IMG/VR virus record: IMGVR_UViG_3300005264_000043
Span: 1 to 42,918 of that record
Reading direction: 5' to 3' (one strand)
Origin: a virus
Length of the DNA: 42,918 bases
The notes under the pieces are model-generated. The model was not told where the DNA came from. It searched no databases and worked only from the letters and a program-made list of their open reading frames with translations. Positions 1 through 42,918 of this stretch are shown here, one piece after another (the stretch's first letter is position 1; every line of letters starts with the position of its first letter). The position numbers and the translations under genes were made by a program.

Positions 1-1
1 T

Positions 2-187
2 TGTGGTGAAAAAATACGGTTTTATTCTAAGTCAAAAGTATTAGAATATATGGATAACGACGAATTAATTTCTGATTCATTTAAAGACAAATGGGAAAAA
101 TGGTATAATTCACAAACAACTTTTTTATTTCATTGTTCGAATTGTGGATGTAAACAAAGAATGATGAAATTTTTATTGGAGAAATAA
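2..187 (+). CDS. Zinc-ribbon-like protein, 5' end missing
   Basis: An open frame runs from the window edge to a TAA just before the ligase start. The 61 visible residues begin with CGEK and end with an HCSNCGC cluster. A CxxCG knuckle cut by the window edge together with this CSNCG would make a two-knuckle zinc ribbon. The middle is charged and helical (DSFKDKWEKWYN). Stop and ligase ATG abut (TAAATG), so it is probably co-transcribed with the ligase. The product is unknown; the function cannot be assigned from this fragment. Confidence 0.6.
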   Translation, partial: CGEKIRFYSKSKVLEYMDNDELISDSFKDKWEKWYNSQTTFLFHCSNCGCKQRMMKFLLEK

Positions 188-1144
188 ATGAAAGAAAAAA
201 GTTTTAAACCAATGTTATACCCTAACAAATCTGTTGATTTGGAAACAATTAATTATCCAATCATGGGTTCAATGAAAATAGACGGTATGAGAATATTGTT
301 TCATAAAGGTCAAATTCTTACACGTTCATTAAAACAATTTGTAAATAAACAGTTGCGAGAGAAATTTGAACCAATTCGTAAATTTAGTGAAGAAAATAAT
401 TTGATTTTGGATGGGGAGTTATATTCACATGAACTCACATTTCAAGAAATTATTTCTTTTGGAATGACGCAAGATTTAACAGATAAAAAGTCTATTAAAA
501 AATTTGGTTGTGTTAAAGAAATTCCCAACCATTTAAAGTTTCACTGTTTTGATATTGTTGAAATAGATAATTTAAATTGTACATTTAGTTTAAGATATCA
601 AGCCACAAAACGATATGTCGATTTAATTTATAATCATGAAAATATAATCGAATGTATGTCGCATGATTATTTATACAGTTGTAAAGATGTAGAAGATTAT
701 TTCGAAAAAGCATTAAACAATAATTATGAAGGTGTAATTTTAAACAACCCAGATGGTGTGTATAAATATGGTCGTGTAACTATAAACGAAGCAAATGGTT
801 ACAAAATTAAACCGTTTCAGGATTTTGATGCACAGATTATCGGTGTTGTCCAATCCACAATTGTCAATCCAAATGCAGAAAAAACAATTAATGAATTAAA
901 TCGAAGTGTTACATCAACGAAAAAATCAGATAGAATTTTAATTGAAAAAGCATCTGCATTTACAGTGATGTATGAAGGAAAAGAATTGAAAGTGACACTC
1001 GCAATGAGTGATGAAGAAAAAACATTCACATGGAAAAATAGAGAATCGGTTATAGGAAATTGGATTACTTATAAAGGAATGCTTGTGGGGGCAAAAGATG
1101 TTGTTCGACATGCTGTGTTTGAAAGGTATCGGGATGGAAAATGA
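188..1144 (+). CDS. ATP-dependent DNA ligase
   Basis: Seals nicks in duplex DNA through a ligase-AMP intermediate. The nucleotidyltransferase motifs are in order: motif I KIDGMR at residues 30-35 with K30 as the adenylated lysine, LDGELYS at 74-80, the motif III region FHCFDIVE at 118-125, motif IV EGVI at 181-184, motif V YKIKPF at 205-210. A C-terminal OB-like segment follows. At 318 residues it is the minimal size seen in small phage ligases, with no zinc finger or BRCT domain. The ATG follows an AATAA stop and a GGAGAA ribosome site. The next gene overlaps its last 11 bases. Likely works with the polymerase downstream in replication or repair. Confidence 0.93.
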   Translation: MKEKSFKPMLYPNKSVDLETINYPIMGSMKIDGMRILFHKGQILTRSLKQFVNKQLREKFEPIRKFSEENNLILDGELYSHELTFQEIISFGMTQDLTDKKSIKKFGCVKEIPNHLKFHCFDIVEIDNLNCTFSLRYQATKRYVDLIYNHENIIECMSHDYLYSCKDVEDYFEKALNNNYEGVILNNPDGVYKYGRVTINEANGYKIKPFQDFDAQIIGVVQSTIVNPNAEKTINELNRSVTSTKKSDRILIEKASAFTVMYEGKELKVTLAMSDEEKTFTWKNRESVIGNWITYKGMLVGAKDVVRHAVFERYRDGK

Positions 1145-1865
1145 TATTGTTTATTGTTGTATAGATTGTGGGAATCTAATTTGTAAAAGAACTGCGCTGT
1201 ATGGACAGGGTAGATGTAAAAGTTGTGCAAATAAAGTTAAAATTAATAACGGAATCTTTGATAAACATTTTAAATCTCTTAAAGGAAAAGGCAATCCACG
1301 ATATAATGGTGGTAAACCACATTGTGTGTTGTGTGATAAACAGTTAACTAGTTATAGAACAAGGTATTGTGAGAGTTGTTTTCCAAAAAGTAGAAAGAAT
1401 AAACCAAGAACAGGAAAACCCAGATTCGGCAAAAACGCACCGTGTTATAAAGACGGTAGAAGTTTAAAAATAACAAATTGTAAAATATGTAAAAAAGAAA
1501 TATCATGGAAGTCCAAAATGTGTTATAAATGTTGGTCATCACAAAATGTTGGAAAGAATAATGGTAATTATATTCATGGCCAAGGAAACACACCATATCC
1601 TTTAGCATTTTCTAATAAGTTAAAATTAAAAATTCGCACAAGAGATAATTTTATTTGTCAAAAATGTGGATTAAAAGAAGAAAAGCATTATCTTGGTGGT
1701 AAACAAATAAAACTCACAATTCACCATATAGATTATAATAAATTTAATTGCAATGAAAGTAATCTAATAACCCTTTGTCATAAATGCAATATACAAGCCA
1801 ATTTTTATTGTGATTATTGGTATGCTTTCTACAAATATACAATGAATAATATTAAGGATAATTAA
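1134..1865 (+). CDS. HNH homing-type endonuclease with repeated zinc knuckles
   Basis: Predicted DNA-cutting homing enzyme. The C-terminal third carries an HNH fold: CQKC near residues 175-178, the HH pair at 197-198 (LTIHHIDYN), N210 in NESNL, and CHKC at 215-218. Upstream are three zinc-knuckle pairs (CIDC/CKSC, CVLC/CESC, CKIC/CYKC) separated by motifs of the type N-x-x-Y-x-x-G (NPRYNGG, CYKDGRS, NYIHGQG) that resemble NUMOD-type DNA-binding modules. The ATG at 1134 is chosen over one at 1083 because it has a GAAAGG ribosome site and a short overlap with the ligase. 243 residues. It is followed with a one-base overlap by a free NUMOD1 domain, so the two may act together. Confidence 0.85.
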   Translation: MENDIVYCCIDCGNLICKRTALYGQGRCKSCANKVKINNGIFDKHFKSLKGKGNPRYNGGKPHCVLCDKQLTSYRTRYCESCFPKSRKNKPRTGKPRFGKNAPCYKDGRSLKITNCKICKKEISWKSKMCYKCWSSQNVGKNNGNYIHGQGNTPYPLAFSNKLKLKIRTRDNFICQKCGLKEEKHYLGGKQIKLTIHHIDYNKFNCNESNLITLCHKCNIQANFYCDYWYAFYKYTMNNIKDN

Positions 1866-2056
1866 TGATTGAAATCTTTACCAAATTAAACATCGATAAA
1901 TCACAATATGATTTAACTGGTAAATTTATTAAAAAATTTCGAAGTATTGCGGAAGCACAAAGAATAATAGGTATAAAGACTATTCGTTCATGTTTATTAT
2001 TTAACAGAAAATCAACAGGTGGATTTGTTTGGAGATATAAAAATGTTATCAAATGA
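1865..2056 (+). CDS. Stand-alone NUMOD1 DNA-binding domain protein
   Basis: The 63 residues are almost entirely one NUMOD1 module: YDLTGKFIKKFRSIAEAQR, then GI near residue 37, and the closing GGFVWRYK at 52-59. NUMOD1 normally sits fused to the C-terminus of homing nucleases, as in the two other HNH genes of this window. Here it begins on a TAATG junction with the HNH gene, in the -1 frame relative to it. It may be a detached specificity domain or the result of a frame change in an ancestral HNH-NUMOD1 fusion. Its last 14 bases overlap the polymerase. Confidence 0.75.
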   Translation: MIEIFTKLNIDKSQYDLTGKFIKKFRSIAEAQRIIGIKTIRSCLLFNRKSTGGFVWRYKNVIK

Positions 2057-4193
2057 AATACAAAAAAGACTAGATAGTGTTAAAAAATCGTCACTGATTG
2101 TGGATGTGGAAACTTCTTCTTTTTATGCAAATGGCGAAGCTATCAATATTAAAACAAATTTTGACGATTATATATCTCATGCTAGAGTAAAATGGGTATT
2201 TATGTATTCTTATAAACACAATAAAGAATATTATTATGAAGCATTTAAATATCCTGTAGAGATTGCTTCATTGTTGGCCGAACACGGAAACATTGTTGGA
2301 TTTAATCATTCGGAATTTGATATTCCTATTCTTATTAACAATGGTTTCATTGAAGAAAAACGAAAATTTTTACAATGCGACATGATGCAAATATTAGGCA
2401 CACCAAATCAAAAAAATAAAGACGGATATTCTTTTAAAGACCGTGGTTCATATATGAAATATAAGTTTAGAAAGAATTCATTAAGACATATGGCTGAAGT
2501 AATGAAATTAGATTTTCAAAAAGGAGATATAGATTATAAAATTTTTCATAAAGATAAATGGACTAAAGAAGAATGCAAAGAAATTATAATGTATGGTGTT
2601 GGTGATTTAATGTCTAACAAGGATATGTTTGATAAAGTGTGGAATTTTTGGCTTCCATTTGCAGAATTATTGCCCGAAAAAAATATATATGATTTATCAT
2701 GGATTAGAAATTCAATAGCAAATTTAACATATAAATGTGCATGTCATGTACTTGAAGTTGAACCCACATATGGTAAACCAATAGAAGATAAAGAAGAAAT
2801 GGGTGGAAATGTTATTTTACCACCATATGAAGAATTAGAAGATGTTTGGTATGTAGATTATGCATCTCTTTATCCTCATATTTTTTCCATGCTTAATCTT
2901 TATGCTGAAATTAATGAAGATGATATTGAAAATTGTGAAAAAGTATGGCATGGTAATAAATTATTTAAAGTTAAAGGATATTATGATATATCAGAATGGC
3001 ATAAATTATCAAGATATACGGCTGAAAAATTAATTGAAAGAGCAAATTTAAAGAAAAATGACCCAACTAACCCAATGGAATATTCTTTAAAATATTTGCT
3101 AAATGCTTTATATGGAGTTGCTAGGTCATCATTGTTTGAACAAGTTGGTTCTGAAAACTGTGGATGGGATTGTTGCAACATAGGACAACAGTTTCAACAA
3201 TTTACATCAGATATGTTTGATGATTTTGGGTTTGACACCGTTGGTGGTGACACAGACTCGCTTAAAGTTAAAGCTAGAAACCCAAAAGATAGCAATAAAG
3301 AATATGTTCAAGAATGTTTAAATCAAATTGTAGAAATTATTAAAGATAGTGTACCATTTCCAATTGATACATTTGATATTAAAATTGAACATCATTTAAA
3401 ATATATCATGTGGCCAAGGTCAAACCAAGAAGTAATTGTCAAAAAAATTAGGGATAAAATAAACAAAGGTATAATAGACGGGTTTAAAGAAGAATTGATT
3501 AATAAGAAAAAAGCTATTATACAATGTGATACCGGAAAAGTTGTAAAATATGGTCGTTCATGGGTTAAAGAACGTAAATCTAAGAAAAAAAATTATTACT
3601 ATGTTTATGAAAAAGATGAACAAAATGTTGACGAAATTATTGGATTACCAATAAAAAAAGATAATTCAACACCTCTATCAATGATGATATTTAAAAATGA
3701 ATTACAAGAAACAATTTTAAAAACATTAAAGGCAAAATTTCCAAAGTCGCACATTGATGGATTGATAAAAGAGTATTTGAAGAAAGAAGATGTTTTACAA
3801 TCACTCACCAGAGAATATAGAGTACAACGGGCAGATTCATACAAAAAAGAGGGTCAAATTCAAGCACAGATAAGCCGTGAATACTTTAATGGTGATGAAG
3901 GGGTCATTTCATTGATTAAGAACAAAAAGGTCGGTAACGTGGGCCTTACAGCCAAATACTGCACTATTAAGGAAGCAATAAGCAATGATTTATCAATAGA
4001 TGATTTGGATTTGGAAAAAACATACAATGAATTAGCGCCCTTCTGTATTTATACACCTAAACCAGAAAAAGAAGTATTTGTTAAGAATGTTGAAACGGGT
4101 ATTGAACAATCTATTGTTGAGTCATTATATTTAGCAAATTGGAAAAAATATGAAGTAATTAAACCTAAAAAGAAGAAAAAGGTGAAGAAATGA
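2043..4193 (+). CDS. Family B DNA polymerase with 3'-5' exonuclease
   Basis: Replicative polymerase, 716 residues. Exonuclease motifs: Exo I VDVETS with D21 and E23, Exo II VGFNHSEFD with N88 and D93, Exo III YGVGD with Y184 and D188. Polymerase motifs: A, DYASLYP at 272-278; B, KYLLNALYG at 350-358; C, GGDTDS with D403 and D405. This arrangement defines family B. The C-terminus is a lysine-rich tail. The ATG at 2043 has a GGAGAT ribosome site; a GTG at 2019 in the same frame lacks one. It overlaps the NUMOD1 gene upstream and shares an ATGA with the methyltransferase downstream, so translation is probably coupled. At about 720 residues it is compact for the family; no terminal-protein-type insertion is evident by eye. 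Confidence 0.95.
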   Translation: MLSNEIQKRLDSVKKSSLIVDVETSSFYANGEAINIKTNFDDYISHARVKWVFMYSYKHNKEYYYEAFKYPVEIASLLAEHGNIVGFNHSEFDIPILINNGFIEEKRKFLQCDMMQILGTPNQKNKDGYSFKDRGSYMKYKFRKNSLRHMAEVMKLDFQKGDIDYKIFHKDKWTKEECKEIIMYGVGDLMSNKDMFDKVWNFWLPFAELLPEKNIYDLSWIRNSIANLTYKCACHVLEVEPTYGKPIEDKEEMGGNVILPPYEELEDVWYVDYASLYPHIFSMLNLYAEINEDDIENCEKVWHGNKLFKVKGYYDISEWHKLSRYTAEKLIERANLKKNDPTNPMEYSLKYLLNALYGVARSSLFEQVGSENCGWDCCNIGQQFQQFTSDMFDDFGFDTVGGDTDSLKVKARNPKDSNKEYVQECLNQIVEIIKDSVPFPIDTFDIKIEHHLKYIMWPRSNQEVIVKKIRDKINKGIIDGFKEELINKKKAIIQCDTGKVVKYGRSWVKERKSKKKNYYYVYEKDEQNVDEIIGLPIKKDNSTPLSMMIFKNELQETILKTLKAKFPKSHIDGLIKEYLKKEDVLQSLTREYRVQRADSYKKEGQIQAQISREYFNGDEGVISLIKNKKVGNVGLTAKYCTIKEAISNDLSIDDLDLEKTYNELAPFCIYTPKPEKEVFVKNVETGIEQSIVESLYLANWKKYEVIKPKKKKKVKK

Positions 4194-5269
4194 TAAATGT
4201 ACTTTCATTATTTGATGGATTATCCGGTGCAAGAATAGCACTTGATAAATTAGGAATACCTTGTAAATACTACAGTGCAGAAATTGATAAATATGCTATA
4301 TCTGTAAGTAGGAAAAATTATCCAGATATTATTCAATTAGGTGATTTGACAAAATGGCGAGAGTGGGATATTGATTTTGGTAAAATTGATTTATTGGTTG
4401 CGGGTTTTAGCTGTCAAAGCTGGTCCATGGCTGGTAAAATGAAGGGCGACAATGACCCACGTGGTGCATTAGTACATGATTTAATTGCTATTTGGCAAGA
4501 AATAACGAAACAAAATCCAAATGTTAAATTTTTATTTGAAAATGTGAAAATGAAGAAAGAATTTACCGAATATATAAATAAATTATTTGGTGTAGAGCCG
4601 ATTTTAATTAATAGTGCTTTACTTTCCGCTCAAAATCGCAAACGAAATTATTGGACCAATATTCCTAATGTCACACAACCAGAAGACAAAGGCATCACGT
4701 GGGGCGATGTTCGAGAACACGGTGTGGAGTCAGAAAGTTATTATTATACTGAAAAAGCAATGCAGTGGTTAGGTAGGCACAGTAGGATAAAGAATAAACT
4801 TTTGACAGTACATAAATCAGATGAAAAAATGCAAATGATAGAAGCATCACATCATAAAAAATATAGTTCTCAAAGATTTTTTGGAATAGTAGATTTGCCA
4901 AATAACACACAAACGGTTGGTGCAATGCGTGGAAGATATTTAGTTAATGGAAAAAGACAAGACGGCAATCAATTAACAAAGGGATTAACCAAACAATATA
5001 TCGAATTCAGATACGATAATAAGACAAATGCGTTAACAACAGTAGCCAAAGATAATGTGGTAATACCATTTACATTGCCAAATAGAATACCTGTTGATGA
5101 ATTTTTCTTTAGATATATAACACCAATCGAATGTGAAAAATTACAAACAATACCAAAAAATTATACTGATTGTGTGTCTAACTCACAAAGATATCGCATG
5201 CTCGGAAATTCATTCACGTGTGATGTGATAAAGCACATTTTATCTTTCGCAAACCTTGACAAACCCTGA
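4190..5269 (+). CDS. DNA (cytosine-5-)-methyltransferase
   Basis: Transfers a methyl group from S-adenosylmethionine to C5 of cytosine. Motif I is SLFDGLSGARIAL near residues 6-18. Motif IV is GFSCQSWS with C75 as the nucleophile; the usual PCQ is SCQ here. Motif VI is FENV at 116-119, motif VIII QNRKRNYW, and the C-terminal motifs IX-X include PIECEKLQ and RYRMLGNSF. All key residues are present in 359 residues, so it should be active. No partner restriction enzyme lies nearby, which suggests an orphan methylase protecting phage DNA or marking replication. The start overlaps the polymerase stop by 4 bases. Confidence 0.94.
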   Translation: MINVLSLFDGLSGARIALDKLGIPCKYYSAEIDKYAISVSRKNYPDIIQLGDLTKWREWDIDFGKIDLLVAGFSCQSWSMAGKMKGDNDPRGALVHDLIAIWQEITKQNPNVKFLFENVKMKKEFTEYINKLFGVEPILINSALLSAQNRKRNYWTNIPNVTQPEDKGITWGDVREHGVESESYYYTEKAMQWLGRHSRIKNKLLTVHKSDEKMQMIEASHHKKYSSQRFFGIVDLPNNTQTVGAMRGRYLVNGKRQDGNQLTKGLTKQYIEFRYDNKTNALTTVAKDNVVIPFTLPNRIPVDEFFFRYITPIECEKLQTIPKNYTDCVSNSQRYRMLGNSFTCDVIKHILSFANLDKP

Positions 5270-5285
5270 TTTCATATGTTATACT
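5256..5285 (+). promoter_or_regulatory. Sigma-70-type promoter, repeated phage element copy 1
   Basis: A perfect -35 TTGACA (5256-5261) and a -10 TATACT (5280-5285) are 18 bases apart. The block ATATGTTATACTT is identical to two other elements at 21665 and 23043. It begins inside the last codons of the methyltransferase gene and would transcribe the tRNA-like gene and the small membrane-protein genes. Confidence 0.8.
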
Positions 5286-5318
5286 TTAAGTGATACATAA
5301 ATAATACATAGGTTAATG

Positions 5319-5389
5319 TGTTGGTTAATTTAATTGGCAAAATCCATCACTTGATGATGGGGATATAGGTTCGAGTCCTATACTAACAC
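5319..5389 (+). tRNA. tRNA-Gln(UUG)-like gene
   Basis: A cloverleaf can be drawn. The acceptor stem pairs TGTTGGT (5319-5325) with ACTAACA (5382-5388), giving the U1-A72 start typical of tRNA-Gln. The D-arm has an AT-only stem and a GG in the loop. The anticodon stem is CCATC/GATGG (5344-5348 with 5356-5360), with the loop ACTTGAT giving anticodon TTG. The T-arm is ATAGG-TTCGAGT-CCTAT (5365-5381). CCA is not encoded. Odd points: C instead of U at position 33, a very weak D-stem, and a discriminator base C. It could be functional, degenerate, or a tRNA mimic. It lies just after a strong promoter. Confidence 0.72.
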
Positions 5390-5414
5390 ATTTTCAATAA
5401 TTAAAGGAGAAATA

Positions 5415-5612
5415 ATGCTGATGTTTATTTTATTTGGAATTTTTTGTATTTGTATTGGTTCTTTTCTCACATTTTATGTAATGGATGAATTATTAGAATA
5501 TTATAAATATAAGTCATTGGTAAATTCTTCATATGGTAAACAATGCACTTGTAAAACAAAAGTATATAAACAACCAACTGAAAATAGCAACGATATTATC
5601 GTGGGGGCATAA
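5415..5612 (+). CDS. Small membrane protein
   Basis: 65 residues. Residues 2-24 form one hydrophobic helix (MFILFGIFCICIGSFLTFYV), followed by an acidic/aromatic stretch and a Cys pair (CTC near residue 45). The ATG has an AAAGGAGAA ribosome site and is the first frame after the tRNA. No family is recognised. The next gene overlaps its stop (TAATG). Confidence 0.7.
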   Translation: MLMFILFGIFCICIGSFLTFYVMDELLEYYKYKSLVNSSYGKQCTCKTKVYKQPTENSNDIIVGA

Positions 5613-5779
5613 TGTTATTATATTTATTTTTATTATGTTACTTTGGATATGATTTGTTTTTCAAAAAATGTGAACCAAGAGTGCGTATTTATAAAACACG
5701 AACATTTAAAGAATTATTATATCGGGCATTATTAATAATTCCGATGTATCATGTATTAAGGAGAATTATAAAATGTTAG
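5612..5779 (+). CDS. Small hydrophobic protein
   Basis: A 55-residue frame starting on the TAATG overlap with the previous gene. It opens with a hydrophobic stretch (MLLYLFLLCYFGYDLFF), then a basic middle (RVRIYKTRTFK) and a second weak hydrophobic stretch (LLIIPMY). It ends TGTTAG and overlaps the next start by 7 bases. No family is recognised. The tight spacing and the ribosome site of the following gene inside its 3' end support it as part of the same operon. Confidence 0.55.
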   Translation: MLLYLFLLCYFGYDLFFKKCEPRVRIYKTRTFKELLYRALLIIPMYHVLRRIIKC

Positions 5780-5964
5780 AATTATATTTGATAGGATGTT
5801 TAATAATGTTTGGAGCATGTCTTACTATACCGAAACACATCAAGGCAACGAAAATTGATAAAATACTTCTTATTTTATTTTCATGGATAGGTCTTGGTGT
5901 TATGTTGGGTGAGCTTGGGAATAGTATTGATAAAATAGAAGAGAAAAACGGAGATAGACGATGA
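5773..5964 (+). CDS. Small two-helix membrane protein
   Basis: 63 residues with two probable membrane helices (about residues 3-19 and 30-47) joined by a basic loop (PKHIKATKIDK), then a charged tail. An AAGGAGAATT ribosome site precedes the ATG. Shares an ATGA with the next gene. No family recognised; a holin-like role is conceivable from topology alone but unsupported. Confidence 0.65.
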   Translation: MLELYLIGCLIMFGACLTIPKHIKATKIDKILLILFSWIGLGVMLGELGNSIDKIEEKNGDRR

Positions 5965-6071
5965 ATCTAATTAAAGAAATTTTTACTTATTTTTTTAAAT
6001 GTATGTGTCAATGGCAGTATATATTAATTACTATATTTTTAATTTGTTTAGCATTAATGCTTGGAGAATAA
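5961..6071 (+). CDS. Very small single-helix membrane protein
   Basis: 36 residues, starting in the ATGA overlap with the gene before and ending one base before the next ATG. An aromatic N-terminal part with CMC (residues 14-16) is followed by one membrane helix (ILITIFLICLALML). No family recognised. It is supported only by its exact fit into the gene chain. Confidence 0.5.
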   Translation: MNLIKEIFTYFFKCMCQWQYILITIFLICLALMLGE

Positions 6072-6260
6072 ATGAATTGTAAAGTGTATAAGAGTTCAAA
6101 ACCCAAACAGTTATCTTACAGAATCACAAAAAAGTTAATTGATACAATATATAATAAGGCTCGCACTGTTAAAAAGAAAGGAGAGTTAATCATTTCTATT
6201 CCATGTGACGAAAAATACAATTACACATTGAATTGTTTGATTACTAAGGTGAAAAAATGA
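6072..6260 (+). CDS. Small basic protein of unknown function
   Basis: 62 residues, rich in lysine (KVYKSSKPK at the start, KARTVKKKG in the middle, TKVKK at the end). It is probably soluble and alpha/beta. A GGAGAAT ribosome site precedes the start. It shares an ATGA with the protease gene. No family recognised; the charge would suit nucleic-acid binding, but this is only a guess. Confidence 0.6.
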   Translation: MNCKVYKSSKPKQLSYRITKKLIDTIYNKARTVKKKGELIISIPCDEKYNYTLNCLITKVKK

Positions 6261-6910
6261 AAAAATTTTTAATTATATTTTTGAGTATTTTATTTATTAG
6301 CATAAGTATTCCATCGGTATTTGCGCAAACATGTAAAGATGAACCATTTTATGTTGCCGATTCATCAACTGTGAATTTGTTTATGGAAAAAGAAGATGGT
6401 ATGTTTGGTAGTTGTACAGGAGTAATAGTTTCAAAGAATGAAGAAACAACAGGTATTTTAACTGCAAATCATTGTGTTTTAGATACAGTGAATATTCACA
6501 TAAATATGAAATATCCAGTTACAAAAATAATATCATCAAAACTTGTTGATTTAGCATATGTTGAAATAAAGACACCTGATTTATTTAAAATGCCAGCATT
6601 CTTAGCAAATAAAAATGCAAGAAAACACGAAATGGTTTTTGTGTTAGGAGATTATTATTTATATAGATTATATACATGCGGACAAATTAATGCAATTAGT
6701 TATTCAAGAAGTTATGCTAAATTAGGCATTAAGCCGGGTTGTAGTGGTGGTGGAGTATTTAATAGACATAATGAATTAGTGGGCATAATGACAATTGGTT
6801 GGTTTACAGATAAAGATACTAAAATAAGCACAACAATGGGATTTATTAACATACAACCCATTAATAAATTTCTATCAAACATCAATTTAAGGAGATATAA
6901 TGCCCGATAA
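6257..6910 (+). CDS. Secreted trypsin/chymotrypsin-like serine protease
   Basis: Predicted serine endopeptidase exported by the Sec route. Residues 1-23 form a signal peptide: MKK, a long hydrophobic core, and a VFA cleavage site before QTC. The catalytic triad is visible: H72 in TANHC, D98 in DLAYVEI, S163 in PGCSGGGVFN. C73 and other cysteines suit an oxidising compartment. The 217-residue length fits a single protease domain without a pro-region. The neighbours are membrane proteins before it and a replication-type phosphoesterase after it. It may act in the periplasm on host envelope proteins, in lysis, or in superinfection exclusion; the target is unknown. The last 11 bases overlap the next gene. 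Confidence 0.85.
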   Translation: MKKFLIIFLSILFISISIPSVFAQTCKDEPFYVADSSTVNLFMEKEDGMFGSCTGVIVSKNEETTGILTANHCVLDTVNIHINMKYPVTKIISSKLVDLAYVEIKTPDLFKMPAFLANKNARKHEMVFVLGDYYLYRLYTCGQINAISYSRSYAKLGIKPGCSGGGVFNRHNELVGIMTIGWFTDKDTKISTTMGFINIQPINKFLSNINLRRYNAR

Positions 6911-8141
6911 AATTAAAATAGATATGGATAAGGCCTTAGATATGAAAGAAGAAGGTATCAAAACAATGTCACAAATGGCAAAAATATTAGGTTGTGGCGT
7001 TCGAACACTTCAACAGCGTTTTCAAGATTTAAAAGAAGCAAGTACAGATGAATCCAATGAAGAAATTTTGACAGAAAATGTTAAACTTGCAAAACAAAAA
7101 CAACGTTATCAAGATTTAAATAGGATTGAAAGAAAAACATTTCGTGACCATGTTAGAAAAGAAAACGCAATTGCTGAATATAACAAAGAATTATTAAATG
7201 TTTTTACATCATATAGATTACCTGAGTTCGTTAAGGGTAAAAAGTATGCACAAATTAAACAACAAAACACATCAGGAATTATTCATGTTTCTGATGCACA
7301 TTTTAATGAATTGGTAAATTTACCATTTAATAAATATGATTTTACTATTGCTTCAAAGCGATTTGCATTATTTGCTAATAGGGCAAAAATATATTTTAAA
7401 GCAAATAAAATAAATAATATATTAATAGCCATAACAGGTGATTTAATGAACTCTGATAGACGATTAGATGAAATATTGGCAGAATCCACTAATAGAAGTA
7501 AAGCAACTTTTTTGGCAATAGCTATTCTTAGACAATTTATATTAGACCTTTCACAAGATTTTCGTGTAACGGTTTCAAGTGTTGTTGGAAATGAAAGTCG
7601 TGTTGACCCCGAAATAGGATGGGAAGAAAATTTCGCATCACACAATTATGATTATACAATATTTCATACATTAGCTTTGTTATTTGAAAAATCAAAAATT
7701 ACATTTTTAGATGGTGGGTCTGTTGAACAAGTTATCGAAGTAGCTGGACAAAATATATTATTAATACATGGTAATCAAATAAAAAAGAATAATGTTGAAC
7801 AAGATGTACAAAAAATCAAGGGAAAATATTCGTCAAAAGGAACAAGGTTAGATTTTATTCTGTTTGGTCATCTTCATTCATCAAGAATAGGTGACACATA
7901 TGCTAGAAGCAGTTCAATTGTCGGTGGTAATGCTTATTCAGATAGTGCATTACAGCTTGAATCAAGAGCAAGTCAAAATATTCATATATTTAATAGAAAC
8001 GGAACAAGAGATTCAATAAAAATTGATTTACAAAACACAGATGGAATACAAGGATATACAATTATTAAAGAATTAGAAAAATACAATGCTAAATCTATAA
8101 ATAAAGCTAAAAAAACAGTAACAGTTCAAAGGATTGCATAA
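6900..8141 (+). CDS. HTH domain fused to calcineurin-like metallophosphoesterase
   Basis: 413 residues. Residues 10-45 look like a helix-turn-helix (MSQMAKILGCGVRTLQQRF), followed by a charged helical linker to about 120. The phosphoesterase follows with all metal-binding motifs: D132 and H134 in HVSDAHF, D181 in TGDLMN, N231 in VVGNES, H290 in LIHGN, H324 and H326 in GHLHSS. It probably cuts phosphodiester bonds in nucleic acid, with the HTH supplying DNA contact. It is distinct from the SbcD-like enzyme at 10994. A strong AAGGAG site lies before the ATG, within the end of the protease gene. The substrate is not known. Confidence 0.85.
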   Translation: MPDKIKIDMDKALDMKEEGIKTMSQMAKILGCGVRTLQQRFQDLKEASTDESNEEILTENVKLAKQKQRYQDLNRIERKTFRDHVRKENAIAEYNKELLNVFTSYRLPEFVKGKKYAQIKQQNTSGIIHVSDAHFNELVNLPFNKYDFTIASKRFALFANRAKIYFKANKINNILIAITGDLMNSDRRLDEILAESTNRSKATFLAIAILRQFILDLSQDFRVTVSSVVGNESRVDPEIGWEENFASHNYDYTIFHTLALLFEKSKITFLDGGSVEQVIEVAGQNILLIHGNQIKKNNVEQDVQKIKGKYSSKGTRLDFILFGHLHSSRIGDTYARSSSIVGGNAYSDSALQLESRASQNIHIFNRNGTRDSIKIDLQNTDGIQGYTIIKELEKYNAKSINKAKKTVTVQRIA

Positions 8142-8143
8142 TA

Positions 8144-8383
8144 ATGGGAAGAAAAAAGAAAGTGGTCATACCAATTGACCCAAATACTCCAATATGTTGT
8201 GTATGTAAAAAATATATTGTAAAGAAAGACAAAACTAATATCGGTGCTAATTTAGTGGGTTATGAATTATTTAGACATGATGGATGTTATCTTCATAATT
8301 TACCAAATGGAGAATATATTAAATTAAAAAATTGTACAGAGATGAAATTGAAAGAGAAAAAGAAATGTATCTCAAAAAAATAA
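8144..8383 (+). CDS. Small zinc-binding-type protein
   Basis: 79 residues with a basic start (MGRKKK), a CCVCKK knuckle at about 18-23 and a second possible ligand pair HDGCYLH at about 45-51. This suggests a small zinc-finger fold. A lysine-rich tail overlaps the start of the Rad50 N-half by 19 bases. It lies between two DNA-metabolism genes. No named family recognised. Confidence 0.6.
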   Translation: MGRKKKVVIPIDPNTPICCVCKKYIVKKDKTNIGANLVGYELFRHDGCYLHNLPNGEYIKLKNCTEMKLKEKKKCISKK

Positions 8384-9477
8384 TAATTAAAAACTTCATG
8401 ATGCATGAACATTTTGAACAATCGTTTGGTCCGGATATCAATGTAATAACCGGACTAACCGAAACCGGCAAAAGTTGTATGTTCAAAGCTATGACTTTTT
8501 TATTCAACCAGTGTTCTTTATCACAAGATGATTATAGACGTGAGGGTACAAAAGAAACAAGTGTCGAAGGTATTTTAAGTAACGGGTTCAGTGTTGAACG
8601 GATTCGTACAAATTCTATCAATAGATACATTCTTAAAAAAGAAGATTGTGAAGACCAAGTCTTTGATTCATTTGGTAAAGAGTTACCTGAAGAAATTGCT
8701 GATGCATTAGAGATATCACAAATCAATGTAGATAAGGAACATGTTTGTTTAAACTTTGGTGACCAAGATGATATGAATTTTTTAATTGATAACACATATT
8801 CTGATGGGTTTAAAGCAAAATTATTTAATAAGTTAACTGGTAATGAAATATTAGATAAGGTGTTTAAAGAATTAAACAAAGAAGCATTAAGTGTTAGTAG
8901 AGACATTAAAACTTCAGAAAAATTAAACGAAACACAAGAAGAACAAATGGCAGAACATTCGTTATCATACAAGTCATTGAAATCGAAACTTAGTATGGCG
9001 ACAGAACAATTCGAAAGCATCGACAAAGACAATCAAGAGTGCGAATTATTAAATGAATTAAGTGATAAACTAAAGAAGATTAAAGAGAATGCAGAATTTA
9101 TTAATTATAAATTGTCCAAAATTAAAACTGTAGATGTTGATTTTGATGATTTAAAAAGAGATAATGTCGAAATCACCAATTTAAATTGTTTATATGAATC
9201 ATTGTCAAAAATAAATAAATCTATAACAGAGAATGAGCAAAAATTAAACTCGCTAAAATCAGTCGATGTTGACTTTGAACAATTAAAAAGAGATGCTTTA
9301 TCGCTTCAAAATTTGCGAAGATTAGACAGTTTAATCACCGCACAGTTAGAAAAAGAACAAGAGATAGCAATAAATATCAAAGATGCTAAACAAAAATTAA
9401 AGAAAAGTGAAGAAGAACTAGCCGAAGTTTGGAAAAATAATACACAGTGCCCATTGTGTGGAATGGAAAAGAAATGA
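8365..9477 (+). CDS. Rad50/SbcC-like ATPase, N-terminal half ending in the zinc hook
   Basis: 370 residues. It begins as Rad50/SbcC proteins do (MYLKKIIIKNFMMHEHF), with Walker A GLTETGKS at 30-37 and a probable Q-loop near LNFGDQDD. A coiled coil runs from about 170 to 355. The hook CPLC (C362, C365) sits five residues before the stop. The ABC signature, Walker B and H-loop are missing and occur in the gene at 12734. The start at 8365 is preferred over 8332 because the family's conserved strand begins there. The stop shares an ATGA with a complete following gene, so this is not a simple frameshift. Expected role: with the C-half and the SbcD-like nuclease, DNA-end processing and recombination, as T4 gp46/gp47. 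Confidence 0.87.
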   Translation: MYLKKIIIKNFMMHEHFEQSFGPDINVITGLTETGKSCMFKAMTFLFNQCSLSQDDYRREGTKETSVEGILSNGFSVERIRTNSINRYILKKEDCEDQVFDSFGKELPEEIADALEISQINVDKEHVCLNFGDQDDMNFLIDNTYSDGFKAKLFNKLTGNEILDKVFKELNKEALSVSRDIKTSEKLNETQEEQMAEHSLSYKSLKSKLSMATEQFESIDKDNQECELLNELSDKLKKIKENAEFINYKLSKIKTVDVDFDDLKRDNVEITNLNCLYESLSKINKSITENEQKLNSLKSVDVDFEQLKRDALSLQNLRRLDSLITAQLEKEQEIAINIKDAKQKLKKSEEELAEVWKNNTQCPLCGMEKK

Positions 9478-9692
9478 GCAAATACATAGAATTTCAAGAA
9501 GTACCATTTAAAGGTAAAACAAAAAGATATTTAATTATATCTAAATCAGATGAAACCCCTTTAGGAAAAATTCAATGGTATAGTGCGTGGCGACAATATG
9601 TGTTTATGTCGGGATTTCCTACGATTTGGAATAAAGATTGTTTAATTACAGTACAAGAATTTTTACAACAATTGATGGATGAAAGAATGTGA
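9474..9692 (+). CDS. Conserved-looking phage hypothetical protein
   Basis: 72 residues with a recognisable pattern, LGKIQWYSAWRQYVF around residues 28-42, then DCL and an amphipathic C-terminal helix (VQEFLQQLMDERM). Short proteins with a WYxxWRQY core are common in phage replication regions; their function is unknown to me. It starts in the ATGA overlap with the Rad50 N-half. A longer version from 9447 would overlap more without a better ribosome site. Confidence 0.72.
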   Translation: MSKYIEFQEVPFKGKTKRYLIISKSDETPLGKIQWYSAWRQYVFMSGFPTIWNKDCLITVQEFLQQLMDERM

Positions 9693-9704
9693 GGTGTGTC
9701 CATT

Positions 9705-9920
9705 ATGCAAAAAAGAAACAAATGCTTGGCTTGCCACAGACCAATTGAAGATGGACTGTATTTTTGTAGTATCACTTGTAGTTGTCTATGTGGTTATATG
9801 CACGTTAGAAAAGATGGACCAAAGAAAGATATTAGTAAAATCACTCAAGAAGAAATTGATACATTTTTAAACAATGAACCAATTAGACCAAATTATCCAG
9901 ATAAGGAAAAATATTTATGA
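9705..9920 (+). CDS. Small cysteine-rich zinc-finger-like protein
   Basis: 71 residues. CLAC at about 7-10 pairs with FCSITCSC at about 23-30, a treble-clef or zinc-ribbon pattern with six cysteines near the N-terminus. The rest is polar and ends in a proline-rich stretch (NEPIRPNYPDKE). The ATG at 9705 has a GAGGTG ribosome site; a GTG at 9696 is a weaker alternative. Its stop overlaps the next start (ATGA), which supports this frame over the competing one at 9679. Confidence 0.62.
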   Translation: MQKRNKCLACHRPIEDGLYFCSITCSCLCGYMHVRKDGPKKDISKITQEEIDTFLNNEPIRPNYPDKEKYL

Positions 9921-10093
9921 AAAGATATCAAATAAAAATAGATAGATGCACAGGAATCGAGGATGTTCCTATACAACATTGGAAAGATTTAATTTCTTCA
10001 CTTGTTCTTTGTGGTTATGAAGTATATGGAGATACTGAACAAATAGTGTTTAATACAGGGTGTGATGATATTGTCAAGGAGATTAAAGAATGA
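9917..10093 (+). CDS. Small hypothetical protein
   Basis: 58 residues, linked to both neighbours by ATGA overlaps. It has an alternating beta-alpha-beta look: YQIKIDRC, a helix VPIQHWKDLISSLVLCGY, then EVYGDTEQIVF and a short helix. The helix-strand pattern resembles small phage proteins that bind other proteins. No family recognised. Confidence 0.6.
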   Translation: MKRYQIKIDRCTGIEDVPIQHWKDLISSLVLCGYEVYGDTEQIVFNTGCDDIVKEIKE

Positions 10094-10314
10094 AATTTTT
10101 ATATGAACCAAAAATACAAAAATTGTTTGATGATTTAGATGTGTTAGAAGATAATGCGAGAAAAAATAAAGTTGATAATTGTACATTGAAAGCAATAAAT
10201 AAATTTAGAATTGAACTAAGTCAAGTGGTGATTCCAACAATATTAATTAAAAAATCTAATGTTGATTTTCATGACCCTAATGGTATATATTATGTAGACG
10301 GAGTAGACAAATGA
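10090..10314 (+). CDS. Small hypothetical protein
   Basis: 74 residues, mostly helical (KIQKLFDDLDVLEDNARKN, then LKAINKFRIELSQ), ending in a short strand-rich tail (FHDPNGIYYVDG). Shares ATGA junctions on both sides, the second with an HNH gene. No family recognised. Confidence 0.6.
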   Translation: MKFLYEPKIQKLFDDLDVLEDNARKNKVDNCTLKAINKFRIELSQVVIPTILIKKSNVDFHDPNGIYYVDGVDK

Positions 10315-10994
10315 AGAAGATTTGCACAAAATGTGGAATTCCAAAAGATATTAAAGAATTTAACAAAGACAACCAAAAATGTGATAATCTCTCTTCAAAT
10401 TGTAAAAAATGTTGTTTAGAAAGAGTAAAAATATATAATAAATCTCACAAAGAAGAAAAATGTATATACGATAACACTTGGAGAAAAATAAAGCGGAATA
10501 AATTATCCGAATTAAAGAAACAATATTATAGAAAAAACAAAGAAAATATCAAAATACAAGCAGAAAAATATAATAAACAATATCCATGGAAACGAACACT
10601 TTCTGGTATAATTCATAGATGTAATCATTCAGGTTGCAGTGCTTATCACAGATATGGCGGTAGAGGAATTAAATGTTTGATTACAGAAGAAGAACTTAAA
10701 GATTTATGGTTTCGAGATAAAGCGTATTTAATGAAAAAACCAACAATTGATAGAGAAGACAATGATGGGAATTATGAATACAGTAATTGTAGTTATATTG
10801 AACACTACGATAATACCGGAAAAGCACATAGTAAAATTATTATACAATATAATTTAAACGGAGATTTTATTAAAGAATATAAATCTGGAAGAAACGCATC
10901 TCAAGAAACAAAATTAGATTATAAACATATATCATCTGTAGCTAACGGTATTTCACAAACAGGGTTTATTTGGAAATATAAAGGAGATTTATAA
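10311..10994 (+). CDS. HNH homing endonuclease with C-terminal NUMOD1
   Basis: 227 residues. An N-terminal zinc finger (CTKC 5-8, CKKC 31-34) and a basic helical linker precede a nuclease core (YHRYGGRGIKCL from 112, DLWFRDKAYLMKKP, IDREDNDGNYEYSNC 146-160). The core matches the phage HNH subgroup with a GGRGI motif and a D-R-x-D-N-D-G-x-Y active region. A NUMOD1 module occupies about 179-222 (YNLNGDFIKEYKS to GFIWKYK). It is a close paralogue of the broken HNH gene at 38903-39446 on the other strand. It sits inside the recombination operon between the split Rad50 halves and joins its neighbours with ATGA and TAATG overlaps. Confidence 0.87.
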   Translation: MKKICTKCGIPKDIKEFNKDNQKCDNLSSNCKKCCLERVKIYNKSHKEEKCIYDNTWRKIKRNKLSELKKQYYRKNKENIKIQAEKYNKQYPWKRTLSGIIHRCNHSGCSAYHRYGGRGIKCLITEEELKDLWFRDKAYLMKKPTIDREDNDGNYEYSNCSYIEHYDNTGKAHSKIIIQYNLNGDFIKEYKSGRNASQETKLDYKHISSVANGISQTGFIWKYKGDL

Positions 10995-11908
10995 TGCGAT
11001 TTTTAATTTTTTCGGATGCACATTTCTCTGGTAAATCTCCAAATAAACGAACTGATAATTATTATCAATCGTGTTTAGAAAAATTTGATGAAATATTGAC
11101 ATTAAGTAAAAATGTCGATGCAATTATATCAGTAGGAGATTTTTTAGATAGTCCGCTTATTTCAAACACAATCATTGATGATTTTTTAGACAGAATAGAG
11201 AAAAACGACAAAGATTTTTATGTTATATATGGCAATCATGAACTTAATGGTTATAATTTAAATGCTTCAAAATCCAGTAGTTTGTCACACATGATTAGAC
11301 GGTCAAAAAAAGTTAAACATTTACAAGAATTAGAAGATGATAATATGTTTATAAAAGGATATGATTGTTATTATGGGATTGAAGATAAATTAATTAAAGA
11401 CGGATTAATACACAGTAGTGATAAAAAATTCACCATTGCGTTTACACATGCGTATATTTCAATTAAACCGTTTTTTCAAAATGTAAGCCATATATGTGCT
11501 AAAGACTTAGAAACAAATTATTCAATTATTTGGTGTTCACATTTCCATACTGATTTTGATGAAACAATTAATGGTACACGTTTTTTAAACACCAATTCAA
11601 TTGGTAGAGCATCAATCAATGAACAACATTTACCAAAGGTAGCTATTATTGACACGGATACAAAAAATATTAAAGTAATAACTTTAAAATGCGCCAAACC
11701 AGCTAATGAAATCTTTGATTTGGTGAAGTATGATGAAGTAAAAGATAAGAAAAAAGATATAAAGGAATTTCTTGATTCATTAAAAAATGTAGATTTTCAA
11801 TCAATGGAGATAGGTCAACAAATTGTTCAAATTAGTAAATCAGAAAAAATTGAAGAACCAATTACTAACCATTTATTAAAAACAATAGACAAGGTGAGAA
11901 ATGAATAA
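10994..11908 (+). CDS. SbcD/Mre11-like DNA exonuclease subunit
   Basis: 304 residues with the metallophosphoesterase motifs of Mre11/SbcD: FSDAHFSG (D8, H10), SVGDFLDS (D49), IYGNHELNG (N81, H82), FTHAYI and WCSHFHTDF. Known role of the family: manganese-dependent nuclease working with the Rad50/SbcC ATPase on DNA ends (gp47 with gp46 in T4). It lies between the two halves of the split Rad50 in one operon, which strongly suggests a complex of three polypeptides. It starts on a TAATG junction with the HNH gene, which carries a GGAGATTTATA ribosome site. Confidence 0.88.
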   Translation: MRFLIFSDAHFSGKSPNKRTDNYYQSCLEKFDEILTLSKNVDAIISVGDFLDSPLISNTIIDDFLDRIEKNDKDFYVIYGNHELNGYNLNASKSSSLSHMIRRSKKVKHLQELEDDNMFIKGYDCYYGIEDKLIKDGLIHSSDKKFTIAFTHAYISIKPFFQNVSHICAKDLETNYSIIWCSHFHTDFDETINGTRFLNTNSIGRASINEQHLPKVAIIDTDTKNIKVITLKCAKPANEIFDLVKYDEVKDKKKDIKEFLDSLKNVDFQSMEIGQQIVQISKSEKIEEPITNHLLKTIDKVRNE

Positions 11909-12050
11909 CATAATTAAGTGTCCACATTGTAATAAATGTTTCTTTGGAGCAACAAATTCAATTTGTCCATTTTGTAAAAAAGATACAAATGTTGTACCAG
12001 AATTACCGGAATTTATGAATGATATATTTGGGGGATTTAAAAATGACTAA
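11901..12050 (+). CDS. Very small double-zinc-knuckle protein
   Basis: 49 residues. CPHC at 7-10 and CPFC at 22-25 form a clear two-knuckle zinc ribbon, with a third cysteine (KCFFG) between. An acidic, proline-containing tail follows (VVPELPEFMNDIFGG). The start overlaps the SbcD-like gene by 8 bases, and its own 3' end holds the GGGGGA ribosome site of the next gene. Function unknown. Confidence 0.65.
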   Translation: MNNIIKCPHCNKCFFGATNSICPFCKKDTNVVPELPEFMNDIFGGFKND

Positions 12051-12270
12051 TATTGAAAAAATTGAAGAATTACAAAAAGTATCACAAGAAAGTAAAGATG
12101 AATTAATTCGTTTAAATGAACAAAAGAAAATAAACACAGAAGAAAAAACAAAAGTATTAGCTGAATTAAAAGAAGCTGGTGTGACAGAAGACGACATTGA
12201 ATCTATTATTGAAGAAAAAAATAAAGTATTAACTGAAAAGATTAACAAAATTGAGGAGATGCTAAAATGA
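12043..12270 (+). CDS. Small coiled-coil protein
   Basis: 75 residues, nearly all one charged amphipathic helix with heptad-like leucine/isoleucine spacing (IEKIEELQKV, ELIRLNEQKK, IEEMLK), broken by a short AGVTEDDIES turn near 45-54. That makes a helical hairpin likely. It lies between the SbcD-like gene and the Rad50 C-half, so it might belong to that complex; this is inference from position. The ATG at 12043 has a strong GGGGGA site. Confidence 0.62.
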   Translation: MTNIEKIEELQKVSQESKDELIRLNEQKKINTEEKTKVLAELKEAGVTEDDIESIIEEKNKVLTEKINKIEEMLK

Positions 12271-12554
12271 CATTAGTTGATAGAATGCTAGAACTTAAAT
12301 TTATTTTAGTTAGTGGAACTGTGTTATCTGAAGATTTAGATTTACATTTTATTCCGTCAAATGAGTTAATAGAATTATATAAATTACCCATTGAACAATG
12401 TGTTTGTGTAGATGAAGAAATCCCTGAACGTTCATATAAAAACAGAGATTTAATTAACCCTTATCAAATTATTTTATATCCTAGAGATTGTGGTGATTAT
12501 GAAGAACATTTAAGAGATTTATTTAATTTGTGGACATCAGTATATGGAGTATAA
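12267..12554 (+). CDS. Hypothetical protein
   Basis: 95 residues, acidic, probably alpha/beta (FILVSGTVLSEDLDLHFIP, then LIELYKLPIEQCVCVDEE, INPYQIILYPRDCGDYEEHL). Shares an ATGA with the coiled-coil gene before it. No family recognised. Confidence 0.62.
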   Translation: MTLVDRMLELKFILVSGTVLSEDLDLHFIPSNELIELYKLPIEQCVCVDEEIPERSYKNRDLINPYQIILYPRDCGDYEEHLRDLFNLWTSVYGV

Positions 12555-12557
12555 ATT

Positions 12558-12737
12558 ATGAAATTACCACATTGGGCAAAATATTCTTGGGAACAACTAG
12601 ATGAATATTCTTACAATTTACACAAAATAATAGCATTACTTTCTCCTCATTGTGAAAAAGAATGTCGAGAACAATGGATTGTGTTTAAATTTTTGCGAAA
12701 GAAACAGGCATTAGAAAAGAAGTGGAGCATGTTATGA
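12558..12737 (+). CDS. Small hypothetical protein
   Basis: 59 residues, rich in tryptophan and charged residues (MKLPHWAKYSWEQLDEYSY, CREQWIVFKFLRKK). It is probably a single helical bundle. The stop shares an ATGA with the Rad50 C-half, whose GGAG ribosome site lies inside this gene. No family recognised. Confidence 0.58.
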   Translation: MKLPHWAKYSWEQLDEYSYNLHKIIALLSPHCEKECREQWIVFKFLRKKQALEKKWSML

Positions 12738-13348
12738 ATTTATTAGATATAAAAAATAAAATAAAACAATTAGAAATTGATACTTCATCTGCAAAAGGTA
12801 GTCTTTCTCTTCTTGAAAATCAATACACTGAAACAATTGATAAAATCGAAGAATTAAAAGATTTACAAATTGTTAATGCTAAAGCAATTGAATTATTAAA
12901 CTTGGTTCAAAAATCAACCAAGGATTTAATTTCTGATATGTTTGAAGGTGTAATATCAAAAGCATTATGTTTTATTCACCAAACAGATGATTATAAATTT
13001 GAATTAGATTTTGATAGACATGGTAATGTGCCAAAATTATCCTTTAGGCTTAAAACACCAGACATGGAAGAATCACATGATATTATGGGTACTAGAGCCG
13101 GTGGTGCAAAAGATATCATTGTTATGGCTATTCGATTAGTGTTACTTGAGATATCAAAGAATAAAGGATTTTTATTTCTCGACGAAGCATTCAAGAGATT
13201 AGACAACGAAGATACAACTAAGGAAGCTATGAAATTTTTAATTGAAACACAAAAAGAAACAGGTCGTCAAATTTTATTGATTACTCACAGAGATGCAGTT
13301 GTTAATAGTGTACCAAATCCAATTATATTAAATAGGAGAACACAGTGA
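12734..13348 (+). CDS. Rad50/SbcC-like ATPase, C-terminal half
   Basis: 204 residues. Residues 1-65 are a coiled coil (DIKNKIKQLEIDT, DKIEELKDLQ). The C-terminal ATPase lobe follows: ABC-type signature TRAGGAKD at 120-127, Walker B FLFLDEAF with D150 and E151, and H-loop ITHRD with H185. There is no Walker A, which is supplied by the gene at 8365. Together the halves (370 plus 204 residues) equal a T4 gp46-sized protein. The returning coil is much shorter than the N-half coil, so hook geometry must differ from a normal Rad50. The start at 12734 has a GGAG site; a GTG at 12722 is less likely. The next gene overlaps with GTGA. Confidence 0.87.
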   Translation: MNLLDIKNKIKQLEIDTSSAKGSLSLLENQYTETIDKIEELKDLQIVNAKAIELLNLVQKSTKDLISDMFEGVISKALCFIHQTDDYKFELDFDRHGNVPKLSFRLKTPDMEESHDIMGTRAGGAKDIIVMAIRLVLLEISKNKGFLFLDEAFKRLDNEDTTKEAMKFLIETQKETGRQILLITHRDAVVNSVPNPIILNRRTQ

Positions 13349-13635
13349 TTGCTAAAATCAAACAATTTTTTACCAAAAGAAAAGAAACTAAGAATAAAAA
13401 AGAAGAACTAATTAATGCACAAGCATATTATAAAATACTTCAAAGTGGTGGTGTATTTGTTAAATTTGTGCAAGATGATTTAAATAATTCAAGTGTTTCT
13501 ATAGATAGATATCAAAGACGACGTATGAAAAAGACCATTATTAAAGGAGAATTTACACCTGAATTAATTGGACATTATCAAAAACAAATTTCAAGAGTAT
13601 TAGAAAATGTCAATAAAGAATTGGAGAAATTATGA
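13345..13635 (+). CDS. Hypothetical basic helical protein (GTG start)
   Basis: 96 residues starting at GTG, placed by an AGGAG site six bases upstream and a 4-base overlap with the Rad50 C-half. Very basic at the N-terminus (KQFFTKRKETKNKKEE), then helical segments and a basic RYQRRRMKK stretch near 55-63. No family recognised; the charge would suit nucleic-acid binding. Confidence 0.62.
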   Translation: MIAKIKQFFTKRKETKNKKEELINAQAYYKILQSGGVFVKFVQDDLNNSSVSIDRYQRRRMKKTIIKGEFTPELIGHYQKQISRVLENVNKELEKL

Positions 13636-13937
13636 AAACGAAATTCAATGTAAAAGACACAGTTTATTGGGTAAATGACTATAAAATAGTTAAATCGATT
13701 GTCAAAGAAGTTATAGTTAGAACAGATAAAAATGGTACATCAACATTATACAACATTGTATCTGTTCTAGATGGTAAGGAAAGAATGAGTATTGAAGCAC
13801 AATTAGTGGATAATTTATCTACTGCTAAACGGAGTGCGATAATTAACTGGGGAACCATTACAAAAGATGTTGCTGAACAAATAGATAAGATGACAGAACT
13901 ATCATTTGAACCATTACGGATAACAAATGACAAATAA
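13632..13937 (+). CDS. Hypothetical protein, small beta-rich N-terminus
   Basis: 101 residues. The first half looks like a small barrel (FNVKDTVYWVND, IVKEVIVRTDKN, LYNIVSVLDGKERMSI), similar in style to KOW/SH3-like modules, and the second half is helical. ATGA with the gene before; its end overlaps the next start by 11 bases. No confident family. Confidence 0.58.
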   Translation: MKTKFNVKDTVYWVNDYKIVKSIVKEVIVRTDKNGTSTLYNIVSVLDGKERMSIEAQLVDNLSTAKRSAIINWGTITKDVAEQIDKMTELSFEPLRITNDK

Positions 13938-14733
13938 AGCTATTATTCTAGGGGGTGGAGCGAGCATAAGGCAAAATCTTTGGAGTGTTCCCATTGAAGA
14001 ATTGCCAGTATGGAACAATATTAAAAATTGTTTCACAATTGGTACTAATTTTGTATATAAATATTTTACACCAACAGTATTAATGTACTCTGATTACCAG
14101 TTTTACGCATCACAAAAGGATAAATTAAAAAATATACCATTAATAATTGGAACAGAAGATGGCGCATATAATCGAAAAGATGGACCAAGAATAGATGATA
14201 ATGTTATTTTATTTAAAGTGTGTAAGGGTAAGAAGAAATTAATATGGGGTCAGAGAGAAGAGGGCACCCATCCTCATTATTGGGGAAAGGATGCATGGAG
14301 CAAAGGATTTTACACAAGTCAACTCATTGGTCTTAAAGCATTAAATCTTGCAATAGCGCTCAATTGTGACGAAATATACTTATTAGGGATGGATGCTTGC
14401 GAGATAACAGGTCATACTCATTTTTATGGTGATACAACTACTGGTAACTATGTATATGATGGTCAAAAACATTGCGGAGTAGGTAAGCATAATAACGGAA
14501 AATATAAAACAGGTAACTATAATAAAATAGATGAATTAAATAATGTATGGTATGAACCATTTAAACAAGAATTAGATAATGGTGTTAAGATTTATAATGT
14601 ATCAAGGGATTCAAAAATAAATGTATTTCCAAAAATAAGTTATAACACCTTTTATAAAAAAATATTAAATGATAAACCTGTTGACCAAACTAAGATAAGA
14701 AGTGAGATTAGGAGAAAAAATAATAAAAGATGA
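13927..14733 (+). CDS. DUF115/GT42-like protein, first copy
   Basis: 268 residues. It opens with a nucleotide-fold strand and glycine turn (AIILGGGASIRQ, residues 5-16) and later carries LALNC-type helix plus DEIYLLGMDAC near 150-160, followed by HTHFYGD. This GGGxSL ... IYLLGxD pattern is shared by DUF115/MAF flagellin-glycosylation proteins and GT42 sialyltransferases. The gene at 15627 has the same pattern, so the two are probably distant paralogues. It opens the sugar-modification cassette. The likely role is in transferring or preparing a sugar for a phage or host glycan; substrate unknown. Confidence 0.62.
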   Translation: MTNKAIILGGGASIRQNLWSVPIEELPVWNNIKNCFTIGTNFVYKYFTPTVLMYSDYQFYASQKDKLKNIPLIIGTEDGAYNRKDGPRIDDNVILFKVCKGKKKLIWGQREEGTHPHYWGKDAWSKGFYTSQLIGLKALNLAIALNCDEIYLLGMDACEITGHTHFYGDTTTGNYVYDGQKHCGVGKHNNGKYKTGNYNKIDELNNVWYEPFKQELDNGVKIYNVSRDSKINVFPKISYNTFYKKILNDKPVDQTKIRSEIRRKNNKR

Positions 14734-14811
14734 ATCACTTTTAAAATTAATCCAAGAAAAAATAAGTATAAAAAATATGACAAAAGATTATAGGCATAAA
14801 TAGGAGATTAC

Positions 14812-15150
14812 ATGTATAAATATAATGCTGAACTAATACGAGTTATTGACGGAGACACAATTGTTGTATATGTTGATTTAGGATTCAATGTTAAAATGAA
14901 AATGACTGTTCGTTTATACGGAATCAATGCACCGGAATCAAGAACAAGAGATTTAGAAGAGAAGAAAAAAGGATTAGCTACAAAACGATATGTAAAAATA
15001 ATGTTATCAAAAGCAACCAATATTCAAATACATTCAATTAAAGATAAAAAAGGAAAATTCGGTCGTTATTTAGCTGAAGTGATTTATGATAATGTTAATC
15101 TTAATAAACAATTAGTTAAATTAAAAATGGCAAAAAATGCAGATTATTAA
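14812..15150 (+). CDS. Thermonuclease-like (SNase) protein
   Basis: 112 residues covering a compact staphylococcal-nuclease fold: VIDGDTI at 11-17 with D13, RLYGINAPESR at 34-44 with R34 and E42, and GKFGRYLAEV at 81-90 with R85 as the second catalytic arginine. The usual metal-ligand aspartate of IDAPE is asparagine here (N39), a change also tolerated in some homologues. No signal peptide, so it would act inside the cell, perhaps degrading host DNA. A GGAGATTAC site precedes the ATG. The 78 bases before it hold no gene. Confidence 0.82.
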   Translation: MYKYNAELIRVIDGDTIVVYVDLGFNVKMKMTVRLYGINAPESRTRDLEEKKKGLATKRYVKIMLSKATNIQIHSIKDKKGKFGRYLAEVIYDNVNLNKQLVKLKMAKNADY

Positions 15151-15234
15151 GTTATGAATATTAATAATAAATTGAATTTTAATTATACCAATTGGTTTAT
15201 TTATCAAAATTAAAAACATGATAAGGATGGTGTT

Positions 15235-15630
15235 ATGACTGTAACTAAAAAAATTTGGGGAAATAAACACAGTATATTAAATACAGACCAAATAGAAATC
15301 GATTTATTATATTTAGATAAAGATACATGTTGTTCAATTCATACACATGATAACAAAATTAATAGATTTGTATTATTGATGGGTGAAGTTAAAATAAAAA
15401 GTTCTTTGGGAGATTATGATTTAACGATTGATGAACCATTTGATGTTGAACCAGGAGTTATGCATCAATTTGTTGTAAACGAATACTCTGTTATGATAGA
15501 ATTAGCATATGTCAAAGAAGGATATATAGACAAAGATGATATTAAAAGATTTATACAAGGTGGTAAATTTGTTAATGGTGAATTTTTTTCATTAGACCAA
15601 TTAAAAATTGAAGGAAGATTAGAATTATGA
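15235..15630 (+). CDS. Cupin-domain protein
   Basis: 131 residues with a single cupin barrel: motif 1 HTHDNKINRFVLLMGEVKI (the two histidines in HTH, the usual glutamate changed to asparagine or arginine) and motif 2 PGVMHQFVV with one histidine. This shape is common in mannose-6-phosphate isomerase-like and sugar-epimerase cupins. Its place inside a glycosyltransferase cluster suggests a nucleotide-sugar isomerase or epimerase role, which is inference. GATAAGGATGG precedes the ATG. ATGA with the next gene. Confidence 0.72.
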   Translation: MTVTKKIWGNKHSILNTDQIEIDLLYLDKDTCCSIHTHDNKINRFVLLMGEVKIKSSLGDYDLTIDEPFDVEPGVMHQFVVNEYSVMIELAYVKEGYIDKDDIKRFIQGGKFVNGEFFSLDQLKIEGRLEL

Positions 15631-16490
15631 AATCTGAAATAACTAAAATTATTCGATTTTATATTGCTAAAATTTTAAGTGAATATTCAAATAACAAACA
15701 AGTTCACACAGAATATATCACTGATTGTGTAAAAGACGTTATGTGTGTTGCGCCTCAAAAAGCAGTTAAAACTATTAATTATAATTTATCGAATAACCAA
15801 CAGGGATTATATCATCAAAGCAATAAAATGGTGGATAATCCTTGTTTCGTTGTTGCCGGCGGAAACTCTTTAAAGGGGTTTGATTTTTCACAATTAAAAC
15901 ACAAAACAACAATTGTATCAAATAAATCAATAATAAATGTACCAAATTCAAATTATTTTATTACAACAGATTATACATTTTTAAATTGGTTAAAGAAGGA
16001 AAATTTATATAATAAATGGAAAGAATCAAAAGCTATGAAATTTTTTGTAGCAAATTGTATATCGCCTGTTATCCAAAATATAGATGGTGTTATTACTGAT
16101 GTAAGATATAATTTAAAATATGAATTGCAAGATTTTGATAAAATAGTTATTTGTAAATCTGCAAAAAGTGTAGGATTTGATTTTGAAAATTTTAACAGTG
16201 GATATAATAGTGGATTTTCAAGTTTACAATTAGCGATATTATTAGGTTATAATCCAATCTATTTACTTGGATTTGATATGAGTACAGATGGGGATGCAAC
16301 ACATTATCATGGTGGGTATGGAAAAAGTAAAGATGTGATGAATAAAAATTTAACCAATTATTCTAAACATTTTTTAACAATATTAGAAAGAATAAAAATC
16401 GAAAAACCAGATTTAAAAATTATTAGTTGTTCAGAGATAAGTTTATTAAATAAAGTAATTGATTATAAACCAATTGAGGAGATATTGTAA
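15627..16490 (+). CDS. DUF115/GT42-like glycosyltransferase-type protein, second copy
   Basis: 287 residues. A helical N-terminal part (1-70) precedes NPCFVVAGGNSLKGFDF, then YFITTDYTFLNWL, and the pattern NSGFSSLQLAILLGY-NPIYLLGFDM followed by THYHGGYGKS. The glycine turn, the small-residue helix and the IYLLGxD strand match the DUF115/GT42 sialyltransferase-like fold and the copy at 13927. It is joined to the cupin by ATGA and to the GT2 gene by TAATG. Predicted to act in the phage sugar pathway; donor and acceptor unknown. Confidence 0.62.
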   Translation: MKSEITKIIRFYIAKILSEYSNNKQVHTEYITDCVKDVMCVAPQKAVKTINYNLSNNQQGLYHQSNKMVDNPCFVVAGGNSLKGFDFSQLKHKTTIVSNKSIINVPNSNYFITTDYTFLNWLKKENLYNKWKESKAMKFFVANCISPVIQNIDGVITDVRYNLKYELQDFDKIVICKSAKSVGFDFENFNSGYNSGFSSLQLAILLGYNPIYLLGFDMSTDGDATHYHGGYGKSKDVMNKNLTNYSKHFLTILERIKIEKPDLKIISCSEISLLNKVIDYKPIEEIL

Positions 16491-17158
16491 TGGAGAAGAT
16501 TTCAGTATTAATACCGGTTTTTAATAGAGAAGTGTTTCTTAAAAGAGCCGTTGAAAGCATTTTAAATCAAACTTATAAAAACATTGAAGTATTAATTTAT
16601 GTTGATGGTGGCACAGATAACACATTAAATATTGCAATGGATTTAACTAACAAGGACAACAGAGTAAAGGTTTATTACGAAACAAAAAATAAAGGTGTTG
16701 GGTATGCAAGGAATCAATTATTAAAAAGATGTAAAACTAGATATGCTATATGGATGGATTCAGATGATGTATCATACCCTGAACGAATTGAAGAACAAGT
16801 ATTATCTATGGATGGTGCTATGTTAGTTTTTTGTAAATGGGAGAATTTAAAAACTAAAAAAGTTGGTACGACCAAGGGTTTTGCTAGTTTGCTTTTTCCA
16901 GTAAATAAAGATATTATATTTGATGAAACAATGATGTTTGGTGGAGAGGATTGGAGATGGATTGAAGAAATGAGAAAGACATATCCTGAAACTTTGGTAG
17001 ATAGTGTTTTATATGCAATAGATTTTCATGGAGATAGAATTGGTGCTTGGAAAAGAAAGATTGATAAAAATTGGAACGGTGTTTATGATTTAAAAGATAT
17101 TAAACACTTATCTTATGCACAAGCAATTGAAAAATACAAAACGGAGAACAACCAGTAA
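16490..17158 (+). CDS. Family 2 (GT-A) glycosyltransferase
   Basis: 222 residues. Classical GT2 start KISVLIPVFNREVFLKRAV, then SILNQTY, VDGGTDNT (nucleotide-binding aspartate), GVGYARNQ, and the metal-binding DxD in WMDSDD near residue 88. The acceptor region is short and ends with GGEDWRWIEEM. It should transfer a sugar from a nucleotide donor. No membrane segment, so cytoplasmic. Starts on TAATG with the preceding gene. Confidence 0.88.
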   Translation: MEKISVLIPVFNREVFLKRAVESILNQTYKNIEVLIYVDGGTDNTLNIAMDLTNKDNRVKVYYETKNKGVGYARNQLLKRCKTRYAIWMDSDDVSYPERIEEQVLSMDGAMLVFCKWENLKTKKVGTTKGFASLLFPVNKDIIFDETMMFGGEDWRWIEEMRKTYPETLVDSVLYAIDFHGDRIGAWKRKIDKNWNGVYDLKDIKHLSYAQAIEKYKTENNQ

Positions 17159-17169
17159 AGGACAACTTG

Positions 17170-17775
17170 ATGAACTTACACGATTTTAAACTATTACTAT
17201 CAAACTTTATACCACATGCACTAACTCGTTTTGGTGATGGTGAGAAAAACATTTTTGATGAAGTCAATTGCGATAGAAAAGGATTTAAATACGATAAAGA
17301 AATAGATGGGGTATTTCACAATGAATTGATTGAATCATATAATTATAAATCCGACAATTATTTTGTAGCTGATAAAGCACCGATTTCTGCATGTTTATTT
17401 GTTAATGAAAATTATAAAGATTTCTTTTCAAAGATTGTTCCATTGTTTAATTTATATAATGTTATTTTAGTTGGAAACGAAAAAGCAGAAATATTCGAAT
17501 TACCTTTTTTTGTAAATAGATTTATTCCTGTATCAGATAATGCATGGCGACATTATACAGATGTACAAAATGAAATATTTGCCCTTCTTAATCTATGGGG
17601 GAATACATCATTAGTTTTGTTTGCGTGTGGACCATATAGTAATGTTTTAATACATCGAATATGGAAAGAGAATAAACAAAATATATTGCTTAATATTGGT
17701 AGCACTCTAGACCCACTTTTTTATGGTGTAAATACAAGGCAATATCAAGAAAGGATATTTGATAATGATTGTTAG
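17170..17775 (+). CDS. GT-D-fold (DUF1792-like) glycosyltransferase-type protein
   Basis: 201 residues. The opening motif LTRFGDGEKNIF near 19-30 resembles the RxGDGE signature of GT-D/DUF1792 enzymes, followed by a mixed alpha/beta core (VILVGNEKAEIF, TSLVLFACGPYSNVLIHRIW, LLNIGSTLDP). GT-D enzymes add sugars to O-glycan chains in streptococci; here the acceptor is unknown. ATG at 17170 follows an AAAGGA site; a TTG just before is less likely. It overlaps the next gene by 11 bases. Confidence 0.6.
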   Translation: MNLHDFKLLLSNFIPHALTRFGDGEKNIFDEVNCDRKGFKYDKEIDGVFHNELIESYNYKSDNYFVADKAPISACLFVNENYKDFFSKIVPLFNLYNVILVGNEKAEIFELPFFVNRFIPVSDNAWRHYTDVQNEIFALLNLWGNTSLVLFACGPYSNVLIHRIWKENKQNILLNIGSTLDPLFYGVNTRQYQERIFDNDC

Positions 17776-18451
17776 AGGGTGCATAAGTTCAAATTATGGT
17801 GATACACTTAATAACGAATTGATTCGTTTAATATCTGGTGAAAAACCACGCATGGTTAATAACTCGTTTAAGAATTTAGATAATGAAGATATTTATATGT
17901 GTATTGGTAGTGTGCTTGGATGGGCGACTGAAGAATCGATTGTTTGGGGAACAGGATTTATTTCTGATTCTGATTTTATTACATCTATCCCGAATCCTAA
18001 AGAAATACACGCTGTCAGAGGGCCCATAACAAGAGATATTTTAATAACTAATGGTATTAGGTGTCCTGAAGTATATGGAGACCCAGCATTATTAATGCCT
18101 AGATATTATAACCCAGATTTGCCAAAGAAATATAAATTGTCGATTATTCCACATGCAATTGATAGAGTATTAATTCCAAAGTTAAAAGAGATATATCCTG
18201 ATGCTCATTTTATTGATATTACACAACCAAATATTTATGGATTTATTGATGAAGTAATTCAATCAGAACACATTATAACTTCAGCATTACATGGGTGCAT
18301 TACGGCTTATTCATATAAAGTAGCATATGACCATATACCTTTTTCAAATAAAGTATTAGGTAATGGGTTTAAATTTAAAGATTTTGAAGAAAGTAAACCA
18401 TATATTGATTTAGATAAATTGTTAGAAGTTTGCCCATTTAAGAAAGGATAA
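17765..18451 (+). CDS. Polysaccharide pyruvyl transferase family protein
   Basis: 228 residues. The family pattern is clear: SNYGDTLNNELIRLISG at about 8-24, HAVRGPITRDIL, VYGDPALLMPRYY, LSIIPHAID and ITSALHGCITAYSY near the end. Family members add pyruvate ketals to sugars in surface polysaccharides. Inside this cassette it would decorate a phage-made or host glycan. ATG at 17765 has an AAAGGA site; a TTG at 17759 is a weaker option. It ends on the TAATG that begins the degraded frame downstream. Confidence 0.83.
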   Translation: MIVRGCISSNYGDTLNNELIRLISGEKPRMVNNSFKNLDNEDIYMCIGSVLGWATEESIVWGTGFISDSDFITSIPNPKEIHAVRGPITRDILITNGIRCPEVYGDPALLMPRYYNPDLPKKYKLSIIPHAIDRVLIPKLKEIYPDAHFIDITQPNIYGFIDEVIQSEHIITSALHGCITAYSYKVAYDHIPFSNKVLGNGFKFKDFEESKPYIDLDKLLEVCPFKKG

Positions 18452-18644
18452 TGATGAAAAAGAAACCCGAAGAAGAAAGAATACATACAAGATGATTTAA
18501 AATACGATAATGGATTTACTTCCAGAGGATATAACCAATGCTATGACGAACTAGATGTGTGGTGGAAAGCAAATCACAAAGCAGAGATGATACGAGTGCT
18601 TGAAGGGTGCCTACGCTAGGAATAATAGACGCTACTTGTATTAG
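18451..18644 (+). pseudogene. Small gene relic broken by two single-base shifts
   Basis: An ATG in the TAATG overlap opens a frame that stops after 14 codons (18493). Moving +1 at the AAA run near 18476-18478 opens EYIQDDLKYDNGFTSRG and beyond, until a TAG at 18617. A second +1 at the GGG at 18605-18607 gives GAYARNNRRYLY and a TAG at 18642. Read together they form a coherent protein of about 63 residues rich in aromatic and charged residues. Both shifts look like an extra base in a short homopolymer, so decay or sequence error are both possible. No family recognised. The bases from 18645 to 18704 hold no gene. Confidence 0.45.
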
Positions 18645-18704
18645 AAAAACAGGAGTGCTTAAATCTGTAATAAACACTAAAATCAAAGAAATTAAGGAAA
18701 ATAA

Positions 18705-20813
18705 ATGAGAATATTATTCATAGAAACACCAGCACCGTATTTGGTGCGACAACATGTACAATTACCCCTCGGACTATTGATGTTAGCAACAGTTGTTGAA
18801 AATGATGGACACGAAGTTAAGTTCATTCGACCAATGCTAAAGGAAGATATACTAGAACATAAAGACTATGATATCATTTGTTTTGGTGGAACAACTTTAG
18901 AATTTCCCATGAATGAAGAATGTGTAAAATTAATTAGAGAAAACTTTCCAAACACTAAAGTATTCATTGGTGGTGTTCACGCATCTTCGATGTATAAGGA
19001 AATAGAAGAATCGAAAGTGTTTGATTCTATTTGTGTAGGTGAAGGCGAAAACTTGATTCTTGAAATGGTAAACGATGTTGAGAAAAATGAATTAAAATCT
19101 ATTTATTTTATGAAAGAATATGTTAAGGATTTAGATTCTCTTCCATTTATTAATTATGATTTGGTTGAAACAAAATTAGGTAAAGCAATATTTTTTGATG
19201 AACAAGAAGGCAACAGTGTTAATTTTTTAACAAGTCGAGGGTGTCCGTTCAATTGTTTAAGAGGTGACACATTAATAGAAACTATAGAAGGAAGAATTCC
19301 AATTAAAGATTTAGTGGGCAGAGATATTAAAGTGTTGACCAGAAATCTTATTACAGGAAACGCTGAATTCGCACAAGCATATAATATAAGTTTAACTAAA
19401 CAAAATGCCGAATTAGTTCGAGTTAATTTTGATGATGGAACTCACATTGATTGTACGCCAGACCATAAATTTATGACATTTAAAAACGGAAACCAACATA
19501 GCGAAACGACTGAAAAAGAAATCGAGGCCCAACATTTACAACCAAAAATGACGGTGCGTGCTATTAAATATGAAACAACGGCATATAACTATATTGATAT
19601 AGTTTGGGGTCGAAGAAAATGTAAGAAATTGCATAGATTAATCATGGAAGGTATATTAAATCGAAAATTGACATCAAAAGAAGAAATCCACCATAAAGAT
19701 AAAAACCGAAATAATAATAGTCCCTTAAATTTAATTTATTGTAAAAACAAAAAAGAGCATCAGTTATATCATCCAGAGGTTTCTGAACGAATGAGAAATG
19801 ATAATCCAGCAAAACATTTAGCAAAAGAACACTTTATAAAACTAGGTAAAATGCAGAAAGAAAAAAAAAGAAGTTTAGAATCAAGAATAAAGTATAGTCA
19901 ATCTAAGTTGGGTATGAATAATCCTAATTATAAAGATGGACAAACCTGTGGAAAAAAACATAGTAAATTAGAAATAAATCATAAAATAGTGTCAGTAACA
20001 AAACTAGCCATAAAAGAAGATACTTATTGTATGGAAGTGCCAGGATATAATTGGTTTTATGCAAATCAAGTGTTAGTTCATAATTGCTCATTCTGTGCTT
20101 CTCAATCTATGTGGACAAGAAGAGTAAGATTTCGTTCAATAGATAATATCATTGAAGAAATGAAATTACTTAAAGAAAAATACAACATTAATCAATTTAG
20201 ATTAGCAGATGATAATTTAACATCTAATAAAAGAAGATGTTTAGAATTTTGTAAAGCTATTAAAGAATTGAATGTGTTTTGGCGATGCAGTATAAGAGCA
20301 GAATCAATTACACCAGAAGTAGCTAATGCAATGCATGATGCTGGTGCAAGAGAAATATCTCCGGGCATTGAAAACTTAGACCAAAGAGTGTTAGATTTTT
20401 TACACAAAGATACTACTATTGAAAAAATGTATAATGGATGTTTACATGCTCAAAACGCTGGTCTTAAAGTAAGAGGACTTTTTATGACAGGAATACCCGG
20501 TGAACAAATGGATTCTCCGTCTATCAACGAACAAATATTAAAAACTTTTCCAATAGACTATGCAACATTGAGTACATTTATACCATTACCCGGAACAGCA
20601 ATATTTAAAGACCCGGATGAATTTAATTGTGAAATTTTAAGTACAGATTTTAATAAATACAATAAAGACTTTTATCAAAAAATAGGAGAAGAAGCAATTA
20701 AACGAGATTATGCACCTCTTATTCATAATAAGTTTTTAACAATTAATGAACAAAAATGGGTTGTTTCAGAAATGGAACGAGTAATCAATATTGTCAATGT
20801 TAATAAAGGATAA
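18705..20813 (+). CDS. Radical SAM protein with B12-type N-terminal domain, interrupted by an intein
   Basis: 702 codons, giving a mature enzyme of 425 residues after splicing. Residues 1-170 form a cobalamin-binding-like domain (PLGLLMLATVVENDGHEV, IICFGGTTLEF, VFIGGVHAS, CVGEGE). The radical SAM cluster motif is GCPFNC-SFC: C180, then the 277-residue intein (184-460), then C461 and C464. The downstream core has FRLADDNL, REISPGIENL and GLFMTGIPGE. Splicing restores CxxxCxxC, so the enzyme is inactive until the intein leaves. Family members do radical methylations or rearrangements; its setting among glycosyltransferases suggests sugar or lipid modification. AAGGAAAATAA precedes the ATG. Confidence 0.9.
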   Translation: MRILFIETPAPYLVRQHVQLPLGLLMLATVVENDGHEVKFIRPMLKEDILEHKDYDIICFGGTTLEFPMNEECVKLIRENFPNTKVFIGGVHASSMYKEIEESKVFDSICVGEGENLILEMVNDVEKNELKSIYFMKEYVKDLDSLPFINYDLVETKLGKAIFFDEQEGNSVNFLTSRGCPFNCLRGDTLIETIEGRIPIKDLVGRDIKVLTRNLITGNAEFAQAYNISLTKQNAELVRVNFDDGTHIDCTPDHKFMTFKNGNQHSETTEKEIEAQHLQPKMTVRAIKYETTAYNYIDIVWGRRKCKKLHRLIMEGILNRKLTSKEEIHHKDKNRNNNSPLNLIYCKNKKEHQLYHPEVSERMRNDNPAKHLAKEHFIKLGKMQKEKKRSLESRIKYSQSKLGMNNPNYKDGQTCGKKHSKLEINHKIVSVTKLAIKEDTYCMEVPGYNWFYANQVLVHNCSFCASQSMWTRRVRFRSIDNIIEEMKLLKEKYNINQFRLADDNLTSNKRRCLEFCKAIKELNVFWRCSIRAESITPEVANAMHDAGAREISPGIENLDQRVLDFLHKDTTIEKMYNGCLHAQNAGLKVRGLFMTGIPGEQMDSPSINEQILKTFPIDYATLSTFIPLPGTAIFKDPDEFNCEILSTDFNKYNKDFYQKIGEEAIKRDYAPLIHNKFLTINEQKWVVSEMERVINIVNVNKG
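19254..20084 (+). mobile_element. Intein with HNH homing endonuclease
   Basis: A 277-residue in-frame insert. Block A is CLRGDTLIET with catalytic Cys1. Block B is DCTPDHKF with its TxxH. Block F is EDTYCMEVPGYNWFYANQ. Block G is VLVHN followed by +1 cysteine. All splice-site residues (C1, B-block H, terminal HN, C+1) are present. The middle holds an HNH nuclease: KKLHRLIMEG, EEIHHKDKNRNN with the H-H pair, SPLNLIYC. A NUMOD-like piece NPNYKDGQ follows. Length is typical of a full intein with endonuclease. The insertion lies inside the most conserved codons of the host gene, the usual choice for homing elements. Confidence 0.92.
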
Positions 20814-20814
20814 T

Positions 20815-21699
20815 ATGAAAATAGCATTTGTGTTACCATTTATGTATAACTGGAATTCATTTCCAACTACAAGAGCATCATATGAAATGTTACAAATACT
20901 TGGACATGAAGTTGATTTATTTAATAAAAATAAACAACCAAAGATTGACTATAATAATTATGACCAAGTTTGGTTAATAGGTGCTGGTACTAAATTAACA
21001 ACTGAAGAGTTTGTAAATATTAATGTGTTAGTTATAGCGTTTGGTTTATCTGACCCAAATTTATTTAATTCTGACCATTTTATCAATTGTGATGTTTATT
21101 GTACAAATGATTTAGAAATTTATAAATCACATAAACACTATAAAAAGACTATTTACAATCCTACATCGTGTGATAAAAGATATCACAAGAATCTGAATCT
21201 TGTTAAAGAAACAGATATTTTAACATTTGGTATAGGTAAACATAAGTTTGTGACAAATAGAAATGAAACAGTTAATAAATTAAGAAGTGAAGGATTTAAT
21301 ATTAAAGTGTTTGGAAGAGATTGGGATAAACATAAAGACACATATGCATTTATTGAAGGTCAAGAATTAATTGAAGAAATAAACAAAGCACATTTATTAT
21401 TAGATTTGTCAAACGAAACTACATCTTGGCCACATAGAATATTAGAAGCTGGTGCATGTGGTACACCTGTTATATCTATTAATAGAGAAGATACTAAACA
21501 AATGTTTGGTGAAGAAACAATAATCTATTATGATGATTATGAAGATTTGGCATTAACTCTAAATGTGATGATGAATCATAAAGCAGTGTTAAAAATAATT
21601 GGGTGTGAAACGCAAAAAATATGTTATGAAAAACATGATATATCTGTGCGAATTAAACAATTACTTGACAAATTATGGTTAAATATGTTATACTTATAA
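20815..21699 (+). CDS. GT-B-type glycosyltransferase
   Basis: 294 residues. Two Rossmann-like halves: MKIAFVLPFMYNWNSFP at the start with a short QVWLIGAGTK strand, and a C-terminal half with LTFGIGKHKF, IKVFGRDWD, LLLDLSNETTSWPHR and ILEAGACGTPVISINRE. The last is the donor-binding motif of group 1 / CgeB-like transferases. The ATG at 20815 follows AAAGGATAAT. A promoter element (21665-21694) is buried in its last codons. Confidence 0.78.
   Translation: MKIAFVLPFMYNWNSFPTTRASYEMLQILGHEVDLFNKNKQPKIDYNNYDQVWLIGAGTKLTTEEFVNINVLVIAFGLSDPNLFNSDHFINCDVYCTNDLEIYKSHKHYKKTIYNPTSCDKRYHKNLNLVKETDILTFGIGKHKFVTNRNETVNKLRSEGFNIKVFGRDWDKHKDTYAFIEGQELIEEINKAHLLLDLSNETTSWPHRILEAGACGTPVISINREDTKQMFGEETIIYYDDYEDLALTLNVMMNHKAVLKIIGCETQKICYEKHDISVRIKQLLDKLWLNMLYL
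21665..21694 (+). promoter_or_regulatory. Sigma-70-type promoter, repeated phage element copy 2
   Basis: TTGACA (21665-21670), an 18-base spacer, then TATACT (21689-21694). ATATGTTATACTT is identical to the copies at 5256 and 23043. It lies inside the end of the glycosyltransferase gene, and the methyltransferase ATG comes seven bases after the -10. That is about where transcription should start, so the transcript may lack a leader. Confidence 0.7.
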
Positions 21700-21700
21700 T

Positions 21701-22240
21701 ATGAACGAATGGGCGACTTTTTATAAAGACAGATTAAATGAATCTTATTATAAACATATCAATAAAAGATATTCTCCTTTTATAAAAGAAATTAAAAGGA
21801 ATCTATCGAAAGATTTAACTGTGGTTGAATTAGGATGCGGAATAGGAAGTATTAGTCGTTCTCTTAAATCATCAAAGTGTAAATTGATATGTGTTGATAA
21901 CAATTCATCGATGTTGAAAATGTCGAAACGAAATAAATTATCACACGCAATATTTATTAAACAAGATATAACAAAATCTTATAAAATAAAGGCCGACATT
22001 GCACATAGTCATGGAGTATTAGAACATTTTTCAGATGAACAAATTAGAAAAATAATTAAGATTCAGAAGAAGCAATATAAAACATTAATACATTATGTAC
22101 CAAGTAAGAAATATAAGAATCCAAGTTTTGGTGATGAACGATTAATGACAGTGAATCAATGGAAAAGAATTTGTAATCCTGATGAAATTATTGAATTCAA
22201 TAATGGATATGATTTAATTTTAAAATTTAACAAGGAATAA
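21701..22240 (+). CDS. Class I SAM-dependent methyltransferase
   Basis: 179 residues with the SAM-binding motif I VVELGCGIGSIS at about 41-52, motif II region LICVDNNSSML, and HSHGVLEHFSDEQIRKI as the motif IV-V region. A C-terminal part (TLIHYVPSKKYKNP) is shorter than in many homologues. It could methylate a sugar, lipid or small metabolite in the cassette; no target motif is visible. The start sits directly behind the -10 of promoter copy 2 and no good ribosome site is present. Confidence 0.83.
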   Translation: MNEWATFYKDRLNESYYKHINKRYSPFIKEIKRNLSKDLTVVELGCGIGSISRSLKSSKCKLICVDNNSSMLKMSKRNKLSHAIFIKQDITKSYKIKADIAHSHGVLEHFSDEQIRKIIKIQKKQYKTLIHYVPSKKYKNPSFGDERLMTVNQWKRICNPDEIIEFNNGYDLILKFNKE

Positions 22241-22241
22241 T

Positions 22242-22841
22242 ATGAAAATAATATCGTACTATACGAAGGACACACCATATGACGAAGTAGCACACGATTA
22301 CATTATCCCATCATGTAAAAAATTTAATTTAGATTGCGATATTGTAGGAGTAGATGACTTAGGCAATTGGCAATTAAACACAGGATTTAAAGCGAAATTT
22401 GTAAAAGAAATGCTTTTAAAACATAAAGAACCAGTTGTATTTATAGATGCCGACGGAGAAGTGGTTAAACATCCAGAGTTATTATTAAATATACCTGAAC
22501 ACATTGATATTGCATATCATAATTTTGATTGGTTTTTGCATTGGAGAAATAAACCAGACCAAGATAATTTTCATTTACTAAGTGGAACAATGTACTTTGC
22601 ATATAATGAAAAAGTTCTTGCATTGATTGATGAATGGATTACAAAAGTAGATGAAAACATTCATGTATGGGAACAAAAAGTTTTGGAAGAAATTATTAAT
22701 TCTAAAACCAATTTGCATATTTATAAACTTCCAGCAGAGTATTGTGCAGTTGTTATGCATGATTATTCAATACCAAAATATGTTAATGACCCAGTAATCG
22801 TTCATTGGCAAGTATCAAGAAAATATAAAAATAGAGGTTAA
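22242..22841 (+). CDS. GT-A-type nucleotide-sugar transferase
   Basis: 199 residues. MKIISYYTKDTPYDEVAHDY opens a GT-A fold; VVFIDADGEVVKHPELL near 65-81 carries the DxD metal site. WFLHWRNKP and FHLLSGTMYFAYNE follow, and YCAVVMHDY and VIVHWQVSRKYKN close the domain (the H-W near the end suits metal or phosphate contact). Likely transfers a hexose. It ends the sugar cassette. ACAAGGAATAAT precedes the ATG. Confidence 0.75.
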   Translation: MKIISYYTKDTPYDEVAHDYIIPSCKKFNLDCDIVGVDDLGNWQLNTGFKAKFVKEMLLKHKEPVVFIDADGEVVKHPELLLNIPEHIDIAYHNFDWFLHWRNKPDQDNFHLLSGTMYFAYNEKVLALIDEWITKVDENIHVWEQKVLEEIINSKTNLHIYKLPAEYCAVVMHDYSIPKYVNDPVIVHWQVSRKYKNRG

Positions 22842-22842
22842 A

Positions 22843-23046
22843 ATGAATCATAATTTAAAAGATTATATATTAATGTTAGAAGCCACAGTGAATGGATTAA
22901 AAGCAAATGGATGGCGAGAACACGGCGGTTCTGAGGTATGGAGAATGTTAAGTAAAAAAGGTCAAACAATTAAAGTGTATTTAAATAGTAAAAAAGTAAA
23001 AGATGGATATACTAATCCTACATATATTATTATTAGAAAAACTTGA
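22843..23046 (+). CDS. Small hypothetical protein
   Basis: 67 residues: helix LKDYILMLEATVNGLKANG, then a beta segment (EVWRMLSKKGQTIKVYLN, TYIIIRKT). The alpha-beta-beta-beta order resembles small phage nucleic-acid or protein binding folds, but no family is recognised. Its last bases form the -35 of promoter copy 3. Confidence 0.62.
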   Translation: MNHNLKDYILMLEATVNGLKANGWREHGGSEVWRMLSKKGQTIKVYLNSKKVKDGYTNPTYIIIRKT

Positions 23047-23072
23047 CAAACAGTGTTTTCATATGTTATACT
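23043..23072 (+). promoter_or_regulatory. Sigma-70-type promoter, repeated phage element copy 3
   Basis: TTGACA (23043-23048), 18-base spacer, TATACT (23067-23072). It shares TTGACAAAC and TTTCATATGTTATACTT with copy 1. It starts inside the last codons of the gene before and drives the zinc-ribbon gene at 23095 and probably the run of small genes to 25495. An AAGGAGATAAATA ribosome site follows. Confidence 0.82.
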
Positions 23073-23094
23073 TGAAGAAACAAGGAGATAAATA

Positions 23095-23292
23095 ATGCCC
23101 AACTATGAATTTAATTGTCCAATGTGTAATTATTCAGATGAATTAAGATTATTAATCACACAACGTAATTGTAAACGATTGTGTCCAAAGTGTTATACTC
23201 CAATGGATAAATTAATAGGCAGTGGCGGAGCCATCATTTTTAAAGGTGATGGTTTTTATTGTAATAGGGATAAAAATAAAGGAGAAAAATGA
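23095..23292 (+). CDS. FmdB-like zinc-ribbon protein
   Basis: 65 residues. MPNYEFNCPMCNYSDEL with CPMC at 8-11 and CPKC at about 32-35, then MDKLIGSGGAIIFKGDGFY. This order (start MPxY, CxxC, CxxC, then a G-x-G-F-Y end) matches the FmdB family of putative regulatory zinc ribbons, common in phages. Role unknown; probably a small nucleic-acid or protein adaptor. It is the first gene after promoter copy 3 and shares an ATGA with the next. Confidence 0.78.
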   Translation: MPNYEFNCPMCNYSDELRLLITQRNCKRLCPKCYTPMDKLIGSGGAIIFKGDGFYCNRDKNKGEK

Positions 23293-23699
23293 TTAGTATA
23301 CTTTTAACATTTTCATTGATATGTATAATATCATTAATTGTTGTTATAGTTGTATATAATAAAATAGTAGGAGAATTATATAAAACTATTCAATTTGGTA
23401 AATATTTAAATGAACATAATGATAAATTCATATTAGAATTACAATCAGAAATAGCAGTATTAAAAGCCAAATATATAGAAAATGTATCCATTTCTGAGGA
23501 AAAAGAAATTTCAAAATTTGTAATTGAAATATGTCAATCTGTTGATAAAAAATTATATTTCATAATTAAATATAAAAAGAATGGTAAGGTATATATGCGT
23601 ACATCTGAAGCATATAAAAATAAACCATTTTTAAGAAAATCAGCAATAGAAATGAGTGAATTGTTAAATTGTGATTTAATAAATAGAGAAGATAAATAA
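23289..23699 (+). CDS. Membrane-anchored protein with coiled-coil segment
   Basis: 136 residues. One N-terminal membrane helix (ILLTFSLICIISLIVVIVVY, 4-23) leads to a helical stretch to about 70 (LELQSEIAVLKAKY) and a small beta-rich C-domain (LYFIIKYKKNGKVYMRTSE). Topology suggests anchoring in the inner membrane with the soluble part in the cytoplasm. No family recognised. Confidence 0.65.
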   Translation: MISILLTFSLICIISLIVVIVVYNKIVGELYKTIQFGKYLNEHNDKFILELQSEIAVLKAKYIENVSISEEKEISKFVIEICQSVDKKLYFIIKYKKNGKVYMRTSEAYKNKPFLRKSAIEMSELLNCDLINREDK

Positions 23700-23718
23700 T
23701 GACCAATAGGAGAACTTA

Positions 23719-23856
23719 ATGAATAATATCTTAATGGAACGAATGTGTAAATTAATGGCCCAAACCTACGCTATACCGTTTGAAGAAGTATGGAGAATAT
23801 TTTCTTCGAATTATTCAATTGACGAAACATTAAGAATTGTTCAAGAGGACTTATGA
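23719..23856 (+). CDS. Very small hypothetical protein
   Basis: 45 residues with a TAGGAGAACTTA ribosome site. Predicted as two helices (NILMERMCKLMAQTYAI and SIDETLRIVQEDL) around an FEEVWRIF segment. No family recognised. It is supported by the ribosome site and tight spacing only. Confidence 0.5.
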   Translation: MNNILMERMCKLMAQTYAIPFEEVWRIFSSNYSIDETLRIVQEDL

Positions 23857-23866
23857 GGTATGAACA

Positions 23867-24031
23867 ATGAAAGTTTTAATAGATGATACAATTTATGAAG
23901 TAATTGACACCTGTGTCTGTTGTAATCCACCAGAAGTGTGTGTTCTACAGACATTTGAATGTGCAGATAAATTAAAAAGACAATTATATTGTTGGACAAC
24001 ACAATATGAGGTAATGGAGAAATTAAAATGA
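23867..24031 (+). CDS. Very small cysteine-rich protein
   Basis: 54 residues. CVCC at 16-19 with further cysteines at PEVCVL, FECAD and YCW could ligate one zinc ion. A GAGGTATGAAC ribosome site precedes the ATG, and the stop shares an ATGA with the next gene. Unknown function. Confidence 0.52.
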   Translation: MKVLIDDTIYEVIDTCVCCNPPEVCVLQTFECADKLKRQLYCWTTQYEVMEKLK

Positions 24032-24129
24032 AAGAATTAATGAAAAATATTTGGTATAGTTTAATGTTGATTTTTATGTTATACGCAAGTTATTTGATTA
24101 TAAAAACAGAGTTACTTTGTTTAACTTAA
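24028..24129 (+). CDS. Very small single-helix membrane peptide
   Basis: 33 residues, mostly one hydrophobic helix (IWYSLMLIFMLYASYLII) between charged ends. Starts in the ATGA with the preceding gene and has a GGAGAAATTAAA site. Function unknown. The 121 bases after it (24130-24250) contain no gene; a TATAAT at 24171 lacks a matching -35. Confidence 0.45.
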   Translation: MKELMKNIWYSLMLIFMLYASYLIIKTELLCLT

Positions 24130-24250
24130 TTTGCCCATAATCGCTCTCTAAGCAACAATTATTTAAAGCATATAATCTATCGTTTTATAAGAAATAATCA
24201 ATATTTACTGTGTGAAATCAACAAATTTAACCAATATTAAAGGAGTTATT

Positions 24251-24415
24251 ATGACAATTGACCAAGCATTAAAAATAGTATCTGATTACGAATTTTATGA
24301 AGATATTACTTGTAGTTGTCACATAGGTAATCTACCATGTGGTAAATGTGAAATGTGTCCACCAAAAGAAGTTTATGAAGAGACATTATTAGTATCTGGT
24401 AATGGTGCAAGATAA
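24251..24415 (+). CDS. Small cysteine-rich protein
   Basis: 54 residues with a dense cluster CSCHIGNLPCGKCEMCPP at about 21-38 that could hold one or two zinc ions. The helix before it is amphipathic (DQALKIVSDYEFY). An AAAGGAGTTATT site fixes the ATG at 24251. No family recognised. Confidence 0.6.
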   Translation: MTIDQALKIVSDYEFYEDITCSCHIGNLPCGKCEMCPPKEVYEETLLVSGNGAR

Positions 24416-24423
24416 AGGATATT

Positions 24424-24891
24424 ATGTATAATCTGACTTATACAATTTATTTAACAAATGGAATAAAACTTTTATCCACAGGATGTAAGTTTGCACAGAT
24501 TCCTAATTTTCCAATATCCCACATAGAATTAAATTTACCAAGTGGTAAAACAATTGTTTTTGAAGGATTTGAAAAATATTTAATTATTCAAACTGATTAT
24601 CATATTGTTCAAGGTGGAAAAGGAAAGGTTTTTGATACATTAAACATTCTTGGTAAACAAGGAGATAATGTATTACAAGTGTCATATCATAAGAAGGGAA
24701 AGGTTTTTCAGTGTAAAAATAAATGGGGATGTGAATGGAAACCATTGATACTTACACCATTACCAAAGATAGGAAAAAAGAAGCAATATAAAATAGAATA
24801 TAATAAACCTCAACCAACAAATAAAGATTTGTGGCATAGCGGATTATGGATGCCGGAAGCAAAGAGTTATTTAAAGGAGAATGTATTATGA
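24424..24891 (+). CDS. Hypothetical beta-rich protein
   Basis: 155 residues, mostly short strands (YTIYLTNGIKLLSTGC, IELNLPSGKTIVFEGF, KYLIIQTDYHIVQGG), ending with a basic stretch (KIGKKKQYKIEYN) and an aromatic SGLWMPEAK. No signal peptide or membrane helix. AAAGGATATT precedes the ATG. No family recognised. Confidence 0.68.
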   Translation: MYNLTYTIYLTNGIKLLSTGCKFAQIPNFPISHIELNLPSGKTIVFEGFEKYLIIQTDYHIVQGGKGKVFDTLNILGKQGDNVLQVSYHKKGKVFQCKNKWGCEWKPLILTPLPKIGKKKQYKIEYNKPQPTNKDLWHSGLWMPEAKSYLKENVL

Positions 24892-25064
24892 TGGAAATTA
24901 AAAAGCGTATTAAAGCCAAAGTTATTCAAAATCATAACCCAAATCGTGATAAGTTTGAAAGATGGCTTGACAAACACAATCATAAATTGGAATTGATTAG
25001 AACAATTGGTAATTTCTTAACTGGATTAGTTGCATTATTAGTAATATTAGGAGTACACATATAA
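24888..25064 (+). CDS. Small C-terminally anchored membrane protein
   Basis: 58 residues. A basic soluble part (KKRIKAKVIQNHNPNRDKF) precedes one C-terminal membrane helix (IGNFLTGLVALLVILGVHI). The ATG overlaps the stop of the previous gene and uses the AAAGGAGAATG site inside it. Function unknown. Confidence 0.58.
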   Translation: MMEIKKRIKAKVIQNHNPNRDKFERWLDKHNHKLELIRTIGNFLTGLVALLVILGVHI

Positions 25065-25074
25065 GGAGATATTA

Positions 25075-25239
25075 ATGATTAAAAGAATATTAAGAATTAT
25101 TATTGGTCTTATATTGAGTCCAGTGTTATTTGTAGTATCTGGATGGGTGTGGTTGAATATATCTAAAAAAGACGAATTGTATTGTTGGGATTATATATGG
25201 TTTACAGTTAGTGGTGATTGGGATAAATTACCAGACTAA
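25075..25239 (+). CDS. Small membrane protein
   Basis: 54 residues: basic start MIKRILR, one membrane helix (IIIGLILSPVLFVVSGWVWL), then a tryptophan-rich tail (YCWDYIWFTVSGDW). It has an AAGGAGATATTA ribosome site. Function unknown. Confidence 0.58.
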   Translation: MIKRILRIIIGLILSPVLFVVSGWVWLNISKKDELYCWDYIWFTVSGDWDKLPD

Positions 25240-25247
25240 GGAATAAA

Positions 25248-25385
25248 ATGAAAATTAATATATTAAACGCATATAAAAAAATTCGACAAACTTGGGGTAT
25301 TAACCCAAAGACAAAGGTTAAACCAAGTAAGAAGAAAAAATCAAGAGCCGAAATAAAACAAGATTTTAGAAAGGAACAAATATAA
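25248..25385 (+). CDS. Very small basic protein
   Basis: 45 residues, about one third lysine or arginine (KVKPSKKKKSRAEIKQ), with no membrane helix. It has an AAGGAATAAA site and ends on a TAATG with the next gene. It could bind nucleic acid, but nothing beyond charge supports this. Confidence 0.5.
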   Translation: MKINILNAYKKIRQTWGINPKTKVKPSKKKKSRAEIKQDFRKEQI

Positions 25386-25495
25386 TGACACCTATTGAGT
25401 TATATTTTGTATATAGATTTATTATTTCAATAATATGTTTTATTGGAAGTATGCTTTTTATATGGATAATGTTTAAAATAAAGAAAGACCTATGA
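25385..25495 (+). CDS. Very small single-helix membrane protein
   Basis: 36 residues, one helix (FIISIICFIGSMLFIWIMF) and a basic end (KIKKDL). Last + strand gene; its stop codon lies within the terminator hairpin. Confidence 0.48.
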   Translation: MTPIELYFVYRFIISIICFIGSMLFIWIMFKIKKDL

Positions 25496-25513
25496 AATTA
25501 ATCATAGGTCTTG
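25484..25513. terminator. Two-way terminator between the converging arms
   Basis: A ten-base perfect stem, AAGACCTATG (25485-25494) with CATAGGTCTT (25503-25512), and an eight-base loop. On the + strand it is followed by GTTTGTT. On the - strand it is followed by CTTTATTTT, a better U-tract. It ends both arms. The bases 25514-25609 contain no gene; only a weak imperfect inverted repeat around 25558-25608 is visible. Confidence 0.8.
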
Positions 25514-25609
25514 TTTGTTGGAACTCTATCATTTCCTAAACCAACATTTAAGAGTTTTTAATTGAATGTGGCTTTGTACACTTACTCTAGAAGAACACAC
25601 CATTCAAAT

Positions 25610-26158
25610 TTAATTATTTATTACTGTATTACTCCTTAATGACACTCTTAGTTTCGCATTAGGAATAATCATATCTTGCCCACCATAAGCCTTCTTTATA
25701 CAAAATGATACATGAAGAATTAACAATGTATCTCTTACCTCATAGAAAAAATTCGTATGTAAATCATCATAACAATTATAATATGTGAATTCATTAGTAG
25801 ATGGGTCTTCATAAATTATTTCACATTTAATCATTGACAATAATAAATCAATGTATTGATTTTCAATATATTCATTTTGGTCAGGATTAGGAATTGTAAA
25901 TACTTCTATATCCCATTGTTTATATAAATAAGTTATTTTTCTTTCATCCGGATTATCAGATTCTTCATCTTTAATAAAAGCATTTACTGGTTCAAATTCA
26001 GTGGATAAATTTCTTGTTTTCTCTAAAAAAGATATAACTTTATTAGCCATTACTCTCTTCATGGAGTTATCTTCGCCAAGAATAGAATAATCATCTATTT
26101 TATATCCGGTCTTTTGAGTAGTAACAAATAATTTTGGAATAGGTTTCATTTGTGCCAT
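25610..26158 (-). CDS. Hypothetical tail-region protein
   Basis: 182 residues, last gene of the - strand arm. Mixed alpha/beta with an acidic segment (DEESDNPDERK) and aromatic strands (FTYYNCYDDLHTNFFYEV). It ends in LRVSLRSNTVINN. It follows a large tail-type gene by a short overlap, so probably a small virion or tail-tip protein. No family recognised. Confidence 0.62.
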   Translation of the reverse strand: MAQMKPIPKLFVTTQKTGYKIDDYSILGEDNSMKRVMANKVISFLEKTRNLSTEFEPVNAFIKDEESDNPDERKITYLYKQWDIEVFTIPNPDQNEYIENQYIDLLLSMIKCEIIYEDPSTNEFTYYNCYDDLHTNFFYEVRDTLLILHVSFCIKKAYGGQDMIIPNAKLRVSLRSNTVINN

Positions 26159-27423
26159 TTATCAATTGTTTTAGTGTTTAATTTTGAATCATAAAAAACT
26201 TTTATCTTTACCATCATGTCTTCACCGCTTGGTATATATGTAGGATTATTACTATCTGAATAAGTGGCTTCAGTATTGGCTTCTGAAAGTAATAACATAT
26301 GACCTTTTATATCATATTTAAAAGAATTGTTATTTGTTGGATTTAAATTATTAATAATTTCTTGTTGATTAGCTGTAATAACAACTTTATTAGATGTAGG
26401 TCTATATGCATTATATGGTGGTCCATCATCAAATGGAGTAATTATTGATTTTTCACCTGGGTACCATTCTTTAAAAATATCATATGTATAATCGTATTTA
26501 TCTTCTGTTGTGGCTCCACCCGGATATCCCCAATCTGCACCATCTGTTGTTAGAAACCAGAAAAAATTTTCTGCAAAATACTGTCTCTCCCAATATTGTG
26601 TTGGATAAGCTGGTGTTGAATCTCTATCGTGGTCATTTGTTGTTCCATTAGGAAATTCTAATGGTATTTCATCATCACCAGATGGTGGATAAAACCAATG
26701 ATTAGGTATAAAATCAACAATCTGTCCGAATTGATACCACATTGTTGTTCCGTTTATTGGGTCATAACCTGGTGTAGATGCTTGTTCAGTTGTCCATTCA
26801 TAGTATGTAATCCATTCAAAACTACGATATACAAAATATTCACCGTCTTCATCACGTTTAACGTCATACCAAGGTTTTAAATCAGATATTGCACGCACTT
26901 TTGTTACATAATCAATTGTTCGATATGCAGATGTTGGGTCAGGCACAACTATTGGTGGGCCCCACCCAGGTCCAACCGTTATAGACGGTTGAAAACGAGG
27001 CAAAAACACACCACTTTTTGAATCAGAACCATTATATTTTGATAATTCAGTGATACCTTGCCATTGATAAACATCTAATAATATTTCTCTTAATGATGTA
27101 AAAATAAATTCACCTACTCCTTTAATGACTTGTTCAGGAATAGTTTTAGCAATTATATTCCATCTAATAAATGGAAGATATGATTCTGGAATTTTTAAAT
27201 CAAATGCAAACTCGTATTTGGCTTTTTCAGGAAGTAATTCTCCTTTAGTAGTAGATGTAGCTTCATTATATTGTTCAAGTTCACAAACTTCCCAATCTGT
27301 TTCATATACAAGTTTAGACTTACTAAAGAATTCATTAGCAGATTTTTCATCAATGTTAAATGGTTTTTTTAATTCAACATTGTGTTTATTTTTTTCTACA
27401 TTATATTTTAATTTGTTGAGCAT
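26146..27423 (-). CDS. Hypothetical tail-tip-region protein
   Basis: 425 residues, rich in proline, tryptophan and tyrosine (TVGPGWGPPIVVPDP, YFVYRSFEWITYYEW, NHWFYPPSGDDE). This composition suits an extracellular beta-structured virion protein. The C-terminal part reads like a beta domain (YIPSGEDMMVKIKVFYD). The ATG at 27423 is preferred to a TTG at 27462; neither has a strong ribosome site. Overlaps the gene before by 23 bases. No family recognised; a tail-tip or receptor-contact role is inference from position. Confidence 0.65.
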   Translation of the reverse strand: MLNKLKYNVEKNKHNVELKKPFNIDEKSANEFFSKSKLVYETDWEVCELEQYNEATSTTKGELLPEKAKYEFAFDLKIPESYLPFIRWNIIAKTIPEQVIKGVGEFIFTSLREILLDVYQWQGITELSKYNGSDSKSGVFLPRFQPSITVGPGWGPPIVVPDPTSAYRTIDYVTKVRAISDLKPWYDVKRDEDGEYFVYRSFEWITYYEWTTEQASTPGYDPINGTTMWYQFGQIVDFIPNHWFYPPSGDDEIPLEFPNGTTNDHDRDSTPAYPTQYWERQYFAENFFWFLTTDGADWGYPGGATTEDKYDYTYDIFKEWYPGEKSIITPFDDGPPYNAYRPTSNKVVITANQQEIINNLNPTNNNSFKYDIKGHMLLLSEANTEATYSDSNNPTYIPSGEDMMVKIKVFYDSKLNTKTIDKWHK

Positions 27424-28090
27424 AATTATCGTTTTTAGGATTATACATGTATAAGTTAGCAACTAAGGATAAATCGTGATTTTCAGGAATAGGATATATA
27501 GCATTATATTCAAGATTAAATCCGTTTTCTGTTTTTATCCATCTATGAAATGTAGAAAAATCAACACTTTGTTCATCTAAGTTTTGACCGCTTTCTAAAT
27601 AAATGAATTTTAAATCATTAACAATTGACCCATCTTCGTTATATAAATATGATAGTAATTTTACACCATCTAATGCCCAATCTGGTAAATTAGGATAATT
27701 TATAATTGTTTTAATAACTGCTATTTTTGTTTGAAATTCCCAAGGTGTTGCACCATCTGTTATATCTTCTGGTGTTAATGCATCTGGTACAGAAAAACCA
27801 TACACAGGGTATTTAAAGGTATATGAATGTAAGCCTGATTCTTCTTCTACATCGATATACGCAGATGCCGGTATAGGTGATGTCGTACCCGTAGCATATG
27901 TTACACCTAAAAAATTATATAAATCATAATATACAGGTGTTGTATCAATAGAGCCTTTATTTAAACGTTTTATATAAGAAGCAGTTGTTTTATTATACGA
28001 CTCTTTTAACAACTTATCTATTCTATCTTGATTACGTTTAACATCATTGAGTAATTTATTTATTTTTTCATGTGCAAACGAATATCCCAT
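27401..28090 (-). CDS. Hypothetical tail-tip-region protein
   Basis: 229 residues. A helical N-terminus (HEKINKLLNDVKRNQDRIDKL shortened here to its leucine-spaced part, about residues 6-35) may form a trimeric coiled coil. The rest is beta-type with FLGVTYATGTTSPIPASAY and HDLSLVANLYMYNP. This stalk-plus-beta layout is common in fibre-type proteins. The ATG overlaps the stop of the previous gene (TAATG). No family recognised. Confidence 0.64.
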   Translation of the reverse strand: MGYSFAHEKINKLLNDVKRNQDRIDKLLKESYNKTTASYIKRLNKGSIDTTPVYYDLYNFLGVTYATGTTSPIPASAYIDVEEESGLHSYTFKYPVYGFSVPDALTPEDITDGATPWEFQTKIAVIKTIINYPNLPDWALDGVKLLSYLYNEDGSIVNDLKFIYLESGQNLDEQSVDFSTFHRWIKTENGFNLEYNAIYPIPENHDLSLVANLYMYNPKNDNYAQQIKI

Positions 28091-29316
28091 TAGTCTATAT
28101 ACCCCCATTTGTTAGGGTCATACTTTTTATTAAAATTACAAAAAGAATGTTCTGGTGTATAATATTCATCTGAATTTTCATCAGGATATAATTTATCTAT
28201 TTCTTCCATTTCTTCATGTGACAATTCATTATTACATTTTAAAGATACTTGCATTGTACTTGTATTAAGTGTTATGGATTTAATAGATACTGGAAAACCA
28301 TTATTGTTATTATAAATATTAGACGATGTAGTATTTGATAAATTAACTCTAGTTAATAATTTAACACCATAATAATAATATCCATTTAACGTTAAATTAA
28401 CTGTAGATGATACTCTAGGTAATACTTCATCATTGATGTTTTTTAATTTTAAATTATCTAATCCAGCACAATCTTTTGCATATTGTGTATAATCATAATA
28501 TTCTGACCAAACATCATATAAACCATCGGCTCTATCTTCATAAATATGATGACAGTGTTTTTTTCCATTCTTTTTTGAAACGATTTTATATGGCGCTTCT
28601 CCAACATAATACCATCCTAAATCATATGTTGTGTCGCCGTATCGTCTTTGTTTGATATATTTAGCATTTGTAATCTCCCATAAATCTGTAGTTAAACTAC
28701 CCAACGATGTACCTATATATTTTAAACCGGATATTGATGCCATAAAATCACCATATGGTCTATCTTCTTGATTTGGTAATTTAAAATATTCAAATGCAGT
28801 AAACCAAAAATATTCCCAATTTTGGTCAGGAGTAAATTTGCCATCTTTTAATTTTTCAGTTAAAGATTTTTGTTCATTTATTTCTAAATATAATTCGCTA
28901 TGACTTTGGCTAGTTCGAGATGTAGATGCGTTCCAAATTCCTGTGCCAAGATTAACTGCTATTCCTTTATAATAACTTGGTTCTTTATAATTAATGGCCC
29001 ATACATCTTGTGATGTAAAATTTTCAAGATTAGCATCTCCTGTTAATTGAGCGTTCGCTTGTAATTGAGCGTTCGCTTGTTGAAAAGAATTATAAATATG
29101 TGCATCACTTATATCACCACTCCATAATCCTTGTCCTCTATAATATAATCCACTTTCATTTGTTAATACAACACGGGTGTCTTCACTTCCTTCAAACATA
29201 TTAGTGTTATTATTATTAGACACACTATCTATTAAACAATCATATAAATGAAAATGTGTGTTTATAGTAGATAAAGGAATAGTTACATTTTGTCTTTTGT
29301 CTTCCGGTTCATCCAT
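28090..29316 (-). CDS. Tail-tip protein, probably the 3' part of a frame-split gene
   Basis: 408 residues, beta-rich and aromatic (YWFTAFEYFKLPNQED, YDLGWYYVGEAPYKI, VNLTLNGYYYYGVKL). A short tandem repeat QANAQL-QANAQL lies near residues 78-90. The frame is open upstream of the ATG to a TAA at 29338 and reads TVEISAV there. That continues naturally the strand pattern of the gene at 29283-30860. I therefore read the two as one tip protein separated by a -1 (or +2) shift. A separate start at 29316 is the alternative; its ribosome site is poor. Confidence 0.65.
   Translation of the reverse strand: MDEPEDKRQNVTIPLSTINTHFHLYDCLIDSVSNNNNTNMFEGSEDTRVVLTNESGLYYRGQGLWSGDISDAHIYNSFQQANAQLQANAQLTGDANLENFTSQDVWAINYKEPSYYKGIAVNLGTGIWNASTSRTSQSHSELYLEINEQKSLTEKLKDGKFTPDQNWEYFWFTAFEYFKLPNQEDRPYGDFMASISGLKYIGTSLGSLTTDLWEITNAKYIKQRRYGDTTYDLGWYYVGEAPYKIVSKKNGKKHCHHIYEDRADGLYDVWSEYYDYTQYAKDCAGLDNLKLKNINDEVLPRVSSTVNLTLNGYYYYGVKLLTRVNLSNTTSSNIYNNNNGFPVSIKSITLNTSTMQVSLKCNNELSHEEMEEIDKLYPDENSDEYYTPEHSFCNFNKKYDPNKWGYID
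29045..29080. repeat. Tandem 18-bp repeat, two copies
   Basis: Two exact adjacent copies of AATTGAGCGTTCGCTTGT (29045-29062 and 29063-29080), in frame with the - strand gene and encoding QANAQL twice. Probably a slippage duplication. Confidence 0.85.
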
Positions 29317-30860
29317 AACAGCCGATATTTCAACTGTTTAACAACAGTATTATTATTTGTTATTGTACATCCGTTGTTCAAGTCATCATGTTTTCTATAT
29401 AATGTAAATGAAGCAACACTATCAGTTCCTTTAGTGTGTGTGATGACTATTGATTTTAAATCTACACCTGTATTAGAAATATCTGTTCCATTAACAATTA
29501 CTTGAATATCACTGTAATCAATTGGATAATTTGATATATCATCATAATCATATTTTATCCATCTTGCATCCATAGACACAGTAGACGATATATCTTTTGA
29601 ATAACGTATATCTAAATTAATAGTTTTTCCTAATGAAGTATTTGCTATGCAAGATACAACAAATGTCATTTGTTTTGACCATCTAACATCTGTATTTAAT
29701 GATTCAATTGTTGCTTCATCAATCATTACAATTTCGCCATTTGTATTATCAGTCGATGCAAATGTTTTTAAATATGTATTTAAAGATTCTCCTATTACAA
29801 AATCTTCTGTTTCACCAGTAGATATAATTGTTTGATTATTTAAATTGGCCTTTGATATTTTAACAATTTTTCCATTATCACATTCAACATAAAAATAATC
29901 ATTTGAAGTATTTAATGAAAAATTAATAGCACTACTTTGTCCAATTATATCATAAACAGTTTTATTGGGATTACCTGGAATAGAAATATCATATTTTATT
30001 ATTTGCGCTGGATTAGTATACGTAACAGAATATAAATAATCACCATCTGAAATAATTTCAGTAGGATAATGAATTGGAGTATATGCAGATATGTTCCATG
30101 AATCAGAAACATTTATTGTATCATTTATGTTTATATTTTGTTTAGTATTAGATATGTTCCATGAATCAGAAACATTTATTGTATCATCAATGTTTGTTAC
30201 AGAGGTATATGCTTCTGTAGGCGGTGTAAAATTAGAAATCCATCTTGCGATACCTTTACTAATTCTTAATTCATCAATCCATCCATGCATAACATATGCT
30301 GAATTTTGTGTCATGGCTCCAACATCAAACGTAACCGTTCTTGTAACAAATGCATTACTATTATTGTACGTTGAACCGACCTGTGTTCCATCAACAAACA
30401 TTCTAAAATCATTTCCTGAACGAGTTATTGCCACATGATACCAAGTGTTAATTGAAAAAGATGGTGATGTTTCAAAATCAAAATTATAACCACTATTATA
30501 ATCAGCAAATCTACTTCCATTTATTCCGGTTTTTAATTGCCAATAAAAATACGAATTTGCATCTGTTGTTCTACCAACAAGAATATTTCTTGCACCTGTA
30601 TCTGTAAATCGAACCCATGCATCTATTGTAAAATCACTGGAACCAAAGGCCCAATCGGTAGAATCTGGTGTAGTTAAATAGTCACCACTTCCATCAAAAA
30701 ATCCTGACGCACTTCCAAATTTCTTTTGTGCTGTATCTATTTGAGCATTGCCTTGAGCAGTCATCGTATGACCACTAGCAGAAGCATCTGTAAATATAAT
30801 AGATTCATCTGCCCCATCACAATGTAGCATTAATTTTGTATAACCATCAATTCCTGACAT
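29283..30860 (-). CDS. LamG-domain tail tip / fibre protein
   Basis: 525 residues. Residues 5-215 are a LamG/concanavalin-like lectin fold (TKLMLHCDGADES, SGFFDGSGDYLTTPDS, FTIDAWVRF, WYHVAITRSGNDFRMFVDG, GWIDELRISKGIARW). A 21-residue repeat DTINVSDSWNIS follows twice at about 225-260. Then comes a beta domain resembling tail-hub proteins (VIVNGTDISNTGVDLKSIVI). The lectin fold suggests binding to host surface sugars. The last codons shift frame against the next gene. An AAAGGATTATTAC site precedes the ATG. Confidence 0.8.
   Translation of the reverse strand: MSGIDGYTKLMLHCDGADESIIFTDASASGHTMTAQGNAQIDTAQKKFGSASGFFDGSGDYLTTPDSTDWAFGSSDFTIDAWVRFTDTGARNILVGRTTDANSYFYWQLKTGINGSRFADYNSGYNFDFETSPSFSINTWYHVAITRSGNDFRMFVDGTQVGSTYNNSNAFVTRTVTFDVGAMTQNSAYVMHGWIDELRISKGIARWISNFTPPTEAYTSVTNIDDTINVSDSWNISNTKQNININDTINVSDSWNISAYTPIHYPTEIISDGDYLYSVTYTNPAQIIKYDISIPGNPNKTVYDIIGQSSAINFSLNTSNDYFYVECDNGKIVKISKANLNNQTIISTGETEDFVIGESLNTYLKTFASTDNTNGEIVMIDEATIESLNTDVRWSKQMTFVVSCIANTSLGKTINLDIRYSKDISSTVSMDARWIKYDYDDISNYPIDYSDIQVIVNGTDISNTGVDLKSIVITHTKGTDSVASFTLYRKHDDLNNGCTITNNNTVVKQLKYRLLWMNRKTKDKM
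30088..30187. repeat. Direct repeat, 37 bp, period 63 bp
   Basis: An identical 37-base block occurs at 30088-30124 and 30151-30187, inside the LamG-protein gene. It starts GATATGTTCCATGAATCAG and encodes the repeated INVSDSWNIS segment. The 63-base spacing is 21 codons, so the frame is kept. Confidence 0.88.
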
Positions 30861-30871
30861 GTAATAATCCT

Positions 30872-31324
30872 TTATGCAATTGTTAAAGTGGCTGTTACAG
30901 TTAATGTTGTTGATGCAGTGATAGCAGTTGCAGTAAATGTGGTTCTTGCTGTCATAGTTGAACCAGATACAACGGCACTATCAAATAATCCGGCTTCCGT
31001 TATATCTTCACTTGTTCCAGAAGCAAATGTAAAATCCTTTGTAAATTGTATTTGATAATTCGCTGGTTTACTAACAATAGCTGTTGCTCTTGTATATTCT
31101 GTTTCTAATGATGTATCGCTTGCTGTAGCAGAAGTTGTACCAGTACCAATAGCTAATGCAATTGGTTTACTTCCAGTTTCATCATACATCCAATCACGAA
31201 TAACATTTTTCCAAGTATTTGTGATTGTATTAGTGACTTTTTGTTTTTCAATTATATTCCCATTATAATCCTTTAGAATAAATTCCCAATTTTCTAAAAG
31301 AGTTACTGTGCCTGCTTGTTTCAT
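30872..31324 (-). CDS. Tail fibre-type structural protein
   Basis: 150 residues. The central AIGTGTTSATASDTSLETE and the later TEAGLFDS are a pattern often seen in phage tail-fibre or tip proteins with a repeated beta fold. The threonine-rich end TASTTLTVTATLTIA fits a trimeric beta structure. An AATGGAGATAATATT site precedes the ATG. Position before the LamG gene supports a tip role; the exact part is unknown. Confidence 0.68.
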   Translation of the reverse strand: MKQAGTVTLLENWEFILKDYNGNIIEKQKVTNTITNTWKNVIRDWMYDETGSKPIALAIGTGTTSATASDTSLETEYTRATAIVSKPANYQIQFTKDFTFASGTSEDITEAGLFDSAVVSGSTMTARTTFTATAITASTTLTVTATLTIA

Positions 31325-31338
31325 AATATTATCTCCAT

Positions 31339-31917
31339 TTAATTAAATGCTGTATATGTCCACACACCACCGCTCAATTGATACACCCTAACATATTTTG
31401 AAGGTGATGAATATGTAACTAACCATATTTCTGAAGTCGTAGTGTTAATAGTAAATGATTTAGCATTTGTAATAGTTGTTAAATCGATTGTTTCAGAGTA
31501 AGTTCCATCTAATTCAAATACACAAATTTTTGCATTTGTTCCACTTGTATTTCCTGGTATTAAAAAATAAACATATAAACCATGTGCTAATATATCAACT
31601 GGTGCTTCAGTAATACCAGATGGTATGTTAAATTCACTATTTGATGTTAATGGATTTAACAATGAAAACCTTTTACCTATTAATGATGAATCAGATAAAG
31701 CTACATATATATAAGAACTAAATATAAATCCTTTTTTTATTTCAGATACGTCCAAGTCTATATCAAAATATTTTTGTAATGGATTACTCGCAGACACTTT
31801 TTTAAATGCACAATTTCCACTTGCATCTTGTTTAAATCCTAACCATAAATAACCAGATTGGTCAGTGACCATTGATGTTATTTCTGATTCACCATAACTA
31901 TAAGTTTTTATTTGCAT
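31339..31917 (-). CDS. Beta-propeller-like virion protein
   Basis: 192 residues with repeated short strand units ending in aromatic-glycine steps (SGYLWLGFKQD, SSYIYVALSDS, HGLYVYFLIPG, TSEIWLVTYSS). These look like blades of a small propeller. No signal peptide. The ATG is in a TAATG with the small gene upstream. Likely a tail-tip component; no family recognised. Confidence 0.6.
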   Translation of the reverse strand: MQIKTYSYGESEITSMVTDQSGYLWLGFKQDASGNCAFKKVSASNPLQKYFDIDLDVSEIKKGFIFSSYIYVALSDSSLIGKRFSLLNPLTSNSEFNIPSGITEAPVDILAHGLYVYFLIPGNTSGTNAKICVFELDGTYSETIDLTTITNAKSFTINTTTSEIWLVTYSSPSKYVRVYQLSGGVWTYTAFN

Positions 31918-32036
31918 TATTTTTCAATCCAATGTAATACTAATTTCATTTCTTCATTAATATATTCAAATACTAAAAAATACATATATTTTTCATCAAA
32001 CCAGTTGTCCCAAATTTCTTGATGTGCTTCCTTCAT
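31917..32036 (-). CDS. Very small acidic protein
   Basis: 39 residues (starts MKEAHQEIWDNWFDEKYMY) in one helix with several tryptophans, ending VLHWIEK. It has a GAAGGTTCTA ribosome site and a TAATG with the next gene. No family recognised. The 47 bases before it (32037-32083) hold only its ribosome site. Confidence 0.5.
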   Translation of the reverse strand: MKEAHQEIWDNWFDEKYMYFLVFEYINEEMKLVLHWIEK

Positions 32037-32083
32037 TAGAACCTTCTTTCATGTTGTGTAAAAATTGTTAATCAATGTTTCTA

Positions 32084-32716
32084 TCAGATAGTTGCAAATT
32101 TTACAGCCATAACAGGTGCACTACTTCCAGCATCTAATTGGGTAGCCGGTATAATACACTTTAATTGACAATATAATGTTTTGGCAACTGACAATTCTCC
32201 ATTACCAGCATTTAAATTTAAATAGTGTCCATCAGAAGCACCAGCTAATCTACTACCTGTCCATGCAACACCTGGCATAGCATCAGTAGTAGATATTCCT
32301 CTATACCATGATGACGACGGTGTACCACTACCAAGAATAACAGAGTCTACAGAGTCTAAATCTCCATCATCCCATAATTCAAAAACCGGTTCAGATACAG
32401 TTTCGCCATCAAAATCAAATGCTAAAACATATCTTTTATTAACTGAACCTAAATTATGTATTTCTTTAATTATTCCAGCTGAAGAATCAGAGAGAAAACA
32501 TTTAGCAAATTCTAATTGTACACCGGTAATACGAGGTGCAGATGAATTTAATAGAGAAGAACTAGGAATACTAGCACCATCAGTTACAGTTGCATTTCCT
32601 TTAGTAAAAATTATTTCATCATTTACGGTGTCAATCTCTGTGAACTCAACACCACTTGTACCCAATGCAGTATCTTGAGTGCCTGTGTTGGCATAAATTG
32701 TTAATTCTGTTGCCAT
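32084..32716 (-). CDS. Hypothetical structural protein
   Basis: 210 residues, small-residue and acidic rich (ATELTIYANTGTQDTALG, SSSLLNSSAP, VMAVKFATI). It is beta-type, with no membrane segment. The style suits a virion surface or decoration protein. A strong AAAGGAGAAATAAA site suggests high expression. Position between distal tail protein and tip proteins. No family recognised. Confidence 0.66.
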   Translation of the reverse strand: MATELTIYANTGTQDTALGTSGVEFTEIDTVNDEIIFTKGNATVTDGASIPSSSLLNSSAPRITGVQLEFAKCFLSDSSAGIIKEIHNLGSVNKRYVLAFDFDGETVSEPVFELWDDGDLDSVDSVILGSGTPSSSWYRGISTTDAMPGVAWTGSRLAGASDGHYLNLNAGNGELSVAKTLYCQLKCIIPATQLDAGSSAPVMAVKFATI

Positions 32717-32738
32717 TTTATTTCTCCTTTAAATTATA

Positions 32739-33158
32739 TTAATTCCAGCTTAGACACCGAAATGTAATGGTGTAATATAACCATTTTCTTAAATTGCCTT
32801 TTGTGGTATCTACTTCAATAGATAACCGTTTAACTTTGATGTCATCTGTTGAAGAACTTGATTTATCTATTTTTAAATACAAATTTGTGTTAATAGGAAT
32901 AGCTGTTCTTAATGTTTCTAATTCAACCATTAAACTTGTATAATCACTTGCATGAAGTCTAGCGTATAATGTCATATCATATGCTTTATTTCCACCTTGC
33001 ACTTGCAATTCTCCTGAACTTCTTAAATTTTCATATGTTATAAAATCAGGAATTGTTTGTGATAATACTGGTTTTCTTTCCATTACATCTTCAATAGTAT
33101 ATAATAATGTTGTGCCATTTGAGGCATATATTTTATGTGACGGATAGAATGATGACAT
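32739..33158 (-). CDS. Probable distal tail protein
   Basis: 139 residues directly behind the tape measure, where siphophages place the distal tail (Dit-type) protein. Sequence is beta-rich: HKIYASNGTTLLYTIEDV, KAYDMTLYARLHAS, and a C-terminal strand pair ending WLYYTITFRCLSWN. It is shorter than typical Dit proteins, so it may hold only the ring-forming domain. AAGGAGTAAAC precedes the ATG. Assigned mainly by position. Confidence 0.55.
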   Translation of the reverse strand: MSSFYPSHKIYASNGTTLLYTIEDVMERKPVLSQTIPDFITYENLRSSGELQVQGGNKAYDMTLYARLHASDYTSLMVELETLRTAIPINTNLYLKIDKSSSSTDDIKVKRLSIEVDTTKGNLRKWLYYTITFRCLSWN

Positions 33159-33167
33159 GTTTACTCC

Positions 33168-35720
33168 TTAACGATTTGATTGTTGATTTCCGTAAATAAC
33201 ATTGTTAATTGCTCTATTAACATCAGAGCCGACTTTTTTAATACCACTTACAACTTTTGCAATTGTTTGGTCTTCAAATTCTTTTATTTTAGATGGGTCA
33301 AGTTTAACTTGAATATCAACTGGAACTTGAACATCCATTTTTGTAATAGGTTGTTGTGTTATTTGTCCTTGTTGTGCTCTTTGTCTATTTAATATTTGAG
33401 AACGGTCAAGTAAAAATTGAGATTGTGTTCCTAATCCCCGTAACGATTGTTCTTGAATATCAATTTGTCGTCCACCACGCAACCCTTTTACACCAGGAAC
33501 AACATCTCCTTTAAAAAAAGCTTGGGATTGTTGTTGTTCTAATACATCTCCAAAATTCTTTTTAAATAATTCCGCTTCTTTTCCGCCTTTTTTAAGAAAC
33601 AATGATAAATCTGTTTTACCAGATAATACATCGGCTATTTTTCTAGCTACATCAGCACCGTCTTCTTTGGCAATTCTAAATAATTTAAGTGATTCACTTC
33701 CTAAACGTGATTGTAATCTTTTTTCTTCAGATAATGCTCGCTCTTTTTGTAATTGTCTATCTATTAATGACACCATATCTTGATTAATACCGAGTGTTTT
33801 TTCTAATTGATTTTTTCTATCAATTATTTCTGATGTTAAAGCACCTTCTGATTTTAATATATCTACATTTGACTCTATAAATGACTTATTGATATCAGTG
33901 ATTTGTTCTGAAGACACATCTAATTCAATAGGAATTTTATATTTTCGTTTTTCTGCTACTTTTAACTTATCATCTACTTGTGAAAGAGCAGTATCAACAG
34001 CAGTTAATAATTTATCGAAATCCTTATCATCTAAATTGAAAAATTCTGGTGACATACCCTCTAAATCTTTTGCTAATTTTTCTAAATCTTCTCTTGATAC
34101 TCCATCAAATATTGCCGATTTTAAATTTCCTCTAATTTCATCAGTTGATTTTTTTAATCCAACAGCTAATCTATTTAAAACTGCATCGTAATTTAAGGTT
34201 TTGAATATTTTATCACCTTTATCTAATCCCTGTATAAGAGAAGACATATCTATCGGTGTTAATTTACCTTGAAAACCTTTTTGTAATTTTTCATTCAATA
34301 AATCTAAATCATTATATGATTTAGTCATTGCTTTACTTATTTCTTTTAAACCGCCTTTGAATAAATTCAAAAAAGCCATCGTTGTATTTGCATTTTTTGC
34401 AACCAATCGTAATCCGGTTCCAAAATGTCTAAATCCATCAACTGATTCTTCTTGGGTATCGACGATATCTTCTAAACTTGTTTTAAAATCTTTTCCACCA
34501 ACCAATCCTGTTACAAATGCTTTTCCGATTTCTTTATTTAAATTAGTAAATCGTTTTTGTAAAACACCAACGGTCACAGTTACATCTTCAAATTGATTAT
34601 TGAAATCTTTTATATCACCTGTTTGCGCTAAAACCTTTTTTAAATTATCGCTCATAGCAGATAATGAAGCCGGTACTTGTGCACTTCTTACACCACCAAA
34701 TAAATCCTGTAAGGCCTGTGTGGCTTTTAATGGGTCAATACGTTGTAATCTTGAAATTTCATCTGTAACTATTTGTAAACGGTCAAAGGTGGTAGTTATA
34801 TTAGGATTAACTTTAAGACCTAATGTTGATTGTAATTTGTCAAAATTTTTATCCAACTGTAACATTGCACTTGATAACAATCTACCTGCTCTAGTTCCTC
34901 TTACACCTGATGTTTGTAAAGCAGATAATATTTTTAATGAATCTTCAAGAGAAGTTCCTGTTGTTTTTGCAACCGGTGCAAATCTTTCCATTGCACTTGA
35001 TAATTCATCTACTTCAAACGCTTGGTCTTTCCATAATGTCGCTGTTAATGCCATGATAGATTTTAATTCTTCTGATTTATTTTTATATTTATCAGTTTGA
35101 CCACCTAATACCCTAAAAACTCTAGCAAAGGCATTAGCGTTTTGAACAGTATCACCAAATAAAACAGATGCCAATTTAGTAGATTCGATAGCACCAGTCA
35201 TAGCAGTATCAAAATCTTGACCTGTTGTTTTAAATTTTTGAAAAGCATCTGTTATATTTTCTACCGATATACCTGTTTTTAAAGACATAGCTGTTACTTC
35301 TTTTTTTAATTCTGCAAAATTTTTCGTTATTTCAACAGTTGAGCCACTCATGTTTCTTTTTGCTTTTTGTAATTTTCTATCAAACTCTCCTATATTTTTT
35401 ATACCATCTTTAATTGTTCGAATAGTACCCATCATTGCGCCACGAAGAGCCAACCATAAAGGTATGGTTAATAACGCTCTTGAGCCTAATCGTTTTATAT
35501 TATCAGTCAAAGATACTGTATTTTTAGATAATTCTTTTGTGCCTTTAGAAGATTGAGAATATGATTTTGTTACATCTTTAACACTACGAGAAACTTTTTG
35601 TAATCCTTGTGGTGTTTTAGTAATAGTATCTTGTAATTTAAGAAATTTACCATCTGCTGTTTGAACAGTAGAACCAACTTTGTTTAAATGTTTGGAATTT
35701 TGGCTGGCCTTCACCGGCAC
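33168..35720 (-). CDS. Tail tape measure protein, main part
   Basis: 850 residues read from a GTG that lacks a good ribosome site, which suggests it is really the continuation of the 36030 frame. The N-terminal part is helical (QGLQKVSRSVKDVTKSYSQ). A hydrophobic core at about 85-105 (ALLTIPLWLALRGAMMGTI) leads into a TP901-type tape-measure core (SVENITDAFQKFKTTGQ, LSSAMERFAPVAKTTGTS, ALQDLFGGVRSAQVPA). Long coiled-coil stretches follow. Together with the first part it makes about 950 residues. Tape measures set tail length and help DNA entry. No peptidase or lysozyme motif recognised. Confidence 0.85.
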   Translation of the reverse strand: MPVKASQNSKHLNKVGSTVQTADGKFLKLQDTITKTPQGLQKVSRSVKDVTKSYSQSSKGTKELSKNTVSLTDNIKRLGSRALLTIPLWLALRGAMMGTIRTIKDGIKNIGEFDRKLQKAKRNMSGSTVEITKNFAELKKEVTAMSLKTGISVENITDAFQKFKTTGQDFDTAMTGAIESTKLASVLFGDTVQNANAFARVFRVLGGQTDKYKNKSEELKSIMALTATLWKDQAFEVDELSSAMERFAPVAKTTGTSLEDSLKILSALQTSGVRGTRAGRLLSSAMLQLDKNFDKLQSTLGLKVNPNITTTFDRLQIVTDEISRLQRIDPLKATQALQDLFGGVRSAQVPASLSAMSDNLKKVLAQTGDIKDFNNQFEDVTVTVGVLQKRFTNLNKEIGKAFVTGLVGGKDFKTSLEDIVDTQEESVDGFRHFGTGLRLVAKNANTTMAFLNLFKGGLKEISKAMTKSYNDLDLLNEKLQKGFQGKLTPIDMSSLIQGLDKGDKIFKTLNYDAVLNRLAVGLKKSTDEIRGNLKSAIFDGVSREDLEKLAKDLEGMSPEFFNLDDKDFDKLLTAVDTALSQVDDKLKVAEKRKYKIPIELDVSSEQITDINKSFIESNVDILKSEGALTSEIIDRKNQLEKTLGINQDMVSLIDRQLQKERALSEEKRLQSRLGSESLKLFRIAKEDGADVARKIADVLSGKTDLSLFLKKGGKEAELFKKNFGDVLEQQQSQAFFKGDVVPGVKGLRGGRQIDIQEQSLRGLGTQSQFLLDRSQILNRQRAQQGQITQQPITKMDVQVPVDIQVKLDPSKIKEFEDQTIAKVVSGIKKVGSDVNRAINNVIYGNQQSNR

Positions 35721-36030
35721 CTTTTATGGCTTTTGAAAATGTCTTGGTAGTTTCAGATAATTGGACTAAGTTTCCATTTGCTAATTTAACAACATTAGAT
35801 GTAGTGGAAGTTGTTGTTTTCAACTTCCCCATTGTTTTATCTAACTTTGTAAGATTTGTAGTTCCTAATTTTTCATAGTTAGATGACAAATTCTTTACAT
35901 TTTTTGATAAATCACCGGATATAACCTTAAAGGCCTCTCTGTTTGCCGTTTCTAATTCACGCAGTTTCATCTTAATATCGGACATATCTCCAACATAAGC
36001 TATTACTTTTGTGTTTGCTGTGTCTGCCAT
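35647..36030 (-). CDS. Tape measure protein, N-terminal part in another frame
   Basis: 127 residues from an ATG with a GGAGAGAATA site on a TAATG junction. MADTANTKVIAYVGDMSD is a typical tape-measure opening, followed by helical coiled segments. KLANGNLVQLSETTKTF resembles TADGKFLKLQDTITKT in the downstream frame, showing that both belong to one protein. The last residues (from about QTFKQSWFYC) read as out of frame. A +1 shift within 35647-35720 would join the two parts. Confidence 0.75.
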   Translation of the reverse strand: MADTANTKVIAYVGDMSDIKMKLRELETANREAFKVISGDLSKNVKNLSSNYEKLGTTNLTKLDKTMGKLKTTTSTTSNVVKLANGNLVQLSETTKTFSKAIKGAGEGQPKFQTFKQSWFYCSNSRW

Positions 36031-36416
36031 TATTCTCTCCTAAAATCTATATCACAAGTAGTAACATTACCTGTGTTTTTCCATTGTTTTTTACCTGATT
36101 TACGATTTGCTTCTCTTTCATCTTGTCTATGCTGTTTCCAAGCAAAATCGTTCTTTTTATTTCTATATATTAAATATGCATCAATTCTATAATTGTTTTT
36201 TAATACTTCTTCTGATAATCTATCATCTTCAAATGTGCCTAATTCTTCATATAACATTTTATAAATAGATAACCAATATAATAATCGAACTTGTAACCCA
36301 CTAAAATCAGTTACATTATTAAACAATTGGATGTTAGAACATTGTAATGATGTAGTATATAAACTTTGCCAATAAGCACTAGAAGCAATTATTCTTAATT
36401 TGTCGTCTAATGTCAT
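36030..36416 (-). CDS. Probable tail assembly chaperone (second)
   Basis: 128 residues. Helical (LDDKLRIIASSAYWQSLY, VRLLYWLSIYKMLYEEL) with a basic, glutamine-rich C-terminal part (WKQHRQDEREANRKSGKKQ). It lies immediately before the tape measure, where tail chaperones lie in long-tailed phages. The ATG at 36416 follows the stop of the gene before by two bases. Assigned by position and style only. Confidence 0.5.
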   Translation of the reverse strand: MTLDDKLRIIASSAYWQSLYTTSLQCSNIQLFNNVTDFSGLQVRLLYWLSIYKMLYEELGTFEDDRLSEEVLKNNYRIDAYLIYRNKKNDFAWKQHRQDEREANRKSGKKQWKNTGNVTTCDIDFRRE

Positions 36417-36418
36417 GA

Positions 36419-37042
36419 TTAACACCCATACATTAATTCATTTAACTTTCCTATTGCTATATATGACAATTTTGTTTTAGATGATTCATAATCATCAAAC
36501 GATTTCCAAACATTACACCATTCATCTTTTTGTTCATCAAGTAACTGTTCTGTACACATAGCTGTAAGATAACTATAATAAGCCTCTTGGACTTGTGATT
36601 CAATAGAAGGTGCTAAATTATCTGCAACCTCTAATATAATTTCTAATCGTTTATCTCTTATTTTATCTATTTCTTTTATTAATTTTTCGATAGATTTAGT
36701 TTCACTATCTTTTTTAGCAGACAATGTAATATAAACTTGTGTCATTTTATCTTCTAAAACCTTTGCTTCTTTATTCATTTTTGCAATATCAATATTTTGT
36801 TTTTCTAATAAAACTTTAGTCAATTGTTTAATTGTAAGTGAGCCATCTTCTTGAATCAATTGAATACGGATTTTATTTTTATATCTTTTTGCATCATTGT
36901 TTATTTTTTGGGATGGCATAACACATCTATAAAAATTATCATCATAAATAAATGGTAATTTATTATCTTGAATTAATTCTGTATTTATATCATCTTTTTG
37001 TAATTCTTCTAATACTTCTTGAATCATTTTTCTGTTTTCCAT
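36419..37042 (-). CDS. Probable tail assembly chaperone (first)
   Basis: 207 residues, strongly helical: EVLEELQKDDINTEL, then a long charged coiled region about 90-150 (MTQVYITLSAKKDSETKS, LIKEIDKIRDKRLEI), then aromatic helices. It sits between the tail tube and the tape measure, typical of chaperones. No slippery heptamer at its 3' end is evident to link it to the next gene. GAGGTGTAAAC precedes the ATG. Confidence 0.5.
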   Translation of the reverse strand: MENRKMIQEVLEELQKDDINTELIQDNKLPFIYDDNFYRCVMPSQKINNDAKRYKNKIRIQLIQEDGSLTIKQLTKVLLEKQNIDIAKMNKEAKVLEDKMTQVYITLSAKKDSETKSIEKLIKEIDKIRDKRLEIILEVADNLAPSIESQVQEAYYSYLTAMCTEQLLDEQKDEWCNVWKSFDDYESSKTKLSYIAIGKLNELMYGC

Positions 37043-37063
37043 GTTTACACCTCACCTTACACA

Positions 37064-37094
37064 CAAAAACCCATCTCCTTATTTAGAGATAGGT
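37064..37094 (-). terminator. Intrinsic terminator, - strand
   Basis: On the - strand: stem ACCTATCTC (37094-37086) with GAGATGGGT (37077-37069), one G-U pair, an eight-base loop, then TTTTTGTG. It overlaps the stop of the gene at 37079-37330 and lies before the chaperone gene. It may lower expression of the downstream tail genes relative to the tube. Confidence 0.72.
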
Positions 37095-37330
37095 CGTTTA
37101 AAATTAATGTTTATGTTTACACCTTTACTGAATGCAGAAATTTGGTCTTGAATATCTCTCATAGAATTAAATGCATGTTTTTTAACAGCATTTTTAATAA
37201 GTTTTTCAGAAGTTCTTTTATTTATGTCTTCTTTAAAAACATCCTCTGTTATTTCACAAACATTTCCTACAAAAGAATTGAATTTTTTCTTTAAAATAGA
37301 TTCAAATAACTTTTCATCAATTGTAAACAT
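37079..37330 (-). CDS. Small hypothetical protein after the tail tube
   Basis: 83 residues, helical, starting FTIDEKLFESILKKKFNSF. A C-terminal beta piece (VNININFKRPISK) closes it. GTGAGGTAAAA precedes the ATG. Position after the tail tube might indicate a minor tail or chaperone function. No family recognised. Confidence 0.55.
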   Translation of the reverse strand: MFTIDEKLFESILKKKFNSFVGNVCEITEDVFKEDINKRTSEKLIKNAVKKHAFNSMRDIQDQISAFSKGVNININFKRPISK

Positions 37331-37360
37331 TTTTACCTCACTTTACCTTACAGTACATAG

Positions 37361-37390
37361 GAGAGGCCATAGGAAACCTATGAACCTCTC
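37361..37390 (-). terminator. Strong hairpin after the tail-tube gene
   Basis: Outer stem GAGAGG/CCTCTC (37390-37385 with 37366-37361) and inner stem CATAGG-TTT-CCTATG (37382-37368), joined by a small internal loop. It begins 18 bases after the tail-tube stop. There is no U-tract, so it may protect the 3' end of an abundant mRNA or be a cleavage site rather than a terminator. Confidence 0.5.
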
Positions 37391-37407
37391 TTTGGATTTA
37401 TTTAATA

Positions 37408-38652
37408 TTAAGCTATTTCAATATCTGATTCAGTTGTAGATATTGTTAAATTATCAGAATTTAAACTGACAGTTGAATCACCAAATTCATTTGCACTATA
37501 TTCTGCTGGTGAATCATCTGAAATTTCACATCCTGTTATTTTATAACCAATTTGAAATGTTGATTTAGCATTTGTTTCAAAAACTTTAACAAGAATAGCT
37601 ACTTCATTCATTTCAGTATAATCAATCATTCCCCATGATTGTCCAGCTTGAGTCATCAATGCTTCTTCAATAGGATAATTTTTAACAAATCCACCTAAAG
37701 CAACTGATACATCATAACTTTCTACATCATTGAAAATATTTTCACTTGTTCCAATTGCACCTTCACCACTTCTATTTAAAGTCGCTGTGATAGCTAATGA
37801 TGTTAATTTATCTAACTCTACTGGTGCGTTTGTGCCGTCATCAATATAAACAGTAACTCTATCTGCATCTATATAATAATCATCTGCATCATTAAGAACT
37901 TGTGGGTCTCCGGCAGAACCATATGAACCAGATGTATACCAAATGCGATAATTATCACTTGCTAATCCAGATACAATAGTTAAATCACCAGTTGTGTTAT
38001 TATATGTGTAATCTGTTGTTAAATCTAACTCTGTTGCTACACCACTTCTGATTCTGTAAATTTTAAGCATATAAACACCAGCGTTATTTGGGTCAACAAC
38101 TGCTAATGGGTCACTTAAATCAATTACATAATTTCCAGATGTTCCAGATGGAGCGTCATTAGAAACAAATATAATATATTTATTTGCGTTTCTAGCTATT
38201 TTACAAAAGTTACCACTTAACTCATATGTTCTTTCAAGTCTTTCATCGGCATTAATATTGATACCTAATGAATCAACTGATAATCTTTCTACCCATAATG
38301 TTTGTTCAAGTGTTCCGTTATATTCATCTTTTCCTGGACTAATAAAATCGGTTCTTGCTTCATCAAAATCATCTAAATCTATACCACCAGATGGCATTGC
38401 TGATAATCCTGCTAATTGTAAATATGAATCTAATGTTCCATATTCAAATTGTGTAATAGAAACAGATGCTTCAAGTTTTTCTTTATCAGTTGCCATTTTT
38501 AAAAGGCGACCTAATTCATAAAGATTTTCTTGTGGTTGATTACATGAAACTGAAAAACTCTGTACTCTATCCCAATTGTCTTCAGCAAGTGATGCTCTTT
38601 CAGCAACAGTAAGAGGTTTAAATGCTGAACTGTGACGAATTGCCTTTGTCAT
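37408..38652 (-). CDS. Probable major tail tube protein with an internal beta domain
   Basis: 414 residues. RVQSFSVSCNQPQENLYELGR (shortened: about residues 29-49) followed by EASVSITQFEYGTLDSYLQ is a pattern of tail-tube proteins. A beta insert at about 170-240 (YVIDLSDPLAVVDPNNAG, TELDLTTDYTYNNTTGDL) may be surface-exposed. The tube fold resumes at LDKLTSLAITATLNRSGEG and QIGYKITGCEISD. Strong AAAGGAGAATAATT site; a stabilising hairpin follows. The gene order (tail completion, tube, chaperones, tape measure) supports the call. No sheath gene is seen. Confidence 0.7.
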   Translation of the reverse strand: MTKAIRHSSAFKPLTVAERASLAEDNWDRVQSFSVSCNQPQENLYELGRLLKMATDKEKLEASVSITQFEYGTLDSYLQLAGLSAMPSGGIDLDDFDEARTDFISPGKDEYNGTLEQTLWVERLSVDSLGININADERLERTYELSGNFCKIARNANKYIIFVSNDAPSGTSGNYVIDLSDPLAVVDPNNAGVYMLKIYRIRSGVATELDLTTDYTYNNTTGDLTIVSGLASDNYRIWYTSGSYGSAGDPQVLNDADDYYIDADRVTVYIDDGTNAPVELDKLTSLAITATLNRSGEGAIGTSENIFNDVESYDVSVALGGFVKNYPIEEALMTQAGQSWGMIDYTEMNEVAILVKVFETNAKSTFQIGYKITGCEISDDSPAEYSANEFGDSTVSLNSDNLTISTTESDIEIA

Positions 38653-38675
38653 AATTATTCTCCTTTTAAATATAA

Positions 38676-38894
38676 TTATTCTTTAATATTTTGTCTTCCG
38701 CTTAAAAATGCTACTTCTTTTGATAAATTTCCTAACTCTTTGATTGTATCATCTTGTTTGTCTTCTACACGTTGTACCTTTTTTTCGAGATGTGCCAAAT
38801 CATTCCATTTAAAAATACAAAAAGCCACTAAACCCGTTATCCATGTAAAAACGCTAAAACCCAATGACACCATTTTCCAATCAATGTTTTCCAT
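38676..38894 (-). CDS. Small membrane protein with coiled-coil tail
   Basis: 72 residues. One membrane helix (VSLGFSVFTWITGLVAFCIF, 9-28) followed by a charged coiled coil (HLEKKVQRVEDKQDDTIKE). Strong AAGGAGTATC site. The layout recalls holin-like or lysis-accessory membrane proteins, but these usually sit elsewhere; membrane or virion attachment is equally possible. Confidence 0.6.
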   Translation of the reverse strand: MENIDWKMVSLGFSVFTWITGLVAFCIFKWNDLAHLEKKVQRVEDKQDDTIKELGNLSKEVAFLSGRQNIKE

Positions 38895-38902
38895 GATACT
38901 CC

Positions 38903-39446
38903 TTATTTAAAACGCCATATAAAACCACTTGCGTGTTTTCTGTTGCCGGCACAACACCCTGTGATATTTCCTTGACTAATTTTCAATTCCCTAGATGCCC
39001 TTGCTTGAGAATCCCATTCTTTTATAAAAATTCCTTTTAAATCAAACTGTAGAATCGCTTTCCGTTTATCTTTAGCTGAATTTTCGCCAAATTCAATGAA
39101 TCTACAATTGTCAAAAACATAATGTCCATCATTATTTTCTCTATCAATACTTGGTTTCTTCATAAGATAAGCTTTATCCCTAAACCAAAGTTCTTTTAAC
39201 TCTTCTGCTGTAATCAAACATTTTATTCCTCTACCGCCATATCTGTGATATCTGTTATTTTTTATATCGTGACATCTATTATTTATATTATGTAAAATTG
39301 ACAACCATGGATATTTTTCTGAAAACCTTTTAGAATAACCAGATTTACATTGTTTACAATAAACATGACGATTATCAAAACGAGATTTATCTTTTATAAA
39401 AATCATCGATAGTTTTTTCTTTACCACATTTAAGACATATTTTCAT
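38903..39446 (-). pseudogene. HNH homing endonuclease with frameshift in its N-terminal zinc finger
   Basis: The ATG at 39446 (TAATG junction with the gene before) opens MKICLKCGKEKTIDDFYK and then stops at 39387 because of one extra A in a four-A run (39392-39395). Skipping one base gives DKSRFDNRHVYCKQC, the second half of the zinc finger, and continues to the end. The body matches the HNH gene at 10311: YHRYGGRGIKCLI, LWFRDKAYLMKKP, IDRENNDGHY. A C-terminal NUMOD1 ends in SGFIWRFK. An internal GTG start at 39427 would give 174 residues without the first knuckle. Either a decayed gene, a slip site, or a sequencing error. Confidence 0.78.
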
Positions 39447-39928
39447 TATGATATCCATGTATTAATTGATATACGGTGACGATTCTGGTCAATTTCAGAA
39501 ATGTTTTGTCCTAATTTCACCTTGATGTTAGTTAAAAAATCAACATTAACCCAATCACCGATTGTTTTTAATGGTAATTCTGGATTACTTGGATTATAAG
39601 CATATGTGTAAAATTGCCATCCATTGTTAATTGTATCTGTAAGCCACTTGGCTAAAAATTTTCTCTCTTTATCATTAGTGGCATAAATCTCAATAATAAT
39701 TAAATCTTTTTCATCTCTTTTATTAGAACCAATATATAATCTACTTGTTAAATCTTCAGATTCTTGATAAACTGTAATACACGGATAAGTCCATTCATCG
39801 CTTCGTTTCATACCAATTCTAACTGTTACAGGTTTTCCATTATCACCAACCAATGAATCAGTTACAATTTGAGTATCTAATTTATCTTTTAAAGAATCTT
39901 CTAAATTTGTTGCTTTACACCAAGGCAT
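39446..39928 (-). CDS. Probable tail terminator protein
   Basis: 160 residues. An N-terminal helix (NLEDSLKDKLDTQIV) leads to strands WTYPCITVYQES and DLIIIEIYATNDKERKFLAKWL, then VDFLTNIKVKLG and HRISINTWI. The helix followed by a beta sheet and a packing helix resembles tail terminator proteins that cap the tube. It is placed between the gp10-like protein and the tube gene as in other siphophages. AAAAGGAAGATAAT precedes the ATG. Assigned by style and order. Confidence 0.58.
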   Translation of the reverse strand: MPWCKATNLEDSLKDKLDTQIVTDSLVGDNGKPVTVRIGMKRSDEWTYPCITVYQESEDLTSRLYIGSNKRDEKDLIIIEIYATNDKERKFLAKWLTDTINNGWQFYTYAYNPSNPELPLKTIGDWVNVDFLTNIKVKLGQNISEIDQNRHRISINTWIS

Positions 39929-39929
39929 A

Positions 39930-40391
39930 TTATCTTCCTTTTAATATTTTAGGTATTATTGATTCCATTTGTTGAAGTGTTAATGCAATATAATTTTTTG
40001 CAGTTATTGGTGTATTTGGTTTAACACCAGCAAAACCGGTATCTGATTCAACCCATCTGCCATCTGACCAAAAACCTTTTGGTAAAAAATGTGACCAATT
40101 TGCTCCTATACCTTCACTTCCTTTGTCTATATGGTTCCAATACGGAGCATCATTATCTAATAATTCAATATCACCTACTCCCCAACCGTTTTCTATTTTA
40201 TCTGCTAACATCAATGATGCTAAATGTCCTGTTGGATTCTCTGATGTGGTCATGATTGTTTCTTGAATTATTTTTTCACATTCTTTTGCTATTCGTTCTA
40301 AATCTATATCCATAGCTAATTCAAGACGTTTTATTTCTTGAATTTCAAAATCCTTTCCTACTTTGTCTCTAACAACAATTTTTATTCGCAC
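39930..40391 (-). CDS. HK97 gp10-like head-tail joining / tail completion protein
   Basis: 153 residues from a GTG with a GAGG site. It opens with KIVVRDKVGKDFEIQEI, a helix (ERIAKECEKIIQETIM), then the PTGHLASLM segment and YWNHIDKGSEGIGANW, and a C-terminal helix YIALTLQQMESIIP. The helix, P-T/S-G-x-L and 'Y-x-x-H/Y-I-x-x-G' steps are typical of gp10-like neck proteins. Its neighbours fit that role. Confidence 0.66.
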   Translation of the reverse strand: MRIKIVVRDKVGKDFEIQEIKRLELAMDIDLERIAKECEKIIQETIMTTSENPTGHLASLMLADKIENGWGVGDIELLDNDAPYWNHIDKGSEGIGANWSHFLPKGFWSDGRWVESDTGFAGVKPNTPITAKNYIALTLQQMESIIPKILKGR

Positions 40392-40402
40392 AATAACCTC
40401 GC

Positions 40403-40801
40403 TTAAATTCTAAACAATACGATACGAGAAAACCCAAATTCACCTTTATATATTTGTATTTTATTTCCTAATGCCTTATTAAATGGTGTATAATAATTAC
40501 AATCATATAATACTTTTTCACAAATTCTAAAAAAATTCACACTTGAATCATCGACAACAATTTCAATCGCACCACTTTGTGTAAGACCAATTTCTCTAGC
40601 TATAAGAGAATTTCCAGCTATTTGCCTCACATGAGCATCTATTGGTTCAGGTGATGAATTAGTCGTTGTAAACCCCGTTTGACGATTAGGGTCATAGTTT
40701 GGGCCTTTTACTGTACTGGCTTTTAATGTAACCCATAAGGTTTCAACAGTTTCACCAAATGCTACTTCTGCTATTTTTTTATGCACATTTCTATAATTCA
40801 C
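40403..40801 (-). CDS. Probable head-tail connector-type protein
   Basis: 132 residues from a GTG with an AAAGGTAAATC site. N-terminal helix (NVHKKIAEVAFGETV), then strands (ETLWVTLKAS, EPIDAHVRQIAG, GAIEIVVDDSS, KIQIYKGEFGFSRIVLF) resembling a small barrel as in head-closure proteins. It precedes the gp10-like gene, as stoppers or connectors do. Assigned by position; no firm family. Confidence 0.5.
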   Translation of the reverse strand: MNYRNVHKKIAEVAFGETVETLWVTLKASTVKGPNYDPNRQTGFTTTNSSPEPIDAHVRQIAGNSLIAREIGLTQSGAIEIVVDDSSVNFFRICEKVLYDCNYYTPFNKALGNKIQIYKGEFGFSRIVLFRI

Positions 40802-40814
40802 GATTTACCTTTAA

Positions 40815-41147
40815 TTATGCTGGTGTTGACCAGGTTATTTTTTCATCCTTCATTCTAATTGATGCTTGGAAAATTGTTAATTTTTTTCCATTTGAATCAT
40901 CTCGTTCTATTTCTAAAAATGCATCGTTATCAAAAGATGTTGTTAAATCTTTGGCACATGTAATTGTAAATATTCCATCTGTAAGATTATCTAAACTAAT
41001 TTGGTCATCTGAACCACCGGCTGAAGCCGATGCTAATTGCACAGCATTACCGGATTTATCATAAAATTCGGCTCTAATTAACCATCCTGTGATATCGGTA
41101 TTAGCTGTAATCTCTAATTCTATCGTATCTCCTTTAAAAAATTCCAT
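40815..41147 (-). CDS. Hypothetical beta-sandwich virion protein
   Basis: 110 residues. FFKGDTIELEITANTD-ITGWLIRAEFYDKSGN reads as an Ig-like or BppU-type N-domain, then FTITCAKDLTTSFDNDAFLEIE and IRMKDEKITW. No signal. It could be a head decoration or neck protein. AAGGAATGCTAAT precedes the ATG. No firm family. Confidence 0.58.
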   Translation of the reverse strand: MEFFKGDTIELEITANTDITGWLIRAEFYDKSGNAVQLASASAGGSDDQISLDNLTDGIFTITCAKDLTTSFDNDAFLEIERDDSNGKKLTIFQASIRMKDEKITWSTPA

Positions 41148-41148
41148 A

Positions 41149-41397
41149 TTAGCATTCCTTCTTTATATTTACTTGGTCATCAGAATTTTTGATATTTATT
41201 TGACTCTCGTTTATTTTTAAATTTACTTGTGTATCTATAATATCAATTGCATTTAAATTTAATTTTGTTTTATCTATAATTTGTAAACCAATGATACATT
41301 TATTTTTGATATCTAATGTATATGGAACAACATATTTATTGACAATTGTTCTATTACAATAACAAACCCATCCATGTGTTAATAACGCTACTGACAT
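41149..41397 (-). CDS. Hypothetical protein with repeated strands
   Basis: 82 residues. The C-terminal half has a short pattern repeated about every 9-10 residues (IDTQVNLKI, ESQINIK, DDQVNIK). The N-terminal part holds HGWVCYCN. It starts on a TAATG with the gene before. No family recognised. Confidence 0.55.
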   Translation of the reverse strand: MSVALLTHGWVCYCNRTIVNKYVVPYTLDIKNKCIIGLQIIDKTKLNLNAIDIIDTQVNLKINESQINIKNSDDQVNIKKEC

Positions 41398-41891
41398 TAT
41401 GCAGTCCTTTTTATTCCCATTGTTTGCATTAATCCATTTGAATCATACGTCGCATTAAATATATAACTTGCTAATAAATTAGTGTTATTTTCAAAATCTG
41501 TTGCAGATGGATATGTTTTTATTACAGCACTTGTCATATTACCATTTGAATCATGAACTGTATCTAAAATCTTTTTGTTTTCATCAGATAATCCTAAAAT
41601 TCTATCTATCTCATTTGATTTAGCAGATTCTAATACTACAAAAATTGTTTCTATTTCATCTGTGTAACCACTTGGAGTAGAATATAAAATGTAAAATTGT
41701 CCTAAATCGGAAAATAGGTATGAATTTTTATATGTTCCATTACCAGTATCAGATAAAGAACCTGTGTCTATAACGACATCATCAGAAGAACGATATATAG
41801 TATAAGTATTCGAAAGGCCAGTGACAGGTTCACCATTTGTGCCTACAACAAACAACTCTAAAATAAATGTTGTATTTTTATCAATTTTCAT
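41397..41891 (-). CDS. Hypothetical virion protein with Ig-like N-terminus
   Basis: 164 residues. Residues 1-85 look like an Ig-type fold (TTFILELFVVGTNGEPVTGL, NTYTIYRSSDDVVIDTGS, GQFYILYSTPSGY). A helical linker (NEIDRILGLSDENKKIL) and a second small beta part follow. This linker-plus-beta form is common in phage neck or fibre attachment proteins. No firm family. Confidence 0.6.
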   Translation of the reverse strand: MKIDKNTTFILELFVVGTNGEPVTGLSNTYTIYRSSDDVVIDTGSLSDTGNGTYKNSYLFSDLGQFYILYSTPSGYTDEIETIFVVLESAKSNEIDRILGLSDENKKILDTVHDSNGNMTSAVIKTYPSATDFENNTNLLASYIFNATYDSNGLMQTMGIKRTA

Positions 41892-41899
41892 TATTAAAT

Positions 41900-42367
41900 T
41901 TACCTTACGAATTCTGACTTTTCTATATCAGATGGTGTTATTAAATCCTTATGAACATTTGACGCAAATTTGATACCAACAATATCATACGCTTCAGCAA
42001 TTAATTCAGAACATATAAACGCTTTTTTTAATTCTAACGGTTTAAAATTTCTTTTTATATTAAATAATAAACAGAAGAAAATACTTAATATTTGAATAAA
42101 ATCATATTTCATTCCTAATTGACAATGTACAAATGAATACATCGTATATCTATCTGATAATGAAACATTTTTTACAGAACTTATTTTATAATCACATTTA
42201 TTTTTATATTTTGATAACTTAGTTAATAACACACCATGATACGTTGCCTCTATTAACTCTGTATCTGAAATCATAAATGCAACATGATTATAATGACCTT
42301 TTGTGAAATATTGAATTAATCGTGCTATTATATCATTTGAACTCACTAAAAGTATATCACCTATCAT
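41900..42367 (-). CDS. YiiX-like NlpC/P60 (permuted papain-fold) hydrolase
   Basis: 155 residues. GDILLVSSNDIIARLIQYFT opens the domain, HYNHVAF supplies H28, and LIEATYHG supplies E40. A later helix AFICSELIAEAYD supplies the cysteine C119. The His-first, Cys-later order is that of the permuted NlpC/P60 group (YiiX/YebB-like). Members cut amide or ester bonds; here peptidoglycan or lipid could be the target. No signal peptide. Its place among head-tail genes suggests a virion-associated function. It starts on a TAATG. Confidence 0.75.
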   Translation of the reverse strand: MIGDILLVSSNDIIARLIQYFTKGHYNHVAFMISDTELIEATYHGVLLTKLSKYKNKCDYKISSVKNVSLSDRYTMYSFVHCQLGMKYDFIQILSIFFCLLFNIKRNFKPLELKKAFICSELIAEAYDIVGIKFASNVHKDLITPSDIEKSEFVR

Positions 42368-42918
42368 TATAAAATAACCGTTCGTTCTCTATAAAGTTCT
42401 AATTGAATTGCTCCTCTTACACTATCGATGTTTGTTATTGTATCAGGAACAGTTATTAGAAACCCAAACATCATTCCAGATGGTATATCCGCTGATGCTG
42501 ATTCAGTGTTTAATTCGTCGCCCATTTGACAGTCACCCATCATCGGTGAACTATTAACGAATAGGTCGATTTTTAAAATATCACCTGTAAGATTTTGAGC
42601 AATTGTTCCATCGTTTTTTATATAATATCCTTGGTCAGGAACACCAACGTATAAACTTATTGATGAATCATATGGCATGTTTTGCCAATAAATAGTTCCT
42701 TCTTTAATTTTTACAGTATCTATAAAACTACAATAAATTAGTTTTTGTTTATATCCTGATGGTGGTTCAGAAACATCGTCATCTGTGTTATTAAAATTAA
42801 ATATTAATTTTTTTCCATCACCTATAGTTGTGTCGCTATCACCCACTGATGTAAAATATGTGGTCATATTTAAAGGTCTGGACTCCGCTCTAGTGAATAT
42901 TTTTCCCTCGGAATCTTT
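42367..42918 (-). CDS. Hypothetical virion protein, 5' end probably beyond the window
   Basis: The frame is open to the window edge. An ATG at 42867 would give 166 residues, but no ribosome site precedes it, and the 17 upstream codons read as normal coding (KIFTRAESRPLN). The true start therefore probably lies outside. The sequence is beta-rich with an acidic stretch (NNTDDDVSEPPSGYK) and a C-terminal pattern GMMFGFLITVPDTI. No family recognised; first visible gene of the structural arm. Confidence 0.6.
   Translation of the reverse strand, partial: KDSEGKIFTRAESRPLNMTTYFTSVGDSDTTIGDGKKLIFNFNNTDDDVSEPPSGYKQKLIYCSFIDTVKIKEGTIYWQNMPYDSSISLYVGVPDQGYYIKNDGTIAQNLTGDILKIDLFVNSSPMMGDCQMGDELNTESASADIPSGMMFGFLITVPDTITNIDSVRGAIQLELYRERTVIL

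Follow-up and report, generated by a model that had tools for sequence, protein, structure and literature searches.

An HNH intein at the second cluster cysteine of a phage radical SAM protein, and its relatives in divergent viral enzymes

Why should an intein lie inside the CxxxCxxC motif of a radical SAM enzyme, among the ligands of its iron-sulfur cluster? The question is raised by a gene in a viral stretch of 42,918 nt (IMGVR_UViG_3300005264_000043), the whole of which we refer to as the window; it is a piece of a tailed-phage genome, with genes for tape measure, baseplate wedge, DNA ligase and exonuclease. A first-pass annotation, made from the letters alone, had read an HNH intein at 19254-20084 and had proposed that splicing is an on-switch for the enzyme, perhaps responsive to redox or metal state. 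We find that the gene encodes a B12-binding radical SAM protein with an HNH intein, most likely of class 1, before the second cysteine of the motif. This intein very probably belongs to a mobile, largely phage-borne family that would home to the motif across many radical SAM genes of divergent sequence. The gene, its parts and its neighbours are as follows.

17759-18451, + strand: polysaccharide pyruvyl transferase-like gene, upstream neighbour (PF04230, E = 3e-12)
18705-20813 (stop included), + strand: intein-containing B12-binding/radical SAM gene, 702-aa precursor (open reading frame, Pfam, NCBIfam)
18705-19253, + strand: N-extein, 183 aa, with the B12-binding domain and the first part of the radical SAM motif, up to ...SRGCPFN (PF02310; junction set by the intein-free homolog L138)
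19254-20084, + strand: intein, 277 aa, Cys1 to Asn277, predicted HINT fold with an inserted HNH endonuclease (PF14890, structure model, 24-member alignment)
19455-19466, + strand: intein block B motif TPDH (sequence; in the family, T in 23 of 24 and H in 24 of 24)
19626-19754, + strand: HNH_3 homing-endonuclease core, HH...N...NL motif, intein residues 125-167 (PF13392 just below cut-off; PHROG HNH families)
20028-20030, + strand: block F Cys, C259 of the intein and C442 of the open reading frame (invariant, 24 of 24 family members)
20085-20813, + strand: C-extein, 242 aa and stop, with Cys+1 (the second cluster Cys), CSFC and the remaining radical SAM domain (PF04055, residues 459-603)
20815-21699, + strand: glycosyltransferase, downstream neighbour, inferred start; the mechanical reading frame runs from 20791 (PF13524; homolog at 7282-8160 of L002)
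21701-22240, + strand: methyltransferase (PF13649)

Positions 18705-20813 form a single open frame of 702 codons, in which Pfam places a B12-binding domain at residues 20-118 (E = 6e-14) and Radical_SAM (PF04055) at residues 459-603 (E = 4e-17). Intein_splicing (PF14890) matches with E = 1.4e-15 when the whole frame is searched and with E = 6e-16 when the 277 aa are searched alone. The NCBIfam model intein_Nterm begins precisely at residue 184 and the corresponding C-terminal model runs through the +1 Cys; several PHROG families of HNH endonucleases match the intein (E about 1e-11 to 4e-12), and the Pfam HNH_3 model reaches 22.8-23.8 bits against a cut-off of 24.8. An AlphaFold model of the intein, with 20 family members as input, has a mean pLDDT of 88 and its best matches in the PDB are inteins (NpuDnaB intein 4o1r, TMt 0.84); the model of the precursor has a pLDDT of 76, and the cluster loop is poorly predicted. 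The splice residues can all be read, namely Cys1 (C184), TPDH, ...QVLVHN and Cys+1 (C461). Removal of the 831 nt (277 codons) leaves 425 of the 702 residues and rebuilds CPFN-CSFC, i.e. CxxxCxxC, in the predicted spliced product. The segment is an HNH intein in a B12-binding/radical SAM protein, and chance resemblance is ruled out.

Homologs that lack the intein define its boundaries exactly. One viral contig, which entered our set twice (as L002 and L138), encodes an extein 79% identical to that of the window with the same glycosyltransferase gene next to it (a syntenic locus), and is uninterrupted across the junction, reading ...TSRGCPFNCSFCASQ and likewise ...SRGCPFNCSFCASQ. Its alignment with the window protein contains a single gap, of 277 of 277 residues, at the predicted junction. 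Equally exact gaps separate other intein-bearing genes from intein-free ones: 281 of 281 residues for L092 versus L175 (extein identity 91%), 253 of 253 for L114 versus L133 (71%) and likewise for L149, and 328 of 328 for L095 versus L174 (43%). Radical SAM genes without an intein at GCP[FY]NC[ST]FC-like sites were found in 51 viral stretches, and the site is therefore mostly empty. Together with the Pfam, NCBIfam and PHROG matches, these comparisons bear out the first-pass annotation in its identification of an HNH intein, in its boundaries and splice residues (Cys1, TPDH, VLVHN, Cys+1), and in placing the insertion at the second cysteine so that splicing restores the motif; the product sizes it predicted, 277 and 425 residues, agree with the codon count. 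Its statement that the catalytic cysteines are also the future cluster ligands holds for Cys+1 (C461) but not for Cys1, which leaves with the intein. Homologs with the segment as a genuine domain, which the annotation named as evidence that would count against it, did not turn up; in the homologs we checked, the segment is either precisely absent or present as an intein, sometimes a mini-intein of 140-166 aa.

Judging from its conserved residues, the window intein is predicted to splice and is most likely class 1: it has Cys1, a TxxH motif, VLVHN followed by C, a predicted HINT fold and precise intein-free alleles. Within the family, Cys1 is present in 23 of 24 members, the block B His and the terminal Asn in 24 of 24, and Cys+1 in all; the penultimate intein residue is Lys in 12 members and His in 8. 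Residue conservation indicates that the HNH catalytic core of the window intein is intact (the HNH_3 match itself is weak), as H146, H147, N159 and H173 are invariant in 21 of the 21 members that keep the HNH domain. On the enzyme side, the predicted spliced product has both CPFNCSFC and PF04055, and the L002 homolog reads the same without interruption. Related inteins of other genes have Asp in place of the block F Cys that all 24 members of the second-Cys family share; so do the third-Cys radical SAM inteins with a readable block F, except for one with Asn. Class 3 inteins lack Cys1 and carry a WCT set in blocks B, F and G. A class 3 mechanism, which the block F Cys might suggest, was rejected because Cys1 is present and the block G Thr absent. 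We also rejected the block B Cys (C67, 23 of 24) as a special redox residue, given that inteins of other phage genes related to this family also have IDCTPDH. One member of the family, at the same site (L114, 4998-5756), has Pro (CCA) in place of Cys1 but keeps an open frame, the HNH region and the block F Cys. By its residues this intein would be either splicing-dead or spliced via a route independent of Cys1; some copies may therefore depart from the standard splicing route.

A scan of viral contig DNA for the pattern GCx[FY]xC followed by an intein start yielded 16 stretches, of which 14 are in-frame inteins in radical SAM proteins. In these 14 cases Cys1 replaces the second cluster Cys and Cys+1 restores it; for three stretches that end before the C-terminal junction, overlapping loci supplied the reading. 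With the inteins as profile queries, the count rose to at least 24 viral contigs besides the window. When the same pattern was sought in 84,980 bacterial and archaeal species, 30 stretches were recovered and a single one, L045, was a genuine member; it is a 7.6-kb contig binned in a gammaproteobacterium. The same intein family thus occupies the identical position in 26 records (24 viral contigs, L045 and the window). A profile search of four phylum samples (1036 genomes), one of them centred on the genome of L045, gave a strong match only in that genome; the other matches were weak (E = 1e-20 to 1e-12) and lay in other genes, at sites that are gyrB-like or phage portal-like to judge by the flanking sequence. 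Given the single cellular case and only weak matches elsewhere, the family looks phage-borne. The plasmid collection contained no match, and no record in the annotated phage collection combined the window extein with the intein. The best radical SAM models differ among the exteins (HpnJ/BchE-like, KedN5-like and Sden_1168-like). That a single intein family is fixed at this one site in so many widely diverged radical SAM enzymes of phages goes beyond what the first-pass annotation had described.

Inteins are usually confined to one gene. Among 24 non-duplicate members of this family, median identity is 20% for the exteins and 45% for the inteins, and intein identity exceeds extein identity in 93% of pairs. 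For example, the nearest intein to that of the window is in L092 (61% identity), while the exteins of the two share just 22%, and L096 and L100 have inteins 63% and exteins 17% identical. Across an extein tree of radical SAM proteins, 23 with the intein and 37 empty, the presence of the intein switches 12 times, with nine or more of these switches on well-supported (starred) branches. The hypothesis that inteins from L092/L096/L102/L106/L108, whose exteins form a clade, themselves form a single clade was rejected (P = 3e-34 by the AU test, L117 left out); a narrower test excluding L100 gave only P = 0.033. The number of transfers is approximate, as extein alignments are weak at ~20% identity, but the direction of the result is independent of it. 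Three members (L110, L111 and L117) have lost the endonuclease and are mini-inteins of 140-166 aa, the L117 intein having 166 aa and no HNH. L104 (L059) has an HNH intein of 296 aa whereas L110 (L064) and L111 (L065), whose exteins are about 91% identical to that of L104, have inteins of 140 aa without HNH; here the endonuclease was lost recently. Splicing that is kept while the endonuclease can go is the usual homing cycle.

These data bear on several other accounts of the locus. For vertical descent of an ancient intein along with radical SAM genes, followed by many losses, one could cite the weak correlation of intein and extein identities (Spearman 0.44) and the one extein clade that is mostly intein-bearing; however, the conflict between intein and extein groupings (AU P = 3e-34) and the greater similarity of the inteins in 93% of pairs make such a history very unlikely. 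It is more improbable still that the window intein is splicing-defective and now gives a split or inactive enzyme: a relative, L114, has indeed lost Cys1, but the window copy keeps Cys1, TPDH, the terminal Asn and Cys+1 in an open frame. Next to no probability attaches to the segment being a genuine inserted domain of the enzyme rather than an intein; nothing came to light in its favour, all splice motifs and the predicted HINT fold speak against this, and the exact empty sites in intein-free homologs led us to reject it.

Splicing gated by redox or metal state is a more substantial proposal. It holds that C-4 might pair with Cys1, or that C-4, Cys1, the block F Cys, Cys+1 and C+4 might bind a metal, and that splicing would so be blocked until conditions suit an oxygen-sensitive enzyme. 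A Cys-3/Cys1 disulfide trap has been published for the P. abyssi MoaA intein, likewise in a radical SAM protein (Callahan et al. 2011, as related in the reviews PMC3922620 and PMC10663303). In the family studied here, C-4 and C+4 occur in every member, being cluster ligands, and the block F Cys is invariant (24 of 24) yet Asp in related inteins of other genes. Against this, the spacing is CxxxC (-4) and not CxxC (-3), and the conservation of C-4 and C+4 follows from the enzyme rather than from the intein; intein-free homologs at a syntenic locus imply that no switch is required, and a sporadic distribution with endonuclease turnover is what a selfish element predicts. We therefore regard gated splicing as unlikely; the idea is plausible by analogy, not new, and unnecessary to explain the site. 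The lack of a normal CxxxCxxC loop in the unspliced protein simply follows from the insertion and does not argue for regulation, and a motif that is complete only after splicing is found with most active-site inteins. It seems quite unlikely that the phage-specific family has been kept partly because the thiol-rich splice site makes splicing, and with it activation of the enzyme, respond to oxygen, reductant or iron; if that were true, phages would gain a switch, gated by a cofactor, for enzymes that are oxygen-labile.

Most simply, the data are explained by a selfish intein family with homing keyed to a catalytic motif that the whole superfamily shares. Splicing would start with an N-S shift at Cys1 (C184), continue with transfer to Cys+1 (C461), and end with cyclisation of Asn277 and ligation of the exteins; it is presumably efficient in the cell, returning a normal enzyme in which C180, C461 and C464 would be the cluster ligands. 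The HNH domain would cut the DNA of the motif and so allow the intein to home. With an intact HNH core, homing into radical SAM motifs that lack the intein best explains the distribution. Third codon positions near the site vary, and the HNH domain would thus have to tolerate degeneracy. The choice of site would then reflect conservation of the target and the cost of imprecise loss, with regulation optional. The hosts share little beyond the motif, which belongs to a very large superfamily of enzymes, and the intein family has apparently moved between them. The alleles (full, endonuclease-lost, Cys1-lost and empty), in some cases from near-identical genes, provide a natural series for studying the tolerance of homing endonucleases for degenerate targets, and the same series is suited to asking whether an intein among iron-sulfur ligands is redox-regulated.

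Inteins in the radical SAM motif are already known, and those checked lie at the third Cys. Going by the reviews cited above, the P. abyssi MoaA intein resembles that of the window in two respects, its host being a radical SAM enzyme and its N-extein having a Cys that can pair with Cys1, but it is archaeal with its Cys at -3, whereas the window intein is of phage origin, at the second Cys, with C180 at -4; the -3 spacing would imply a third-Cys insertion in a CxxxCxxC protein. NF038136 (the Rv2578c family) likewise has an intein inside the radical SAM CxxxCxxC, with Cys1 and Cys+1. It differs in its insertion at the third Cys (GCSHACDY|C...SHN|CFAR, two members read), its length of about 345 aa, a LAGLIDADG-like stretch and a block F Asp, and its members are found in bacteria of the phylum searched. 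The window protein scores 28 bits against the NF038136 cut-off of 700 and, with its insertion at the second Cys, is not a member. The best whole-length model match to the window intein is NF052663 (intein-containing RtcB family, E = 6e-23), whose host protein is of the RNA ligase family and whose cut-off is 1050 bits, compared with 82 for the window; no member above this cut-off was found in 296 genomes of one phylum or in seven further genomes. Terminase and nrdA inteins of Lactobacillus phage CL2 and of Campylobacter and Caulobacter phages are 24-41% identical to the window intein in the N-terminal splicing region, but lie in other host genes and at other sites, and the matches are mostly partial. 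Viral inteins L178-L187 are phage-borne and share the motif with the window intein, at the third rather than the second Cys; viral inteins have in these contigs exploited the radical SAM motif a second time, separately. In the open-licence literature we found no report of a second-Cys insertion or of a phage intein family at the radical SAM motif, and no paper on radical SAM inteins of phages.

Two further sets of inteins came to light in these searches. In one viral frame of 1483 aa (L071), three regions resemble the C-terminal splice region of an intein, with block F Asp and Ser+1, which suggests several inteins in one gene. In cellular genomes, weakly related inteins (L195-L205) lie in other conserved motifs, e.g. 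VEGDSAGG|C...HN|SAKQGR (gyrB-like), again with block F Asp and Ser+1.

As genes for a glycosyltransferase, a pyruvyl transferase-like protein and a methyltransferase surround it, the intein-bearing enzyme may modify a glycan. Two proteins encoded in the glycan-like cluster, at 13927-14733 and 15627-16490, are weakly MptE-like (6-hydroxymethylpterin diphosphokinase), below the Pfam cut-off. A tRNA-Gln (anticodon ttg) at 5318-5390 is the sole tRNA found in the window.
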